This document shows, in pieces, positions 1 to 64,000 of a stretch of 64,000 nt of DNA. Position 1 is the first letter of the stretch; every line of letters begins with the position of its first letter. The position numbers were made by a program, and so were the translations under genes. Location of the stretch: positions 13,109,453 through 13,173,452 of the forward strand of contig NC_087084.1 of assembly GCF_026151205.1 (NCBI RefSeq). The letters are read 5' to 3'. The notes beneath the pieces are model-generated. The model had not been told where the DNA came from. It saw only the letters and a list, made by a program, of their open reading frames with translations, and made no database searches. The stretch comes from Bolinopsis microptera. Taxonomy: Eukaryota > Ctenophora > Tentaculata > Lobata > Bolinopsidae.

Positions 1-2197
1 TTAAAAAAGAAAGAAGAAAGATTAAAAAGAAAGAATAATGAAAAGAAAGAACAAGAGGTTGGTTTGCTAAACATTTGCTGTTTGATTTAATAATTTCAAA
101 TTAAAAGCTCAAAGTACTTACAGCTTTTAAAAGATAAACATTATTAAATCACTGTTCAGATATTTTTATGTCGCATAAACTGTAATAATATGCATTGATT
201 CACTTAGGCATGTGCAGTTAATCATCGTTACCTAATGGACCGTTTATCGGCATTTAGAAAACGGATAATTGCTAACTTGGTGTTTAATTTACACCCGTAC
301 ATTTTAACAAACGCTCACTATGTACTGTGACGTTAATGGTAATGATAGTCTGTGACGTGAATGAAACTGTGCGCGTGTGCTATTACCGTCTGTTATAATC
401 CGTGCAAATCACATCTTACTATATATAAAGCGAGACGCGGACGATATATATATGTATATATATATATTTATTTATCCGCACCATTTTACTGACACCACGG
501 CATCAACTTTAACACGGGTTTCCGCAAAAACCGTACAAGATATAAAACTGAAACTTTTTTAACTGATTCAAATGCTTTAATGGCCTTCAAATCAGCATGA
601 AAAAAATCGAAAATCGGCCAAGGAATAAGAATTTTAGTACCCAAAATTTGGACCCCCAAGTGGTGTCAAAAACGCGAATTAAATAAGTAATAATTATTTT
701 TACTGGGAGACTTTAGGGTAGGAAACTGATCCGGCCACCAAAGAGCCTTGACACCAGTCTTTAAGGTTTGACGGGTTCCTGCTAGTTACTTTAAGTTTAC
801 TGTGTAAAGGTAATTTGAGGGGCTAGGTCTAGGTGTCAGTATTATGTTTCATATTTAGGAGGTGAAATAATGTGGACAATAAAATCACTTAGGTTACCCT
901 GGAAAACATTGTTAACACTTGAGACATGACCCTGATAACACAGTAAATATTAAAAATAGCGCACGGGCCCTGCACTGGTCAGAGTCAAATAACCACACCT
1001 TGAACAAAGCTAATTTCATAGTCCATTAACTTTTCGAATATCTCGGTCAAAACGTTTAAAAACTATTGTAAGAATTTATATTGACTTTGATAACAATTGT
1101 CCTGTCCGTATAGCAACAGTTAAGATCGACTTAAACGATTCCTCCAAATAACCATGGCATCAAATTGGCCATTGGCCAATTGCAATGTCAACCCTCTTCC
1201 CACATATTATATCCATATTTGTTATCAGCAATATCTCTTAGATCATCTGTAATATTGATGACCGTGTCCCTGCTTAACATGTTGTTGTCATGTATGTATT
1301 ACATGTGTCATGGATTGTGGAGTCATGCGGCAACGTGTACATATTTTAAACTTAAAATAGCCCGCTTGTTCTCAATTGAACAATGGACAATGATCCTAAT
1401 TTTGAAATTATCTCACTAAATTCAATTTTTCTGATATCAAATAGTTTAGCTTAATATTAAATATATAGTTACTTTATTTTAATGGAGACCATAGTCATAT
1501 GCTATGCTCAAGTTGGTAACTTTATTTTCAATTTGAAAAGCCGTAACATTTGTTATCACCCATAAAAACTGCAGAGTAAGATTGTACATGTACATTAGCC
1601 CTGATAACACGAACAGTTAACTAAGTTCTTATATTTTATGTAATAAGGATGGACTTTATGAATATTCATGTGTCTCGTCTGTATTGTTCCGTATAAAATT
1701 TGAATTTGTTTATTTATTTACTTTTCATCTGACCTGTGGTTGAGATATTAGTGACCTAGCTATAACGGTAATACTAGATGATATGTAGTATAAAATTTAC
1801 CTTGTATTGAAGATCTAACAAATGATCACTCTGCTGATTCTTCCCATTCTTCCCATAGCTCATTGATGTATAATGTTTAAAAGTATGGACTGAACCTAAT
1901 GTCACACAATTTCTGAATTTTATAAGAGTTCAATTAATTCCTATAAAACTTTCCATTTGTACGAGCTAAACACCAGTAGAGTATTTTAACTTAGACCAGC
2001 TGCTATGGGTGCACTATAAATGATGTGCACTATAAATGATGTGCATTGTGCACGGTGTGCACATGCTAAAACACTCCCGCAAACTCGCCTGGGAGTAGTG
2101 AGTACTAGGCACTAGCACATATTACCGGTCTGCGTATATCCTGCATAACAATTACTGCAAACACACGCACAGAGTATAAGAGACTTCTAAAGATGGA
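1..2197. other. AT-rich stretch, no gene recognised
   Basis: I see no splice-bounded coding exon and no strong homology. Short open frames at 377-562 and 1165-1419 have ordinary AT-rich composition and no supporting signals. A short GTGCAC-rich motif cluster with a duplicated ACTATAAATGATGTGC unit lies at about 2008-2060. Confidence 0.5.
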
Positions 2198-2373
2198 TAA
2201 GGGGGGTCCGACCCCCTTTTTTTCCAGGACCGCCAAATTTTAGCCAAATTGGAATAGACAAAAATGAGGTTGTACCCGAGCACTTTCAAAAACATCTACG
2301 AAAAAAAGTTAAAATTTACCAAAAATCAGTTTTTTGGCACAGTTTGGTGGATAATGACACAGGACCCCCCTTA
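2198..2373. mobile_element. Short MITE with G-run terminal inverted repeats
   Basis: The ends are perfect 12-bp inverted repeats, TAAGGGGGGTCC at 2198-2209 and its reverse complement at 2362-2373. The 176-bp body has no ORF. If the outer TA is read as the target duplication it resembles a Tc1/mariner-type MITE, but a longer repeat beginning with TA is equally possible. A further GACCCCC just inside the left end makes that end a small hairpin. Confidence 0.5.
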
Positions 2374-2866
2374 ATAAGACCTCTGAGCGAACAGGGCGCG
2401 TACCTCTCTCTTTGACACGTGTTTTAGACCCTTCAACACGGCCAACTCTTCAGCAGCTATTTATCAGGAAATCTCTGTTGGCAAATAAATAGTATCAGGG
2501 CGTTGCTGGCTTTGTAATTTGTATGGAGATGTAGTTTAGGTTTAGGTTCAGGCTTGTGTTTAGTGATTAAAACCGCGGATATCCGGTTGTAAACCTGATG
2601 AAACTTAGTAAACTTAATAAATAAAGATAGCGGTTTTTACAACGGAGCTGTAGAATTACCAATGGTCTGGACTAATTCACTATAAAATGTAAAACTTGTC
2701 TAGACTCAATCCTTCCACACGTTCCGCAACTTCTAGTCGCTCTACTTAGTATGTGTAACTTGTCATGATGCAGAGCATGATGTGTAACTTTGTAGCCTCC
2801 TAGACAGGTAACACACTGTGTAACTTGTCATGATCCTTAGTCCTGCAGAGCATGATGGAGAGTAGC
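2374..2866. other. Noncoding stretch with a duplicated flank before the 21-bp array
   Basis: No gene is seen. A segment containing GTGTAACTTGTCATGAT followed by GCAGAGCATGATG occurs at about 2754-2786 and again at about 2817-2857, so the sequence directly before the minisatellite is itself duplicated with a small indel. Confidence 0.5.
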
Positions 2867-4170
2867 AACATTGGCTGGTACAGTCGTAACATTGGCTCGT
2901 ACACTCGTAACATTGGCTCGTACACTCGTAACATTGGCTGGTACACTCGTAACATTGGCTCGTACACTCGTAACATTGGCTCGTACACTCGTAACATTGG
3001 CTGGTACACTCGTAACATTGGCTCGTACACTCGTAACATTGGCTGGTACACTCGTAACATTGGCTGGTACACTCGTAACATTGGCTCGTACACTCGTAAC
3101 ATTGGCTCGTACACTCGTAACATTGGCTGGTACACTCGTAACATTGGCTCGTACACTCGTAACATTGGCTCGTACACTCGTAACATTGGCTCGTACACTC
3201 GTAACATTGGCTCGTACACTCGTAACATTGGCTCGTACACTCGTAACATTGGCTCGTACACTCGTAACATTGGCTCGTACACTCGTAACATTGGCTCGTA
3301 CACTCGTAACATTGGCTCGTACACTCGTAACATTGGCTCGTACACTCGTAACATTGGCTCGTACACTTGTAACATTGGCTGGTACACTCGTAACATTGGC
3401 TCGTACACTCGTAACATTGGCTGGTACACTCGTAACATTGGCTGGTACACTCGTAAGATTGGCTCGTACACTCGTAACATTGGCTCGTACACTCGTAACA
3501 TTGGCTCGTACACTCGTAACATTGGCTCGTACACTCGTAACATTGGCTCGTACACTCGTAACATTGGCTCGTACACTCGTAACATTGGCTGGTACACTCG
3601 TAACATTGGCTGGTACACTCGTAACATTGGCTCGTACACTCGTAACATTGGCTCGTACACTCGTAACATTGGCTGGTACACTCGTAACATTGGCTCGTAC
3701 ACTCGTAACATTGGCTCGTACACTCGTAACATTGGCTCGTACACTCGTAACATTGGCTCGTACACTCGTAACATTGGCTCGTACACTCGTAACATTGGCT
3801 CGTACACTCGTAACATTGGCTGGTACACTCGTAACATTGGCTCGTACACTCGTAACATTGGCTCGTACACTCGTAACATTGGCTCGTACACTCGTAACAT
3901 TGGCTCGTACACTCGTAACATTGGCTCGTACACTCGTAACATTGGCTCGTACACTCGTAACATTGGCTGGTACACTCGTAACATTGGCTCGTACACTCGT
4001 AACATTGGCTCGTACACTCGTAACATTGGCTCGTACACTCGTAACATTGGCTCGTACACTCGTAACATTGGCTCGTACACTCGTAACATTGGCTCGTACA
4101 CTCGTAACATTGGCTCGTACACTTGTAACATTGGCTCGTACACTCGTAACATTGGCTCGTACACTCGTAG
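2867..4170. repeat. 21-bp minisatellite, about 62 copies, with a 7-unit higher-order period
   Basis: The unit is 21 bp and holds CGTAACATTGG followed by CTCGTACACT. One base is dimorphic (GGCTCGTAC or GGCTGGTAC), with rare extra changes near 3367, 3455 and 4122. Because 21 is a multiple of three and the unit has no stop on either strand in several frames, open frames of more than 430 codons appear on both strands. They read as seven-residue repeats such as NIGSYTR and are a by-product of the unit. In the right half the G variant recurs every seventh unit (147 bp). Confidence 0.95.
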
Positions 4171-4270
4171 CATACTTGTAGAATGTAGGTCATGTTCTAG
4201 GGAACACCATCTCCTGTGATCCTGTATCTGTGATGTGCTGTACAGTGCACTCTAACGTACCCTCACATGT

Positions 4271-4342
4271 GTCACATGTAATGTAACACTTGTGTCACAT
4301 GTAATGTAACACTTGTGTCACATGTAATGTAACACTTGTGTC
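4271..4342. repeat. 23-bp tandem repeat, three copies
   Basis: The unit starts GTCACATGTAATG and recurs at 4271, 4294 and 4317. It contains CACATGTA, a relative of the CACGTG boxes found nearby. The rest of 4171-5088 shows no gene. Confidence 0.8.
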
Positions 4343-4519
4343 ATATGTAGCACGTGGGTAAGTGGGCTGTGACATCAATGTGACCGTGACTTTCTATAAC
4401 AACTCTCCAGTCTCCAGTAACCCAGAATATAACGTCAAACTGACATGTTACACATGTAACACGACGTGTAAGTTGCAACACATGACACTATGCATGACGA
4501 GTAAAACCACGTGTACCAC

Positions 4520-4583
4520 CACGTGTTAGTCGTATCACGTGACGTGTTAGTCGTATCACGTGACGTGTTAGTCGTGTCACGAG
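4520..4583. repeat. 21-bp tandem repeat carrying TCACGTGA palindromes
   Basis: Three units contain CGTGTTAGTCGT and TCACGTGA, the third slightly changed to GTCACGAG. TCACGTGA is the core recognised by bHLH-zip factors of the MITF/TFE type. Two further CACGTG hexamers lie just upstream (about 4498-4525). Confidence 0.75.
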
Positions 4584-5088
4584 TTGTGAGTGTGGCAGTG
4601 TCTTTAAGAAGTGTCAGATGTGTCAGCACCCCCTCCTTATCGTAACATTACACTGGTTACTCGGTTATATAATAACTCCTACCACTATTCTCTATACTAC
4701 GGAGTGTATAAACTAACTTAATAATGAGATGATATGCATTATCGGACTGTTTGGACAGTTCAAAATAACGAGAGTGGGTGAGTTAAAAAAGTATATAAAT
4801 TGCGGGGTTTTTGTTTCACTTTATGTTATCCAGATAGACAGTTGTACCGAGAGCAACTGTTTCAACTCCTCTAAAAGTTCCAACATTTATAATCGCTGTT
4901 GAAAGCTTAATCGGTATGCGGTCTGATTGGTGACTGATCCGTGCAACCTTGTCGTACAGTAAGTAAGTTAGCATAGTGAGTAATGGTTGAAGCTCAACAC
5001 TGGTCTAAGGATTGTACCTGCTGAATTTTTGTAAACATAACAGATTATATTCCCGAACAATCTCTCCTAGAAGAAGGAAGTACACTCT

Positions 5089-5376
5089 TTATCTAAAAGA
5101 ATGACCCTGAGATAAGATAGAGAAGTTAGCGAGTGTGCCAATTTCGCTTCCTTTACATCTGAGTGTTTTGGATGTCCAACTTGGACTTCTAGTACTAGCA
5201 TGACTTGTTTTGGCTCGCAACTTCTCTGACCAGATATCTCTGATACAAGTTGTGATATTATTAAGAAATGTAAATGAAATGTAACGAAAGGCCAGGTATT
5301 CCTGGAATGTTGGGTTAAGTAATCCGGCTACTCGGGAGTGAACTCCGCGATATTGTTCTAGAAGTTTAGTAATATC
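5089..5376 (-). CDS. Possible terminal exon, NLR-like (STAND NTPase) fragment
   Basis: A 95-residue open segment is bounded upstream by a splice acceptor (sequence ending GCACGGTGCAG, exon starting GATATTACT, phase 0) and closed by TAA at 5091-5089. It has no ATG of its own, so if real it is a downstream exon. Residues about 19-32 read LLNPTFQEYLAFRY, which resembles the TFQEYLAA-type signature in the helical region after the NACHT domain of NLR proteins. No Walker A or B motif or leucine-rich repeat was found nearby, so a full NLR gene is not shown. The second half is Ser/Thr/Lys-rich and unassigned. It may be a gene fragment or chance. Confidence 0.3.
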   Translation of the reverse strand, partial: DITKLLEQYRGVHSRVAGLLNPTFQEYLAFRYISFTFLNNITTCIRDIWSEKLRAKTSHASTRSPSWTSKTLRCKGSEIGTLANFSILSQGHSFR

Positions 5377-6713
5377 CTGCACCGTGCAGCAATGTTGAGC
5401 GAGAAGAAATGTGACGTATGTTAGACTGGAGCGAACAATGTTAACTTGGCTAGCTAGTAACTCAATTGTCTCTTTAAAAACGGATATTTTTCTTAATTTG
5501 TAGATTCTCTACTCATTGTTGAGCTGATATAAATCATCTAAGCATGTGCTAAAAATTAAAACTTTGAAACAGACGGAAAATTTAAACAAATTTCAGCACA
5601 CAAGTTGCTTTTACATAATGAATGTGAGAGACTAGCACAGCTTGGCACTACATCACACGGTTATGTCACAGCTGTGTAGCGATCTGTTGAATGCGATTAC
5701 CAAATTAAACCTACTACCACGTTGTCATGGTTACAACAAAATTCAGTGAGCGCTGTACACGGCGCCCTGACATTGTGTTACCTCCCAACTCACAGCTGTA
5801 GTGTTATAAGTGTTTAATATTAGTGTTTATAGGTGTTTATAGGCACGTTTATTAAGTAGTGCTGTGTCAAATCTGGTGCCTGATTGTATCAAGATATTGT
5901 TTTAACATTGTCTATTCAGTTTGAACCACTGATTATAGAATGTGTGGAGAGTTGTGTAGTTAAAACAATTTCATTGTTACAGATCATTATATAAATTTTA
6001 TATAGCTCACACAACAGTTTCATTTGTTCAATATACACACAATTCAAGCGCTATATTCACAGTTCAATCAATCATCCAACACGATCATATACATATTATA
6101 ATGAAATGAAAAACAGTTCCACCTTGTCAAACCACACAAAGGTGTCCGAGATAGAGAGAGAGAGAGAGAGAGATAGAGAGAGCGAGCAGCTTTCTCTTAC
6201 ACCAATAATAATACAAGAACTGACCATGATTTGAATTTCTCATCATCATTATACCCTTTTCAGTCAAAGACGAGCATACCCAAAGAAAAGCTAAGTCCTT
6301 CGAGCGACAAGGTGCGTTAATTCCACACACTTGAGCACTTAAATGTTTTATAAAGGAGTAACAGCTGTGCTTGATTCTTATCGTTCCCGGTGTTGATTTG
6401 TGGTGGTACAAAGTACAAAGTGACGGTTTATAATTTAGATGCCAAGCGCAGTTAACATGCTGAACTGAATAATATAGTTTACAAATGTAATATCAGTATT
6501 CAGTATACACCATAGTTACTGTCACAATAGTTACTGTCACCATAGTTACTGTAACCATAGTTACTGTCACGCTGAACGGCTTCTCCTTTTCAAGGAGGTG
6601 TCTAAACTAAACTAAACTAAACTATGCTTTTAGACAAGTACTGAGCATTTATTATTATGAAATCATGATTATATAAAGATATAACGGCGTTATTCGCGTG
6701 GTAAACTGGTCAT
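5377..6713. other. Noncoding stretch with short simple repeats
   Basis: A (GA)n tract lies at about 6151-6182. A 15-bp unit CATAGTTACTGTCAC is repeated about four times at 6507-6572, and ACTAA repeats lie at about 6604-6623. An open minus-strand frame at 6127-6411 runs into the (GA)n tract and is not supported as a gene. Confidence 0.6.
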
Positions 6714-9684
6714 TAAAGATGGTCCAATAAACTGGTTTAAGTTGGTCTAAGTAAGCTATTAAACTGGTTTAAGTTGGTCTAAGTAAGCTATTAAACTGGT
6801 TTAAGTTGGTCTAAGTAAGCTATTAAACTGGTTTAAGTTGGTCTCAGTAAGCTATTAAACTGGTTTAAGTTGGTCTCAGTAAGCTATTAAACTGGTTTAA
6901 GTTGGTCTCAGTAAGCTATTAAACTGGTTTAAGTTGGTCTCAGTGAGCTATTAAACTGGTTTAAGTTGGTCTCAGTGAGCTATTAAACTGGTTTAAGTTG
7001 GTCTCAGTAAGCTATTAAACTGGTTTAAGTTGGTCTCAGTAAGCTATTAAACTGGTTTAAGTTGGTCTCAGTAAGCTATTAAACTGGTTTAAGTTGGTCT
7101 CAGTAAGCTATTAAACTGGTTTAAGTTGGTCTCAGTAAGCTATTAAACTGGTTTCAGTTGGTCTCAGTAAGCTATTAAACTGGTTTAAGTTGGTCTCAGT
7201 GAGCTATTAAACTGGTTTAAGTTGGTCTCAGTAAGCTATTAAACTGGTTTAAGTTGGTCTCAGTAAGCTATTAAACTGGTTTAAGTTGGTCTCAGTAAGC
7301 TATTAAACTGGTTTAAGTTGGTCTCAGTAAGCTATTAAACTGGTTTCAGTTGGTCTCAGTAAGCTATTTAACTGGTTTAAGTTGGTCTCAGTAAGCTATT
7401 AAAATGGTTTAAGTTGGTCTCAGTGAGCTATTAAACTGGTTTAAGTTGGTCTCAGTAAGCTATTAAACTGGTTTAAGTTGGTCTCAGTAAGCTATTAAAC
7501 TGGTTTAAGTTGGTCTCAGTAAGCTATTAAACTGGTTTAAGTTGGTCTCAGTAAGCTATTAAACTGGTTTAAGTTGGTCTCAGTAAGCTATTAAAATGGT
7601 TTAAGTTGGTCTAAGTAAACTATTAAACTGGTTTAAGTTGGTCTCAGTAAGCTATTAAACTGGTTTAAGTTGGTCTCAGTAAGCTATTAAACTGGTTTAA
7701 GTTGGTCTCAGTAAGCTATTAAACTGGTTTAAGTTGGTCTCAGTAAGCTATTAAACTGGTTTAAGTTGGTCTCAGTAAGCTATTAAAATGGTTTAAGTTG
7801 GTCTCAGTAAGCTATTAAACTGGTTTAAGTTGGTCTCAGTAAGCTATTTAACTGGTTTAAGTTGGTCTAAGTAAGCTATTAAACTGGTTTAAGTTGGTCT
7901 CAGTAAGCTATTAAAATGGTTTAAGTTGGTCTCAGTAAGCTATTAAACTGGTTTAAGTTGGTCTCAGTAAGCTATTAAACTGGTTTAAGTTGGTCTCAGT
8001 AAGCTATTAAACTGGTTTAAGTTGGTCTCAGTAAGCTATTTAACTGGTTTAAGTTGGTCTCAGTAAGCTATTAAACTGGTTTAAGTTGGTCTCAGTAAGC
8101 TATTAAAATGGTTTAAGTTGGTCTCAGTAAGCTATTAAAATGGTTTAAGTTGGTCTCAGTAAGCTATTAAACTGGTTTAAGTTGGTCTCAGTGAGCTATT
8201 AAACTGGTTTAAGTTGGTCTCAGTAAGCTATTAAACTGGTTTAAGTTGGTCTCAGTAAGCTATTAAACTGGTTTAAGTTGGTCTCAGTAAGCTATTAAAC
8301 TGGTTTAAGTTGGTCTCAGTAAGCTATTAAAATGGTTTAAGTTGGTCTCAGTAAGCTATTAAACTGGTTTAAGTTGGTCTCAGTAAGCTATTAAAATGGT
8401 TTAAGTTGGTCTAAGTAAGCTATTAAACTGGTTTAAGTTGGTCTCAGTAAGCTATTAAACTGGTTTAAGTTGGTCTCAGTAAGCTATTTAACTGGTTTAA
8501 GTTGGTCTCAGTAAGCTATTAAACTGGTTTAAGTTGGTCTAAGTAAACTATTAAACTGGTTTAAGTTGGTCTCAGTAAGCTATTAAAATGGTTTAAGTTG
8601 GTCTCAGTAAGCTATTAAAATGGTTTAAGTTGGTCTCAGTAAGCTATTAAAATGGTTTAAGTTGGTCTCAGTAAGCTATTAAACTGGTTTAAGTTGGTCT
8701 CAGTAAGCTATTAAAATGGTTTAAGTTGGTCTCAGTAAGCTATTAAAATGGTTTAAGTTGGTCTCAGTAAGCTATTAAACTGGTTTAAGTTGGTCTCAGT
8801 AAGCTATTAAAATGGTTTAAGTTGGTCTCAGTAAGCTATTAAAATGGTTTAAGTTGGTCTCAGTAAGCTATTAAAATGGTTTAAGTTGGTCTCAGTAAGC
8901 TATTAAAATGGTTTAAGTTGGTCTCAGTAAGCTATTAAAATGGTTTAAGTTGGTCTCAGTAAGCTATTAAACTGGTTTAAGTTGGTCTCAGTAAGCTATT
9001 AAAATGGTTTAAGTTGGTCTCAGTAAGCTATTAAAATGGTTTAAGTTGGTCTCAGTAAGCTATTAAAATGGTTTAAGTTGGTCTCAGTAAGCTATTAAAA
9101 TGGTTTAAGTTGGTCTCAGTAAGCTATTAAACTGGTTTAAGTTGGTCTCAGTAAGCTATTAAACTGGTTTAAGTTGGTCTCAGTAAGCTATTAAACTGGT
9201 TTAAGTTGGTCTCAGTAAGCTATTAAACTGGTTTAAGTTGGTCTCAGTAAGCTATTAAAATGGTTTAAGTTGGTCTCAGTAAGCTATTAAACTGGTTTAA
9301 GTTGGTCTCAGTAAGCTATTAAACTGGTTTAAGTTGGTCTAAGTAAGCTATTAAACTGGTTTAAGTTGGTCTAAGTAAGCTATTAAACTGGTTTAAGTTG
9401 GTCTCAGTAAGCTATTAAACTGGTTTAAGTTGGTCTCAGTAAGCTATTAAACTGGTTTAAGTTGGTCTCAGTAAGCTATTAAACTGGTTTAAGTTGGTCT
9501 CAGTAAGCTATTAAAATGGTTTAAGTTGGTCTCAGTAAGCTATTAAACTGGTTTAAGTTGGTCTCAGTAAGCTATTAAACTGGTTTAAGTTGGTCTCAGT
9601 AAGCTATTAAACTGGTTTAAGTTGGTCTCAGTAAGCTATTAAACTGGTTTAAGTTGGTCTCAGTAAGCTATTAAACTGGTTTAA
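6714..9684. repeat. 32-bp minisatellite, about 92 copies
   Basis: The unit is 32 bp and contains GGTTTAAGTTGGTCTCAG then TAAGCTATTAAACT. The 480-base recurrence of whole lines equals 15 units, which confirms the period. Variants are clustered rather than random: GTCTAAG in the first copies, CAGTGAGC mostly before about 7430 with one at about 8190, and AAAATGG instead of AAACTGG densest between about 8580 and 9110. That pattern fits local unequal exchange. The unit carries stops and 32 is not divisible by three, so no protein is implied. Confidence 0.97.
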
Positions 9685-10032
9685 GCGTTACTGGTTTCTC
9701 CTTCACCGCGTTACGTGCCGTGTGTTATGTGTTATGTGTTATGTATGAACACTGAACAGTGTAAGTACCGGCTCAAAACATAAGGTTCACTGGGGCGCGT
9801 GTTTCCTTTAAGACTAATGATATTCATAGCATTGCCTTAATATTCATTAGATCAGGAGTCTCTCCAATCTCCATGACAATGACCCTCATAACAGCACCTG
9901 CCCCCTAGTTTAACTTCCTTTTCCGGCTTCCTGTTAGGAATATTATCCTGCCAAGACCAAGTGTAGGAAGTATTCTGAATTTTAATATTCAGTATCTTAA
10001 GTTCAATGTGAGATAAGATTGACTTGTACTTA
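9685..10032. other. Spacer between two minisatellites
   Basis: About 350 bp with a short GTTATGT repeat near 9722-9742. I see no gene or element. Confidence 0.5.
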
Positions 10033-10459
10033 GTAACCCGGACACTGTATTGTTGTGTAGTTTCAGCTTTGTAACCCGGACACTGTATTGTACTTAGTTT
10101 CAGCTTTGTAACCCGGACACTGTATTGTACTTAGTTTCAGCTTTGTAACCCGGACACTGTATTGTACTTAGTTTCAGCTTTGTAACCCGGACACTGTATT
10201 GTACTTAGTTTCAGCTTTGTAACCCGGACACTGTATTGTACTTAGTTTCAGCTTTGTAACCCGGACACTGTATTGTACTTAGTTTCAGCTTTGTAACCCG
10301 GACACTGTATTGTACTTAGTTTCAGCTTTGTAACCCGGACACTGTATTGTACTTAGTTTCAGCTTTGTAACCCGGACACTGTATTGTACTTAGTTTCAGC
10401 TTTGTAACCCGGACACTGTATTGTACTTAGTTTCAGCTTTGTAACCCGGACACTGTATT
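10033..10459. repeat. 37-bp minisatellite, left part, about 12 copies
   Basis: The unit is 37 bp and contains AACCCGGACACTGTATTG then TACTTAGTTTCAGCTTTGT. Copies are almost identical, with one TTGTTGTGTAG variant at the left end. The same array resumes at 12342 with the next base of the unit, so an originally single array has been split by the element at 10460-12341. Confidence 0.95.
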
Positions 10460-11953
10460 CAGTGAAAGCAGGATTAATGAACGAATAGTGTGACATTGGG
10501 TTCTCAACCATGGAAATTTAGAAGTCCCTACATGCTGTTCTTTCTGGCTCCATGTGCTAGTTAGGGGTCTGAGGTATCCGAAAAATCATGTTTTGAGTAC
10601 CCAAAGTGTTCTGGGTGCCAGGAATGAGGTTATTAAAGCGGCGAAAATGACCGATTTTGGACTATTTATGAGCTTTTTTGCCCATTTTCATGAGATTAAG
10701 AATCAGGAAAGCTGCTCTAGATGATTGAAATGGTTGATACCAATGAGGATACACCCAACACACATAAATATTCGTGATATATGTGATTTTAATGAGAAAA
10801 ATATGATCTCAGGGCCCATTTTATACCAAAATTTGCCAAAACCACTCGCACTTGTCAAAGCTTCCTCATTTTAGACACATTTAATGATTATTATGGTATC
10901 TAACTTATGGTGGATCTGATAGGAGTATGTCTTAGCTTCATTTTAAGCCATCAATGAGCATGCCCATGCTGGTGTGTATGAAAGTACTTTAATCCTCCCG
11001 TCCATTGATATAGTCTGGGCCATGCTTTTACAAACATGAATTTTCTCCCTCAGTATCTATCTAAAGCTTTTAAAGACATGATTTGAATGCTATCCTACTC
11101 AGCACATGAGTGCTACAGGATGGTGAAAGAATTTCTATAAAAAATCATTAAATGTGGAAGATATGAGGTCATTATATGTGTGTGCGCGCGCGTTTCAGCT
11201 TTGTAACCCGGACACTGTATTCAGTGAAAGCAGGATTAATGAACGAATAGTGTGACATTGGGTTCTCAACCATGGAAATTTAGAAGTCCCTACATGCTGT
11301 TCTTTCTGGCTCCATGTGCTAGTTAGGGGTCTGAGGTATCCGAAAAATCATGTTTTGAGTACCCAAAGTGTTCTGGGTGCCAGGAATGAGGTTATTAAAG
11401 CGGCGAAAATGACCGATTTTGGACTATTTATGAGCTTTTTTGCCCATTTTCATGAGATTAAGAATCAGGAAAGCTGCTCTAGATGATTGAAATGGTTGAT
11501 ACCAATGAGGATACACCCAACACACATAAATATTCGTGATATATGTGATTTTAATGAGAAAAATATGATCTCAGGGCCCATTTTATACCAAAATTTGCCA
11601 AAACCACTCGCACTTGTCAAAGCTTCCTCATTTTAGACACATTTAATGATTATTATGGTATCTAACTTATGGTGGATCTGATAGGAGTATGTCTTAGCTT
11701 CATTTTAAGCCATCAATGAGCATGCCCATGCTGGTGTGTATGAAAGTACTTTAATCCTCCCGTCCATTGATATAGTCTGGGCCATGCTTTTACAAACATG
11801 AATTTTCTCCCTCAGTATCTATCTAAAGCTTTTAAAGACATGATTTGAATGCTATCCTACTCAGCACATGAGTGCTACAGGATGGTGAAAGAATTTCTAT
11901 AAAAAATCATTAAATGTGGAAGATATGAGGTCATTATATGTGTGTGCACGCGC
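10430..11953. repeat. 762-bp tandem duplication spanning the element's left junction
   Basis: Positions 10430-11191 and 11192-11953 are near-identical. Each copy begins inside the 37-bp minisatellite (GTTTCAGCTTTGTAACCC), crosses the element's left end and runs to a (GT)n(CG)n tract. The second copy has a longer CG run (ACGCGCGCGCG at about 11947-11965). The duplication therefore happened after the element had inserted. Confidence 0.95.
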
Positions 11954-12341
11954 GCGCGCGCGCGCTTTTACAAACTTGATATCCTCAGTCCTTTCACATA
12001 TACTGAGATTTTGTTTCAAACTTAATTGACTCTGAACCGAAATTGCCAGAGGAAACAGATAGTGTAACTCAGAAAGACCACAAATGTATAGTTTGTGAGA
12101 TATTGAGGTTATACTCCAAATAATTTACAATGATGTCACACCAGAAAACCTCTATTTTTGGTATATTTAACCTCATATCTCGAACGCGCAGTACTGGATT
12201 GAGCTAAACTTGGTCAGGTTTTGTAGCCCTGACTATCCTCGATCATATGGAACAGGAATAAAACTGTTTAGATGTTCTATCTTAATTATATTAGGCACTT
12301 AGTTCTGAAAAGTGAGAATGTCATTAATACTGCTTTCACTG
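10460..12341. mobile_element. Inverted-repeat element inserted in the 37-bp array
   Basis: The left end CAGTGAAAGCAGGATTAATGA and the reverse complement of the right end (CAGTGAAAGCAGTATTAATGA) differ at one base. TATT lies directly outside both ends (10456-10459 and 12342-12345), consistent with a 4-bp target duplication; the flanking array unit makes a longer one hard to exclude. The roughly 1.1-kb unique body has no long ORF, so it is non-autonomous or decayed. It grew by an internal 762-bp duplication, described separately. The TIR start is loosely like hAT-type ends, but the 4-bp duplication does not fit hAT, so I leave the superfamily open. Confidence 0.7.
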
Positions 12342-12755
12342 TATTGTACTTAGTTTCAGCTTTGTAACCCGGACACTGTATTGAACTTAGTTTCAGCTTT
12401 GTAACCCGGACACTGTATTGTACTTAGTTTCAGCTTTGTAACCCGGACACTGTATTGTACTTAGTTTCAGCTTTGTAACCCGGACACTGTATTGTACTTA
12501 GTTTCAGCTTTGTAACCCGGACACTGTATTGTACTTAGTTTCAGCTTTGTAACCCGGACACTGTATTGTACTTAGTTTCAGCTTTGTAACCCGGACACTG
12601 TATTGTACTTAGTTTCAGCTTTGTAACCCGGACACTGTATTGTACTTAGTTTCAGCCTTGTAACCCGGACACTGTATTGTACTTAGTTTCAGCCTTGTAA
12701 CCCGGACACTGTATTGTACTTAGTTTCAGCTTTGTAACCCGGACACTGTATTGTT
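12342..12755. repeat. 37-bp minisatellite, right part, about 11 copies
   Basis: This is the continuation of the array at 10033-10459, interrupted by the inserted element. Two adjacent units share CAGCCTTGT in place of CAGCTTTGT, and one early unit has TTGAACTT. Confidence 0.95.
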
Positions 12756-14410
12756 GTGGCCGGATATATTTACTATAATATTATACCCGGATATATAGTA
12801 TATACTATATTTACTATAATATTATACACTATATTATAGTTATTCTATCATTAATTACCATTTCCTGTCTAAATTACTTGGTGTCACTTTCCCAACTGTC
12901 TCATAATGTTATAATTATCAAAATGTAATCTTTTAATATTATGCTTTAAATTATGTTCAGTATCATGTATTATTTTGCCTATAATAATAATTTACTTACC
13001 TTTTGGTCAAAGCAATACACACAGAAATTAGCAGTAATAAATATCGTACAGTTATGATAACTATTTAATAAGTAGTGACCCTCAGTTTACAAGGTGTACA
13101 CAGTACAGTACAGTCATCCACTGTAATAAACTTTTATATTATGAGAGTGAGTATCTATAAAGTGTTATGGAACTTAGGAATATTATAACATATTATCCGC
13201 ATAATAATACCCTTATAATATACTTTGTGTAATATAATAATAGCATAATGAATAATTAGCATAATAATAATATTTTGAGGTTTTATAGCACCCCAGCTCG
13301 ATCAGCTCATTCAATGGAACTAATTTTATCGCTGCAAGTTCAGCAAAGAGCTGTGAGTGTGCACATATTATTATATATAATTGTGTTTCTTATCGTGGTA
13401 ATAAAATGGTAGACTTTGTAACACGTATAAATTTTATACGAATATCGTGTCTTATTTTAATATACATGGTGAACATATGTGCCGTGAAACATGCAGCTGG
13501 TCAATGATCGGTCATGTTGTGTTGCATGTTTATAGTGCTGTGTTAAAAACTATAAATTCGCTTTTTATGAACTAGTGTTGAGTTTATGATAACATTTCTG
13601 TTAATTATGTTGCATTCTGGGTATATAATTGACACTGTAATTGATTGTCTCCGTTTAAAATTATACGGACAATTATTATTATCATCCATTAAAATGAGAG
13701 AATTAGACTAAAAGCAGATTATAATTTACAATTGCAGTCAAGGGTGTACAAATTTCTCGGCATAATGCGAATATTTAGTTTCACCAATAATATAACTGAC
13801 AGGAAATACAATTTGATACGTGGTGTGACGTCATCACCTAGCGTTAACCTATTCTGAGGCATAATGGTAATTGGTATTAATTAAAGTAATTTGCGTCTTT
13901 TCGGCAAGAAATTAAAGTTTACAGTAATGCCTTGCTCTGTTAATTATCACTGTACAGTAATGCCTTGCTCTGTTAATTATCTGCATCAGCCCATGTTATA
14001 TTTGACTTCATTTGGCAAGTGACAGCTATTGACCAATCAACAGGCGACCAATCAAGAGTTTAGTCACGTGATACAACAAACTAACATCAGCCCCGGCTCC
14101 CCACACTTAGTTATACATTACTAGGTACACATCCTTAATGTTCTTGGCAGAAAATAGTAAAAACAATTTTTCTCTTGTACAATTACCAACATCCCCCCCA
14201 GGGCCGGCTCCCCACCCTTAGTGTACAATTACCAGGGGCTCAGAACCCGCTTAACGTACATTTGAAATGTACTTTAAACCTAAAACCACCCTTAAACCTA
14301 AAACCACTCTTCAGTGAGAACACTTAGAACTAAAAACTGCTATACTCTGAATGTATGGGTTCCCCCAAATTATACCCTCTCAATTAAACGAATTACCTCA
14401 TTGTAGAAGG
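12756..14410. other. Very AT-rich stretch, no gene recognised
   Basis: About 12767-12840 is a run of ATATATTTACTATAATATTA-type repeats able to fold on itself. A 33-bp direct duplication (CAGTAATGCCTTGCTCTG...) occupies about 13923-13980. One CRE palindrome TGACGTCA is at 13826-13833. At about 14030-14072, two CCAAT boxes sit next to TCACGTGA, a motif pairing that recurs in the window. Confidence 0.5.
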
Positions 14411-15110
14411 TGTGGTTCTGTACTGTTAACGGTACTGACCGTACAGTTAACGGTACAGACCACACTCTGTTAACGGTACAGACCACACTCTGTTAACTGT
14501 ACAGACCACACTCTGTTAACTGTACAGACCACACTCTGTTAACTGTACAGACCACACTCTGTTAACGGTACAGACCACACTTTGTTAACTGTACAGACCA
14601 CACTCTGTTAACTGTACAGACCACACTCTGTTAACTGTACAGACCACACTTTGTTAACTGTACAGACCACACTTTGTTAACTGTACAGACCACACTCTGT
14701 TAACTGTACAGACCACACTCTGTTAACGGTACAGACCACACTCTGTTAACGGTACAGACCACACTTTGTTAACTGTACAGACCACACTCTGTTAACTGTA
14801 CAGACCACACTCTGTTAACGGTACAGACCACACTCTGTTAACGGTACAGACCACACTTTGTTAACTGTACAGACCACACTCTGTTAACTGTACAGACCAC
14901 ACTCTGTTAACGGTACAGACCACACTTTGTTAACTGTACAGACCACACTTTGTTAACTGTACAGACCACACTCTGTTAACGGTAAAGACCGTACAGTTAA
15001 CAGTACTGTTAACGGTACAGACCGTACAGTTAACAGTACAGACCGTACAGTTAACGGTACAGACCGTACAGTTAACGGTACAGACCGTACAGTTAACGGT
15101 ACAGACTGCA
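14411..15110. repeat. 23-bp / 21-bp minisatellite built on GTTAAC and GTACAGAC
   Basis: From about 14440 to 14990 the unit is 23 bp (GTTAACTGTACAGACC then ACACTCT), about 24 copies with C/T and G/T variants. At both edges it changes to a 21-bp form in which GTACAGTTAACGGTAC is nearly palindromic. Each unit thus carries GTTAAC flanked by GTAC-type half-sites. Confidence 0.92.
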
Positions 15111-16380
15111 CTCTGTACAGACTACACACTAAATGTAGAGTAAACTGGCTTCACTGTGCACCTAATTGGACTATAATTAAAGAGGCCGCTATTTTCAGAT
15201 GTTAGGGACATTACAATAAGGACAATGTAACATGTATATAATTGTGTTAAGACTTACAGAGCTGTCAGTGTTTGCTGACCTGCCAGGTAACTAACAGATC
15301 AAATGTCACAGACACAATCCTGCTGTTCAAAGTTAATGAGGCGTCTCATTACCATCTATTTTACGGAATTTAGCACTGGTTAAACATCCTGAACAAACAC
15401 AGAATGTGATTATTAGAATGATTGGAATGGTTAACCATGTTTTTGCTATTTAAACTATTTAAACAGACGTCTCCCGAGTACCTACCAATCTGAACTAGAC
15501 AAATCATTACAATTTACATATTGTTAGAAGTGTTGTTATTTTGATGAAGTAGACAAAGTTAACTAATGGGGTCTATGCTAATTACTAATGGGGTCTATAC
15601 TAATTACTAAAGGGGGCTACACCGTGCTAAACAGTTATCACTCCATTTAATATGCCGAAAATGTTTCCAAAGCGCAGATCTCATTTGTAAACTCATGTAA
15701 ATCAGTCAGTGATTTGAATGATTCGATTTTTTGGGCCAGCAGCCGAATCATGCAGCTCAAAATCGTATGATCGTAAAATCATATGATCCTGATTGACAGG
15801 GAAACCCTGCTTCCCCCTAAAAATCCCGGTAAGATTTTACTGCAAAAAGTATGTTTTTACTACACATTACCATTCTCTGGACAAGGCTTTCTCTCTGCTA
15901 ATAACGTGACGTAGTAGTTAACAGTTGATATTACCACAGTTAAATGGTTTTATTAACTTCTGCCATGGTCTATCCAGAAGTTTCCATATCTCTGATCAGA
16001 CAATATTTACACACCAGACGTTTTAAGTTCCTTCTTAGATCCTGATCCCCATCCTACTCAGTGAGTATTGAGTAGTTGCAACTCCATCAGTTGGAATACA
16101 CGGACCACAAAGTAATCATGTCATCTGTGTTAATGATTGGTTGTCGCTTGGTTTCCCAAAGAGTGTTCAACTGCAATCAAGCAGGATTTCCATCAATATA
16201 ATATATTATAGGTAAACCTTCTGGCGAGTAGCTGTAATACCCTTGAATACTTAGTTGAGCTTATCAGTGATTTGCGCATATTGTAGAATCTATATTCTGT
16301 TAGATTCCTTCTGTTAGGATATCATTGTCTTTCAAGAAGTATGAACAAGAATTAACATAGCTAAAAACGATTAATGTGAT
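15111..16380. other. Noncoding stretch, no gene recognised
   Basis: A 25-bp unit containing TAATGGGGTCTATGCTAATTAC is repeated about three times with drift at 15565-15615. I see no splice-bounded exon. Confidence 0.5.
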
Positions 16381-16381
16381 A

Positions 16382-16683
16382 GGCCGGCCGGGAATTTGCC
16401 GGCCGGGAATTGGCCGGGGCTGGCAATTTTCTTTAAAATGGAATTAAGTTAGTTTACTTTCGTTCTATTTCATTTATGATTGCTTTTACTTTAATTTGGA
16501 TTGATGAAATTGTTATCATGATCATGATGGTTTAAACACAATTTTCTATTTATAAATATATGTTTAAAATAAACAGTAATTAAGATGTCATCTAAGTCAA
16601 CTCTTCAACAATCCCCGGCCGAAATTGTAAATTGACCGGGGCCGGGAAAAAAAGCCTGCCCGGGCGCCGGGAATCCCGGTCGT
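16382..16683. mobile_element. Degenerate element with GC-rich GGCCGGG termini
   Basis: Two GC-rich blocks (about 16382-16428 and 16613-16680) containing CCGGCCGGGAATT, GGCCGGGGC and CCCGGC stand out from an AT-rich region. They are partly inverted with respect to each other around a 180-bp AT-rich core. This looks like the ends of a decayed DNA transposon or MITE. No target duplication or coding capacity is visible. Confidence 0.35.
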
Positions 16684-17042
16684 TTACTCCACATAAGGTG
16701 AAAACTAGGGTAGATGGGTAATTCATGCAAAAGATTTGACCATAAAAAGTGGGATGGTGACGGTAAATTCTCAATAAATCTAACGAAGAATTCTTAGTAA
16801 ATCTCAACTATGGGTACACAATTTTTGCCGAAGCAACATGAAATGAGTTGCTCAGTTTTTAATGAAAATTCTAAGAATTTTCCTACCAGCAGTAAAGTCT
16901 ATATTTATTATATTATATATAAGTACAATTATATAATGCAGTATTTACTTTATTACATACATGTGTATAGATCTGTATTAGATCACAGTTAAAAATCAGC
17001 ATTCGATGATCTCATTCCTCTACCTGACTTGACTTACTTGAC

Positions 17043-17225
17043 TTAAGGCGGGTAATATTCCCGAGATCCATTGACAACAGTTCTCCACAGCTTTCCGTCC
17101 TCCATCAGTCTAGCTATCTCATCTACTGACTTCAGCCCAGTATCTGCTTTGAGGTTATCTAGAAGTGTTAAGTAAGGTCGCCCCCTGTTGGCTGTTAGTT
17201 TGCCCATGACTCGGCTTCCAGAGGA
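17043..17225 (-). pseudogene. LINE (non-LTR retrotransposon) ORF2 C-terminal remnant
   Basis: A 60-codon open segment ending in TAA encodes the familiar tail after the reverse transcriptase region of LINE ORF2 proteins: NRGRPYLTLLDNLKADTGLK, then VDEIARLMEDGKLWRTVVNG, ending SREYYPP. The RGRP...L..L..D.GL...DEI..LM.D...WR..V pattern is characteristic. A stop (TGA) lies directly upstream in frame at 17228-17226, so only a truncated tail survives. The same tail, diverged, is present in the LINE fragment at 31.8-32.4 kb. Confidence 0.75.
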
Positions 17226-17524
17226 TCATTCCTCTAGCTGCATGACTAGTCATGTGACGTATGGTTATATTCGTGTTATCGCTACATATTACATTATTGC
17301 ATCTTATTATTTTATTACATCTTACATTATTTGATTTTATTACTTTATCAGATATTAGATTATTACATTTGTTATTCTATTACATTTAATCTTTATTAAG
17401 ATCTTCTCGTGACGCACATTAATTAAATTCGCATTCACGCTGCAACCTATCGTTGTAGACGTTGTACGATATTATATGACACTGTGAACCCTGATAAAGT
17501 TTATAAAAATAAACCTTTTATATT

Positions 17525-17705
17525 AATATTAGATTGTAAATTACATACTTACCCATTTGTAGGGACTCTTAACTTTTTAAATTAATAAAATATTAGATTA
17601 TCAATTGAACACTAACTCATTTTTAAGGGCTCTTAAGTCTTAACTTTTTAAATTAATACAATATTAGATTATCAATTAAACACTAATTAATTTCTAAGGG
17701 CTCTT
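17525..17705. repeat. Degenerate tandem repeat of about 65-75 bp, three copies
   Basis: Each copy contains AACTTTTTAAATTAATA, ATATTAGATTATCAATT, CACTAA and AAGGGCTCTTAAG, with the first copy most diverged. The last copy overlaps the end of the small open frame at 17694-17864. Confidence 0.75.
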
Positions 17706-17864
17706 AAGTTTCAACCGGTACCAGTACCAGTTACCACCAGTTCTAAAATTAGAAATCACCTCATGGATAGGAAAACTTAAATGAGGAGGGATGTCTGCCA
17801 AAAGATCAATAATCTTCTTAGGATACCCCTTCAGTACATCTACATTGTAGTGTACTGTGAACAT
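17694..17864 (-). CDS. Small unrecognised ORF or terminal exon
   Basis: From the ATG at 17864-17862 this reads 56 residues to TAG. It has coding-like composition in an AT-rich context, for example YPKKIIDLLADIPPHLSFPI followed by HEVISNF and GGNWYWYRLK. A splice acceptor TATGTTCACAG lies just after the ATG, so it could instead be a terminal exon. Upstream in frame is a TAG. The stop falls in the last copy of the neighbouring degenerate repeat. I do not recognise the family, and it could be a fragment of a mobile element. Confidence 0.3.
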   Translation of the reverse strand: MFTVHYNVDVLKGYPKKIIDLLADIPPHLSFPIHEVISNFRTGGNWYWYRLKLKSP

Positions 17865-17939
17865 ATTACTATTAACTATCACATCACAGGGCACCCTCTA
17901 GCTCTCTCTAGCTCTCGTACCGACCACCTCAGATGTCTG

Positions 17940-17960
17940 TATTAAAGTCACGTGACCGCG
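17940..17960. promoter_or_regulatory. GTCACGTGAC palindrome next to a GC-rich patch
   Basis: The perfect 10-bp palindrome GTCACGTGAC matches the bHLH-zip (TFE/MITF-type, CLEAR) consensus and is followed by CGCGCCGCC. It lies upstream of the minus-strand ORF at 17694-17864. Function is inferred from the motif only. Confidence 0.3.
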
Positions 17961-19440
17961 CCGCCAGCTCATTAATCTTCACACTCACAATGATTAAATA
18001 CACTAATATAGTTATTGCTGCTTGTACACTGTGATCACACAAATGAAAATACAGTACATTTTGTACATTTCTTGAGCTTATTGTACATGTTGTGTGTTCA
18101 CAACAAACAATATCGTTATTAAGTTAATGTATCTTGTGTTGTTGAATTATAACCAGTAATGATACGTCTCATACTATATATTTAACAATGCCCTGTTAGT
18201 GGCCAGCACTACTATACTATATATTATACTATAACAATATCTCTAACATTAAATAGGCAATGCGGCATTGACAAGATAATTACCTTTATAATATCGTATA
18301 ATTACTATAAAATTAGCCTGCTAGGATATATGATATAAATTATACATGATAATTCCGGCGACAACGAGACGGCGTGCAATTAACCTTGCATATAATAACT
18401 ACCAGCGGTTATGATGAATAAATAATATTATTGTTAAATACAGGCAATGTTACACTGTGTGGCGTGACATATAGACTATTGCGTGCTTACACATTGACAC
18501 AAACTGTATCACATTGAGTTACAATTGATTTAATAATATTATATATATACATGATTAAAACGATGTAATTCATTGCGTGTAGTGTGTTAGTGCAAACATG
18601 ATGGTAATATAATATTACTGTATATAAATACTTGTGTTGATATTTAGTCGCAATGATTAGAACATTTACACGATGATGTAAACATACCGTAATAATAGCA
18701 GGCTCTCAGGCTCAAGTCACGGACTTTCTTAAATAATTAGGTTACTTGTAATATGAATCACAAATTTCTTCAGAATTTTATAACCTTTAGAAGTCGAGAA
18801 TAACCGTAGAATTCTATTTTGAAAAGTCCAGAATAATCGACCAACTATCAAGAAAGCCTTTGAAGTTACAGATAAGTTAAAATGTCCTATGAGGTTTCTA
18901 AATAATTAGGTAATTTAGACCCAGAGTTATATCTGCCCTTGACAAGATGTACGTGTTTCCTCCCTGCTGCATTTACTCATCAAAATGCTTGGAAGCAGGT
19001 AATTATCATAAAGTGAAAAGTATTTTAAAAGTACTGGTATTGTTGTAACATGTGGTCACACAAGCCGACTTGCATGCTTCACTTTTTAACTCTCATAATC
19101 TCAATTTTCTCAGAGACAATTGTAGTAGTACAGGAAACCAATCATAACATTTAGTGATATTTTAAACCATAAGAGTGCATCTTGGGCGTAGGGCGTAGGC
19201 TCAACGTGTGCTCGTGTTCAAGTTTCAATATGAGAGCACTTAGTAGAGTTAAAATTGAGGCTGGCTTGTAATATTGAACCCTTTCAGTTTACAACGAGTG
19301 ATTAAATTTAATATTTATATTTATTTATTTACTACCTGTAATAATAATAAAGGGCGACGAGACTAATTGGTGAATATTCAATGCACACATCTGGTTGAGG
19401 TATTAGCTGGCGACGAATTAATTTAACAGATTAACTTCCT
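17961..19440. other. AT-rich stretch, no gene established
   Basis: A possible tiny exon at about 18948-18998 (ATGTACGTGTTTCC... ending before a GTAATT donor) reads MYVFPPCCIYSSKCLEA. It has no partner exon that I can join to it. Confidence 0.4.
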
Positions 19441-19516
19441 TTTGTCACGTGGTTAACTCACTGTACACGTGATTCTGTCACGTGGTAGACGCCTCATCAC
19501 GTGATGTCACGTGACT
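19441..19516. promoter_or_regulatory. Cluster of five CACGTG boxes
   Basis: Five CACGTG hexamers fall within about 75 bp, in the contexts GTCACGTGG, ACACGTGA, GTCACGTGG, TCACGTGA and GTCACGTGAC. They are not an exact tandem repeat, unlike the array in the intron at 40.8 kb. No transcription start can be assigned. Confidence 0.4.
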
Positions 19517-20071
19517 GCGTGACCCTGATAACGGTTCTGGTTGAATATACAGTGAGTTTTAACAGACGATTTATATATTTATCCCTTTTAAATACCCTGC
19601 AAGATGTCTCAAGCTTGTCAAATTCAAACTCAATTCCATGGCATTATTATCTTGAGTAACTCAACCAAAACATTGATTATCTGTTTGCCCCGCCACTCTG
19701 CTGATTCCTCAAATGACATCCTTTTATATCCACCAGACTTAAATTTAACTGTCAATTCTGAGACACAATATGATTAGATACATTCGGCAACATGATCTCA
19801 TTCACTGTCAAGATATTGTCAAGATAATGTCAACATTAAGCGTGCAAAGTGACATGTGTCGTGGCGGGATACACCCTCAATTTAAATACGTTTAAATGTG
19901 AAACATGTTTAAATTCCAAAGAATTAATTTAAACCCACCACACGTCATGCTCTTGTCAGGGTTAAGAGATATCATGAACACGCAATATTATATATTATAT
20001 TTTGTAACCCATATTATTGTTAACATCACTGACTCTCTGTGCTCGCACCTGTAACATAATTGTTCCTAATG

Positions 20072-20262
20072 GTTACCATGGCGACACCCAATAAGACAAC
20101 ATTATATCGGTCACATGACAATTATTGGCCAATGAAAGAGCTCAGGAGTATCGGCACACGTGGCGCGTTTCAACCAATGAGAATGAAGAAAAGTGGAATT
20201 ATAACCTATAGCTATGTATAATGTTTTTAAGTGTTGAAGAGAGACTTACATAGATATTAGTG
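20072..20262 (+). promoter_or_regulatory. Candidate promoter: RFX X-box, CCAAT boxes, CACGTG, then a donor site
   Basis: GTTACCATGGCGAC at 20072-20085 fits the RFX X-box pattern RYYNYY-AT-RRNRAC. CCAAT boxes lie at about 20131 and 20174 (GGCCAATGA, AACCAATGAG), with CACGTGGCGCG between them. A possible first exon ends at 20262 before GTAAGG, and a strong acceptor (TATTTTAATTGCAG) ends at 20334. The frame after that acceptor is open (VAVSWAKFVLLPFFTGLRQG...), but a TAG in the upstream exon blocks a continuous reading, so I do not call a CDS. Confidence 0.3.
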
Positions 20263-21410
20263 GTAAGGAAACGGTTATGTTACATTCAACTCAAGAGTAT
20301 AGACTATTACAGCTTATCTGTATTTTAATTGCAGTGTAGCTGTATCTTGGGCAAAATTTGTTTTGCTCCCGTTTTTTACGGGTTTACGACAAGGAAAAGG
20401 CTCCTATCAGGAAAGAGATTATTCAACGTTTCAATGTGACAACATCGTATTCATGATCTCAAATCATTTGTTATAATATAGTAATGTTGAAAGTATTAAA
20501 AGTGTAGCTGTATACAATGTACAATGTACAATATACAATGTACAATGTACAGTGTAGCTGTATACAATGTAAAAGGTTAGTTGTGAACTTGGCTGACACA
20601 ATTTACTACTCTATCAACCAGTGTATTGTATAGAGAACATTATAATGTCACAGTCACTGGACTTCTATTATGTCTTTTAAACGTGTAACAAAATACGTCA
20701 GGGATATAAATATGTTCACAAGGAGGAGGTATTTGTGTAGAGTTTGTGGGATAGTTTGAATATGTGGAGTGGAATCCTAATTGTGGCTCCAGGATACTGA
20801 GCTTATGTCTTGATGATAATCGTTACATTACTTAGCCCAATGAGTCGTTTATTCCCAAGCATTAATTAAGAAATGCTGCGTAATTGTAATGTAATTATTA
20901 AACTTTTGTACAAAATTAAAAGCGTTTTCTTATGATCTAGTAAAGCCTTTGATCTATTTGTTATATATCTGTAATCTGTCTATAAACCCTTGGGACACAA
21001 TTAACATGTATGTTTCGTATTAAATAAAAGAAAGTGTACTGTGCACGATGTACTGTGCTATAAATCTCATTTCAATCTCTCCAGACAAATCAGCCACCAC
21101 CTGCCTTACCTAATTAAATTCTCTGATATACAAGGTGGAGCTCTACATCACACTTTTTAATCATATTACTTCTTTATACACAGAGATAACCCCGCCCCCC
21201 GTATAGAATATGTTCTGTGTGTACTTGCCTTTACTTCATTATGGGAAATACACTATGTTACATTGTTGGTATGAATTATAATTCCGCTCATAACACGTAT
21301 GAGTATTGCTGAAATATAATATGTTAAACATGTTTATAATAATATTTCTCGTGTTTTAAGTGGAGCTTATTTGTACATGTGAAATAGCTCGCCATGGTAG
21401 TACTACGCTA
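20263..21410. other. Noncoding stretch
   Basis: A short TACAATG repeat (about 20513-20572) is present. No gene is established. Confidence 0.45.
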
Positions 21411-22343
21411 TAATGTGGGGGGGGGTCAACCTCATTTTACCTCATGAGGCCAGCCAAAAAAGGCAAAATTGGGATGAGGTAAAATGAGGTAAAATGAGGT
21501 AAATAAATCTAGTTTTCTAAGCCTTTTTTTAGAGACAAAAAAGGTTTATTCGAAGTCATTATACTATAATTCGAGGCTGTGCATGGTCTCCCATGATATG
21601 TAATGGTTTATTAGGGGTGATGTGGTCCCTGGGAAGGGGCATTCCCAGTTTAACCTACTTACTCTCCAAACTTGGGGTAAATAAAACTTCGCATTATAAT
21701 TATTATTTATGAAAAGAAAATTGAACATTTCAATTTCCATGATCCATTAGGATATTGTAAATAGCACTTGCTAAGTTTTGTAAAGGAATTAGCAATAACT
21801 TTAGTGTCACTTGGGCAGTTGCCAATTTATGGGGATATTTCCGCATTGCATGACATGGACCATTTAAATAATATCTTAATTTGATATTGCGATTATCGAG
21901 TCACTCTAAAACAAATTGTGTCTAACTAGACCAAATGTAAACAACAGTTGTGCATGGAAATGGATTGGATATCTACATGAATTTAGTCGAAATTGCATAG
22001 TGAAAGGTCATTTCATAATAAAAATTACTCATATAAACTCATACTTCATACAATTCTAAGTTCTTATGTACATGTTCAATGTTTCGCTGTAGAATAAAGG
22101 GCGGTTCAGAAAACCACCTTTCGTTGAAATAATTAGATATCACCTCTAATTAGTTGCTCTATTATAGGGTCGGGAACAACCAAAAAAATTGTTGTGTCTC
22201 TAAGGTTTCGTATAATACTGACTTGGGCCACGCCCATATTTTTCACCAATTTTTAACAGGTAAAATTCTCTAAATCGTCAATTTAGTCACGAAGGAGTAT
22301 GGGAGGAGTTCTAAATGTGTGCTCCTCTAATATAAACAGTAGG

Positions 22344-22490
22344 AAATGGTTAACTTTAGTCGAGGTTTCAGGTCTCTACAATGTCGGGAAGTTCCTGCAG
22401 GAATTTGCGCATTGCGCTTGAAGCGCAAGATTCACAGCGCCAAAAGCGAAGGTCGTAGAGACATGAGACCTTGACTAAAGTTAACCATTT
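22344..22490. repeat. Nested hairpin inside the left arm
   Basis: AAATGGTTAACTTTAGTC at 22344-22361 pairs with the complementary end at 22473-22490, and the pairing continues through GGTCTCTAC with a few mismatches. The loop contains smaller self-complementary GCGCTTGAAGCGC. The right arm holds the counterpart at 23631-23777. Confidence 0.85.
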
Positions 22491-23630
22491 CATACCATTG
22501 CTATAAGAGTATGCCACTTTCAGAGTCCTGAACACACTCCCATATCTCTTAATCGTCAATTATATGAATTTTACCTGTTAAAATATATCATCTTTAACTG
22601 ATATCAATTTAGTTTAACACTGTTAATTTTTTTAAAAACATAATTCTTCACACCAAACTAACGCACAATATGATAGTATAAAAAAGGAAGGTTTTCCTTG
22701 GATTCCAAATTTAACTTTGATTATATCCTGGCACTGATTATCATTTCTCGATTGTTCTCCATTTTCCAATGCAGTCAGCAAGTTCCAATTAAGGTAGACT
22801 AGGTTTTCGAATCTTTATATTATGTTCAGAAGCAGGCCAGAAGGGGTTGTTACCAGAGGAATATCTTCTTGGAACAAGGGAATTAATGAGGTCTTCATTT
22901 ATAACTCGTCAGTGACAGTCCGGACAGGATGAGCATTGACGAGATCCACTGATTACTTCATAGCTCGTCATTGATAGGATCAGTATTAAATGAGGTCGAA
23001 TGATTACTTCATAGCTCGTCACTAACTGTATCAGCATAACATGACTAACAACTAACGAGGTCCAGTGATCTCTTGCTGATACGTCAAGACAAGATCAGTA
23101 AATAGCTAAAAATATCGAAAAAAATTAGCTTAGAAATTACAGAGTACAAATGCCTTCTTCACAACTAACTCTTCGGCCTCATCTTTTTAAATCACTCATT
23201 CCCTCTGAAACAAGATAATGCTTAGGACTAGGAGGAACTTAGTTAAATTCTTGTATGATTCAGTAAGAGGAAAATTCCTTAGTAAGCTAACATTCTTTTG
23301 TAGGATGTTACCACTTATCATATCTGTTATCCAGCATAATCCCACAACTAGACCCTCTTATTCTTGAGTCTTGACAATGACAGTAGCAATGTACACTATT
23401 TTGATGCTCGGTCCAGGTCTCCAAGAAAACCTTCCTTTTTATATTCTCATATTGTGTGTTAGTTTGGTGTGAAGTATTATTTTCTTTTTTAAAACTAACA
23501 GTGTTAAACTAAAATGATATCAGTAAAAGATGATATATTTTAACAGGTAAAATTCATATAATTGACGATTAAGAGATATGGGAGTGTGTTCAGGACTCTG
23601 AAAGTGGCATACTCTTATAAGAATGGTATG

Positions 23631-23777
23631 AAATGGTTAATTTTAGTCAAGGTCTCATGTCTCTACGACCTTCGCTTTTGGCGCTGTGAATCTTGCGCTT
23701 CAAGCGCAATGCGCAAATTCCTGCAGGAACTTCCCGACATTGTAGAGACCTGAGACCTCGACTAAAGTTAACCATTT
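23631..23777. repeat. Nested hairpin inside the right arm
   Basis: This is the counterpart of 22344-22490, starting AAATGGTTAATTTTAGTC and ending GACTAAAGTTAACCATTT. Small differences from the left copy show that the arms have begun to diverge. Confidence 0.85.
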
Positions 23778-23977
23778 CTTATTGTTTATATTAGAGGAAC
23801 ACACATTTAGAACTCCTTCCATACTCCTTCGTGACTAAATTGACGATTTAGAGAATTTTACCTGTTAAAATTTTTGCCGAGATTTACCTCATTTTACCTC
23901 ATGAGGCCAGCCAAAAAAGGCAAAATTGGGATGAGGTAAAATGAGGTAAAATGAGGTTGACCCCCCCCCCCTAATGT

Positions 23978-25035
23978 ATTATATTTAACATTGTATTGAG
24001 ACCTGCTCACTTCTATTCCATGAGATTAGCACACTGGATACAGCAGCTTACACTTCAAATAATGTATATTATATAACTGACCTAGATCTGTCTCTTAAGC
24101 AGGAGATTAAAGTAGCGACAGGTGCGAGTTTTAATAATACCTTATTTGAATTGTCTACCAACGCCCGTACGATTCAGCTGCTTCAATCTAATTCTGAGGC
24201 CTCCAGAAGAATGTTGCAAATGGAAAAAACGTGCTGATAAATGTCCCCGAAATCACGTACTGCAAAAGAATTTTTTCTTTCAATTATCACCCTGACATCA
24301 GGATAATAAATCCAATTTGTAGCGTATCCGATATCATGGTGATCTTCTGCTCTGTGATTGGTACAGTGAAATATCATGGGAGATAGGTGTTAATTAGATA
24401 ATTGGGTAATTAATTAGATAATTGATTACTTTTCACGACCATATTGCTATAGGCCTTAATTGTGATATACTTATTATTATTATTATTCGTTGAATATTGA
24501 TTTCGTGGAAAAGAACTATGTAATTTACATAATACTAGAAAGCCTGTAATCACAGGGAGGAAGGTAATAGTATTCTTTGGTAGTCGGTTTTTATAGCATC
24601 AAAAATATCATATAATATATACAGTCCATTAAAATGTAGCTCGCACTGAACAAAACGTAATTACCACAAAACCGATCAAATTGACGTTAAAACAATCATT
24701 GCACGTTCATGTTCGCGTTTCAACACCGTTACCATGGTTACTTTGCAACTACCTATTTCTCGTCTAATTGGGCGGTCGTGCAGACATTAAATTCTTTTAA
24801 TTATAAGTAAAAAGATACAGTACCTTAGTTTTATTGTGATTCTGGAGTAAATACAATATGGTATTGCGCAACATAATGATCGTTAATATATATATGTAAT
24901 TCATATTGGTATTTGGCGACCCTGAATATTTAATATTTACAGATTTTATTTTAAGGTCGCACTATTCGATTTGACGTCAATGCATTTACCGGCGCGGAGC
25001 CTAAATCGTTTGTCTGTAGACTGTCAAGGACACAG
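23978..25035. other. Stretch without an established gene
   Basis: A minus-strand frame with a true ATG (24377-24183, 64 residues, starting MIFHCTNHRAEDHHDIGYAT) contains an internal acceptor-like TTCTTTTGCAG. It is weakly coding-like but has no partner exon. An X-box-like GTTACCATGGTTAC at 24728-24741 misses one consensus position. Confidence 0.4.
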
Positions 25036-25190
25036 AGAGGAGAGGGGGGGGGGGTAAAAATCATTTTCATAGTTTTATAACATAATGTGTGATATAGCTG
25101 CTGGAGACGAACCCCCTCAAATTTTGAGTCCATCCCCATCCGAACCATCACAAATGTTACAACTATAAAAATGATTTCCCCCTCTAGCTT
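25036..25190. mobile_element. Possible MITE with G-run inverted ends
   Basis: AGAGGGG...TAAAAATCATTTTCATAG at the left pairs imperfectly with CTATAAAAATGATTTCCCCCTCT at the right, giving inverted ends of about 30 bp around a core of about 90 bp. No clear target duplication is visible. Confidence 0.4.
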
Positions 25191-25871
25191 TGATATCTTA
25201 GTGGGTGGTCTCTGTCAGCGGTGATGAAGAGTTATATCATCATATTAATCAGTATCAGTGGTATGTCAACATGTCGTAGATTAACAGCTGTATCTTCAAT
25301 ACTTGCACCATCAGTGACAGTTCTTAGAAATATTATATTTACTTAGAAATGGTTTACTAATGCACTCTAAAAGATACAGGTGGTCAACTATATAATTTGC
25401 AATGATTCTTGAGCTTAATCTATTCCTGGATGATCTCAAAAGTTATTGAATAACGCCAATCACATGAATGCTATTGACTCTTACAACCGACCGCAAAGCT
25501 TGTTGACTGCCATCGCCGCGCCCGTAGGGCCGATCTTGGAATGATGGGTCAAAGTCACAAATTGCGCTTTCGGTACTAGCAAGACAAACCCTTATTCAGT
25601 GCAAAAGCTAGCGCTGCTATTCGTTTCTTGCACATTGTGATCTCGACGCGCGCACCATAACAAAGACTGTCCAGCGCGCGAGAGAAATGCATGGTCCGAA
25701 CTTCGGTCTGCTTTAAGATCGCCCCCTCCATAGTAGTCCGAACTAGTACAATAAGTTGTTTTACAAACAAGCAAGCAGTACTTCTTACGTTCTCTGTAAA
25801 GCTTCAGGGATGAAATACAGTTAAATAAGCAATCTTTGAACCGCCCGAAATTTAACGCTTATTTATTTCAG
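25191..25871. other. Upstream region of the 25.9-kb coding exon
   Basis: This region is GC-richer around 25500-25690, with GCGCGC patches. A candidate 5' coding exon is 25691-25795: an ATG followed by 35 codons and a donor GTAAAG at 25796, phase 0. It would join the acceptor at 25871 across a 76-bp intron. An overlapping ATG four bases earlier in another frame weakens this start. Confidence 0.3.
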
Positions 25872-26423
25872 AACGTACGCAGTGGAGGGATACAAAGTCC
25901 TAAGAACGAAGAAAAAACTCCAAAGCAAGAGAGAACACTGAATAACAGCACACCATCACCCACATACACCAACACGACCGCCAGCGCAAATTCTTATTAC
26001 AACATGAACTCTAGCCGTACCAAAAAGTACGATTATTACAACTACAGGCCCAACATCCCGAGGTTTCAACGTCAAGCAGCCAAACAACGGCAAATGGGAT
26101 TCCAGCAACAACAGCAACAGCCGACGTGGCAAACGGCCAGATCCACTCCCAGTCCGGACGATTCGTTTTCGGGAACCTTCAGTGAGAATGTCAGCATGCC
26201 AGTTTACCAGGATTCATCCGTTATTCAGCCCAAAGTTCAAAGTGTCATTGGATGTCGCAAGTCCCCCGAGCCTCCCTGTAACGGAACCATCATCTCTGGA
26301 AATTTAGAAAACATTGTCAAAACCGAGGAATTATCTGGCTGTTACACGCTGTTTGGCGAGAATACAGAGAGTAAGGATTTGGTATCAATCATTCGCCAGG
26401 AAACGGGCCTCCAAAAATCTTAG
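25872..26423 (+). CDS. Terminal coding exon of a Tyr/Asn/Gln-rich low-complexity protein
   Basis: The exon is bounded by a strong acceptor (CTTATTTATTTCAG ending at 25871) and ends at TAG 26421-26423, giving 183 codons in phase 0. The open frame extends a little upstream but has no ATG there, so a 5' exon is required; a candidate is 25691-25795. In order: a Lys/Glu/Ser/Thr-rich start, a Tyr- and Asn-rich patch (residues about 41-60, with KKYDYYNYRP), a basic Gln/Arg segment, six consecutive Gln (about 78-83), a Ser/Thr/Pro stretch, and a C-terminal part with RKSPEPPCNGT and ENIVKTEELSGCYTLFG. Most of it should be disordered; such composition is common in RNA-associated and transcription regulators. 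I do not recognise the family. Confidence 0.6.
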   Translation, partial: NVRSGGIQSPKNEEKTPKQERTLNNSTPSPTYTNTTASANSYYNMNSSRTKKYDYYNYRPNIPRFQRQAAKQRQMGFQQQQQQPTWQTARSTPSPDDSFSGTFSENVSMPVYQDSSVIQPKVQSVIGCRKSPEPPCNGTIISGNLENIVKTEELSGCYTLFGENTESKDLVSIIRQETGLQKS

Positions 26424-27461
26424 GAACTCCATCCACCGGACACTGTATTTTAGGCACTACTTCCTTTCAAAAAGATTTCTTTTTGTGGATCTCCTTTTTA
26501 AATCTCTCAAGAAGTACTTCCTCTATTTTTGTGAATCATACCAATGTGTGCCGAAAAACTTACCGCTTTCGTTTCTAGTACTTCTTTTTGTTGCGAGTTA
26601 TAATCCTTTATGGATAATTGTTGGTTAATGGTTGTAATACGTGTGCTGGCTATAATTAATAATATATCTTCTTTAATTGTTTTGGCAACGTGAGTATAAT
26701 TAAAAACCATAAGGTTTTATGCTCCTATTTTAAATGTAAATAGCAAACTGCCTCATTATTAATGCGCTAGTATTGTATTTTTGGCCCGGCGCACTATTTG
26801 TTGTTTAAACGTACTTGTTTTACCCCGCTCTGCCTTACTAGTTCTTTTATTTTCCATCCTCGTTGGAGATTATTTAAAAATATTTATAGTTAAATATCAG
26901 ATTGATCATTGCGTAACGCTTTTGAATCACACTCATCAAGAAATTGTTGAATTTTTCTTGCTTTTATGTTTTTTTTCCTACGGACATTCGAAAAGTCAAC
27001 CACGACGTAAGCGTTTTTCTGTGCCAAAATGTGTAGATAAGGACCGTTCACCCCTACCCTCTAGTCTAATGGCTGTCCCAAGGAACGCATAATTGATAAT
27101 GCAAACTTCTAACCGGCAATTAGTACCACACTTGCGGCGCCCTATTATTGGTATTGTAGTACTATAACCTACATTCAATTGGCGTCAGTGGTCGGCTGTA
27201 ATGGACATTATGAATAGAGATAATCGTAAGCTATTGTTAGACGTACTGTAAATTAGAAACGGAGACTGGGGTACTATTAACTAGTTTCATGTTACAATGC
27301 CGAGCGTGGTTAGTAGAGAATACAGTACCCAATACTGAATACACTAGTGTAATTATATAAAAACAGTCACGTGTGATGTGTAAAACTGGTTACAGAGGGG
27401 AATGGTGGTTGAAATTTGTCCAAAAACTAAACGTAGTAATTGTGACGTTACCAGTTACATT
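26424..27461. other. Probable 3' UTR and intergenic sequence
   Basis: No AATAAA signal was found on the plus strand close to the stop at 26423. Several short overlapping frames are open but unsupported. TCACGTGTGATG (about 27367) and ATCACGTGGTGACC (about 27523) are CACGTG boxes near the following repeat complex. Confidence 0.4.
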
Positions 27462-27576
27462 TTAACGGGTGATATTCGTAAAATATTTCATATTTGTTCC
27501 AATTAGTAGTATAGACCTTGTATCACGTGGTGACCCCCACTGTCGCTTCACTATCGTCTTCGACGATACAGGGGGA

Positions 27577-27597
27577 GCCGCGCACTTCGTGCGCGGC
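27577..27597. repeat. Perfect GC-rich hairpin
   Basis: The arms GCCGCGCAC and GTGCGCGGC flank a 3-base TTC loop. It is preceded by CGATACAG and followed by GGGTC. A sibling with a 6-base loop lies at 34064-34087, beyond the far arm of the palindrome. Confidence 0.9.
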
Positions 27598-28236
27598 GGG
27601 TCATATACAACGGGTCATATACAGCGGGTCATAATACAACGTATGACAAATTAGACCGTCGACAATTCCAACTCGGCGCGCGTCTTGGTAGGTACGTTAT
27701 AAACCATTACATAGCAATGCACTACTAGTACTTTACTACTATCTAGTACTATACTACTATTATATTTATCTATCTACTAATCTGTAATCTATCTCGCGAA
27801 ATTTCTTCGAAGTAGCGCGCGCCGGGTCAGTCCATTGTTAATGGACAACGTAGTGTCTGTTTAGTTGTCAATCAAACATCAAAGCATGCACCACCTACGA
27901 TGAGATAAAGAGTCAGGCTTTTAAAATTATAGCATTAACCTACCACGTACTATGCAAGATGACGCCCAGTTTTATTTTTATCTGAGGACCCCAGGCTAAT
28001 TATTGCTGCAAAGTTCAAGTACAGTAGTAGCGCGTGTTGGGTCAGTCCATTAAGTTAAACAATGTTGTAGGTTTATAATATAACTTACTTGTATCACGTC
28101 GTGACGTGACCCTCATCACTCATTGTCATTTCAATTACTGTAATCGGGGCGAATAAGTCGCGATAAGTAGTATAGTGTCATGGTTTGGAGCCCCGTTTGA
28201 GCGCTATCCGAGACACAGTTTACTAAAATGTCATTT

Positions 28237-28291
28237 TAGCACAGTTGACTAATCTGCCACAACTTTAGCCGGAGGTTTCAAGTTCGAATCC
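28237..28291 (+). repeat. tRNA-like (SINE-type) segment in the left arm
   Basis: TAGCACAGTTGA resembles a pol III A box and AGTTCGAATCC a B box, with starts 44 bp apart. The flanks cannot form the T-arm or acceptor stems of a functional tRNA. This looks like the head of a tRNA-derived SINE or a decayed tRNA. The inverted copy is at 33930-33984, and a diverged relative appears at 36.4-36.5 kb. Confidence 0.4.
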
Positions 28292-29547
28292 CAGTCGGAG
28301 TCGTTCTCCAATGTGATTATATTATTATGGTACACATTTTAACCTAGTTTAACCCATATTCAAGCAATCTAACCCATATTCAAGCAAATCTAACCCTACA
28401 CAGAGTATCAACTAAATACATTCATCACACAGCAGAAGTCGTTAAATGTATAGTGTACACGTTCACGTACAATTACATCAGTTGTCTATCGACATTATTA
28501 ACATCTGGTTCAAGGCGACCTCTGCAGTATAATGTACGGATAAAGGGATATAGTGACTTATGTGCTAGCTAAATTTAACTAGAGTGTACAGTTTAGGACA
28601 ACACCTGGTTGATATGGTAACGTAATGAGAAAGCACTTTTCAGGAAGGTTACTCAATAGTACCAAGATTGTACCGTCATTGTAAAGTAAAGTTACGGCAA
28701 CAGCTGTGTTTGTACTTGACAGATATTTGCTTAATTTAAGACCCAAACAAAACTAAAGTGAATTGATAAAAATGTGACTTTCTTAAAAGAAATACGTGTC
28801 AACAAAATGTAGATTTTGTAGAAGCTGATAAATATATATAGTGTACTCGAGCACGTATTACACTGACTGTTTGATACTTTGATATGCAATGTAATTTATA
28901 GAGAGGACTTACAGGACGGTTACTTTACAGCCTCGAGAATAATTTGTCATTGTATAATAGCCATAGACCTAGTACAGAATAATCACGGTAGCAGCTGTGC
29001 AATGTATTTGACTCAAATCTCTTGTCAGGACTGGTCTAGATATTTTATATTTCTACAATTATATCAGAAGATCTCAACAAATTGAACAGTGTGCGAGGAA
29101 TTTTTAAATATAATAACCAATGAAAGATAGTGCTAATTCCTACCTCAATTAGTGGACCGTCCCTTTACATTAGAACTCAGTGTTTGTCTTTGTTAAATAT
29201 CTTGATAAGGTATAATTACGAACAGGTGCGTGTTTTACTGGACAGTCTCTATCTTCTTCATATCTTGAGGTATTAGCTTTAGGTAAGTGACAACTGGATC
29301 AAAGTTGTTTTGTTTAGTTTTATGCTCAAGGTTCGCACTATTCTGCTTTGTTATATTTGAGCTGTCGTATATCAACATAGTATTTTAGTACAATATTAGA
29401 ATATTGTAGAAATCATACCCGTAAATATTTGCTCGGTATCTGGCAGCAGTTCATCGATTAATGTTCCGTGTTCTGTTTCCTGGTATTTTGTGATCAGAAT
29501 ATTTTCTTGAGTAGGATAAGATGAAATCCGTCACCTTATCTTACACA

Positions 29548-30066
29548 ATACTGAATACTGAATGAAATCTGAATGAATACTGAATACTGAATGTATACTG
29601 AATGAATACTGAATGAAAACTGAATACTGAATACTGAATGAATACTGAATACTGAATGAATACTGAATGAATACTGAATGAATACTGAATGAATACTGAA
29701 TGAATACTGAATGAATACTGAATGAATACTGAATGAATACTGAATGAATACTGAATTAATACTGAATGAATACTGAATGAATACTGAATGAATACTGAAT
29801 GAATACTGAATGAATACTGAATACTGAATGAATACTGAATGAATACTGAATGAATGCTGAATGAATACTGAATGAATACTGAATACTGAATGAATACTGA
29901 ATGAATACTGAATATTGAATGAATACTGAATGAATACTGAATGAATACTGAATGAATACTGAATGAATACTGAATGAATACTGAATGAATACTGAATGAA
30001 TACTGAATGAATACTGAATGAATACTGAATACTGAATGAATACTAATAATAATATACTGAATACTG
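29548..30066. repeat. 11-bp minisatellite (left arm)
   Basis: The unit is AATGAATACTG, mixed with shortened 7-bp AATACTG units that break the period irregularly. It is mirrored as CATTCAGTATT in the right arm. Confidence 0.95.
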
Positions 30067-30219
30067 AATTATAATTATGATGTATTATTTTCTAAAGTTA
30101 TAATGTAGACAAGGAAACACACGTTTAGATTTTTGAAGATAACTTTAACTAAACTATATTCAATAACTCTATATATCCAAATACTTATCTCAATAATTAT
30201 CAACGTTTGGTTATAAAGT

Positions 30220-30915
30220 TCAAGAATCTTCCTGACGATACATTTGTGAAAGTTTAAGAAGCTTGATGATAATATTTTTGTTCTCGTTCATTAGTTTGTT
30301 GACATCAGATAGACTTGTAGTCGTGATAACTGCAGTCAAAAGAGCTTGTTCTTCCATACTTAAAATTGTGGCGATGTCTTGTCCACAGTCAATGAGATGC
30401 TGCTCAAATTTCTCAAACATTTCCGTTTTCATTATGTAAGAGAATAAAAAGTCCATACATTTGTTCTCCTCCTTGCACAATTTACTTTGTAACAGGACAT
30501 CTAGAGATTTGAGTAATTTCGACATATCATTTACCTTTTTATTTATTTGCTCGATTGCTACGCCTTTCCGCTTGCCTTTGTGTTGCCGAACTGAGTCAGA
30601 TTCTAACTCATCACTACTTGATACACTTCTACTATCACTATATGGTGTTTTTGACTCGTAATCAGCACTTGTTTCCTCAGAGTTAGAACCGTCTTGTTGA
30701 GATTCTTCAGATATTATCGTATCAGCATCTGAATATGTGGAAGCAGGATAATCCAGTTTTACATCAGTCGCATCCGAGTTAGCTTTTGATAGTGGTTGAA
30801 TGTTAGAGCTTGTTTCTGACTCTCCGTTCTCTCGATGATACCGACTTTTGTGTGAGGACAAGCTATATTTATTGACAAAAGACTTGTCACAGAATGAATA
30901 AGAAATAGGACTCAT
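30220..30915 (-). CDS. C2H2-finger-like protein encoded in the palindrome loop
   Basis: From the ATG at 30915-30913 this encodes 231 residues ending RQEDS before TGA. Residues 6-27 (YSFCDKSFVNKYSLSSHKSR then YH) have the spacing of a C2H2 zinc finger: Cys9, Phe13, Leu19, His22, His27. The first Cys is Tyr6, so zinc binding is doubtful. A Ser/Glu/Asp-rich linker follows (about 30-107), then a basic patch KGKRKG (about 113-118), then a helical-looking Leu/Lys-rich C-terminal domain (about 120-231) with a coiled-coil-like start (IEQINKKVNDMSKLLKSLDV). The frame continues upstream of the ATG without a stop for about 20 codons. It is the only long ORF in the loop of the 5.9-kb palindrome, consistent with cargo or a domesticated regulator. 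The family is not recognised. Confidence 0.55.
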   Translation of the reverse strand: MSPISYSFCDKSFVNKYSLSSHKSRYHRENGESETSSNIQPLSKANSDATDVKLDYPASTYSDADTIISEESQQDGSNSEETSADYESKTPYSDSRSVSSSDELESDSVRQHKGKRKGVAIEQINKKVNDMSKLLKSLDVLLQSKLCKEENKCMDFLFSYIMKTEMFEKFEQHLIDCGQDIATILSMEEQALLTAVITTTSLSDVNKLMNENKNIIIKLLKLSQMYRQEDS

Positions 30916-31080
30916 GATATTACAAAGGATACGTATAGAACGTTTGCAACAACAATCTTCAAATATATTATTCAATCTAACGGGAATGCTTCAAATTTTG
31001 TGGAGTAATTAACTCAGACCCACGTGCTATTTTATACAAATAAAAAACAACTAATCTGCTTTCCCTGATCGACGTGTCTT

Positions 31081-31304
31081 TTTCTTAACCAACGGTTAGG
31101 TCCCATTGTATTTGTATGTACAAGTGTTAAGGACTTCGGGCTCCCTCCTTTCCTACCCTCCCTCCCCTGGAGGGAGGGTGGTAGGGTAGGGGTTTTTCTT
31201 AACCAACGGTTAGGTCCCATTGTATTTGTATGTACGGGTGTTAAGGACTTCGGGCTCCCTCCTTTCCTACCCTCCCTCCCCTGGAGGGAGGGTGGTAGGG
31301 TAGG
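31081..31304. repeat. Duplicated 114-bp unit with hairpin and G-quadruplex potential
   Basis: Two copies are offset by 114 bp (31081 and 31195). Each ends with a C-rich block, CCTACCCTCCCTCC, then CCTGG, then GGAGGGAGGGTGG and TAGGGTAGG. The C and G blocks are inverted repeats. The G block has four runs of three or more Gs with short loops, so it can form either a stem or a quadruplex. Confidence 0.85.
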
Positions 31305-31362
31305 AAACGTGTGTTTCCTTGTCTACATTATAACTTTAGAAAATAATACATCATAATTATAA

Positions 31363-31787
31363 TTCAGTATTCAGTATATTATTCAGTATTCATTCAGTAT
31401 TCAGTATTCATTCAGTATTCATTCAGTATTCATTCAGTATTCATTCAGTATTCATTCAGTATTCATTCAGTATTCATTCAGTATTCATTCAGTATTCATT
31501 CAGTATTCATTCAGTATTCATTCAGTATTCATTCAGTATTCATTCAGTATTCATTCAGTATTCATTCAGTATTCATTCAGTATTCAGTATTCATTCAGTA
31601 TTCATTCAGTATTCAGTATTCATTCAGTATTCATTCAGTATTCATTCAGTATTCAGTATTCATTTAGTATTCATTCAGTATTCATTCAGTATTCATTCAG
31701 TATTCATTCAGTATTCATTCAGTATTAATTCAGTATTCATTCAGTATTCATTCAGTATTCATTCAGTATTCATTCAGTATTCATTCA
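31363..31787. repeat. 11-bp minisatellite (right arm, first part)
   Basis: CATTCAGTATT units form the mirror of the left-arm array. They stop at the LINE fragment and resume at about 32499-32659. Confidence 0.95.
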
Positions 31788-31789
31788 GT

Positions 31790-32401
31790 GATGAAGAGTG
31801 GCGCTCTAACAAAACTTTAGGATCGTTGATGTGCACTGTTAAGGATATCAAGAATCGAATATTCCTTGGTAATGTTGCCTTTAGTAAATTTCAGAAAGTT
31901 TGGATGAAGAGCAAGATTTCAGTCCAAAGGAAGATCAAAATCTACGAGGCACAAGTAGTCTCTATTCTACTCTACAACTGCAACTCCTGGGCTGCACCAC
32001 TAGCTTCGTTGAATGAACTTGATATTGCTCATCGCAAACACCTCCGAAGAATCCTCAACATCAGATGGCCTACTGGGGTTATTTCTAATGAGGCACTCTA
32101 TGCTCGTTGTTATGTCACTCCCTTGTCTGTGAGAGTCTCTAAGTTTCGATGGAGAATGTTAGGACATATCTTAAGAGGACAGGAAGACTCACCAGCATAC
32201 ACCTCTATGTTATTTGCTATAAATTCTGATATTTTTATGGAAGGGAGACGGGGTAGACCATGTTTAAACTTATTAGATGTTATTAGAAAAGACTTGACTA
32301 GTAGAAATCTTGATATTAGATTTAAGAATTTGACTGATTTCGAAGACCTTAGATTTTTAGCTTTAGATAGGGAGGAGTGGAAGAAGTTAGAAGATGGTTG
32401 A
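31790..32401 (+). pseudogene. 5'-truncated LINE ORF2 C-terminal fragment
   Basis: A 203-codon open frame begins abruptly at the minisatellite junction (SDEEWRSNKTLGSLM) and ends at TGA 32399-32401. It contains the usual post-RT features of non-LTR retrotransposons: KIYEAQVVSILLYNCNSWA, LDIAHRKHLRRILNIRWP, SVRVSKFRWRMLGHILRG and EGRRGRPCLNLLDVIRKDL. The catalytic reverse transcriptase motifs (including the YADD-type motif) and the endonuclease lie upstream and are absent, so it is a dead 5'-truncated copy. The frame is still intact, which suggests recent arrival. The 3' flank to about 32498 is a T-rich tail. Confidence 0.85.
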
Positions 32402-32498
32402 TGTTTTTGTTTTCTTTTTTATGCGTTTTGATATCTATAAGGTGCCTAGGATGCTCTTTTAAAGAGATATTTCGTACTTTGAAAGATTTACTACTACT

Positions 32499-32659
32499 AT
32501 TCATTCAGTATTCATTCAGTATTCATTCAGTATTCATTCAGTATTCATTCAGTATTCAGTATTCATTCAGTATTCAGTATTCAGTTTTCATTCAGTATTC
32601 ATTCAGTATACATTCAGTATTCAGTATTCATTCAGATTTCATTCAGTATTCAGTATTGT
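32499..32659. repeat. 11-bp minisatellite (right arm, second part)
   Basis: The CATTCAGTATT array continues after the LINE fragment with a few mutated units (CAGTTTTC, CAGTATAC, CAGATTTC). It then joins the unique arm sequence starting GTGTAAGATAAGGTGACGG. Confidence 0.95.
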
Positions 32660-34063
32660 GTAAGATAAGGTGACGGATTTCATCTTATCCTACTCAAGAA
32701 AATATTCTGATCACAAAATACCAGGAAACAGAACACGGAACATTAATCGATGAACTGCTGCCAGATACCGAGCAAATATTTACGGGTATGATTTCTACAA
32801 TATTCTAATATTGTACTAAAATACTACGTTGATATACGACAGCTCAAATATAACAAAGCAGAATAGTGCGAACCTTGAGCATAAAACTAAACCAAACAAC
32901 TTTGATCCAGTTGTCACTTACCTAAAGCTAATACCTCAAGATATGAAGAAGATAGAGACTGTCCAGTAAAACACGCACCTGTTCGTAATTATACCTTATC
33001 AAGATATTTAACAAAGACAAACACTGAGTTCTAATGTAAAGGGACGGTCCACTAATTGAGGTAGGAATTAGCACTATCTTTCATTGGTTATTATATTTAA
33101 AAATTCCTCGCACACTGTTCAATTTGTTGAGATCTTCTGATATAATTGTAGAAATATAAAATATCTAGACCAGTCCTGACAAGAGATTTGAGTCAAATAC
33201 ATTGCACAGCTGCTACCGTGATTATTCTGTACTAGGTCTATGGCTATTATACAATGACAAATTATTCTCGAGGCTGTAAAGTAACCGTCCTGTAAGTCCT
33301 CTCTATAAATTACATTTCATATCAAAGTATCAAACAGTCAGTGTAATACGTGCTCGAGTACACTATATATATTTATCAGCTTCTACAAAATCTACATTTT
33401 GTTGACACGTATTTCTTTTAAGAAAGTCACATTTTTATCAATTCACTTTAGTTTTGTTTGGGTCTTAAATTAAGCAAATATATGTCAAGTACAAACACAG
33501 CTGTTGCCGTAACTTTACTTTACAATGACGGTACAATCTTGGTACTATTGAGTAACCTTCCTGAAAAGTGCTTTCTCATTACGTTACCATATCAACCAGG
33601 TGTTGTCCTAAACTGTTGTCCTAAACTGTACACTCTAGTTAAATTTAGCTAGCACATAAGTCACTATATCCCTTTATCCGTACATTATACTGCAGAGGTC
33701 GCCTACCTTGAACCAGATGTTAATAATGTCGATAGACAACTGATGTAATTGTACGTGAACGTGTACACTATGCATTTAACGACTTCTGCTGTGTGATGAA
33801 TGTATTTAGTTGATACTCTGTGTAGGGTTAGATTTGCTTGAATATGGGTTAGATTGCTTGAATATGGGTTAAACTAGGTTAAAATGTGTACCATAATAAT
33901 ATAATCACATTGGAGAACGACTCCGACTGGGATTCGAACTTGAAACCTCCGGCTAAAGTTGTGGCAGATTAGTCAACTGTGCTAAAATGACATTTTAGTA
34001 AACTGTGTCTCGGATAGCGCTCAAACGGGGCTCCAAACCATGACACTATACTACTACGATACA

Positions 34064-34087
34064 GCCGCGCACTCGATCGTGCGCGGC
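34064..34087. repeat. GC-rich hairpin, sibling of 27577-27597
   Basis: The arms GCCGCGCAC and GTGCGCGGC surround a TCGATC loop. CGATACAG precedes it and GGGTC follows, in the same orientation as the left sibling even though the palindrome arms between them are inverted. Confidence 0.9.
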
Positions 34088-34195
34088 GGGTCTACAATGT
34101 TGAATGTACAACGTAAGGCAACAACCTACGAAGACGCGCGCCGAGTACTTTATATTAAGGAACAAATATTTTAATACATAACGGTATCACCCGCG

Positions 34196-35398
34196 CGTTA
34201 TATTAATAACAATGTAATTTAATTAACAACATTACCAGCTGGCACGCCAACCTCAAAAAACCGCCAACCTCAACACTCCCAGCAATCCTTACTAGGGGGT
34301 GCACCATAAAAATAAACTTGCTCGGATTTTAGAAATTTGTGTACCATTGTTTTCTAGAGACTGTGAGAATTTTCACAATACCAAATTTGTCATACCTTTT
34401 TGGAAAAATCAGTGAGTTTCGCCTAGGTGCCATATTTGATGGTGCGCGGCTTTTGGAGCAAAATTAGCTGTAAAAGTCGCGTAATTTGACCAAATTTGAC
34501 CAAATTCGTTGATTTTTGTCGTATTATTTGGATATATCTTCAGTTCCTTGAATGAGATCATTCTGAAAATTGGCGACGACCTTCCAATAGGGCTTTCACA
34601 ATTGTCCAAAAAATTTGATGGATATCGGAGTTGATATAGTGATCAAAATGGGGCAAAATACGCTGCTTTTAGCTGTAACATAATGTCTGATGGTTGGATA
34701 TGCTTTAAACTTTTCGGACACCTTTCTTGTAAGTCTATAAGTAAGCTTACCAATTTTTGTTGCAATCGGAGGTCGGGAAGGATACTTAATATTTATTTGT
34801 TTGAAGAAAATTGTGCTGGCCGAAATTAGCGCTAAAAAACCATCCTACAGTCGGCACGCGCGGCTCACTGTCGATGGCGCACTACCTATCCTTACCACTT
34901 ACTGGCTGGCAATATTGGCTTTTACTAATTCGCTCGCCCAAAAATTTGTGACCAAAACGGTTTTTTGCCCATAACTCTCCAGGGAAGCATTTATATTACC
35001 CTACGTCATGGGGGGGTGGGGTGATTCGGAATCAGCATCCAAAAATATGAAATACACCGATTCTCGATTCAAATTAATTTCATACCCAAAGGGCCTTTTC
35101 TCAACACTCAAGAATTTTCTTAAAATTTGGGCGAGCGATTTGTAGTACGTAGGAGCGGGCGATATTGATATTATTACAGGTGATTGCGTCTTCACACTTC
35201 ACAGCTTTTTGAGCTCCGCGCGCGCTCGTACCAATGCGCAGCCCTTTCTCGAGCTTCTCGTGCATATGCTTGATATGATCATCAATAGGTGATACTTTGC
35301 TTTATCCAGAGCCCTTGCGCTTGCAGTTAAAGTTTACTTGTGAAACAAGCGCGCCCGCAGCGGCGCGAAAGCACATGGTTAGTGGTTAAGTGATCAAG
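34196..35398. other. Unassigned sequence between the palindrome and the small MITE
   Basis: No gene is supported; minus-strand frames at 34409-34609 and 35001-35195 lack splice or start support. AGGTGATACTTTG at about 35288 repeats the left end of the following element, hinting at an older partial copy. Confidence 0.4.
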
Positions 35399-35692
35399 GT
35401 GATACTTTGTACTTGTAAAATATTTGTTTCAAATATTATACCGTCGACGAGTCCAACTCGGCGCGCGTTTTGGTAGGTTATAAACCCACAAGTCTTACTG
35501 GGCGGCGCTTTGTCGGGCGCTCAGCCTGTCAATGTCATTCCGCCAAATCTCTATTCGGAACATAAATATAATTATAATAGCCTGGATCGAGTCCCCAGTT
35601 GTAGGTTTATAACCTACCAGGACGCGCGCCGAGTTGGACTCGTCGACGGTCCTAATATATGGAACAAATATTTTATGAGTATCACCCGTTAA
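35399..35692. mobile_element. 294-bp MITE sharing termini with the large complex
   Basis: Inverted ends of about 90 bp: GGTGATACTTTG...CCGTCGACGAGTCCAACTCG at the left and its complement up to TATCACCCG at the right, directly followed by TTAA. The left copy has a roughly 9-bp insertion. The core of about 110 bp has no supported ORF. Part of the core (CGCTCAGCCTGTCAAT, about 35518-35533) recurs inverted at 35883-35898, outside the element. Confidence 0.7.
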
Positions 35693-38098
35693 GGTCCCCA
35701 GGTAAAACTCGTCAAGAAATTATTTTTATGCTATGTACAATGTAATTAATAAGTTTTATTCGAAATCATCGTAAAAAATACATACGTATATAGCTTACTT
35801 TCTCAGTAAATCCCATAGCTTACTCATAATGAAACGTATAAGCATGTACACAGAATGGTAAAAATCTAATCGCACCCCAGATTGACAGGCTGAGCGCCGC
35901 TCAGTACATTATTTGATTTAAAATCAAGGTAGTTCATTTATTTTTGTATTAGCAATTACTATTACTATTAGTATTACGTGATCAATATTTTGTAAATTTA
36001 AACCCCTTTGGCCTTCTCCTATTTTATTTATTTCCAGATTGTAGCTCTGCTGCTACGATCTCGTCAAGAGTTCTGCTACGATCTCGTGGTAGATCGAGAG
36101 AATCACTATTTGCTATTTTAAATTCTTGAGTGGCGCAGCCATGTACACAGTACACTTACTTATACTATACACTATACAGTACATCGCGCTACGAGTACAA
36201 GTACAAAGTTAAGGATTAAGTGTCAATTGTCGATAGATTAATTAAATAATATAATCATAATTGTAAAATGCGCACATACGAATTATACAAAATATGGAAT
36301 ATGGTATCGCCGGTCAGTGTCAGTGTCAGTGTCAACCTGTCAACCAGTGTTGAAATGTTAAAGACGACTATGTAGACAAGCTCATGACCTTATTTTCTGT
36401 TTAAAACTGGGACCCCGCGTTGAGTGGGTTTTACGAGACACAGTCCAGACAATGTCTGATATGACTAAAATGGTGTGGCCACGAAAGGTTTCCCAGTGCA
36501 ATCCTTCATTTATAACCCCCTACTGGATGAAGCCTTAATCGTATACTAATATTTATATATACGCAGTGAAACTGAAATGAGCACCAAGTTGATAGTAAGG
36601 GGTCGTTCACATAATCATATTACGTAATCACTGAGAGAGAGAGAGAGAGGGAGGGGGTGGGTTTCTGAATGATTAATATGGAGTGTCATTTTAACACAAT
36701 AGCTATGTGACTGTGTGTAAAACTGATTACGGAGTGGTGGTTAAAAATTAACCACAATGCACTGATCATCAGTGGTATTTACATTGTTCTCAAACTGTTT
36801 AGGTGCAAACAGCACGCATGCAAATTATCGATTATATTTACAAACATTTGCTTTGTACTTGTATGTCGTAATGATGTACACGTGATTATGGTTGGCCCAA
36901 CCGACAACTATTCACAAACTTGATAATAGGCTGCAATGTATGCAGATCGATTGAATATAGATTATGCGATATACTACAAAACAGATTCCTAGTATTAAAG
37001 ATTGTTTCCGTCTTGTGCAACAATCAACAATGGTTCAAAGATGTGCAATAGTCGCATCTTCGATACTTTCAATACTTATGTTGCCTGTTCATCTTAACCA
37101 TATTTTATGAATCCTTCAAAATAACAGTTCTTCGATAAGAAGGTCGTTTAAATTTATTTTTGTATCTTTGACTACCAACTTGTATGAGGATTAGTCTATT
37201 TTCTATGGAGACTATATTTTTAATTGAACCTAACATTGTACTAAGATCATTCAAGTGAAAAAAATAAAACAGGTTATTTCTACCAAATGTCATCAGAAAT
37301 CAAATTCCAACAATATTATGTTAAATGTAAAATGTCATCTTAAATTTAAATAATATTTAATATTTGTTTAATTAAATCTCAAAGTCACAGCAAAATGTGA
37401 AAACAGTGCTGAAAAAGCTTTAACATCTTTTCAATAATAAACTGTGTTAATCAAACAAATCCTTTTCTCCAAAATGTATAAACTTTTATTTCGAAATAGA
37501 AACACATCATCGCACGTTAAACCAAGCATTCAATTATGGCCGATAAGCATATTATCAACTGATCAATTAGCATCAATTAGCCAATTATAATCTTACTGAC
37601 TCAGTCACAATAAGCTCGCACGGTAAAAGATTAAAAATCGAAATACAACACAACGACTGCCGGCCGAATAATCATCAAGTCTCATCATATCGAAAACGTT
37701 TTAACTTCCCATTAAACATAGAAAATTCGCATCAAAAATTCAGGGACCAAGCAAGGTCGATTTTTATTTCCCCAACCATATCCAAAAACATTCTCAAAAA
37801 GTTGCCCTTTACTGTTGTTGTAATCAAAATGTGAGACTGAGAAATTACAGACACAAACGTGAATTTTAATCTTAATCCTCAAATCATTATCTTAGTGAAA
37901 TCGTAAAAAATCGGGATGCCAAATGCCATTAACACAAAAATCAACGTCTTCAAACTGAGCACTTAAAAATGAAGTTTTACATTAAAAGTTTTTACTTTCT
38001 CAGCTCACAAATGATTATCGAATAGAACATTTATTAATAGAAAAGTGGAAGATTACGATGGTAATCCCCCTCCCCATAACGCTCTGTACCCACTTTAC
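35693..38098. other. Stretch without an established gene
   Basis: CTGCTACGATCTCGT is repeated near 36050-36086 beside an inverted ACGAGATCG. A (GA)n run ends in GGGAGGGGGTGGG at about 36632-36662. No splice-bounded exon was found. Confidence 0.45.
36405..36510 (+). repeat. Diverged relative of the tRNA-like segment
   Basis: ACCCCGCGTTGAG, CGAGACACAGTCC, ATGACTAAAATGG and AAGGTTTCCCAGTGCAATCC line up in order with GCCCCGTTTGAG, CGAGACACAGTTT, TACTAAAATGTC and AGGTTTCAAGTTCGAATCC of the palindrome arms. This supports a dispersed SINE-like family. Confidence 0.4.
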
Positions 38099-38262
38099 GC
38101 CGTGGTTCATACATAATACATTACACTGGAGCGAGCTTACACAGTGTAATTTCCTCCAGTCTGCGCCGCATACGTTCATATAGGCGCGCGGCGCAGACTG
38201 GAGGAAATTACACTGTGTAAGCTCGATCCAGTGTAATGTTATATGTATGTACTACGGCTTCA
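38099..38262. mobile_element. Palindromic MITE
   Basis: The inner arms 38118-38169 and 38188-38239 are complementary over about 52 bp with one or two mismatches (TTACACTGGAGCGAGCTTAC, AGTGTAATTTCCTCC, GTCTGCGCCGC) around an 18-bp loop. The outer flanks continue imperfectly (GCCGTGGTTCATACATA against the complement of TATGTACTACGGC). The target duplication is not clear. Confidence 0.75.
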
Positions 38263-39046
38263 CGCAGATTTAATATACTCGACCAGCTCCCAGTTCAACA
38301 CAGTGTCATTTTATTATTACTTTTAGTTTTTGGGGCAGATTTTTAGGAATCTACCCCAAATTAAAGTGAGAAAACTTTTTATAACCCGCGTCTGCAAGAT
38401 CTGCAAAATTTGAGGTCGGAAGACGAACTGAGAGCGTGACGAGTAAATACGTCGAAGACATAATAGTCTAAATAATTAAACTCGTGGCACTTGGTGCACG
38501 GATTAAGCCTAGCTATTCCAGCCAAAAAGGGATCTGATCATCCTTTGATGATCCGGAAACGATAATCAAAGAAAATATCGATGTGATTTTTTTGGAAGTT
38601 GGCTGAAATACCTAGCTTTGATAATCACTGATATACAAAACGGTCAAAGAATTTTTTGTCTCATCTCAAATTCAATTTGGGATGATTTTATCACCATGAT
38701 AATAATATTCATAAAACATATCTTAAAATCAGCCTGTTAATGCACTTAAATATGCGGCCCAACATTCACTGCTTACAACTCAGCAATCTATGTACTTACA
38801 GTTTCCTCATCACGAGAATTAAACGTACGAAAAAAAAAAACAACGGCAGGCTGCACATAGTAAATACAAAGTCCTCTGTGTCAATCAAGTCTTTTCATTT
38901 GGTGGCTGCGTCTGAGCCGACGTGTTTTACGTAACTGAAACCTTTGCCTGGAACATCACATCACGACCCTCACAACATGACGTCACGAATACATCTCATA
39001 TCACGTGACGTCACGCGTGAGAAGCCACGCGTTAGTGTGTGGGTAT
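38263..39046. other. Downstream flank of the 39-41 kb gene
   Basis: This holds the probable 3' UTR of the minus-strand gene. GGGGCAGATTTTTAGGAATCTACCCC at about 38332-38357 is a hairpin. Two CRE palindromes TGACGTCA lie at 38978-38985 and 39006-39013, the second fused to TCACGTGA. Confidence 0.45.
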
Positions 39047-41365
39047 TCATGGGTCCATTTTAGCAACCCAGTCCATAAGTACGTCTCCTTGATTGGCTTT
39101 GAATTTGTCGAGTGGAGTCCTCTTGTCTGATGAATTGTACGGCACGTAACTCGTTTGGAAGCCTGTTTTCAGGGTGGAGGATGTGGAGGATGTATTAGAG
39201 GCGTGCGCTGAACTGGTTGTTTTGCTTCTGGCTCGAGTGCTGAAACGTAGTAGGGCGGTTAGATACTTGGAAAAGATTATTGGTGTTGAAAAAGATAAGG
39301 TAATTCAATAATTTGATCAATTTTTGGAAATCGCCCGGAAATTTGATAAAATGTGCTTTTCTAGCAGGGAACAAAAACACGGACATGTTTGCTCTTTTGG
39401 AAAAATATTGCCTTATACAGAGCAGATTTCTGATAACGATCACAGTTGAAAACTTCTACAGAAGGAAATGAAATCAAGAGTAGAAAAACTTACTTTGTAT
39501 CTCTGTTATTATTTCTGAAGTCGAATCCGGTATCAAGACCAGTGGTGGTAGGGAAACGGGTCTTGTTCTCTTTGTTAGCCTGGACCTCTTGCTTGTAGGC
39601 TCGTTTGTGGAGTACGTAGTACTCGTTGTTTGAGGGAATCTTTATAGATGAACTGAGGAAAGGTTAAGGATTAATTATTTGTTAATAATACATACAAACT
39701 AATGAACTGTGGAGAGTGGTGAATGGTCGTGATATATTTTCTGTGGTGTTAATGAAACTGCTTTGGTGGTCGTGGGAAAGAAAGGACAGAAGACAATTCG
39801 AACTTGGTCGCAGTAAAACCACCGACTACTTGACACTTTGGTATAAAACTACCGCAGAAAACTGAAAATACCTCATTTGGGAGATGGTTGAACACTTGAA
39901 TAACCCCCAGGCAGAAATATCGACTAATCTTTCGACCACAATATGCAAAATGAATTGTGTTTCGTGTTTACAGCATTAAGGGACCTTCTTGGACCTTCTA
40001 ATCTAATTTAGATCCGGATATAGCCTAGCGTGGTGCCAATTTCCGGGACAATTCCGACATAGAGCTTCTTAGGGTGCCTATATATCAGCCAACAAAGAAA
40101 AAAAAACAAATTAAAATATCTTCATTATTTTTATCACGGAATTCTGAAGTGTCAAAATATTAGCGCAAGAATTACCAATTCTCAGAAAAAGGAGCATGGC
40201 AGTGGCAGAGAGAAACATACCAGAGTATATGAGTTTAACTCCCCGGAGCAAGCCTTTCAAGTCAGCCTAATTTTTTAACTTAAGCACAATAATCAAAGAA
40301 AGGTTCCTATGGCTTGGCCAGGCTATCAGACAGTTATAAGTTATATGTAGAGGGCACGAGGACCGAGAAGCAGTTAGCAGCTGTATAATGCTAGTATATA
40401 TAGTATTTATAAATAGTATATATATACTATTTAGCAAAGTATTGTCTACTAATAGAAACTCAATGTCTATAAACGTCTCGAGTTACAATGTTGTCTCGGT
40501 ACACGTTGTTAAGAACGGGGCAAGTATTTAACTAAAACTAAAAGTATTCCGTTGGTATTGGTAACGATATATGTACTAAGTGAACAGTGTGTTAAGTTAT
40601 GAGCAGTGTGAAGCCATGTGTGTGCTATGGAAAGTGTAGTGGCATGTGCAAATACTAAATATAACACAAGAGACTATCAGACTCAATATCGGACTCAACA
40701 ACAAAGGAAACTAACTTAAATAAGAGACGATCATTAGTGTGTTGAATAAGGGGAATTAAAAGAAGATCTGACATGTCACGTGTTATAATGTCACGTGTAA
40801 TGTCACGTGTAATGTCACGTGTAATATCACGTGTAATGTCACGTGTAATATCACGTGTAATGTCACGTGTAATATCACGTGTAATGTCACGTGTAATGTC
40901 ACGTGTAATGTTACATACCAGGAGGAGGCTGAAGAGCCGATGGAACTGTAACTAGCGTGTTTACATTTCAGTGTGTTAGCCCAGTCATCATGGGGCGGTC
41001 TGTTGGATGATGTGGAGTTTGAAGAGGAACTGTTCGTGTCGTTAAATATCTTCCATTCGCTTTTCCCTGGGGAGAGTCAGGGTTTAGGGGTAATTAGGGG
41101 TAATTAATTAGGGGTAATAAAGACAAGTGAGAAGTAATATAGTAAGTGAGAAACACTGTTTAAAAATATGGAGCTCAGTGTTGTTTTTGAAGAGGCCAAT
41201 ATGGAGCTCAGTGTTGTTTTTGAAGAGGCCAATTGATTTATCAAAACAAACGTGGAAGTGGTAACTAAATAAACCAAACAATGAGTGTTGAAAAAAGCAC
41301 ATACCTGGGAGTTTATTAGAGTTGTTCTTGCCGATGCCAAATAGATAAAATTTGTCTGAAACCAT
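39047..41365 (-). CDS. Four-exon gene for an unrecognised 186-residue protein
   Basis: Coding exons in transcript order are 41365-41305, 41066-40919, 39652-39494 and 39239-39047 (561 nt, 186 codons plus TGA). Each junction is canonical: donors GTATGT, GTATGT and GTAAGT; acceptors ending CTCCCCAG, TTTCCTCAG and ACGTTTCAG. The split codons (GGG, TGT, AAC) restore one frame throughout, which is strong evidence for a real gene. The ATG has a good context (CAACATGG) and follows another acceptor-like TTTTACAG, so a 5' UTR exon is likely. The protein starts MVSDKFYLFGIGKNN and has Ser/Asn-rich linkers (about 31-42), EYYVLHKRAYKQEVQ and TTTGLDTGFDF in the third exon, TGFQTSYVPYN and TPLDKF in the fourth, and ends DWVAKMDP. 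No signal peptide or membrane segment is visible. The short aromatic-Gly/Tyr motifs loosely recall small axonemal proteins, but I cannot assign a family. Confidence 0.88.
40773..40912. repeat. 12-bp CACGTG minisatellite starting at a splice donor
   Basis: Eleven copies of TCACGTGTAATG/A lie inside the second intron of the minus-strand gene and reach within a few bases of the GTATGT donor at 40918-40913. Every unit carries CACGTG. The spacing is 12 bp apart from a 2-bp longer first unit. Confidence 0.95.
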
Positions 41366-41949
41366 GTTGCTGTAAAAGTTGGCGGTTAAGTATTGGGAAT
41401 TTATAACAGAAAACATTGAATCAGTTAAATTATTCCTTATTTAAATTCCACATCTACAATATGTAATATACATAGGAATTTACCCAAGAAAACATATCAA
41501 CTATGCGACTCATAAATACTACTATTCCAATCCGGATTTTACATACAATATACAATAACACAATATTATGTTTTACGATATGCAAAACTCCGAGGTAAAA
41601 AACAACACAGGGCAAAGATAAACGCATGACACTCGTACAACAAGCAAATGCAAAAATTATGTAAAAACTCTGAAAAACATGGCGTCAAGAACAAAACATG
41701 ACGAAAAGAAAACTTATTAGGACTGAAATATCAATTACTCCCCTCTGCAGTTCACTTGTAATCAAATGAAATGCATAAAATCGAATAACAAAGCATAAAA
41801 TTCGATTTCTATAAATAGGCTGCTATCCAGGATTACCCCAAATATACCCCTGGTGTTTAGCTAAAAACAGAATTTATCTAGTTAGCAAAGAGGAACATTA
41901 TGTAGTTAACAAAGGGGAATATGCCACACTGCGAGAAATGCAACAAGAG

Positions 41950-41992
<43 letters not shown>

Positions 41993-43086
41993 TCAGCAGG
42001 TCCGGTATTTTATTAGAAACAAAGTAAGAAACCGATACTGCCTCTCCCCGCGTATAGCCATACTTTTAAAAGTTAAATCCCAATTTATTTTAATTGCATT
42101 TACAAGAAAAACTCTTTTAAAAGTTAACAGACGAAATCTACAAGCCAGCAACATAACGTGTCAACAAGTCCGAATTAGGAAACGAAAATGCGAATAACAA
42201 GAGCCCTAACGGCTGTTCCTTCAGCCGACCAAATCTGAACATATTAGGTCATAACAGTTCTCTCAAATTAGCGAACTTTGGGAACTGGGTAAACGTTAGA
42301 AACTCATAATGCAGCAGACTTTGTCGTTTGTAAGATTCTACAGAGACACATTTCTACCAAAATAGCAGGATGATACATGAATAGCACGACGATACATAAT
42401 AGTAGAACACGGCTCTCTCCAATTATACGGGTTAACTTTAGACTATTTTAAAAAGAGTTCAAGTCACGTATTCTAGGTCAGGTTATTAAAGTCACGTATT
42501 ATAGGTCACGTATTATAGGTCAGGTTATTAAAGTCACGTATTCTAGGTCAGGTAATTCACGTACGGTCCCGCTGATTTATACAATACTACGGCTGCAGCA
42601 GAGGGAATCATGACAACTGTACTATCATACAGGCACAAAATAGCAACCAGAGAGAGAGAGAGACTGAAGTTGGCACACTTTTCGACACCTGAGAGAGAGA
42701 GAGAGAGCGAGAGAGAGAGCGAGAGAGAGTCGGGCTCATGCTCTCTCGATCAATACTGACTAACAAGTTGTTTCTTAGAATCGAGAATCGGCAAATTCTG
42801 GTAATCCGCTGTATTTTCCTTATCTTATGTACCTGAGATTCAGATAAGGGACGAGGAATACAGATAAGGGACATTAGACATGTTCAGGGGGAGGTCAAGG
42901 TGGACCCATGGGAATATTATACGGTAGACAATGAAGTGCGCTGGAAGTGAGCTTGCGCTGCGTCTGTTTCCCAATGACCTGATGATTCTGAGAACTGCAT
43001 ATGCACCGCTCACCGCTAGTTTCGGGGAAGTACGTGGGTCTATTGTGTAATATTGGCCGTACTGTGGTTTCTTCTTGCTCACATTG
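41366..43086. other. Upstream flank of the 39-41 kb gene
   Basis: (CT)n tracts lie at about 41953-41990 and (GA)n-type tracts at about 42649-42728. At about 42462-42558, AAGTCACGTATTCTAGGTCAGG and related units are repeated four to five times. An open minus-strand frame at 42874-42608 runs through the (GA)n tract and is not supported. No coding exon is found. Confidence 0.45.
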
Positions 43087-43120
43087 TGTGCTATTGTTTG
43101 GAGACTGTGGAAGTAGTCTG

Positions 43121-43211
<91 letters not shown>

Positions 43212-43251
43212 CTATTGTTTGGAGAGGACTGTGGAAGTTGTCTGGAACAAC
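43087..43251. repeat. (GA)n microsatellite flanked by a direct duplication
   Basis: About 80 bp of GA (43128-43209) is flanked on both sides by a roughly 42-bp sequence GTGCTATTGTTTGGAGA...CTGTGGAAGT...GTCTGGAACAA. The right copy has a GGA insertion. The open frames crossing it are Arg-Glu or Ser-Leu dipeptide runs caused by the repeat. Confidence 0.9.
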
Positions 43252-45198
43252 TCCTGTTCTTCCAGACTTACTGAACAACTGAACAAGAGGCGTGTTGTAG
43301 GAGATTATAAAGCTGTGGAGAAGAAACATGTCCATCTTAATTAATAAAATAGTTCACAATTAAATTTAAAACTGGTTATATTACATACAAGCGCAAATTA
43401 TTCAAACTAAAACGTGATGCAAGCGAGAAAATAATCGTGACAGGGGTAAGAGTATGCATGAGGAGACACAACGCAGTTGTAAACAATGGACTCAACTCTT
43501 ACCAATGAATGCTTTACATTATGCAGGAAAACACAGTCCCACTTTAAAATTATCACGCAGATATATTAAATCACACCAATAACGAGTGATGCAACATAAT
43601 ATCTGACAAGCACACACGCAGACACATGTGTTTCTCCCACACACGCAAACGTGATACGTGAATGTAATTGTTTGGAGTAATTAAATAAATCTAATTAACT
43701 AGACACGGTATAACCAGGAGAGATACAACAAGGGCGGGGAAATGTTGGTTAATACCACGAACACATAGATAGCGCTGGACGGGGGGAGCTGGACGGGGAA
43801 ATAAGAAAACCACGCACAACAGTTTGCAGTATGATAGTAGTCAGCTGGTATGTGTAGGGTTTCCCAGCGATATATTATGCAGTGCATACATTATGTAATG
43901 TTACATATTCTACATATAGCATAATGTTCCTTTGTAAAGCGATGATGATCGCAAACTGCACGGATGTGCTGTAAGGATTCCTGCCGCGATCAGTTGTGGA
44001 GGGTTGGGATCGTAGTTAGGGCTAAATATGGTAGTTAGGGTTAAATATGGACATGTTATAGTTATTTGTAGTAGTACAAAGTTAGGATGCACATGTAGCT
44101 AGATTAACAGCTATTTGTAGCAATGGGCGAGGAGTACAATATAGAAAGGAGCATAAAGTAAGGAACATATTTAGTAAGGAGCATAATATGATAAAGATAA
44201 TAATATAAATAGTAAGATAATATTATAAAGGAGCATAAAGTAAGGCACTAATTCATAGCCAGACTAAGTATTATCATCAAAGATAAATGGAGAAATCATG
44301 AGACCGCAAGTGGAGTAATAATATGACGAAAGATCACAAATCACCGGTCCCAGAAATGGAGAGATGGAGGGTAATAGTAGTCCATGGTCACGTGCTTGGT
44401 CACGTGCTGGCTGATTAGGATTCAACTAGACGTGTTTTATAAATCTCTCTGTGGTTATCTTATTCTCTGAGGAGGACCAATATCATTGGCTAATTTGCTG
44501 GCAATTCGTGAAGAATATTATTCTTAAACCATGTACGAATTATGCGACCATATGCGAATAGACCAGGACTACGTGTGTTAGTGTGTGGCTTGTAGCGCGG
44601 TTTGTATAAACAGAGGGGAGGAAAGTTGAGGAGAATTTAAAACAGCGGTGTTCAAGCTCTGCCGTTTTCTGCCAAAAGTGCTTAAAGACCACTCAAAAAT
44701 GTAGGCACATTTCTCAGAAAACAGCAGAGCTGAATAAGTATATATCCACCAGCGTGCGCTTTTCGCATAGCGGGCTCTCACCAGCCCGCTGTCAAAGGGC
44801 CCGATATCTCTACAGCCCGCTCATGATATAGCCCGCTAACAAGTGACATTTAATTTGACCAGTAGCAATATAGCCCGGAGTTCTCTAAAATATATACAGC
44901 TGGAGCCAATCTTGTACGGTGAATATGGAAATGGCTTGTGCCCACATTGTCTCACAGTTACCAACTCAGAAGTTAGTACGAGATATTTGACATATTCAAT
45001 GATATTGGACAGTTTTGCAACAGACTTGTAACTGATAACTGTAACTAAGGTGCGGGGGAGAAGACAATATAACACGTACAGTAGCTGAACAAAGAGATAA
45101 TGAGGGCTCTCCCCGTGAAATACATGGTAATTAGTAAAAAAGTTAATTCACTGTCTCATGATTCGCAGAAAACGTTTCTCTGTGCTACTAAGTAAACA
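43252..45198. other. Stretch without an established gene
   Basis: GGAGCATAAAGTAAGG is repeated at about 44149-44250. Two GGTCACGTGCT boxes lie at about 44387-44408. An inverted pair AGCTCTGCCGTTTTCTG and CAGAAAACAGCAGAGCT is at about 44656-44731, and AGCCCGCT repeats are at about 44770-44840. Confidence 0.45.
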
Positions 45199-45516
45199 TG
45201 ACGTCATGAGGTACGTCATCTGGTGCGTCATCAAGGGGAATTAATCATGTTACCTACCGCGCGCTACATAGCAAAGCGTTTTAAATAAATAAAGACGGTA
45301 TAATTATAGGAAATACCGTTATCCAGGGTGAAGGAAATATTGTGACGTCACAATATAATATGTATCGCTAGGAGCAGAAATTTGACGTCACAGCATATCG
45401 CTAGAAGGAGAAATGTAACTGCACAGACCGCAAGTATTCAACAAAACACAACTATTCAACAAAAAACAACTATTCAAAAAACGTGAAGCAAGGTAGAGAA
45501 CAGCAGTGTGACGTCA
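45199..45516. promoter_or_regulatory. Cluster of four CRE palindromes
   Basis: TGACGTCA occurs at 45199-45206, 45343-45350, 45383-45390 and 45509-45516. Parts of the surroundings are repeated too (ATATCGCTAG, TGTGACGTCACAAT). TGACGTCA is the CREB/ATF consensus. No start site can be placed, and the nearest established gene is the minus-strand one ending at 41365. Confidence 0.4.
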
Positions 45517-45703
45517 CAATACAGAAAACGATAAGTAAAACTCATTTTTGAAGCAGTAAAAGTGTCACTCTGACTCACAAACAGGTAAATGTTACTGCGT
45601 CTAAATGTGTCGACGAATAGAACCGATTTACTTCGCTTTTCACGCTACTCTGTATACTCAGTGTAAGTTTTGAGGTCTGAGGTAAACCGTTAAGTGTTAT
45701 CTT

Positions 45704-45775
45704 GTGTCACGTGGGTTGTTATAGTAACACCGCGCCTTGTGTCACGTGGGTTGTTATAGTAACACCGCGCCTTGC
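45704..45775. promoter_or_regulatory. Duplicated CACGTG plus X-box module
   Basis: A 35-bp unit is repeated twice. Each holds CACGTG (45708-45713, 45743-45748) followed one or two bases later by GTTGTTATAGTAAC (45715-45728, 45750-45763), which fits the RFX X-box RYYNYY-AT-RRNRAC. Two AGCCAATCATGTG/ACCAATCATGTG CCAAT modules follow at about 45879-45922. Confidence 0.45.
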
Positions 45776-45922
45776 TGTTAAACACTGTTTGAGGGTGCGG
45801 AAAGCAACTGACAACCAATAGGAACAGAGCAGTAAGTAGCTGCCATAGTATTAAGGATCTTCTAAGACTGAAACCGACCAATCATGTGACAGATTGAGTC
45901 TACTGAGAAATCAGCCAATCAT

Positions 45923-46186
45923 GTGGCAGTATCTGTCCTGACAATCATTACCTAACATCCACCGCAGATATCTCGCAACAAACAAAGAACTAATTGTGAT
46001 GGTAGTAGGACCTAGCAGTAGTAGGACCTAGCAGTGAACCAATCATTTGACTCTCTTGCTAGTTGTATGTTATTAAAATGAGGAGGGTGATATAGTGTTA
46101 TTAGATGATGTTGTTGCGGCGTGACTTTCATAGTGGAATCAGCCTGCTTGGTGTGATGTTACTGTAGGAATCAACCTAATCGGCGT
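45923..46186. other. Short noncoding stretch
   Basis: GTAGTAGGACCTAGCA is duplicated at about 46003-46033. Nothing else is seen. Confidence 0.4.
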
Positions 46187-46356
<170 letters not shown>

Positions 46357-46456
46357 ATGAAAATATGTGTCGGCTATCAGCAGGTTAAGGTATTTGGGTA
46401 GTACATATTTGTAGAGCGGATATAACACTGGTGGTTATAGGTTAATGTTAGCAGTT

Positions 46457-46711
46457 TGCAAATGTAGTGCAAATGTAGTGCAAATGTAGTGCAAATGTAG
46501 TGCAAATGTAGTGCAAATGTAGTGCAGATGTAGTGCAAATGTAGTGCAAATGTAGTGCAAATGTAGTGCAAATGTAGTGCAAATGTAGTGCAAATGTAGT
46601 GCAAATTTATAGCAAATGTAGTGCAAATGTAGTGCAAATGTAGTGCAAATGTAGTGCAAATGTAGTGCAAATGTAGTGCAAATGTAGTGCAAATGTAGTG
46701 CAAATGTAGTG
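46457..46711. repeat. 11-bp minisatellite, about 23 copies
   Basis: The unit GTGCAAATGTA is nearly invariant, with one GCAGATG and one AAATTTATA variant. It follows the (CT)n tract by about 100 bp. The 11-codon open frames on the minus strand come from the repeat. Confidence 0.95.
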
Positions 46712-48388
46712 AGTTGGTCACTACATAATACATGGTGTAAGACAATGGTAATGGAGGTTTAAATGATGTGATGAGATTCCAAATTAATACACAAGAATGA
46801 AGCTGAAAACATAAAATGGAGAACGACGGTTGGACAATGGACAACAATGTCTAATTTCAATTGCAGGTACCACCCGTATTCACACTCAGACCTGAGTTTA
46901 GTCATTTTCCGATACGAGATTGGGGACGGGTTCTAAAAACAAACAAACAAACAACAATGTCTAATTTCAATTAAAACAAACGCGGCTCCACCGAGTCACC
47001 AGATACAAATTACAAACCCTTATAAGACAGGAATCCCAAATAAATGAACCTCGAATAAACACAACAGAACGAAGTTTTATAATGAATGCCATGAAAAAAA
47101 GGCTTCAAACAAGATACGAATCTCTTGGAACAGTCGGTTACAACTTAGTCCTGAGATTCCGAGAAAAATATCTAAAAATTAGCCGGAGAAACCTTACTAT
47201 ATGTAGTGTCGACTACAGAGAGCTAGCTAGGAGGGTAGGAGGGCTGACATATAATCCGTCAGAGAACAGTTTAATACACGGGATTTGTTAGAACATTAAT
47301 ATGTTAAACACGCGCCATACTGCAAGACATAGGTACCCTGAACACAGAGACTAGTAACATGTGTTGTGGGGGAGTGGGCCCGGGTGCTCTGTGCAGAGAG
47401 AGGTCAAATACTCGGTATATATTACTTGTATTGAGCCGCTTTGTACAGCCTTCAATTACTAAATCAAACTCGCTCATTGGTACAATGCCACGTGGTGGGA
47501 ATACCGGTCTCTGATTGGCTGGGGAACATGATGCTTGTTTCTCATTGGCTGGCGAGTCATCCTATTGATCCCTCTCACTATGTGCATTATTATAGAGAGA
47601 AGCCACAAATTTGGACAATCCAAGGCAAGTACTCTGGCACCCAAGCTCGACAAGGAATGGGCCAGTAGGAGGCCTGGAGGATAGTCACATGATACTCATT
47701 GACCAATCACAGCCCGCAGGAAACCAGCTCATTTTACCGTAACTTCACCGGGATAAAGACAGAAAACTACATACATAATGGTAGAAAGAAATAAGCGTGT
47801 CTATAAGAGACACAACACAAGGAACACAAGGAAATGTATACTGTTTCTGTAAACTTCCAGGGTTCCTGGGTCAGAGCCTTCACTAGAATACAGTGTCATG
47901 TGACTGTTTTCCAGGCTTCCTATTGGTCAATTACTTAACTAGATGTTAAAGTAAAACAAATATATAATAGTCGTTAACTGACAGTTTAGGGTCCAGATTG
48001 TAACATAACTAGATGTTAAGATAGAAATGTGGTTCACTTAAAGCAGTTCAAACTGCTTAAATAATTATTCGAAGTGCCGTAGTAAACTTATTATGAAAAC
48101 AAAAAGTAAAAGAGATTTAAATATAAGACGTCACATAGTTACTGCAGGTTAATCAATTATCTTCCTTGGAATTTGGTGAGTCCAGACTGTCAAACAACGA
48201 ACGGTTAAAAATCCATCTCTTTCCAATTATCAAATAAAGGTAGAAATGTGGTCAAACGATCGTGCGGCATGAACTGATATTTGCAAACCGTGCTGTTGTC
48301 ACACACCGTTATGCGGAACAATATTTCTATGCTAGTGGAAAATTTCTATTGTCAATGATATGGTCAAACTATCATTACTGTCAAACTT
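46712..48388. other. Stretch with one weak plus-strand ORF
   Basis: ACAACAATGTCTAATTTCAATT is duplicated (about 46839 and 46952). A plus-strand ORF with a true ATG (47082-47291, 69 residues, starting MNAMKKRLQTRYESLGTVGY) is coding-like in composition but lacks splice or homology support (confidence about 0.25 as a gene). CCAAT/ATTGG boxes with CACGTGG lie at about 47473-47558 and another CCAAT at about 47700. Confidence 0.4.
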
Positions 48389-51300
48389 TATCACTATAGT
48401 GCCGCTATATCTCCAACTATCACTACAGTGCCGCTATATCTCCAACTATCACTACAGTGCCGCTATATCTCCAACTATCACTACAGTGCCGCTATATCTC
48501 CAACTATCACTACAGTGCCGCTATATCTCCAACTATCACTACAGTGCCGCTATATCTCCAACTATCACTACAGTGCCGCTATATCTCCAACTATCACTAC
48601 AGTGCCGCTATATCTCCAACTATCACTACAGTGCCGCTATATCTCCAACTATCACTACAGTGCCGCTATATCTCCAACTATCACTACAGTGCCGCTATAT
48701 CTCCAACTATCACTATAGTGCCGCTATATCTCCAACTATCACTACAGTGCCGCTATATCTCCAACTATCACTACAGTGCCGCTATATCTCCAACTATCAC
48801 TACAGTGCCGCTATATCTCCAACTATTACTACAGTGCCGCTATATCTCCAACTATCACTACAGTGCCGCTATATCTCCAACTATCACTACAGTGCCGCTA
48901 TATCTCCAACTATCACTACAGTGCCGCTATATCTCCAACTATCACTACAGTGTCGCTATATCTCCAACTATCACTACAGTGCCGCTATATCTCCAACTAT
49001 CACTACAGTGCCGCTATATCTCCAACTATCACTACAGTGCCGCTATATCTCCAACTATCACTACAGTGCCGCTATATCTCCAACTATCACTACAGTGTCG
49101 CTATATCTCCAACTATCACTACAGTGCCGCTATATCTCCAACTATAACTACAGTGCCGCTATATCTCCAACTATCACTACAGTGCTGCTATATCTCCAAC
49201 TATCACTACAGTGCCGCTATATCTCCAACTATCACTACAATACCGCTATATCTCCAACTATCACTACAGTGTCGCTATATCTCCAACTATCACTACAGTG
49301 CCGCTATATCTCCAACTATCACTACAATACCGCTATATCTCCAACTATCACTACAGTGCCGCTATATCTCCAACTATCACTATAGTGCCGCTATATCTCC
49401 AACTATCACTACAGTGCCGCTATATCTCCAACTATCACTACAGTGCCGCTATATCTCCAACTATCACTACAGTGCCGCTATATCTCCAACTATCACTACA
49501 GTGCCGCTATATCTCCAACTATCACTACAATGCCGCTATATCTCCAACTATCACTACAGTGCCGCTATATCTCCAACTATCACTACAGTGCCGCTATATC
49601 TCCAACTATCACTACAGTGCCGCTATATCTCCAACTATCACTACAGTGCCGCTATATCTCCAACTATCACTACAGTGCCGCTATATCTCCAACTATCACT
49701 ACAGTGTCGCTATATCTCCAACTATCACTACAGTGCCGCTATATCTCCAACTATCACTACAGTGTCGCTATATCTCCAACTATCACTACAGTGCCGCTAT
49801 ATCTCCAACTATCACTATAGTGCCGCTATATCTCCAACTATCACTACAGTGTCGCTATATCTCCAACTATCACTACAGTGCCGCTATATCTCCAACTATC
49901 ACTACAGTGTCGCTATATCTCCAACTATCACTACAGTGCCGCTATATCTCCAACTATCACTACAGTGCCCCTATATCTCCAACTATCACTACAGTGCCGC
50001 TATATCTCCAACTATCACTACAGTGCCGCTATATCTCCAACTATCACTACAGTGCCGCTATATCTCCAACTATCACTACAGTGCCGCTATATCTCCAACT
50101 ATCACTACAGTGCCGCTATATCTCCAACTATCACTACAGTGCCGCTATATCTCCAACTATCACTACAGTGCCGCTATATCTCCAACTATCACTACAGTGC
50201 TGCTATATCTCCAACTATCATTACAGTGTCGCTATATCTCCAACTATCACTACAGTGTCGCTATATCTCCAACTATCACTACAGTGTCGCTATATCTCCA
50301 ACTATCACTACAGTGCCGCTATATCTCCAACTATCACTACAGTGCCGCTATATCTCCAACTATCACTACAGTGCCGCTATATCTCCAACTATCACTACAG
50401 TGCCGCTATATCTCCAACTATCACTACAGTGCCGCTATATCTCCAACTATCACTACAGTGCCGCTATATCTCCAACTATCACTACAGTGCCGCTATATCT
50501 CCAACTATCACTACAGTGCCGCTATATCTCCAACTATCACTACAGTGCCGCTATATCTCCAACTATCACTACAGTGCCGCTATATCTCCAACTATCACTA
50601 CAGTGCCGCTATATCTCCAACTATCACTACAGTGCCGCTATATCTCCAACTATCACTACAGTGCCGCTATATCTCCAACAATCACTACAGTGCCCTATAT
50701 CTCCAACTATCACTACAGTGCCGCTATATCTCCAACTATCACTACAGTGCCGCTATATCTCCAACTATCACTACAGTGCCGCTATATCTCCAACTATCAC
50801 TACAGTGCCGCTATATCTCCAACTATCACTACAGTGCCGCTATATCTCCAACTATCACTACAGTGTCGCTATATCTCCAACTATCACTACAGTGCCGCTA
50901 TATCTCCAACTATCACTACAGTGCCGCTATATCTCCAACTATCACTACAGTGTCGCTATATCTCCAACTATCACTACAGTGCCGCTATATCTCCAACTAT
51001 CACTACAGTGCCGCTATATCTCCAACTATCACTACAGTGCCGCTATATCTCCAACTATCACTACAGTGCCGCTATATCTCCAACTATCACTACAGTGCCG
51101 CTATATCTCCAACTATCACTACAGTGCCGCTATATCTCCAACTATCACTACAGTGTCGCTATATCTCCAACTATCACTACAGTGCCGCTATATCTCCAAC
51201 TATCACTACAGTGCCGCTATATCTCCAACTATCACTACAGTGCCGCTATATCTCCAACTATCACTACAGTGCCGCTATATCTCCAACTATCACTACAGTG

Positions 51301-54300
51301 CCGCTATATCTCCAACTATCACTACAGTGCCGCTATATCTCCAACTATCACTACAGTGCCGCTATATCTCCAACTATCACTACAGTGCCGCTATATCTCC
51401 AACTATCACTACAGTGCCGCTATATCTCCAACTATCACTACAGTGCCGCTATATCTCCAACTATCACTACAGTGCCGCTATATCTCCAACTATCACTACA
51501 GTGCCGCTATATCTCCAACTATCACTACAGTGCCGCTATATCTCCAACTATCACTACAGTGCCGCTATATCTCCAACTATCACTACAGTGCCGCTATATC
51601 TCCAACTATCACTACAGTGCCGCTATATCTCCAACTATCACTACAGTGCCGCTATATCTCCAACTATCACTACAGTGCCGCTATATCTCCAACTATCACT
51701 ACAGTGCCGCTATATCTCCAACTATCACTACAGTGCCGCTATATCTCCAACTATCACTACAGTGTCGCTATATCTCCAACTATCACTACAGTGCCGCTAT
51801 ATCTCCAACTATCACTACAGTGCCGCTATATCTCCAACTATCACTACAGTGCCGCTATATCTCCAACTATCACTACAGTGCCGCTATATCTCCAACTATC
51901 ACTACAGTGCCGCTATATCTCCAACTATCACTACAGTGCCGCTATATCTCCAACTATCACTACAGTGCCGCTATATCTCCAACTATCACTACAGTGTCCG
52001 CTATATCTCCAACTATCACTACAGTGCCGCTATATCTCCAACTATCACTACAGTGTCGCTATATCTCCAACTATCACTACAGTGCCGCTATATCTCCAAC
52101 TATCACTACAGTGCCGCTATATCTCCAACTATCACTACAGTGCCGCTATATCTCCAACTATCACTACAGTGCCGCTATATCTCCAACTATCACTACAGTG
52201 CCGCTATATCTCCAACTATCACTACAGTGCCGCTATATCTCCAACTATCACTACAGTGCCGCTATATCTCCAACTATCACTACAGTGCCGCTATATCTCC
52301 AACTATCACTACAGTGCCGCTATATCTCCAACTATCACTACAGTGCCGCTATATCTCCAACTATCACTACAGTGCCGCTATATCTCCAACTATCACTACA
52401 GTGCCGCTATATCTCCAACTATCACTACAGTGCCGCTATATCTCCAACTATCACTACAGTGCCGCTATATCTCCAACTATCACTACAGTGCCGCTATATC
52501 TCCAACTATCACTACAGTGCCGCTATATCTCCAACTATCACTACAGTGCCGCTATATCTCCAACTATCACTACAGTGCCGCTATATCTCCAACTATCACT
52601 ACAGTGCCGCTATATCTCCAACTATCACTACAGTGCCGCTATATCTCCAACTATCACTACAGTGCCGCTATATCTCCAACTATCACTACAGTGCCGCTAT
52701 ATCTCCAACTATCACTACAGTGTCGCTATATCTCCAACTATCACTACAGTGCCGCTATATCTCCAACTATCACTACAGTGCCGCTATATCTCCAACTATC
52801 ACTACAGTGTCGCTATATCTCCAACTATCACTACAGTGCCGCTATATCTCCAACTATCACTACAGTGCCGCTATATCTCCAACTATCACTACAGTGCCCC
52901 TATATCTCCAACTATCACTACAGTGCCGCTATATCTCCAACTATCACTACAGTGCCGCTATATCTCCAACTATCACTACAGTGCCGCTATATCTCCAACT
53001 ATCACTACAGTGCCGCTATATCTCCAACTATCACTACAGTGTCGCTATATCTCCAACTATCACTACAGTGCCGCTATATCTCCAACTATCACTACAGTGC
53101 CGCTATATCTCCAACTATCACTACAGTGCCGCTATATCTCCAACTATCACTACAGTGCCGCTATATCTCCAACTATCACTACAGTGCCGCTATATCTCCA
53201 ACTATCACTACAGTGCCGCTATATCTCCAACTATCACTACAGTGCCGCTATATCTCCAACTATCACTACAGTGCCGCTATATCTCCAACTATCACTACAG
53301 TGCCGCTATATCTCCAACTATCACTACAGTGCCGCTATATCTCCAACTATCACTACAGTGCCGCTATATCTCCAACTATCACTACAGTGCCGCTATATCT
53401 CCAACTATCACTACAGTGCCGCTATATCTCCAACTATCACTACAGTGCCGCTATATCTCCAACTATCACTACAGTGTCGCTATATCTCCAACTATCACTA
53501 CAGTGTCGCTATATCTCCAACTATCACTACAGTGCTGCTATATCTCCAACTATCACTACAGTGCTGCTATATCTCCAACTATCACTACAGTGCCGCTATA
53601 TCTCCAACTATCACTACAGTGTCGCTATATCTCCAACTATCACTACAGTGCCGCTATATCTCCAACTATCACTACAGTACCGCTATATCTCCAACTATCA
53701 CTACAGTGCCGCTATATCTCCAACTATCACTACAGTGCCGCTATATCTCCAACTATCACTACAGTGCCGCTATATCTCCAACTATCACTACAGTGCCGCT
53801 ATATCTCCAACTATCACTACAGTGCCGCTATATCTCCAACTATCACTACAGTGCCGCTATATCTCCAACTATCACTACAGTGCCGCTATATCTCCAACTA
53901 TCACTACAGTGCCGCTATATCTCCAACTATCACTACAGTGCCGCTATATCTCCAACTATCACTACAGTGCCGCTATATCTCCAACTATCACTACAGTGCC
54001 GCTATATCTCCAACTATCACTACAGTGCCGCTATATCTCCAACTATCACTACAGTGCCGCTATATCTCCAACTATCACTACAGTGCCGCTATATCTCCAA
54101 CTATCACTACAGTGCCGCTATATCTCCAACTATCACTACAGTGCCGCTATATCTCCAACTATCACTACAGTGCCGCTATATCTCCAACTATCACTACAGT
54201 GCCGCTATATCTCCAACTATCACTACAGTGTCGCTATATCTCCAACTATCACTACAGTGCCGCTATATCTCCAACTATCACTACAGTGCCGCTATATCTC

Positions 54301-54782
54301 CAACTATCACTACAGTGTCGCTATATCTCCAACTATCACTACAGTGTCGCTATATCTCCAACTATCACTACAGTGCCGCTATATCTCCAACTATCACTAC
54401 AATGCCGCTATATCTCCAACTATCACTACAGTGCCGCTATATCTCCAACTATCACTACAGTGTCGCTATATCTCCAACTATCACTACAGTGCCGCTATAT
54501 CTCCAACTATCACTACAGTGCCGCTATATCTCCAACTATCACTACAGTGTCGCTATATCTCCAACTATCACTACAGTGCCGCTATATCTCCAACTATCAC
54601 TACAGTGCCGCTATATCTCCAACTATCACTACAGTGCCGCTATATCTCCAACTATCACTACAGTGCCGCTATATCTCCAACTATCACTACAGTGCCGCTA
54701 TATCTCCAACTATCACTACAGTGCCGCTATATCTCCAACTATCACTACAGTGCCGCTATATCTCCAACTATCACTACAGTGC
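48389..54782. repeat. 29-bp minisatellite, about 220 copies, 6.4 kb
   Basis: The unit is 29 bp: GCCGCTATATCTCCAACTAT then CACTACAGT. The commonest variant is GTGTCGC for GTGCCGC, scattered through the array, with rarer GTGCTGC, CAATACC and CCCCTAT. No unit has a stop in any plus-strand phase, so one plus-strand frame of about 2130 codons results. The minus strand has stops in every unit. A 2-bp deletion at about 50692 and a 1-bp insertion at about 51994 do not close it, because all three phases are open. Confidence 0.98.
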
Positions 54783-56002
54783 TCCTTGTCCTTTGCTCAG
54801 TGTATATTACTACTCAAGAGGCGAGCGTTTACTGTATGTTATACTCTAATAATATCATATTACATTTTAGTCGCGACTATAAGACTCCTTCTTAAAAGTG
54901 AAGGGGGCACTCTTACTTTGAGGTAATTTTGGGCAGCCAGAAGCAAAAAGAAAGCCCCCCTCTAGACATAGCCATATTGACGAGTATACTTATCTATCAG
55001 AGGCGGAGAGTGTGAAATATATTTAAACCAGCAAGCAATATATAAACGTTAACGCCATTTGTGGTCAACACTAGAAACATAAAGTAAAGCACTAGTTAAA
55101 AGTGGGAGGAAAGCTGGCGGCAAAATCTCTCTTCCTGTCTTGGAGAGTCAACATTAGTTAAAAATAGACTGTTAAACGTATTTAGTGCAAGAACTGAGGA
55201 GGCGCAAAACTTGATAAAACTAATTGTTTAATAAAAAACTGATTTTGTCCCCAGCAATTCATTAAGCTAATAAATAGTAAAACAAGTAAAATAAATAGCA
55301 AATAAAATAAAAGTTCGTGGAACACGCGACAAAGGTTGATACTGTCAGGAAGCCAAGAAATGAATTACGGTTAAAGCAAATTATAAGAAGCCTTTGGGGA
55401 ATTACGAATTGGAAAATGAGATCAGGGCGTGAGATAAACTGATCAAGTGCGGTCTTATAAAATAAGTGAGAGTTCTGCAGAAGTGTCTTATATGATCATA
55501 ATTCCTCTGTAGCAAGCAATGGGCCAGTAAGAGGCTTGGATGAGAGTCACGGGACACTCATTGACCAATCAGGGGACAGTAAACCCGGTCTAGGGAATTG
55601 TATATGATGATATAACCCCTCTACTCTGTAACATCTCCAAAACAGGTAAAATGTGTAATGCAGAAATCATTAGATCGAGACAGCTATCTTATCAGTTATT
55701 ATATACCCGGTTAGGAATGACAGCCGACAGGATTGGGTGTGATACTGGGTAGATGTAATGTGATTCCATGTCATGTGATTCACTGTGATTTAGTACCGGT
55801 TTGATGAAAGAGACACATTCCACACTCACATTCCAAACACGGGAAAGTCAGGCCACTTATCAAGTACACACGCGTTCACAACAATAATAAGAGTCAAGTA
55901 GGATATACTTAGTGCACACTGTACCTAGCATTGATAATTCATCAACGACTTTGCCGATTATCTGAATGAGAAGTGACAGAAGCAAAACAAGGGTAGCTTA
56001 AC
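54783..56002. other. Stretch without an established gene
   Basis: A plus-strand open segment around 55315-55436 (FVEHATKVDTVRKPRNELRL...) has no ATG or clear splice sites. A CCAAT box sits beside TCACGGGA at about 55545-55570. Confidence 0.4.
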
Positions 56003-56177
56003 CTGCTCTGAGACCTTGTCCACAGTCTGCGCAATAAAAATTAGCTGGAAAGAGTCTGAATTGACCTTAACTATACGATTATATATACGATTATCAAACA
56101 CAGTAAACCCTAAGACACGACCATAAAGACAGACAAGTTGACCCGGGCCCACTCTAATACTAATAGTCAGCACAGGG
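56003..56177 (-). CDS. Possible internal exon, unrecognised
   Basis: A 175-nt segment is bounded by an acceptor (TTTTAAAATGCAG) and a moderate donor (GAGCAG then GTTAAG). It holds one spare base plus 58 codons in an open frame: PVLTISIRVGPGQLVCLYGR, VLGFTVFDNRIYN, then RIVKVNSDSFQLIFIAQTVD. The alternating hydrophobic pattern suggests beta strands. There is no ATG and no partner exon was identified on either side, so this remains tentative. It lies about 60 bp from the X-box array. Confidence 0.3.
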
Positions 56178-56233
56178 CTGCATTTTAAAACAACTCACTC
56201 CACAGCCGACCTCCACAAGGTTTTAACCTGCAT

Positions 56234-56473
56234 GAAGCAACCCTGTTCTGCATGCGGAATGTGGGTTGCTATAGCAACCCTGTTCTGCATGCGGAATGTA
56301 GGTTGCTGTAGCAACCCTGTTCTGCATGCGGAATGCGGGTTGCTATAGCAACCCTGTTCTGCAGGCGGAATGTAGGTTGCTGTAGCAACCCTGTTCTGCA
56401 TGCGGAATGTAGGTTGCTGTAGCAACCCTGTTCTGCATGCGGAATGTGGGTTGCTGTAGCAACCCTGTTCTGC
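56234..56473. promoter_or_regulatory. Tandem array of six palindromic RFX X-boxes (37-bp unit)
   Basis: The 37-bp unit contains GGTTGCTATAGCAACC (or GCTGTAGC) and TGTTCTGCATGCGGAATG. Full palindromes start at 56265, 56302, 56339, 56376, 56413 and 56450, preceded by a half-site GAAGCAACC at about 56234. GTTGCTATAGCAAC fits the RFX X-box consensus closely; X-boxes of this type drive ciliary genes in animals. The last box ends 10 bp before the ATG of the small plus-strand ORF. Confidence 0.6.
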
Positions 56474-56743
56474 ATGCGGAATGTAGAGGTGCCCCGCATT
56501 CCTGATTCCGCGAGGCAGAAAGTAACGTACTGTCGTGGTACATTACGTGATGCTATTATGGATGCTATATATTGGATTACTCAGAGATGGAATTTACCAC
56601 AATCCATTAAGCAAGGATCTAATATTGACTATGATGAGAGTTTATTAGCAAGAATAGTAAGTATTAAATATTAAGTAATCGCAGATAAGGAATGCATATC
56701 GATAAGTAACTTAAAATCTTTGTTTCAGAGACCTACTAAATAA
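56474..56743 (+). CDS. Small two-exon ORF next to the X-box array
   Basis: Exon 1 is 56474-56656 (61 codons) and ends before a consensus donor GTAAGT. A strong acceptor (AAATCTTTGTTTCAG) ends at 56728 after a 72-bp intron. Exon 2 adds four codons (RPTK) and TAA at 56741-56743, phase 0. The product would be 65 residues: MRNVEVPRIPDSARQKVTYC, a likely amphipathic helix TLRDAIMDAIYWITQRWNLP, then SIKQGSNIDYDESLLARI. The ATG lies so close to the last X-box that the transcript would start within the array. Alternatively, exon 1 is an internal exon entered at GCGAGGCAG (about 56516) and earlier exons lie upstream of the array. The family is not recognised. Confidence 0.45.
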
Positions 56744-59700
56744 TGGTGATAAAAGCAACTAATAATGCTAATTAACAGATAATGATAGGTTCAACCTAGA
56801 ACAGTGATAGAAGCACACAAAACAACTCAACAACAGGCCAAAACTGCGTAGATTATCTATGCAGTTATGTTGAAATATAACTACTACTCAACTCCATGAG
56901 TTGTATTTTTGGTGCTAGAGCTATTACCAAAGAGAAGGAAAATTACTACCATCTGCACGTGGGCACAATACAGCTCTCTGATTGGCTGACTCACAGCACG
57001 TGGAGGATATCGGAGGATATGATTAGCCCACGACATTGCGGTTAGATAATGAGTCGTGTCACGTGGTACAGATCGACAGTGTATATCTGGAATTACAGAA
57101 CCGTTGGCATAATGGGTCATGTATTGGCAATGCTCTCTCACAGCTCGCAGATAGTATCTAATTACTGTTTGATTACTCACTAATTGCTATTTAATTACTA
57201 ATTACTGTATAATTACTATTGATCATTACTGTTTACAGGACAAGCAGGTATTATTTACCAGCTAAATACATAGTTTGTTGCAAGGTGTGTTGTGGGATAA
57301 AATACATGAAAGAACACCGAATAGGGAGGGAGTGACTAAACTCAGTCCGGGTTCAAAATGGAGATTTAGCGAGGTGATCATTACTATAAGACTAAACAGA
57401 TAAACAGCACAAAGCACCGAGTCTATGAGGACACAACATGGAAAATTATGAACGGAAAGAAGAACAAAAAAGCCGACTCGACGATAAAAAACCAGCAAAA
57501 CAAAGAAAACTCAACATCTTTGGATGTAGTCCAAACTATGGTATTGCTCTGTACATTATCACCGTTGCGCTTAATCGGCCCGGAAATCTAATCTGCTAAG
57601 TATGAACCCGGCGTGAAACCAAAGGATCCCACCGTGAACCAATGAATTGTGATCCAATTACGGTAATGACCCTAACGGTAATCCATCAGATGAGAACTCA
57701 TAACTTCGTTCTGTGAGCAGCTAAAAGTCGTGAAGGAACTCTCCTCATGAGAGTTGGACCAGCTCCAACTACAACGTGTGAATCATGACCACACGAGAGA
57801 TGAGCGTTCATTCGGAGAACTATGAGCATTACAGCTATTGATCCTATAGTCAACCTGGAAATGTGACCAATAGGGAGACGTGGATTGTGTCACGTGAGTC
57901 ATGGTACGACTTTAACGAAGGAGCTCACACAAGGTAAAGTGAGGTAATAACAATTAGGGTTTCTGCGTTTCGTTGGGAGCTTGTTACCGATTTGAACGAA
58001 AGATCCACCTGATGCCACCTGGTGCCACCTGGTGCCACCTTTCTCGGAAAAGACACTTCCTAGGCCTTACAGTCACTAGTGACTAGTGACTAGTGACTTA
58101 CAGTCACGCAAGTTCTCCACAACAAGGGTCACATAGTTGGAATAATTTAAATGTACAGACTAACTCACAAATAGTCTTCATTTAACAGGAATCCAGGACT
58201 AATGTACACAGCCGTTAAAACAACATGAGATTATTAAAAACCACGTATCATCAAGAAACAGCTAGTATATTAGCCGCTTGTGTGATCGCACAAAGTAGAG
58301 CACACTTCAAGAAAACAGTAGAGTACACTTCAAGGTTATCCAGGCATGGTGAGAGAGACAAGAAATAACCACAGACGTAAACAACAACTGTTTTCCTCGT
58401 ATTTATAGCCGAGCTGTCAAGGAAGTGAACACCAAACCACTTTCACACAATTTCACGTACAAACAGCGTTTACTCAGTATACTTCTAATTTAGTTTAGAG
58501 TTTAGCCGGAAAAAGCAAAGGTATTACAAGCAGAATTGTAAGGTATATCCGCGATATATTTAAAGTCGTTAGCCCTTATCAAACCCATTACGTAAAGCAG
58601 CCCAGTTCAGAAAGAGCTGGAAATATGTTCTGTATAAGTGAGCTGCAGGCCTAGCTCGCTGGGGTACAATATAAAGGGACATCGTCTGCAAATCTTCCTA
58701 ATGAAATAAAGACCCTTATCTTCGTATCCCACGATAATTATCGACGTGATTCCAGATTCTAAACTGTGATTTGATTGGTTTAGGGCCTGTGAGCTGGCTC
58801 CTGATTGGACGAGAGGTGAGGATTGGCTGCGTTGTGGAGAGAGTAACACTTAACCATGCGGCCGAAACTGCAAAACGAATTCTAGTATGCTATGATGAAT
58901 TCGTCGAAATCCATAATCTAGGAATTGTCAGCTTAATTTTGGGAATAATAGGAGGCTGTATAAATCATTGGGTGATTCGACCCAAACTGATGTGATATTG
59001 ACTGGGCCGGGCTCAAATAACCTGCAGAAGGCCTTTTAAATCTTAAATCATGCCTCTAATATAGCATGGGTTAATAACGACAACACGTCGGGACGATATT
59101 AACAAAGCCGCGAAATGCTTATCGGTATTTCAATTTTGAAACTTAATTTTAATTGCTTCATGACTGGTCTACTTGGCAGAATGACCAGTCATGTTGGAAT
59201 TAATAAGTGATAATATATCTTATCAGCAATAATGCTCAATATTTATAACATTTATACAAATAAAATACTGATTTTAACGGAACTGCAGCGGGGATCTGCA
59301 GCGGGACTGAAGCAGACCAGCAAACTTCACAACTGAATTATGAATTACAGCGCAGAATAATGAAATTTATAAACAAAACCTAATGCTCTGGGCCATGTAA
59401 TTGTTAAGTGGCTAATGGCGATGAACAACGTTTAAATTGATTAAATTATTGAATATCCAATCCAATTTCTGTTGCTGTTATGAAATTTTTAGACTAATAA
59501 TTTTTCCGAGTTTGAATAATTTTACGGTCTGAAAACGAGGAAATGACGTTTAAATAAAGACAGTAAGACGAGAACTATTGAATTGATACGGAAACGATCC
59601 GTTGAAATTGAATTGATCAACTACTGAACTACCATCCCGGAAATACAGAGAAATAACACATACAGAGAAATAACACATTACAATTCAGTTACTGAAGAAC

Positions 59701-60657
59701 CAAGTTACGGGGAGCAACAAAATGAGTTATGGAACCTGCGCTTCTGTTTTACATCAGTTGAAATACGATTTATCATAATAATGGTGACACTGTAACAACC
59801 CCTAATGAGGGGCTCATAAACCTAAAATGAGTTTTGAAATTAAATTACAAATCATATTTACGGGTCTGCTAAATCAATGGGTTCCCACTGCATATTCCTT
59901 AGCCGTGCTCAGGTCTCGGTAGAAACATGAAAATTGTAACGGCTCTTTCAAGGGTGACTCTAAGTCATGAGTCACCAGGGATCGAATTATGTATTTTTGT
60001 ATATTTATTGGCTAAATTTCAGACAGGAGCTATGACTATGGGTACTACAATACCATGATATTATGCGATTTAAAGTAACATGATCTAACATCAAAATATT
60101 ATGTTGGTTACAGCCACCACACTTAGGTTGTACGCCATTTCGGAGCTTGAGGTTTGAAAGGATAATTGCAGGAGCCTAAAAGGGTTACAAATTTCAAAAA
60201 AACTGGAAAAAAAGGAATTAATAAGGCACGGAAAACGGAAAACAAGATAATGAAACATCAAGATAACCTATGATATAAATGATATCACTAATAAATTGGG
60301 ATATAATATCAGTCAACCGGACTTATTAAAGTATTTGACAATCAATCGGAAGTCTTATCATATTGACGAGATAGTCTGGCCAAATGAGCCTGATAATAAC
60401 AAACCTCTAATAACAAATATAAACTTCAACAGGAGAAACCCCCACGGAGGAGGCTCACAAACAGCTCACAACAAACTGACAAAGAATACCCTAAAATTCG
60501 TTAGAAATCCCACTAACAGCATGTAACCTTTGTTACAGTGAAATTATTGTAGAAACCCATCGGTGAATTCACTTTGATGAAGGAGCAGGGAGTGAACCCA
60601 TAAAAGTGTTTAAACAACTGCAATAACAACAAGGTTGCCTGAATAACAGTACCACGA
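56744..60657. other. Stretch without an established gene; CCAAT/CACGTG modules
   Basis: ATTGG/CCAAT with CACGTG cluster at about 56955-57063 (three CACGTG, one ATTGG) and 57860-57895, and three ATTGG at 58775-58827. GCCACCTGGT is repeated at about 58014-58040 and TAGTGAC at about 58076-58095. An inverted pair TGACTGGT and ACCAGTCA is at 59161-59190. An open plus-strand segment at 60255-60526 has no start or splice support and is Asn/Ile-rich. Confidence 0.45.
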
Positions 60658-60735
60658 TTGACGATATCACGATATCCCATTATCTACAAGATATCACGAT
60701 ATCACGATATCACGATATCCCATTATCTATAAGAT
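60658..60735. repeat. ACGATATC repeat
   Basis: Units of CACGATAT and CCCATTATCTA(C/T)AAGATAT alternate. GATATC is palindromic, so the block can fold. Confidence 0.8.
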
Positions 60736-61491
60736 ATCACGAGACACACGACTCCGTGTTGTTTCTGGCATGATCACAAAGCAATCACTTCCAATTAGTA
60801 AACCGGTACTTAAAACTATAAACCCTGGTAAAATGACAAAGGCTAATCTTTAGCGGATCACAAACGTGGAGCGCCTCCACAAATAAGGGTAAAACGACGT
60901 GAGTAACTCCGTCCAACTGCGCTATTCACAGAAGGGCGACAAAAGCTAATGCGTGATCTAAATGTTGCAATTACGGAGGGGGAGCAGGGGTTTTAGCTGG
61001 AGGTGGTTACTTTTTAGCTATTGCTCTCTTTAAACTTTTTAACTACCACTACTACTAAAAGAGAGTGAAGATAACTGCTATAAAACTGAAAGCATGCTTT
61101 TAATAGTAATACGAGCAAATGTTACAGTAAAATAGCGTCTCATCGTCAAGTAACATTGTAGCAGGAGGAAAGGAACGTGGTTCTCAGAATCCCAGACAGG
61201 GAGCACTGCTGGAATCCTGCTATCAGCACAGAGAGGAGGAGGAGGAGGGGACGAAAGAGACAATAATGGTGAAAGGTATTTAGCTCAGGTCCTCTGATAA
61301 TGACAGCGCCAGGAGTAGCATGTCATGCTTCCAATTGTTTGGTTTTACTGCCGCTGTATTGTAGTGGCGGCTAGTATGTGGTTTTCTGGTGACAGCCGGG
61401 AGAATATAATATGCAGCTCACACAATGGAGGAATGATAAACGACTCTCTACAGAGAGAACGTTCCAGAACACTGAATAACACGTACAGAGT
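60736..61491. other. Stretch without a gene
   Basis: Short GGAGGAGG-rich sequence appears at about 61223-61250, ahead of the long GAG tract. Nothing else is recognised. Confidence 0.4.
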
Positions 61492-61828
61492 GGAGGAGAA
61501 GGAGGAGGAGGAGGAGGAGGAGGAGGAGGAGGAGGAGGAGGAGGAGGAGGAGGAGGAGGAGGAGGAGGGGGAGGAGGAGGAGGAGGAGGAGGAGGAGGAG
61601 GAGGAGGAGGAGGAGGAGGAGGAGGAGGAGGAGGAGGAGGAGGAGGAGGAGGAGGAGGAGGAGGAGGAGGAGGAGGAGGAGGAGGAGGAGGAGGAGGAGG
61701 AGGAGGAGGAGGAGGAGGAGGAGGAGGAGGAGGAGGAGGAGGAGGAGGAGGAGGAGGAGGAGGAGGAGGAGGAGGAGGAGGAGGAGGAGGAGGAGGAGGA
61801 GGAGGAGGAGGAGGAGGAAGAGGAGGAA
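61492..61828. repeat. (GAG)n trinucleotide tract, about 110 units
   Basis: Nearly pure GAG with single GGGGGAG and GGAAGAG interruptions. Both flanks carry GAATAACACGTAC (about 61473 and 61834), so the tract sits between direct repeats. Poly-Glu, poly-Ser, poly-Pro and poly-Leu frames on the two strands all come from it. The absence of a credible start and of flanking exons argues against a real poly-Glu protein. Confidence 0.95.
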
Positions 61829-61945
61829 TACCGAATAACACGTACCCGGGGACGGATTATAACGAGGTCTGTCTGCAGACAGGGTAATCTGCAGATAACC
61901 AAATACTCTTACAGATTCCTTGCAGAGACCCACGGACAAGATTAG

Positions 61946-62169
61946 TTCATTTACGGCGACCCGACAGCCAGGAACTGCAATTATGTTCGGTATTTTGATA
62001 AATTTACAGGCCCAGAAGATTCTATGGGTAATAAATGCGAATCTACCTTTACCAGGTTTATTAGAGCACTTAAATGTCGTGAGAAAAGTCATGTTTTAGT
62101 CATTCGTCAGAATAACGAACAAAAGAGAGGAATAAGAACCACGTACCCAACATCAAATAACAGTAATTA
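61946..62169 (+). other. Open segment with coding-like composition, unassigned
   Basis: The frame after TAG 61943-61945 reads FIYGDPTARNCNYVRYFDKF, then TGPEDSMGNKCESTFTRFIR, then ALKCREKSHVLVIRQNNEQK. A donor-like TAT then GTAAGA lies at about 62170. The acceptor (ACAAGATTAG) is poor and the opposite strand is open too. I keep it only as a candidate exon. Confidence 0.2.
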
Positions 62170-63056
62170 TGTAAGAAATATTTAATAATTAATTATGTAA
62201 GAAATTTCTGAAATTGTCTAAAAGCCTTGATTTAGCAGCTGCAGGTAAGAACATGTTTAACTGTATTAGAGCTAAAAGGTTCGGCGAGAGTCGGAATTAC
62301 AAAGCTTTGGAAACATAATGAATTACTAAATATTCTAACTTTTCATAAAACATGGAACCTAACGGAACATAAATCACAGATAATCCTTAATGTATACGCA
62401 CAATGCACAAACACACGCACAATGCACAAACACAGTGACGAGCCTGTGCGTGACTGTGCGTGCCTGTGCGTGACTGTGCGTGACTGATACAATGTTAGCT
62501 CCTAGTTTATTTGTAATCAGCGTGATTAATGAAAGAACGCTTTGTATAAAAGCAACCAATCCACTGATCATGTGATAAACTAAACTAAGAGCAAACATTA
62601 TTACAACACTCTGAAGGAGATCACTAATCATCATAGTTTGGAAATATCACATACAAGAGTCAAGGTCAATCGAAAAATTGTGAACCTCTGATTTCAACAA
62701 AGCATAGTATACCACAAAGCATATCTGGACAGATCACATACAAAAAAACAAAAACCTGGCTGAAATTTACAAAGGTTAATCAAAAACTCGATTTTAACAA
62801 AGCATAACAGAAGCTGAGGACAATAAAACTAAACAGCAGATCTAGCCGCACAAATAAACCGAAGACAGAGGAGTGTATAGAGTATATCTGCATAAAACAT
62901 GAATTTAGATGTTGATGGTGAGGAGAAAACAAAGAAGTAACACTACGATGAATATAATCATACACAGGTTACAACAGAGGTATACAAGGCACAGTAATTA
63001 CCGTTACGAGTTATATGTTGACGGAGTGGTCTATATAATACACTATGTTGGAGTCT
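62170..63056. other. Stretch without a gene
   Basis: CACAATGCACAAACACA is duplicated at about 62399-62435, followed by GTGACTGTGCGTG-type repeats to about 62485. Nothing else is recognised. Confidence 0.45.
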
Positions 63057-63362
63057 AAGAGCTACAGAGCGTACTATGAAGTAACCTGGTAACCTGGTAA
63101 CCTGGTAACCTGGTATTTGGTAACCTGGTAATCAGGTAAGAGCTACAGAGCTACAGAGCGTACTATGAAGTAACCTGGTAACCTGGTAACCTGGTAACCT
63201 GGTAACCTGGTAACCTGGTAACCTGGTAACCTGGTAAGAGATACAGAGCTACAGAGCGTACTATGAAGTAACCTGGTAACCTGGTAACCTTGTAACCTGG
63301 TAACCTGGTAACCTTGTAACCTGGTAACCTGGTAAGAGCTACAGAGCGTACTATGAAGTATG
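63057..63362. repeat. Compound 10-bp array in higher-order blocks
   Basis: Runs of GTAACCTGGT are separated by a spacer AGAGCTACAGAGCGTACTATGAA. Three blocks are present (starting at about 63057, 63137 and 63237) and a fourth spacer ends at about 63358. Block lengths differ, with 5-8 short units each and a few CCTTGT and TATTTGG variants. Confidence 0.92.
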
Positions 63363-63779
63363 ATCTACACACGTGCGGGTTATAAATATTCAGCTATTTA
63401 TTTCCATTAGAATCTGTCTTCACTGAGTCTATTCAGAATTAATCAGAAATTTGAATGAAAGAACTATCAAATCATGAGACTCTATAACACTACACGAATC
63501 CACCTGATTTATACTCTAGCACAGTCCTGTCATGATGGTGCGTTTACACAAACTAAGGTTTCCTCAGACCCAAAAGATGAGGAAGTTTTGCAAGATGAGG
63601 CAAAGTAAGGCACAAAGTGAGGGGGTAAAAGTAAAAGCTGATGTGATAGCTAAATAGCCCGGCAGTGTGTATATAATAACGTGCAGCAGCTCACAGCGAC
63701 CTTGTGCGTCTTCTCCCTCACCCCCGAACCAGCGAGCTAATTATTATCATGGCGCTCAATTTAAAATGTGCATGTTGAG
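63363..63779. other. Stretch without a gene
   Basis: No exon or element is recognised. CACACGTGCGGG (63368) is one of two copies of that motif, the other being at 63867. Confidence 0.4.
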
Positions 63780-63946
63780 CGTGCATGTTGAGTGGTCACG
63801 TGGGCACGAACAGCCAATTAGCGGGGAGTATCCGGGGGAGGAACCAATGGGAAGGCGGGAAGGATGCACACGTGCGGGTTATCAATTTAACAGTGCAGTC
63901 AATAGCTGTGTGACAATGTGCCGCCACTCAGTTCACATACGGTGAG
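63780..63946 (+). promoter_or_regulatory. Candidate promoter with CCAAT, CACGTG and GC-rich motifs
   Basis: GGTCACGTGGGC (about 63795), AGCCAATTAG (about 63811), GGAACCAATGGGAAGGCGGGAAGG (about 63840) and CACACGTGCGGG lie within 100 bp. A donor-like ATACG then GTGAGTG follows at 63942. This resembles a TATA-less animal promoter with a short first exon, transcribed off the right edge of the window. The orientation is suggested only by the donor. Confidence 0.35.
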
Positions 63947-64000
63947 TGCGGGGGAATCGAGAAGATTTAAAACTCTGTGCTATATTTAATAACTTTAATG

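Follow-up and report, generated by a model that had tools for sequence, protein, structure and literature searches.

The window, a stretch of 64,000 nucleotides from the genome of the ctenophore Bolinopsis microptera, contains a 5.9-kb palindrome (28166–34055) that is probably a non-autonomous element of the Maverick/Polinton type, one that would have arisen as an inverted end-duplication during protein-primed replication and been served by an integrase in trans. Its Maverick-type identity is well supported; the manner of its birth and its insertion by an integrase are what we infer. Searches of an open-access library yielded no description of palindromic Mavericks.

Architecture of the palindrome

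Self-alignment of the window confirmed the foldback that the earlier note had described as ~2-kb near-perfect inverted arms around a 1.18-kb middle, both in its coordinates and in the identity of its arms. The outer arms comprise two pairs of blocks (28588–29706/32498–33616 and 28166–28515/33706–34055), each with a printed identity of 100% (rounded), and an inner pair with 92% identity (29684–30041/31432–31789) lies within an 11-bp tandem array that is present in both arms. The outer arms are ~99.6% identical; with the array excluded, they measure 1386 and 1403 bp, and 5 substitutions and two indels (4 and 13 bp) distinguish them. Pairing reaches inward to ~30126 on the left and ~31308 on the right, leaving ~1.18 kb unpaired. 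The element ends in AGTAGTATAG on both sides and is flanked by GCGATA and ACGATA. A tRNA-like appearance of the arms was by eye only and was set aside: neither ARAGORN nor Rfam at gathering thresholds reported a tRNA or known RNA in the window, subterminal region included.

Table 1 Features of the palindromic element, in window coordinates
Feature	Position	Strand	Remark
Left target-site duplication, GCGATA	28160..28165		5/6 match to right copy
Left arm: terminus AGTAGTATAG, subterminal region, 11-bp array, unique inner end	28166..30126	+	
11-bp tandem array (TGAATACTGAA), left arm	29552..30069		
Unpaired middle ('loop'): left-arm sequence without right partner here	30127..31307		Partner whole or largely present in L009, L010, L015, L016
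ORF, 251 codons, C2H2-like	30220..30975	-	
114-bp direct duplication with G/C-rich short inverted repeat marking the palindrome centre	31079..31304		
Right arm including nested LINE-like tail	31308..34055	-	
712-bp LINE-like tail inside right-arm array	31788..32499	+	LINE assignment by eye
Right target-site duplication, ACGATA	34056..34061		

The middle does hold an ORF for a C2H2-finger-like protein, as had been proposed. That this gene is cargo carried in a loop is ruled out, because complete relatives have it in both arms: the ORF is an arm gene whose right mirror copy was lost through an off-centre central deletion. The window element, L014, L017, L018, and L020 all have deletions that lie off-centre, close to the same G/C-rich centre, and such central deletions suggest that the palindromes decay. 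We also considered whether hairpin resolution explains why the asymmetric central spacer points in opposite directions in different elements, an idea that was dropped, as random insertion orientation suffices. After losing the right gene copy, the window element later acquired the LINE-like tail. This insert is present in the right arm only and has 26 further copies at 99–100% identity among the matches listed; its ORF (31826–32401) encodes a LINE-like C-terminal fragment, with a sub-threshold match to the Pfam family DUF6451.

The palindrome is far beyond what chance would give: the same architecture recurs at other loci of the genome, and the genome-wide comparison called for in the earlier note found arms and ORF together at these loci, rather than arms confined to the window and loops elsewhere without arms. 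Left and right arms are 98.6–100% identical in 10/10 elements, and in nine of the ten the best match of the left arm is the right arm of the same element, the exception being L019 (99.0% within the element vs 99.4% to an L016 arm). The arms in the window, whose near identity had been taken to imply recent birth or arm-to-arm gene conversion, are closer to each other than to the arms of other elements.

Termini, relatives, and the C2H2-like gene

Fifteen elements of the genome were examined at both ends. All start with AGTAG, 14 with AGTAGT, and 14/15 have a perfect 6-bp target-site duplication, with 5/6 bp matching in the window element. For the uninserted state, we used the joined flanks of the window element as a query, with the junction at query positions 81–86. 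The junction is crossed by 31 of the 40 listed matches (69–84% identity); the others are the window itself (2) and matches that do not span the junction (7). The junction-spanning repeat copies represent insert-free relatives of the site.

A study of vertebrate Mavericks describes (AGT)2//(ACT)2 termini with perfect 6-bp duplications and gives the Maverick/Polinton end motif as (AG)3 or (AGT)2 // (ACT)2 (PMC8097293). The window element carries this motif at both ends. By its ends and target-site duplication, it belongs with Maverick/Polinton and not in the undescribed class of its own that had been suggested.

A protein-primed DNA polymerase (pPolB) is encoded by three larger elements (8.6, 13.7, and 21.2 kb), which likewise have AGTAG ends and target-site duplications of 6 bp. 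The 8.6-kb element (L034) has a 1253-codon frame with a PF03175 match above the cut-off, and frames in the 13.7-kb (L031/L032) and 21.2-kb (L025–L027) elements are colinear with it (hhalign E 2.8e-10, 8.5e-6, and 4.3e-7; BLASTP 6e-10). The first 28 bases of the 21.2-kb element are identical to those of L009. Homologues of the window protein are present in L034, L031/L032, and L025–L027, with identities of 28%, 76%, and about 72–76%, respectively; in the 21-kb element, the C2H2 ORF sits between pPolB exons on the opposite strand. A C2H2-type protein beside pPolB in L022 is not supported as a homologue, since its resemblance to the window family does not extend convincingly beyond the finger. 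One further palindrome (C9:6594451–6608817; 14,367 bp, arms of ~7 kb, perfect target-site duplication) has pPolB in both arms, whose pieces are 99.5–100% identical.

The ORFs of the window element include no pPolB, and it is therefore non-autonomous; it also has no capsid, ATPase, or adenain-type protease ORF. No integrase was found among the Pfam-searched ORFs of the window element and of the others, and no P- or Mutator-type transposase among the Pfam-searched ORFs. Likewise, the subset of frames searched against Pfam in elements with both ends read gave no capsid, ATPase, or protease match. None of the 150 rve matches listed falls inside the elements read. In L034, the Pfam-searched ORFs include no RVE integrase, and there is no further frame of at least 100 codons. 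At C1:335997–352706, a protease and weak similarity to pPolB occur within 17 kb of an rve match. On C6, a protease above the cut-off lies beside a C2H2 gene and the C-terminus of a pPolB; these could not be tied to a single element, and the locus is at most a candidate complete Maverick.

The window protein has a C2H2-like finger, with Tyr at the position of one zinc ligand in this particular copy, followed by an acidic linker and a C-terminal region predicted, at low confidence, to be helical. Its AlphaFold2 model was too poor to use (mean pLDDT 45.6). Its profile gave 29 matches in the PDB, to C2H2 finger proteins and weakly to Mdm4 (E ~0.1–1), and the 96 matches of a pattern search in IMG/VR included no relative. 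Between the window and L028 subfamilies, the ORF is the only part still alignable (dS 0.55, dN 0.21, dN/dS 0.38), and the C2H2-like coding sequence is under purifying selection. This selection, together with the presence of homologues alongside pPolB in the three larger elements, makes it most likely that the protein serves the parent elements as an accessory factor for replication or end binding.

Origin of the palindrome

We propose that, when an element replicates by protein priming, its displaced single strand would fold back at a short G/C-rich inverted repeat, the one that is now found at the palindrome centres. Copying of the folded-back strand would produce an inverted duplication with an origin at both ends; this palindromic molecule could then be copied by pPolB in trans, which would keep its arms alike, and inserted by an integrase also acting in trans. 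The earlier note also raised the possibility of a domesticated palindromic locus; the C2H2-like gene is repeated, occurring at 69 loci of the genome, with inverted copies at 39 and direct duplicates at none. Six of the 39 inverted pairs read inward. One pair of pPolB matches, with stops (C8:6278714/6286327), also reads inward, and the members of another (C6:15345187/15349766) lie on one strand. These pPolB matches and the inward C2H2-like pairs rule out that the genes always read outward, as expected from one duplicated end; nor does simple one-end duplication predict the gene order of the 21-kb element.

The palindrome might instead be the native, functional form: elements would replicate as inverted dimers, with an Endonuclease VII-like domain predicted in pPolB resolving the hairpin or cruciform, and pPolB and its C2H2-like partner would reside on separate palindromes. 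Palindromes do occur in several subfamilies (L009, L028, C9:6594451–6608817), 39 of the 69 gene loci are inverted, no partner gene turned up on the C9 pPolB palindrome, and pPolB is absent from those partner palindromes that were read. An Endonuclease_7 match was above the cut-off in an L010 ORF (27.4 vs 23.6 bits) and below it in L034 and L033 (21.8 and 20.8 bits), where the C..C, DHDH, and C..CN residues are present. However, animal pPolBs in general may possess such a domain, the central deletions suggest decay, and elements with ordinary terminal inverted repeats (TIRs) carry both genes (L034, L031/L032), showing that a palindrome is not required. We consider this explanation unlikely. A broader conjecture is possible, if doubtful: that ctenophores host a branch of integrase-less protein-primed transposons as giant mirror-image molecules, in which separate, trans-complementing palindromes would carry a zinc-finger partner and a pPolB fused to a putative junction nuclease of the Endonuclease VII type, and fold-back replication would keep the arms identical.

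Foldback elements include FB, TU, Galileo, Tetris, and Tm1, and P and Mutator types make 7–10 bp target-site duplications. Ordinary foldback DNA transposons of the FB, TU, Galileo, or Mutator type, which a cut-and-paste transposase mobilises, share with the window element the very long inverted repeats with internal, subterminal short tandem arrays and the variable middle. On that reading, the link to pPolB would be accidental, and no integrase was found in the pPolB elements read. We nevertheless find such an origin quite improbable: the duplications are of 6 bp in 14/15 elements, these and the AGTAGT//ACTACT termini match Mavericks, and pPolB is encoded by relatives that include the 21-kb element sharing the L009 terminal sequence and further elements with this end motif, whereas the Pfam-searched ORFs include no P- or Mutator-type transposase. 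An inverted mis-join or collapsed haplotypes are scarcely credible, even though arms this alike are known to cause misassembly and one family member lies on a small contig (C21, 81,740 bases), given the matching duplications beside both ends (6/6 bp at 14/15 loci, 5/6 bp here), arm-specific differences, one-sided insert, and insert-free relatives of the site, which bear out the earlier note's reading of a mobile foldback.

Probable palindromic Mavericks among known replicons

The Maverick/Polinton-type assignment thus joins the end motif, the 6-bp duplication, and the pPolB of larger relatives. In the vertebrate set, intact elements are 12.7–24.6 kb long with eight ORFs (seven in one species) and TIRs of 46–1447 bp (PMC8097293); in contrast, the window element is only 5.9 kb and consists mostly of inverted repeats. 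The 8.6-kb two-gene element, too, is below these published sizes.

Linear viruses with terminal origins offer a close parallel in their defective genomes of the snapback or palindromic kind, where, as proposed here, one end is inversely duplicated, the origin lies at both ends, and copying occurs in trans. Adenovirus forms such inverted end-duplications, and AAV is reportedly another case of snapback genomes. Unlike these, the window family is integrated, has spread in the germline, and has kept its open reading frames. Because fold-back of a protein-primed, strand-displacing replicon would yield such end-duplications, naturally occurring ones with kept reading frames may be genomic traces of Maverick replication, which has otherwise been deduced from the genes that the elements carry. 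Mobile palindromes of 6–14 kb also survive in an animal genome, and their off-centre deletions show a route by which they decay.

Ends and target sites of the palindrome

The window palindrome is a mobile element. All 15 elements readable at both ends start with AGTAG (14 of them with AGTAGT), and 14 have perfect 6-bp duplications beside them; the window element (28166-34055) matches at 5 of 6 bp. L010, L017, L021 and L029/L030, in which at least one end was absent from the fetched sequence or not recognised, were omitted from these counts. The end signature published for vertebrate Mavericks is the same, (AGT)2//(ACT)2 ends with perfect 6-bp duplications (PMC8097293).

When the window flanks were joined without the element and searched, 31 of the 40 matches listed crossed the junction uninterrupted (69-84% identity), two were the window itself and seven stopped short of spanning the junction. 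The target was therefore one copy of a dispersed repeat, and related copies show the site as it is without the insertion. A short repeat at window 27505-27758, by eye kin to this target, has AGTAGTATAG-like motifs at both ends; its flanks fail to match as a 6-bp duplication.

Arms, centre and gene

The inverted repeat described in the earlier note was recovered by computation at exactly the same position. From outside inward, each arm passes from a AGTAGTATAG terminus through a subterminal region to an 11-bp tandem array; over ~1.39 kb, 5 substitutions and two short indels separate the outer arms. A 712-bp insert in the right arm, with at least 26 further genomic copies at 99-100%, was identified by eye as a LINE tail, from its own ORF and a sub-threshold DUF6451 match. 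Confined to one arm, this insert is therefore later than the formation of the palindrome. The subterminal stretch at window 28235-28469 (70-304 of the element, numbered from its left end) is common to many members; by eye it resembles a tRNA, A and B boxes included, but ARAGORN and Rfam were negative.

Positions of palindrome limits, paired polymerase (pPolB) matches in the genome and further repeats
Feature	Position	Description
Inner limit, left arm	window, near 30126	
Inner limit, right arm	window, near 31308	
Middle of palindrome		1.18 kb; contains 251-codon ORF, minus strand
Outward pPolB pair	C7:6691702/6702995	match positions only
Outward pPolB pair	C9:663553/671611	match positions only
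Outward pPolB pair, weak	C13:13625492/13630153	match positions only
Inward pPolB pair	C8:6278714/6286327	match positions only
Same-strand pPolB pair	C6:15345187/15349766	match positions only
Satellite	window 6728-9685	~92 copies of 32-bp unit
Second, smaller inverted repeat	window 22251-22702 and 23420-23870	~450-bp arms, 95%
Satellite	window 48389-54782	~220 copies of 29-bp unit; GC skew near -0.5
N run	L022 (fetched locus) 5815-5914	

In four relatives (L009, L010, L015 and L016) a single short, G/C-rich inverted repeat marks or adjoins the point where the arms join, and each arm contains the ORF, whole or mostly; in L009, a 6.1-kb palindrome, both copies of the ORF are open. The window element, L014, L017, L018 and L020 have lost sequence unevenly at or beside the G/C-rich centre, with a breakpoint private to each. 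The earlier note took the ORF for cargo of the loop, a view that does not stand beside relatives bearing it in both arms and a window centre unevenly lost; judged by this comparison, the loop is evidently a scar.

A search of the genome (264,652,675 bases, 232 contigs) with the window protein listed 129 matches, falling into 69 loci. Among these matches, 39 of the 69 loci have both strands represented within 12 kb; the first copy reads outward in 33 of these and inward in 6. They include fragments (L013 consists of remnants only) and are read as palindromes only where fetched. The 30 one-strand loci contain no second direct copy among the matches listed, just split matches; the window locus is counted here because its second gene copy has been lost.

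Sequence comparison indicates that the C2H2-like gene is maintained. When the window and L028 subfamilies are compared, the blastn alignment is limited to the coding part, with dS 0.55 and dN 0.21 for the gene, and dN/dS is 0.46 between the window gene and the copy in a 21-kb element. The finger's first Cys, present in the other 10 alignment rows, is replaced by Tyr in the window copy and in L010, and this replacement may impair the protein made from the window copy.

Over the first 1 kb from the terminus, identity between the two arms of an element is 98.6-100% in all ten elements compared, and the left arm's best match outside its own element ranges from 77.5 to 99.4%. The own right arm is closer than any outside arm in nine of the ten, the exception being L019 (99.0% within the element versus 99.4% to an L016 arm). 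An arm tree pairs the own two arms in 8 of 10, those of L011 (mixed with L009) and L014 being separated. The identity would reflect either young insertions or arms reset by copying; we favour resetting, because between-element identity varies over a wide range.

Larger relatives with a DNA polymerase

Protein-primed DNA polymerase B (pPolB) occurs in elements whose ends are of the same type as those of the palindromes. L034 (8.6 kb) has identical 164-bp terminal inverted repeats (TIRs), a GTAGAC duplication and a 1253-codon frame matching PF03175 above cut-off in the genome-wide search; Pfam on two halves of this frame left PF03175 unmatched, probably because the split cut through the domain. 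We read its partner gene, homologous to that of the window, as split into two exons, one with a C2H2 finger and one with a C-terminal part that matches the window protein at 28%. L031/L032 (13.7 kb) has 535-bp TIRs at 99.6%, frames of 761 and 194 codons and a C2H2-like ORF. L025-L027 (21.2 kb), with a perfect duplication and its first 28 bases identical to L009, has related frames and a C2H2-like ORF; a different foldback of ~6.6 kb, rich in GCGCTGGCTA-type repeats, is nested within it (L026 2685-9335). Pfam did not name a polymerase in the frames of the 13.7-kb and 21.2-kb elements. Their putative assignment to pPolB, initially by eye, is supported by colinear alignment with the L034 polymerase at 21-686 (hhalign E 2.8e-10, probability 96.8; BLASTP 6e-10), 845-949 (hhalign E 8.5e-6, probability 83.3) and 1108-1226 (hhalign E 4.3e-7, probability 92.7).

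A 14,367-bp palindrome at C9:6594451-6608817 bears pPolB in each arm and a perfect CTTGTT duplication; its centre (L033 5320-5948) is window-family subterminal sequence (query 394-860, 92.5%). Within the polymerase frames, Endonuclease_7 matches above cut-off in L010. The L034 and L033 matches fall short of the cut-off, and in these two frames the C..C, DHDH and C..CN residues are present. T4 endonuclease VII cuts branched DNA. At L010 6941-9900 and L022 3-5590, pPolB and more ORFs directly follow a palindrome with the left Maverick-type end only; the L022 polymerase exceeds the Pfam cut-off.

The elements read yielded no integrase, and many of the best 150 rve matches scored fall in frames exceeding 1000 codons, as retrotransposons have. 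C1:335997-352706 brings together, within 16.7 kb, a protease and matches to pPolB (weak) and rve (407-codon frame), and by match positions is perhaps a candidate fuller Maverick. On C6, an adenovirus-type protease ORF (L037 5502-5954; 22.1 against a Pfam cut-off of 21.3 bits) adjoins a C2H2 gene and a stretch assigned by eye to the C-terminus of pPolB; a left end looked for at this site was not found. An ORF beside this protease, without a Pfam match, looks by eye like the C-terminal end of the major capsid protein of Mavericks.

Proposed origin of the palindromes

Among the papers listed in searches of an open-access library, no title or abstract opening describes palindromic, foldback, defective, miniature or other non-autonomous Polintons/Mavericks, in ctenophores or elsewhere; 'Polinton-derived' occurs once in each of three of these papers. 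We propose that during protein-primed copying the displaced strand would fold back at a short inverted repeat and be extended, giving a molecule bearing the same end twice, which could then be copied in trans and depend for its insertion on an integrase acting in trans. Simple duplication of the same end does not readily account for the pairs that read inward, for the two pPolB matches on one strand or for how the genes are arranged in the 21-kb element. Outward reading predominates, at 33 of the 39 partner-gene loci among the matches listed and in four of five inverted pPolB pairs, as would be expected if these palindromes arose by duplication of the same end.
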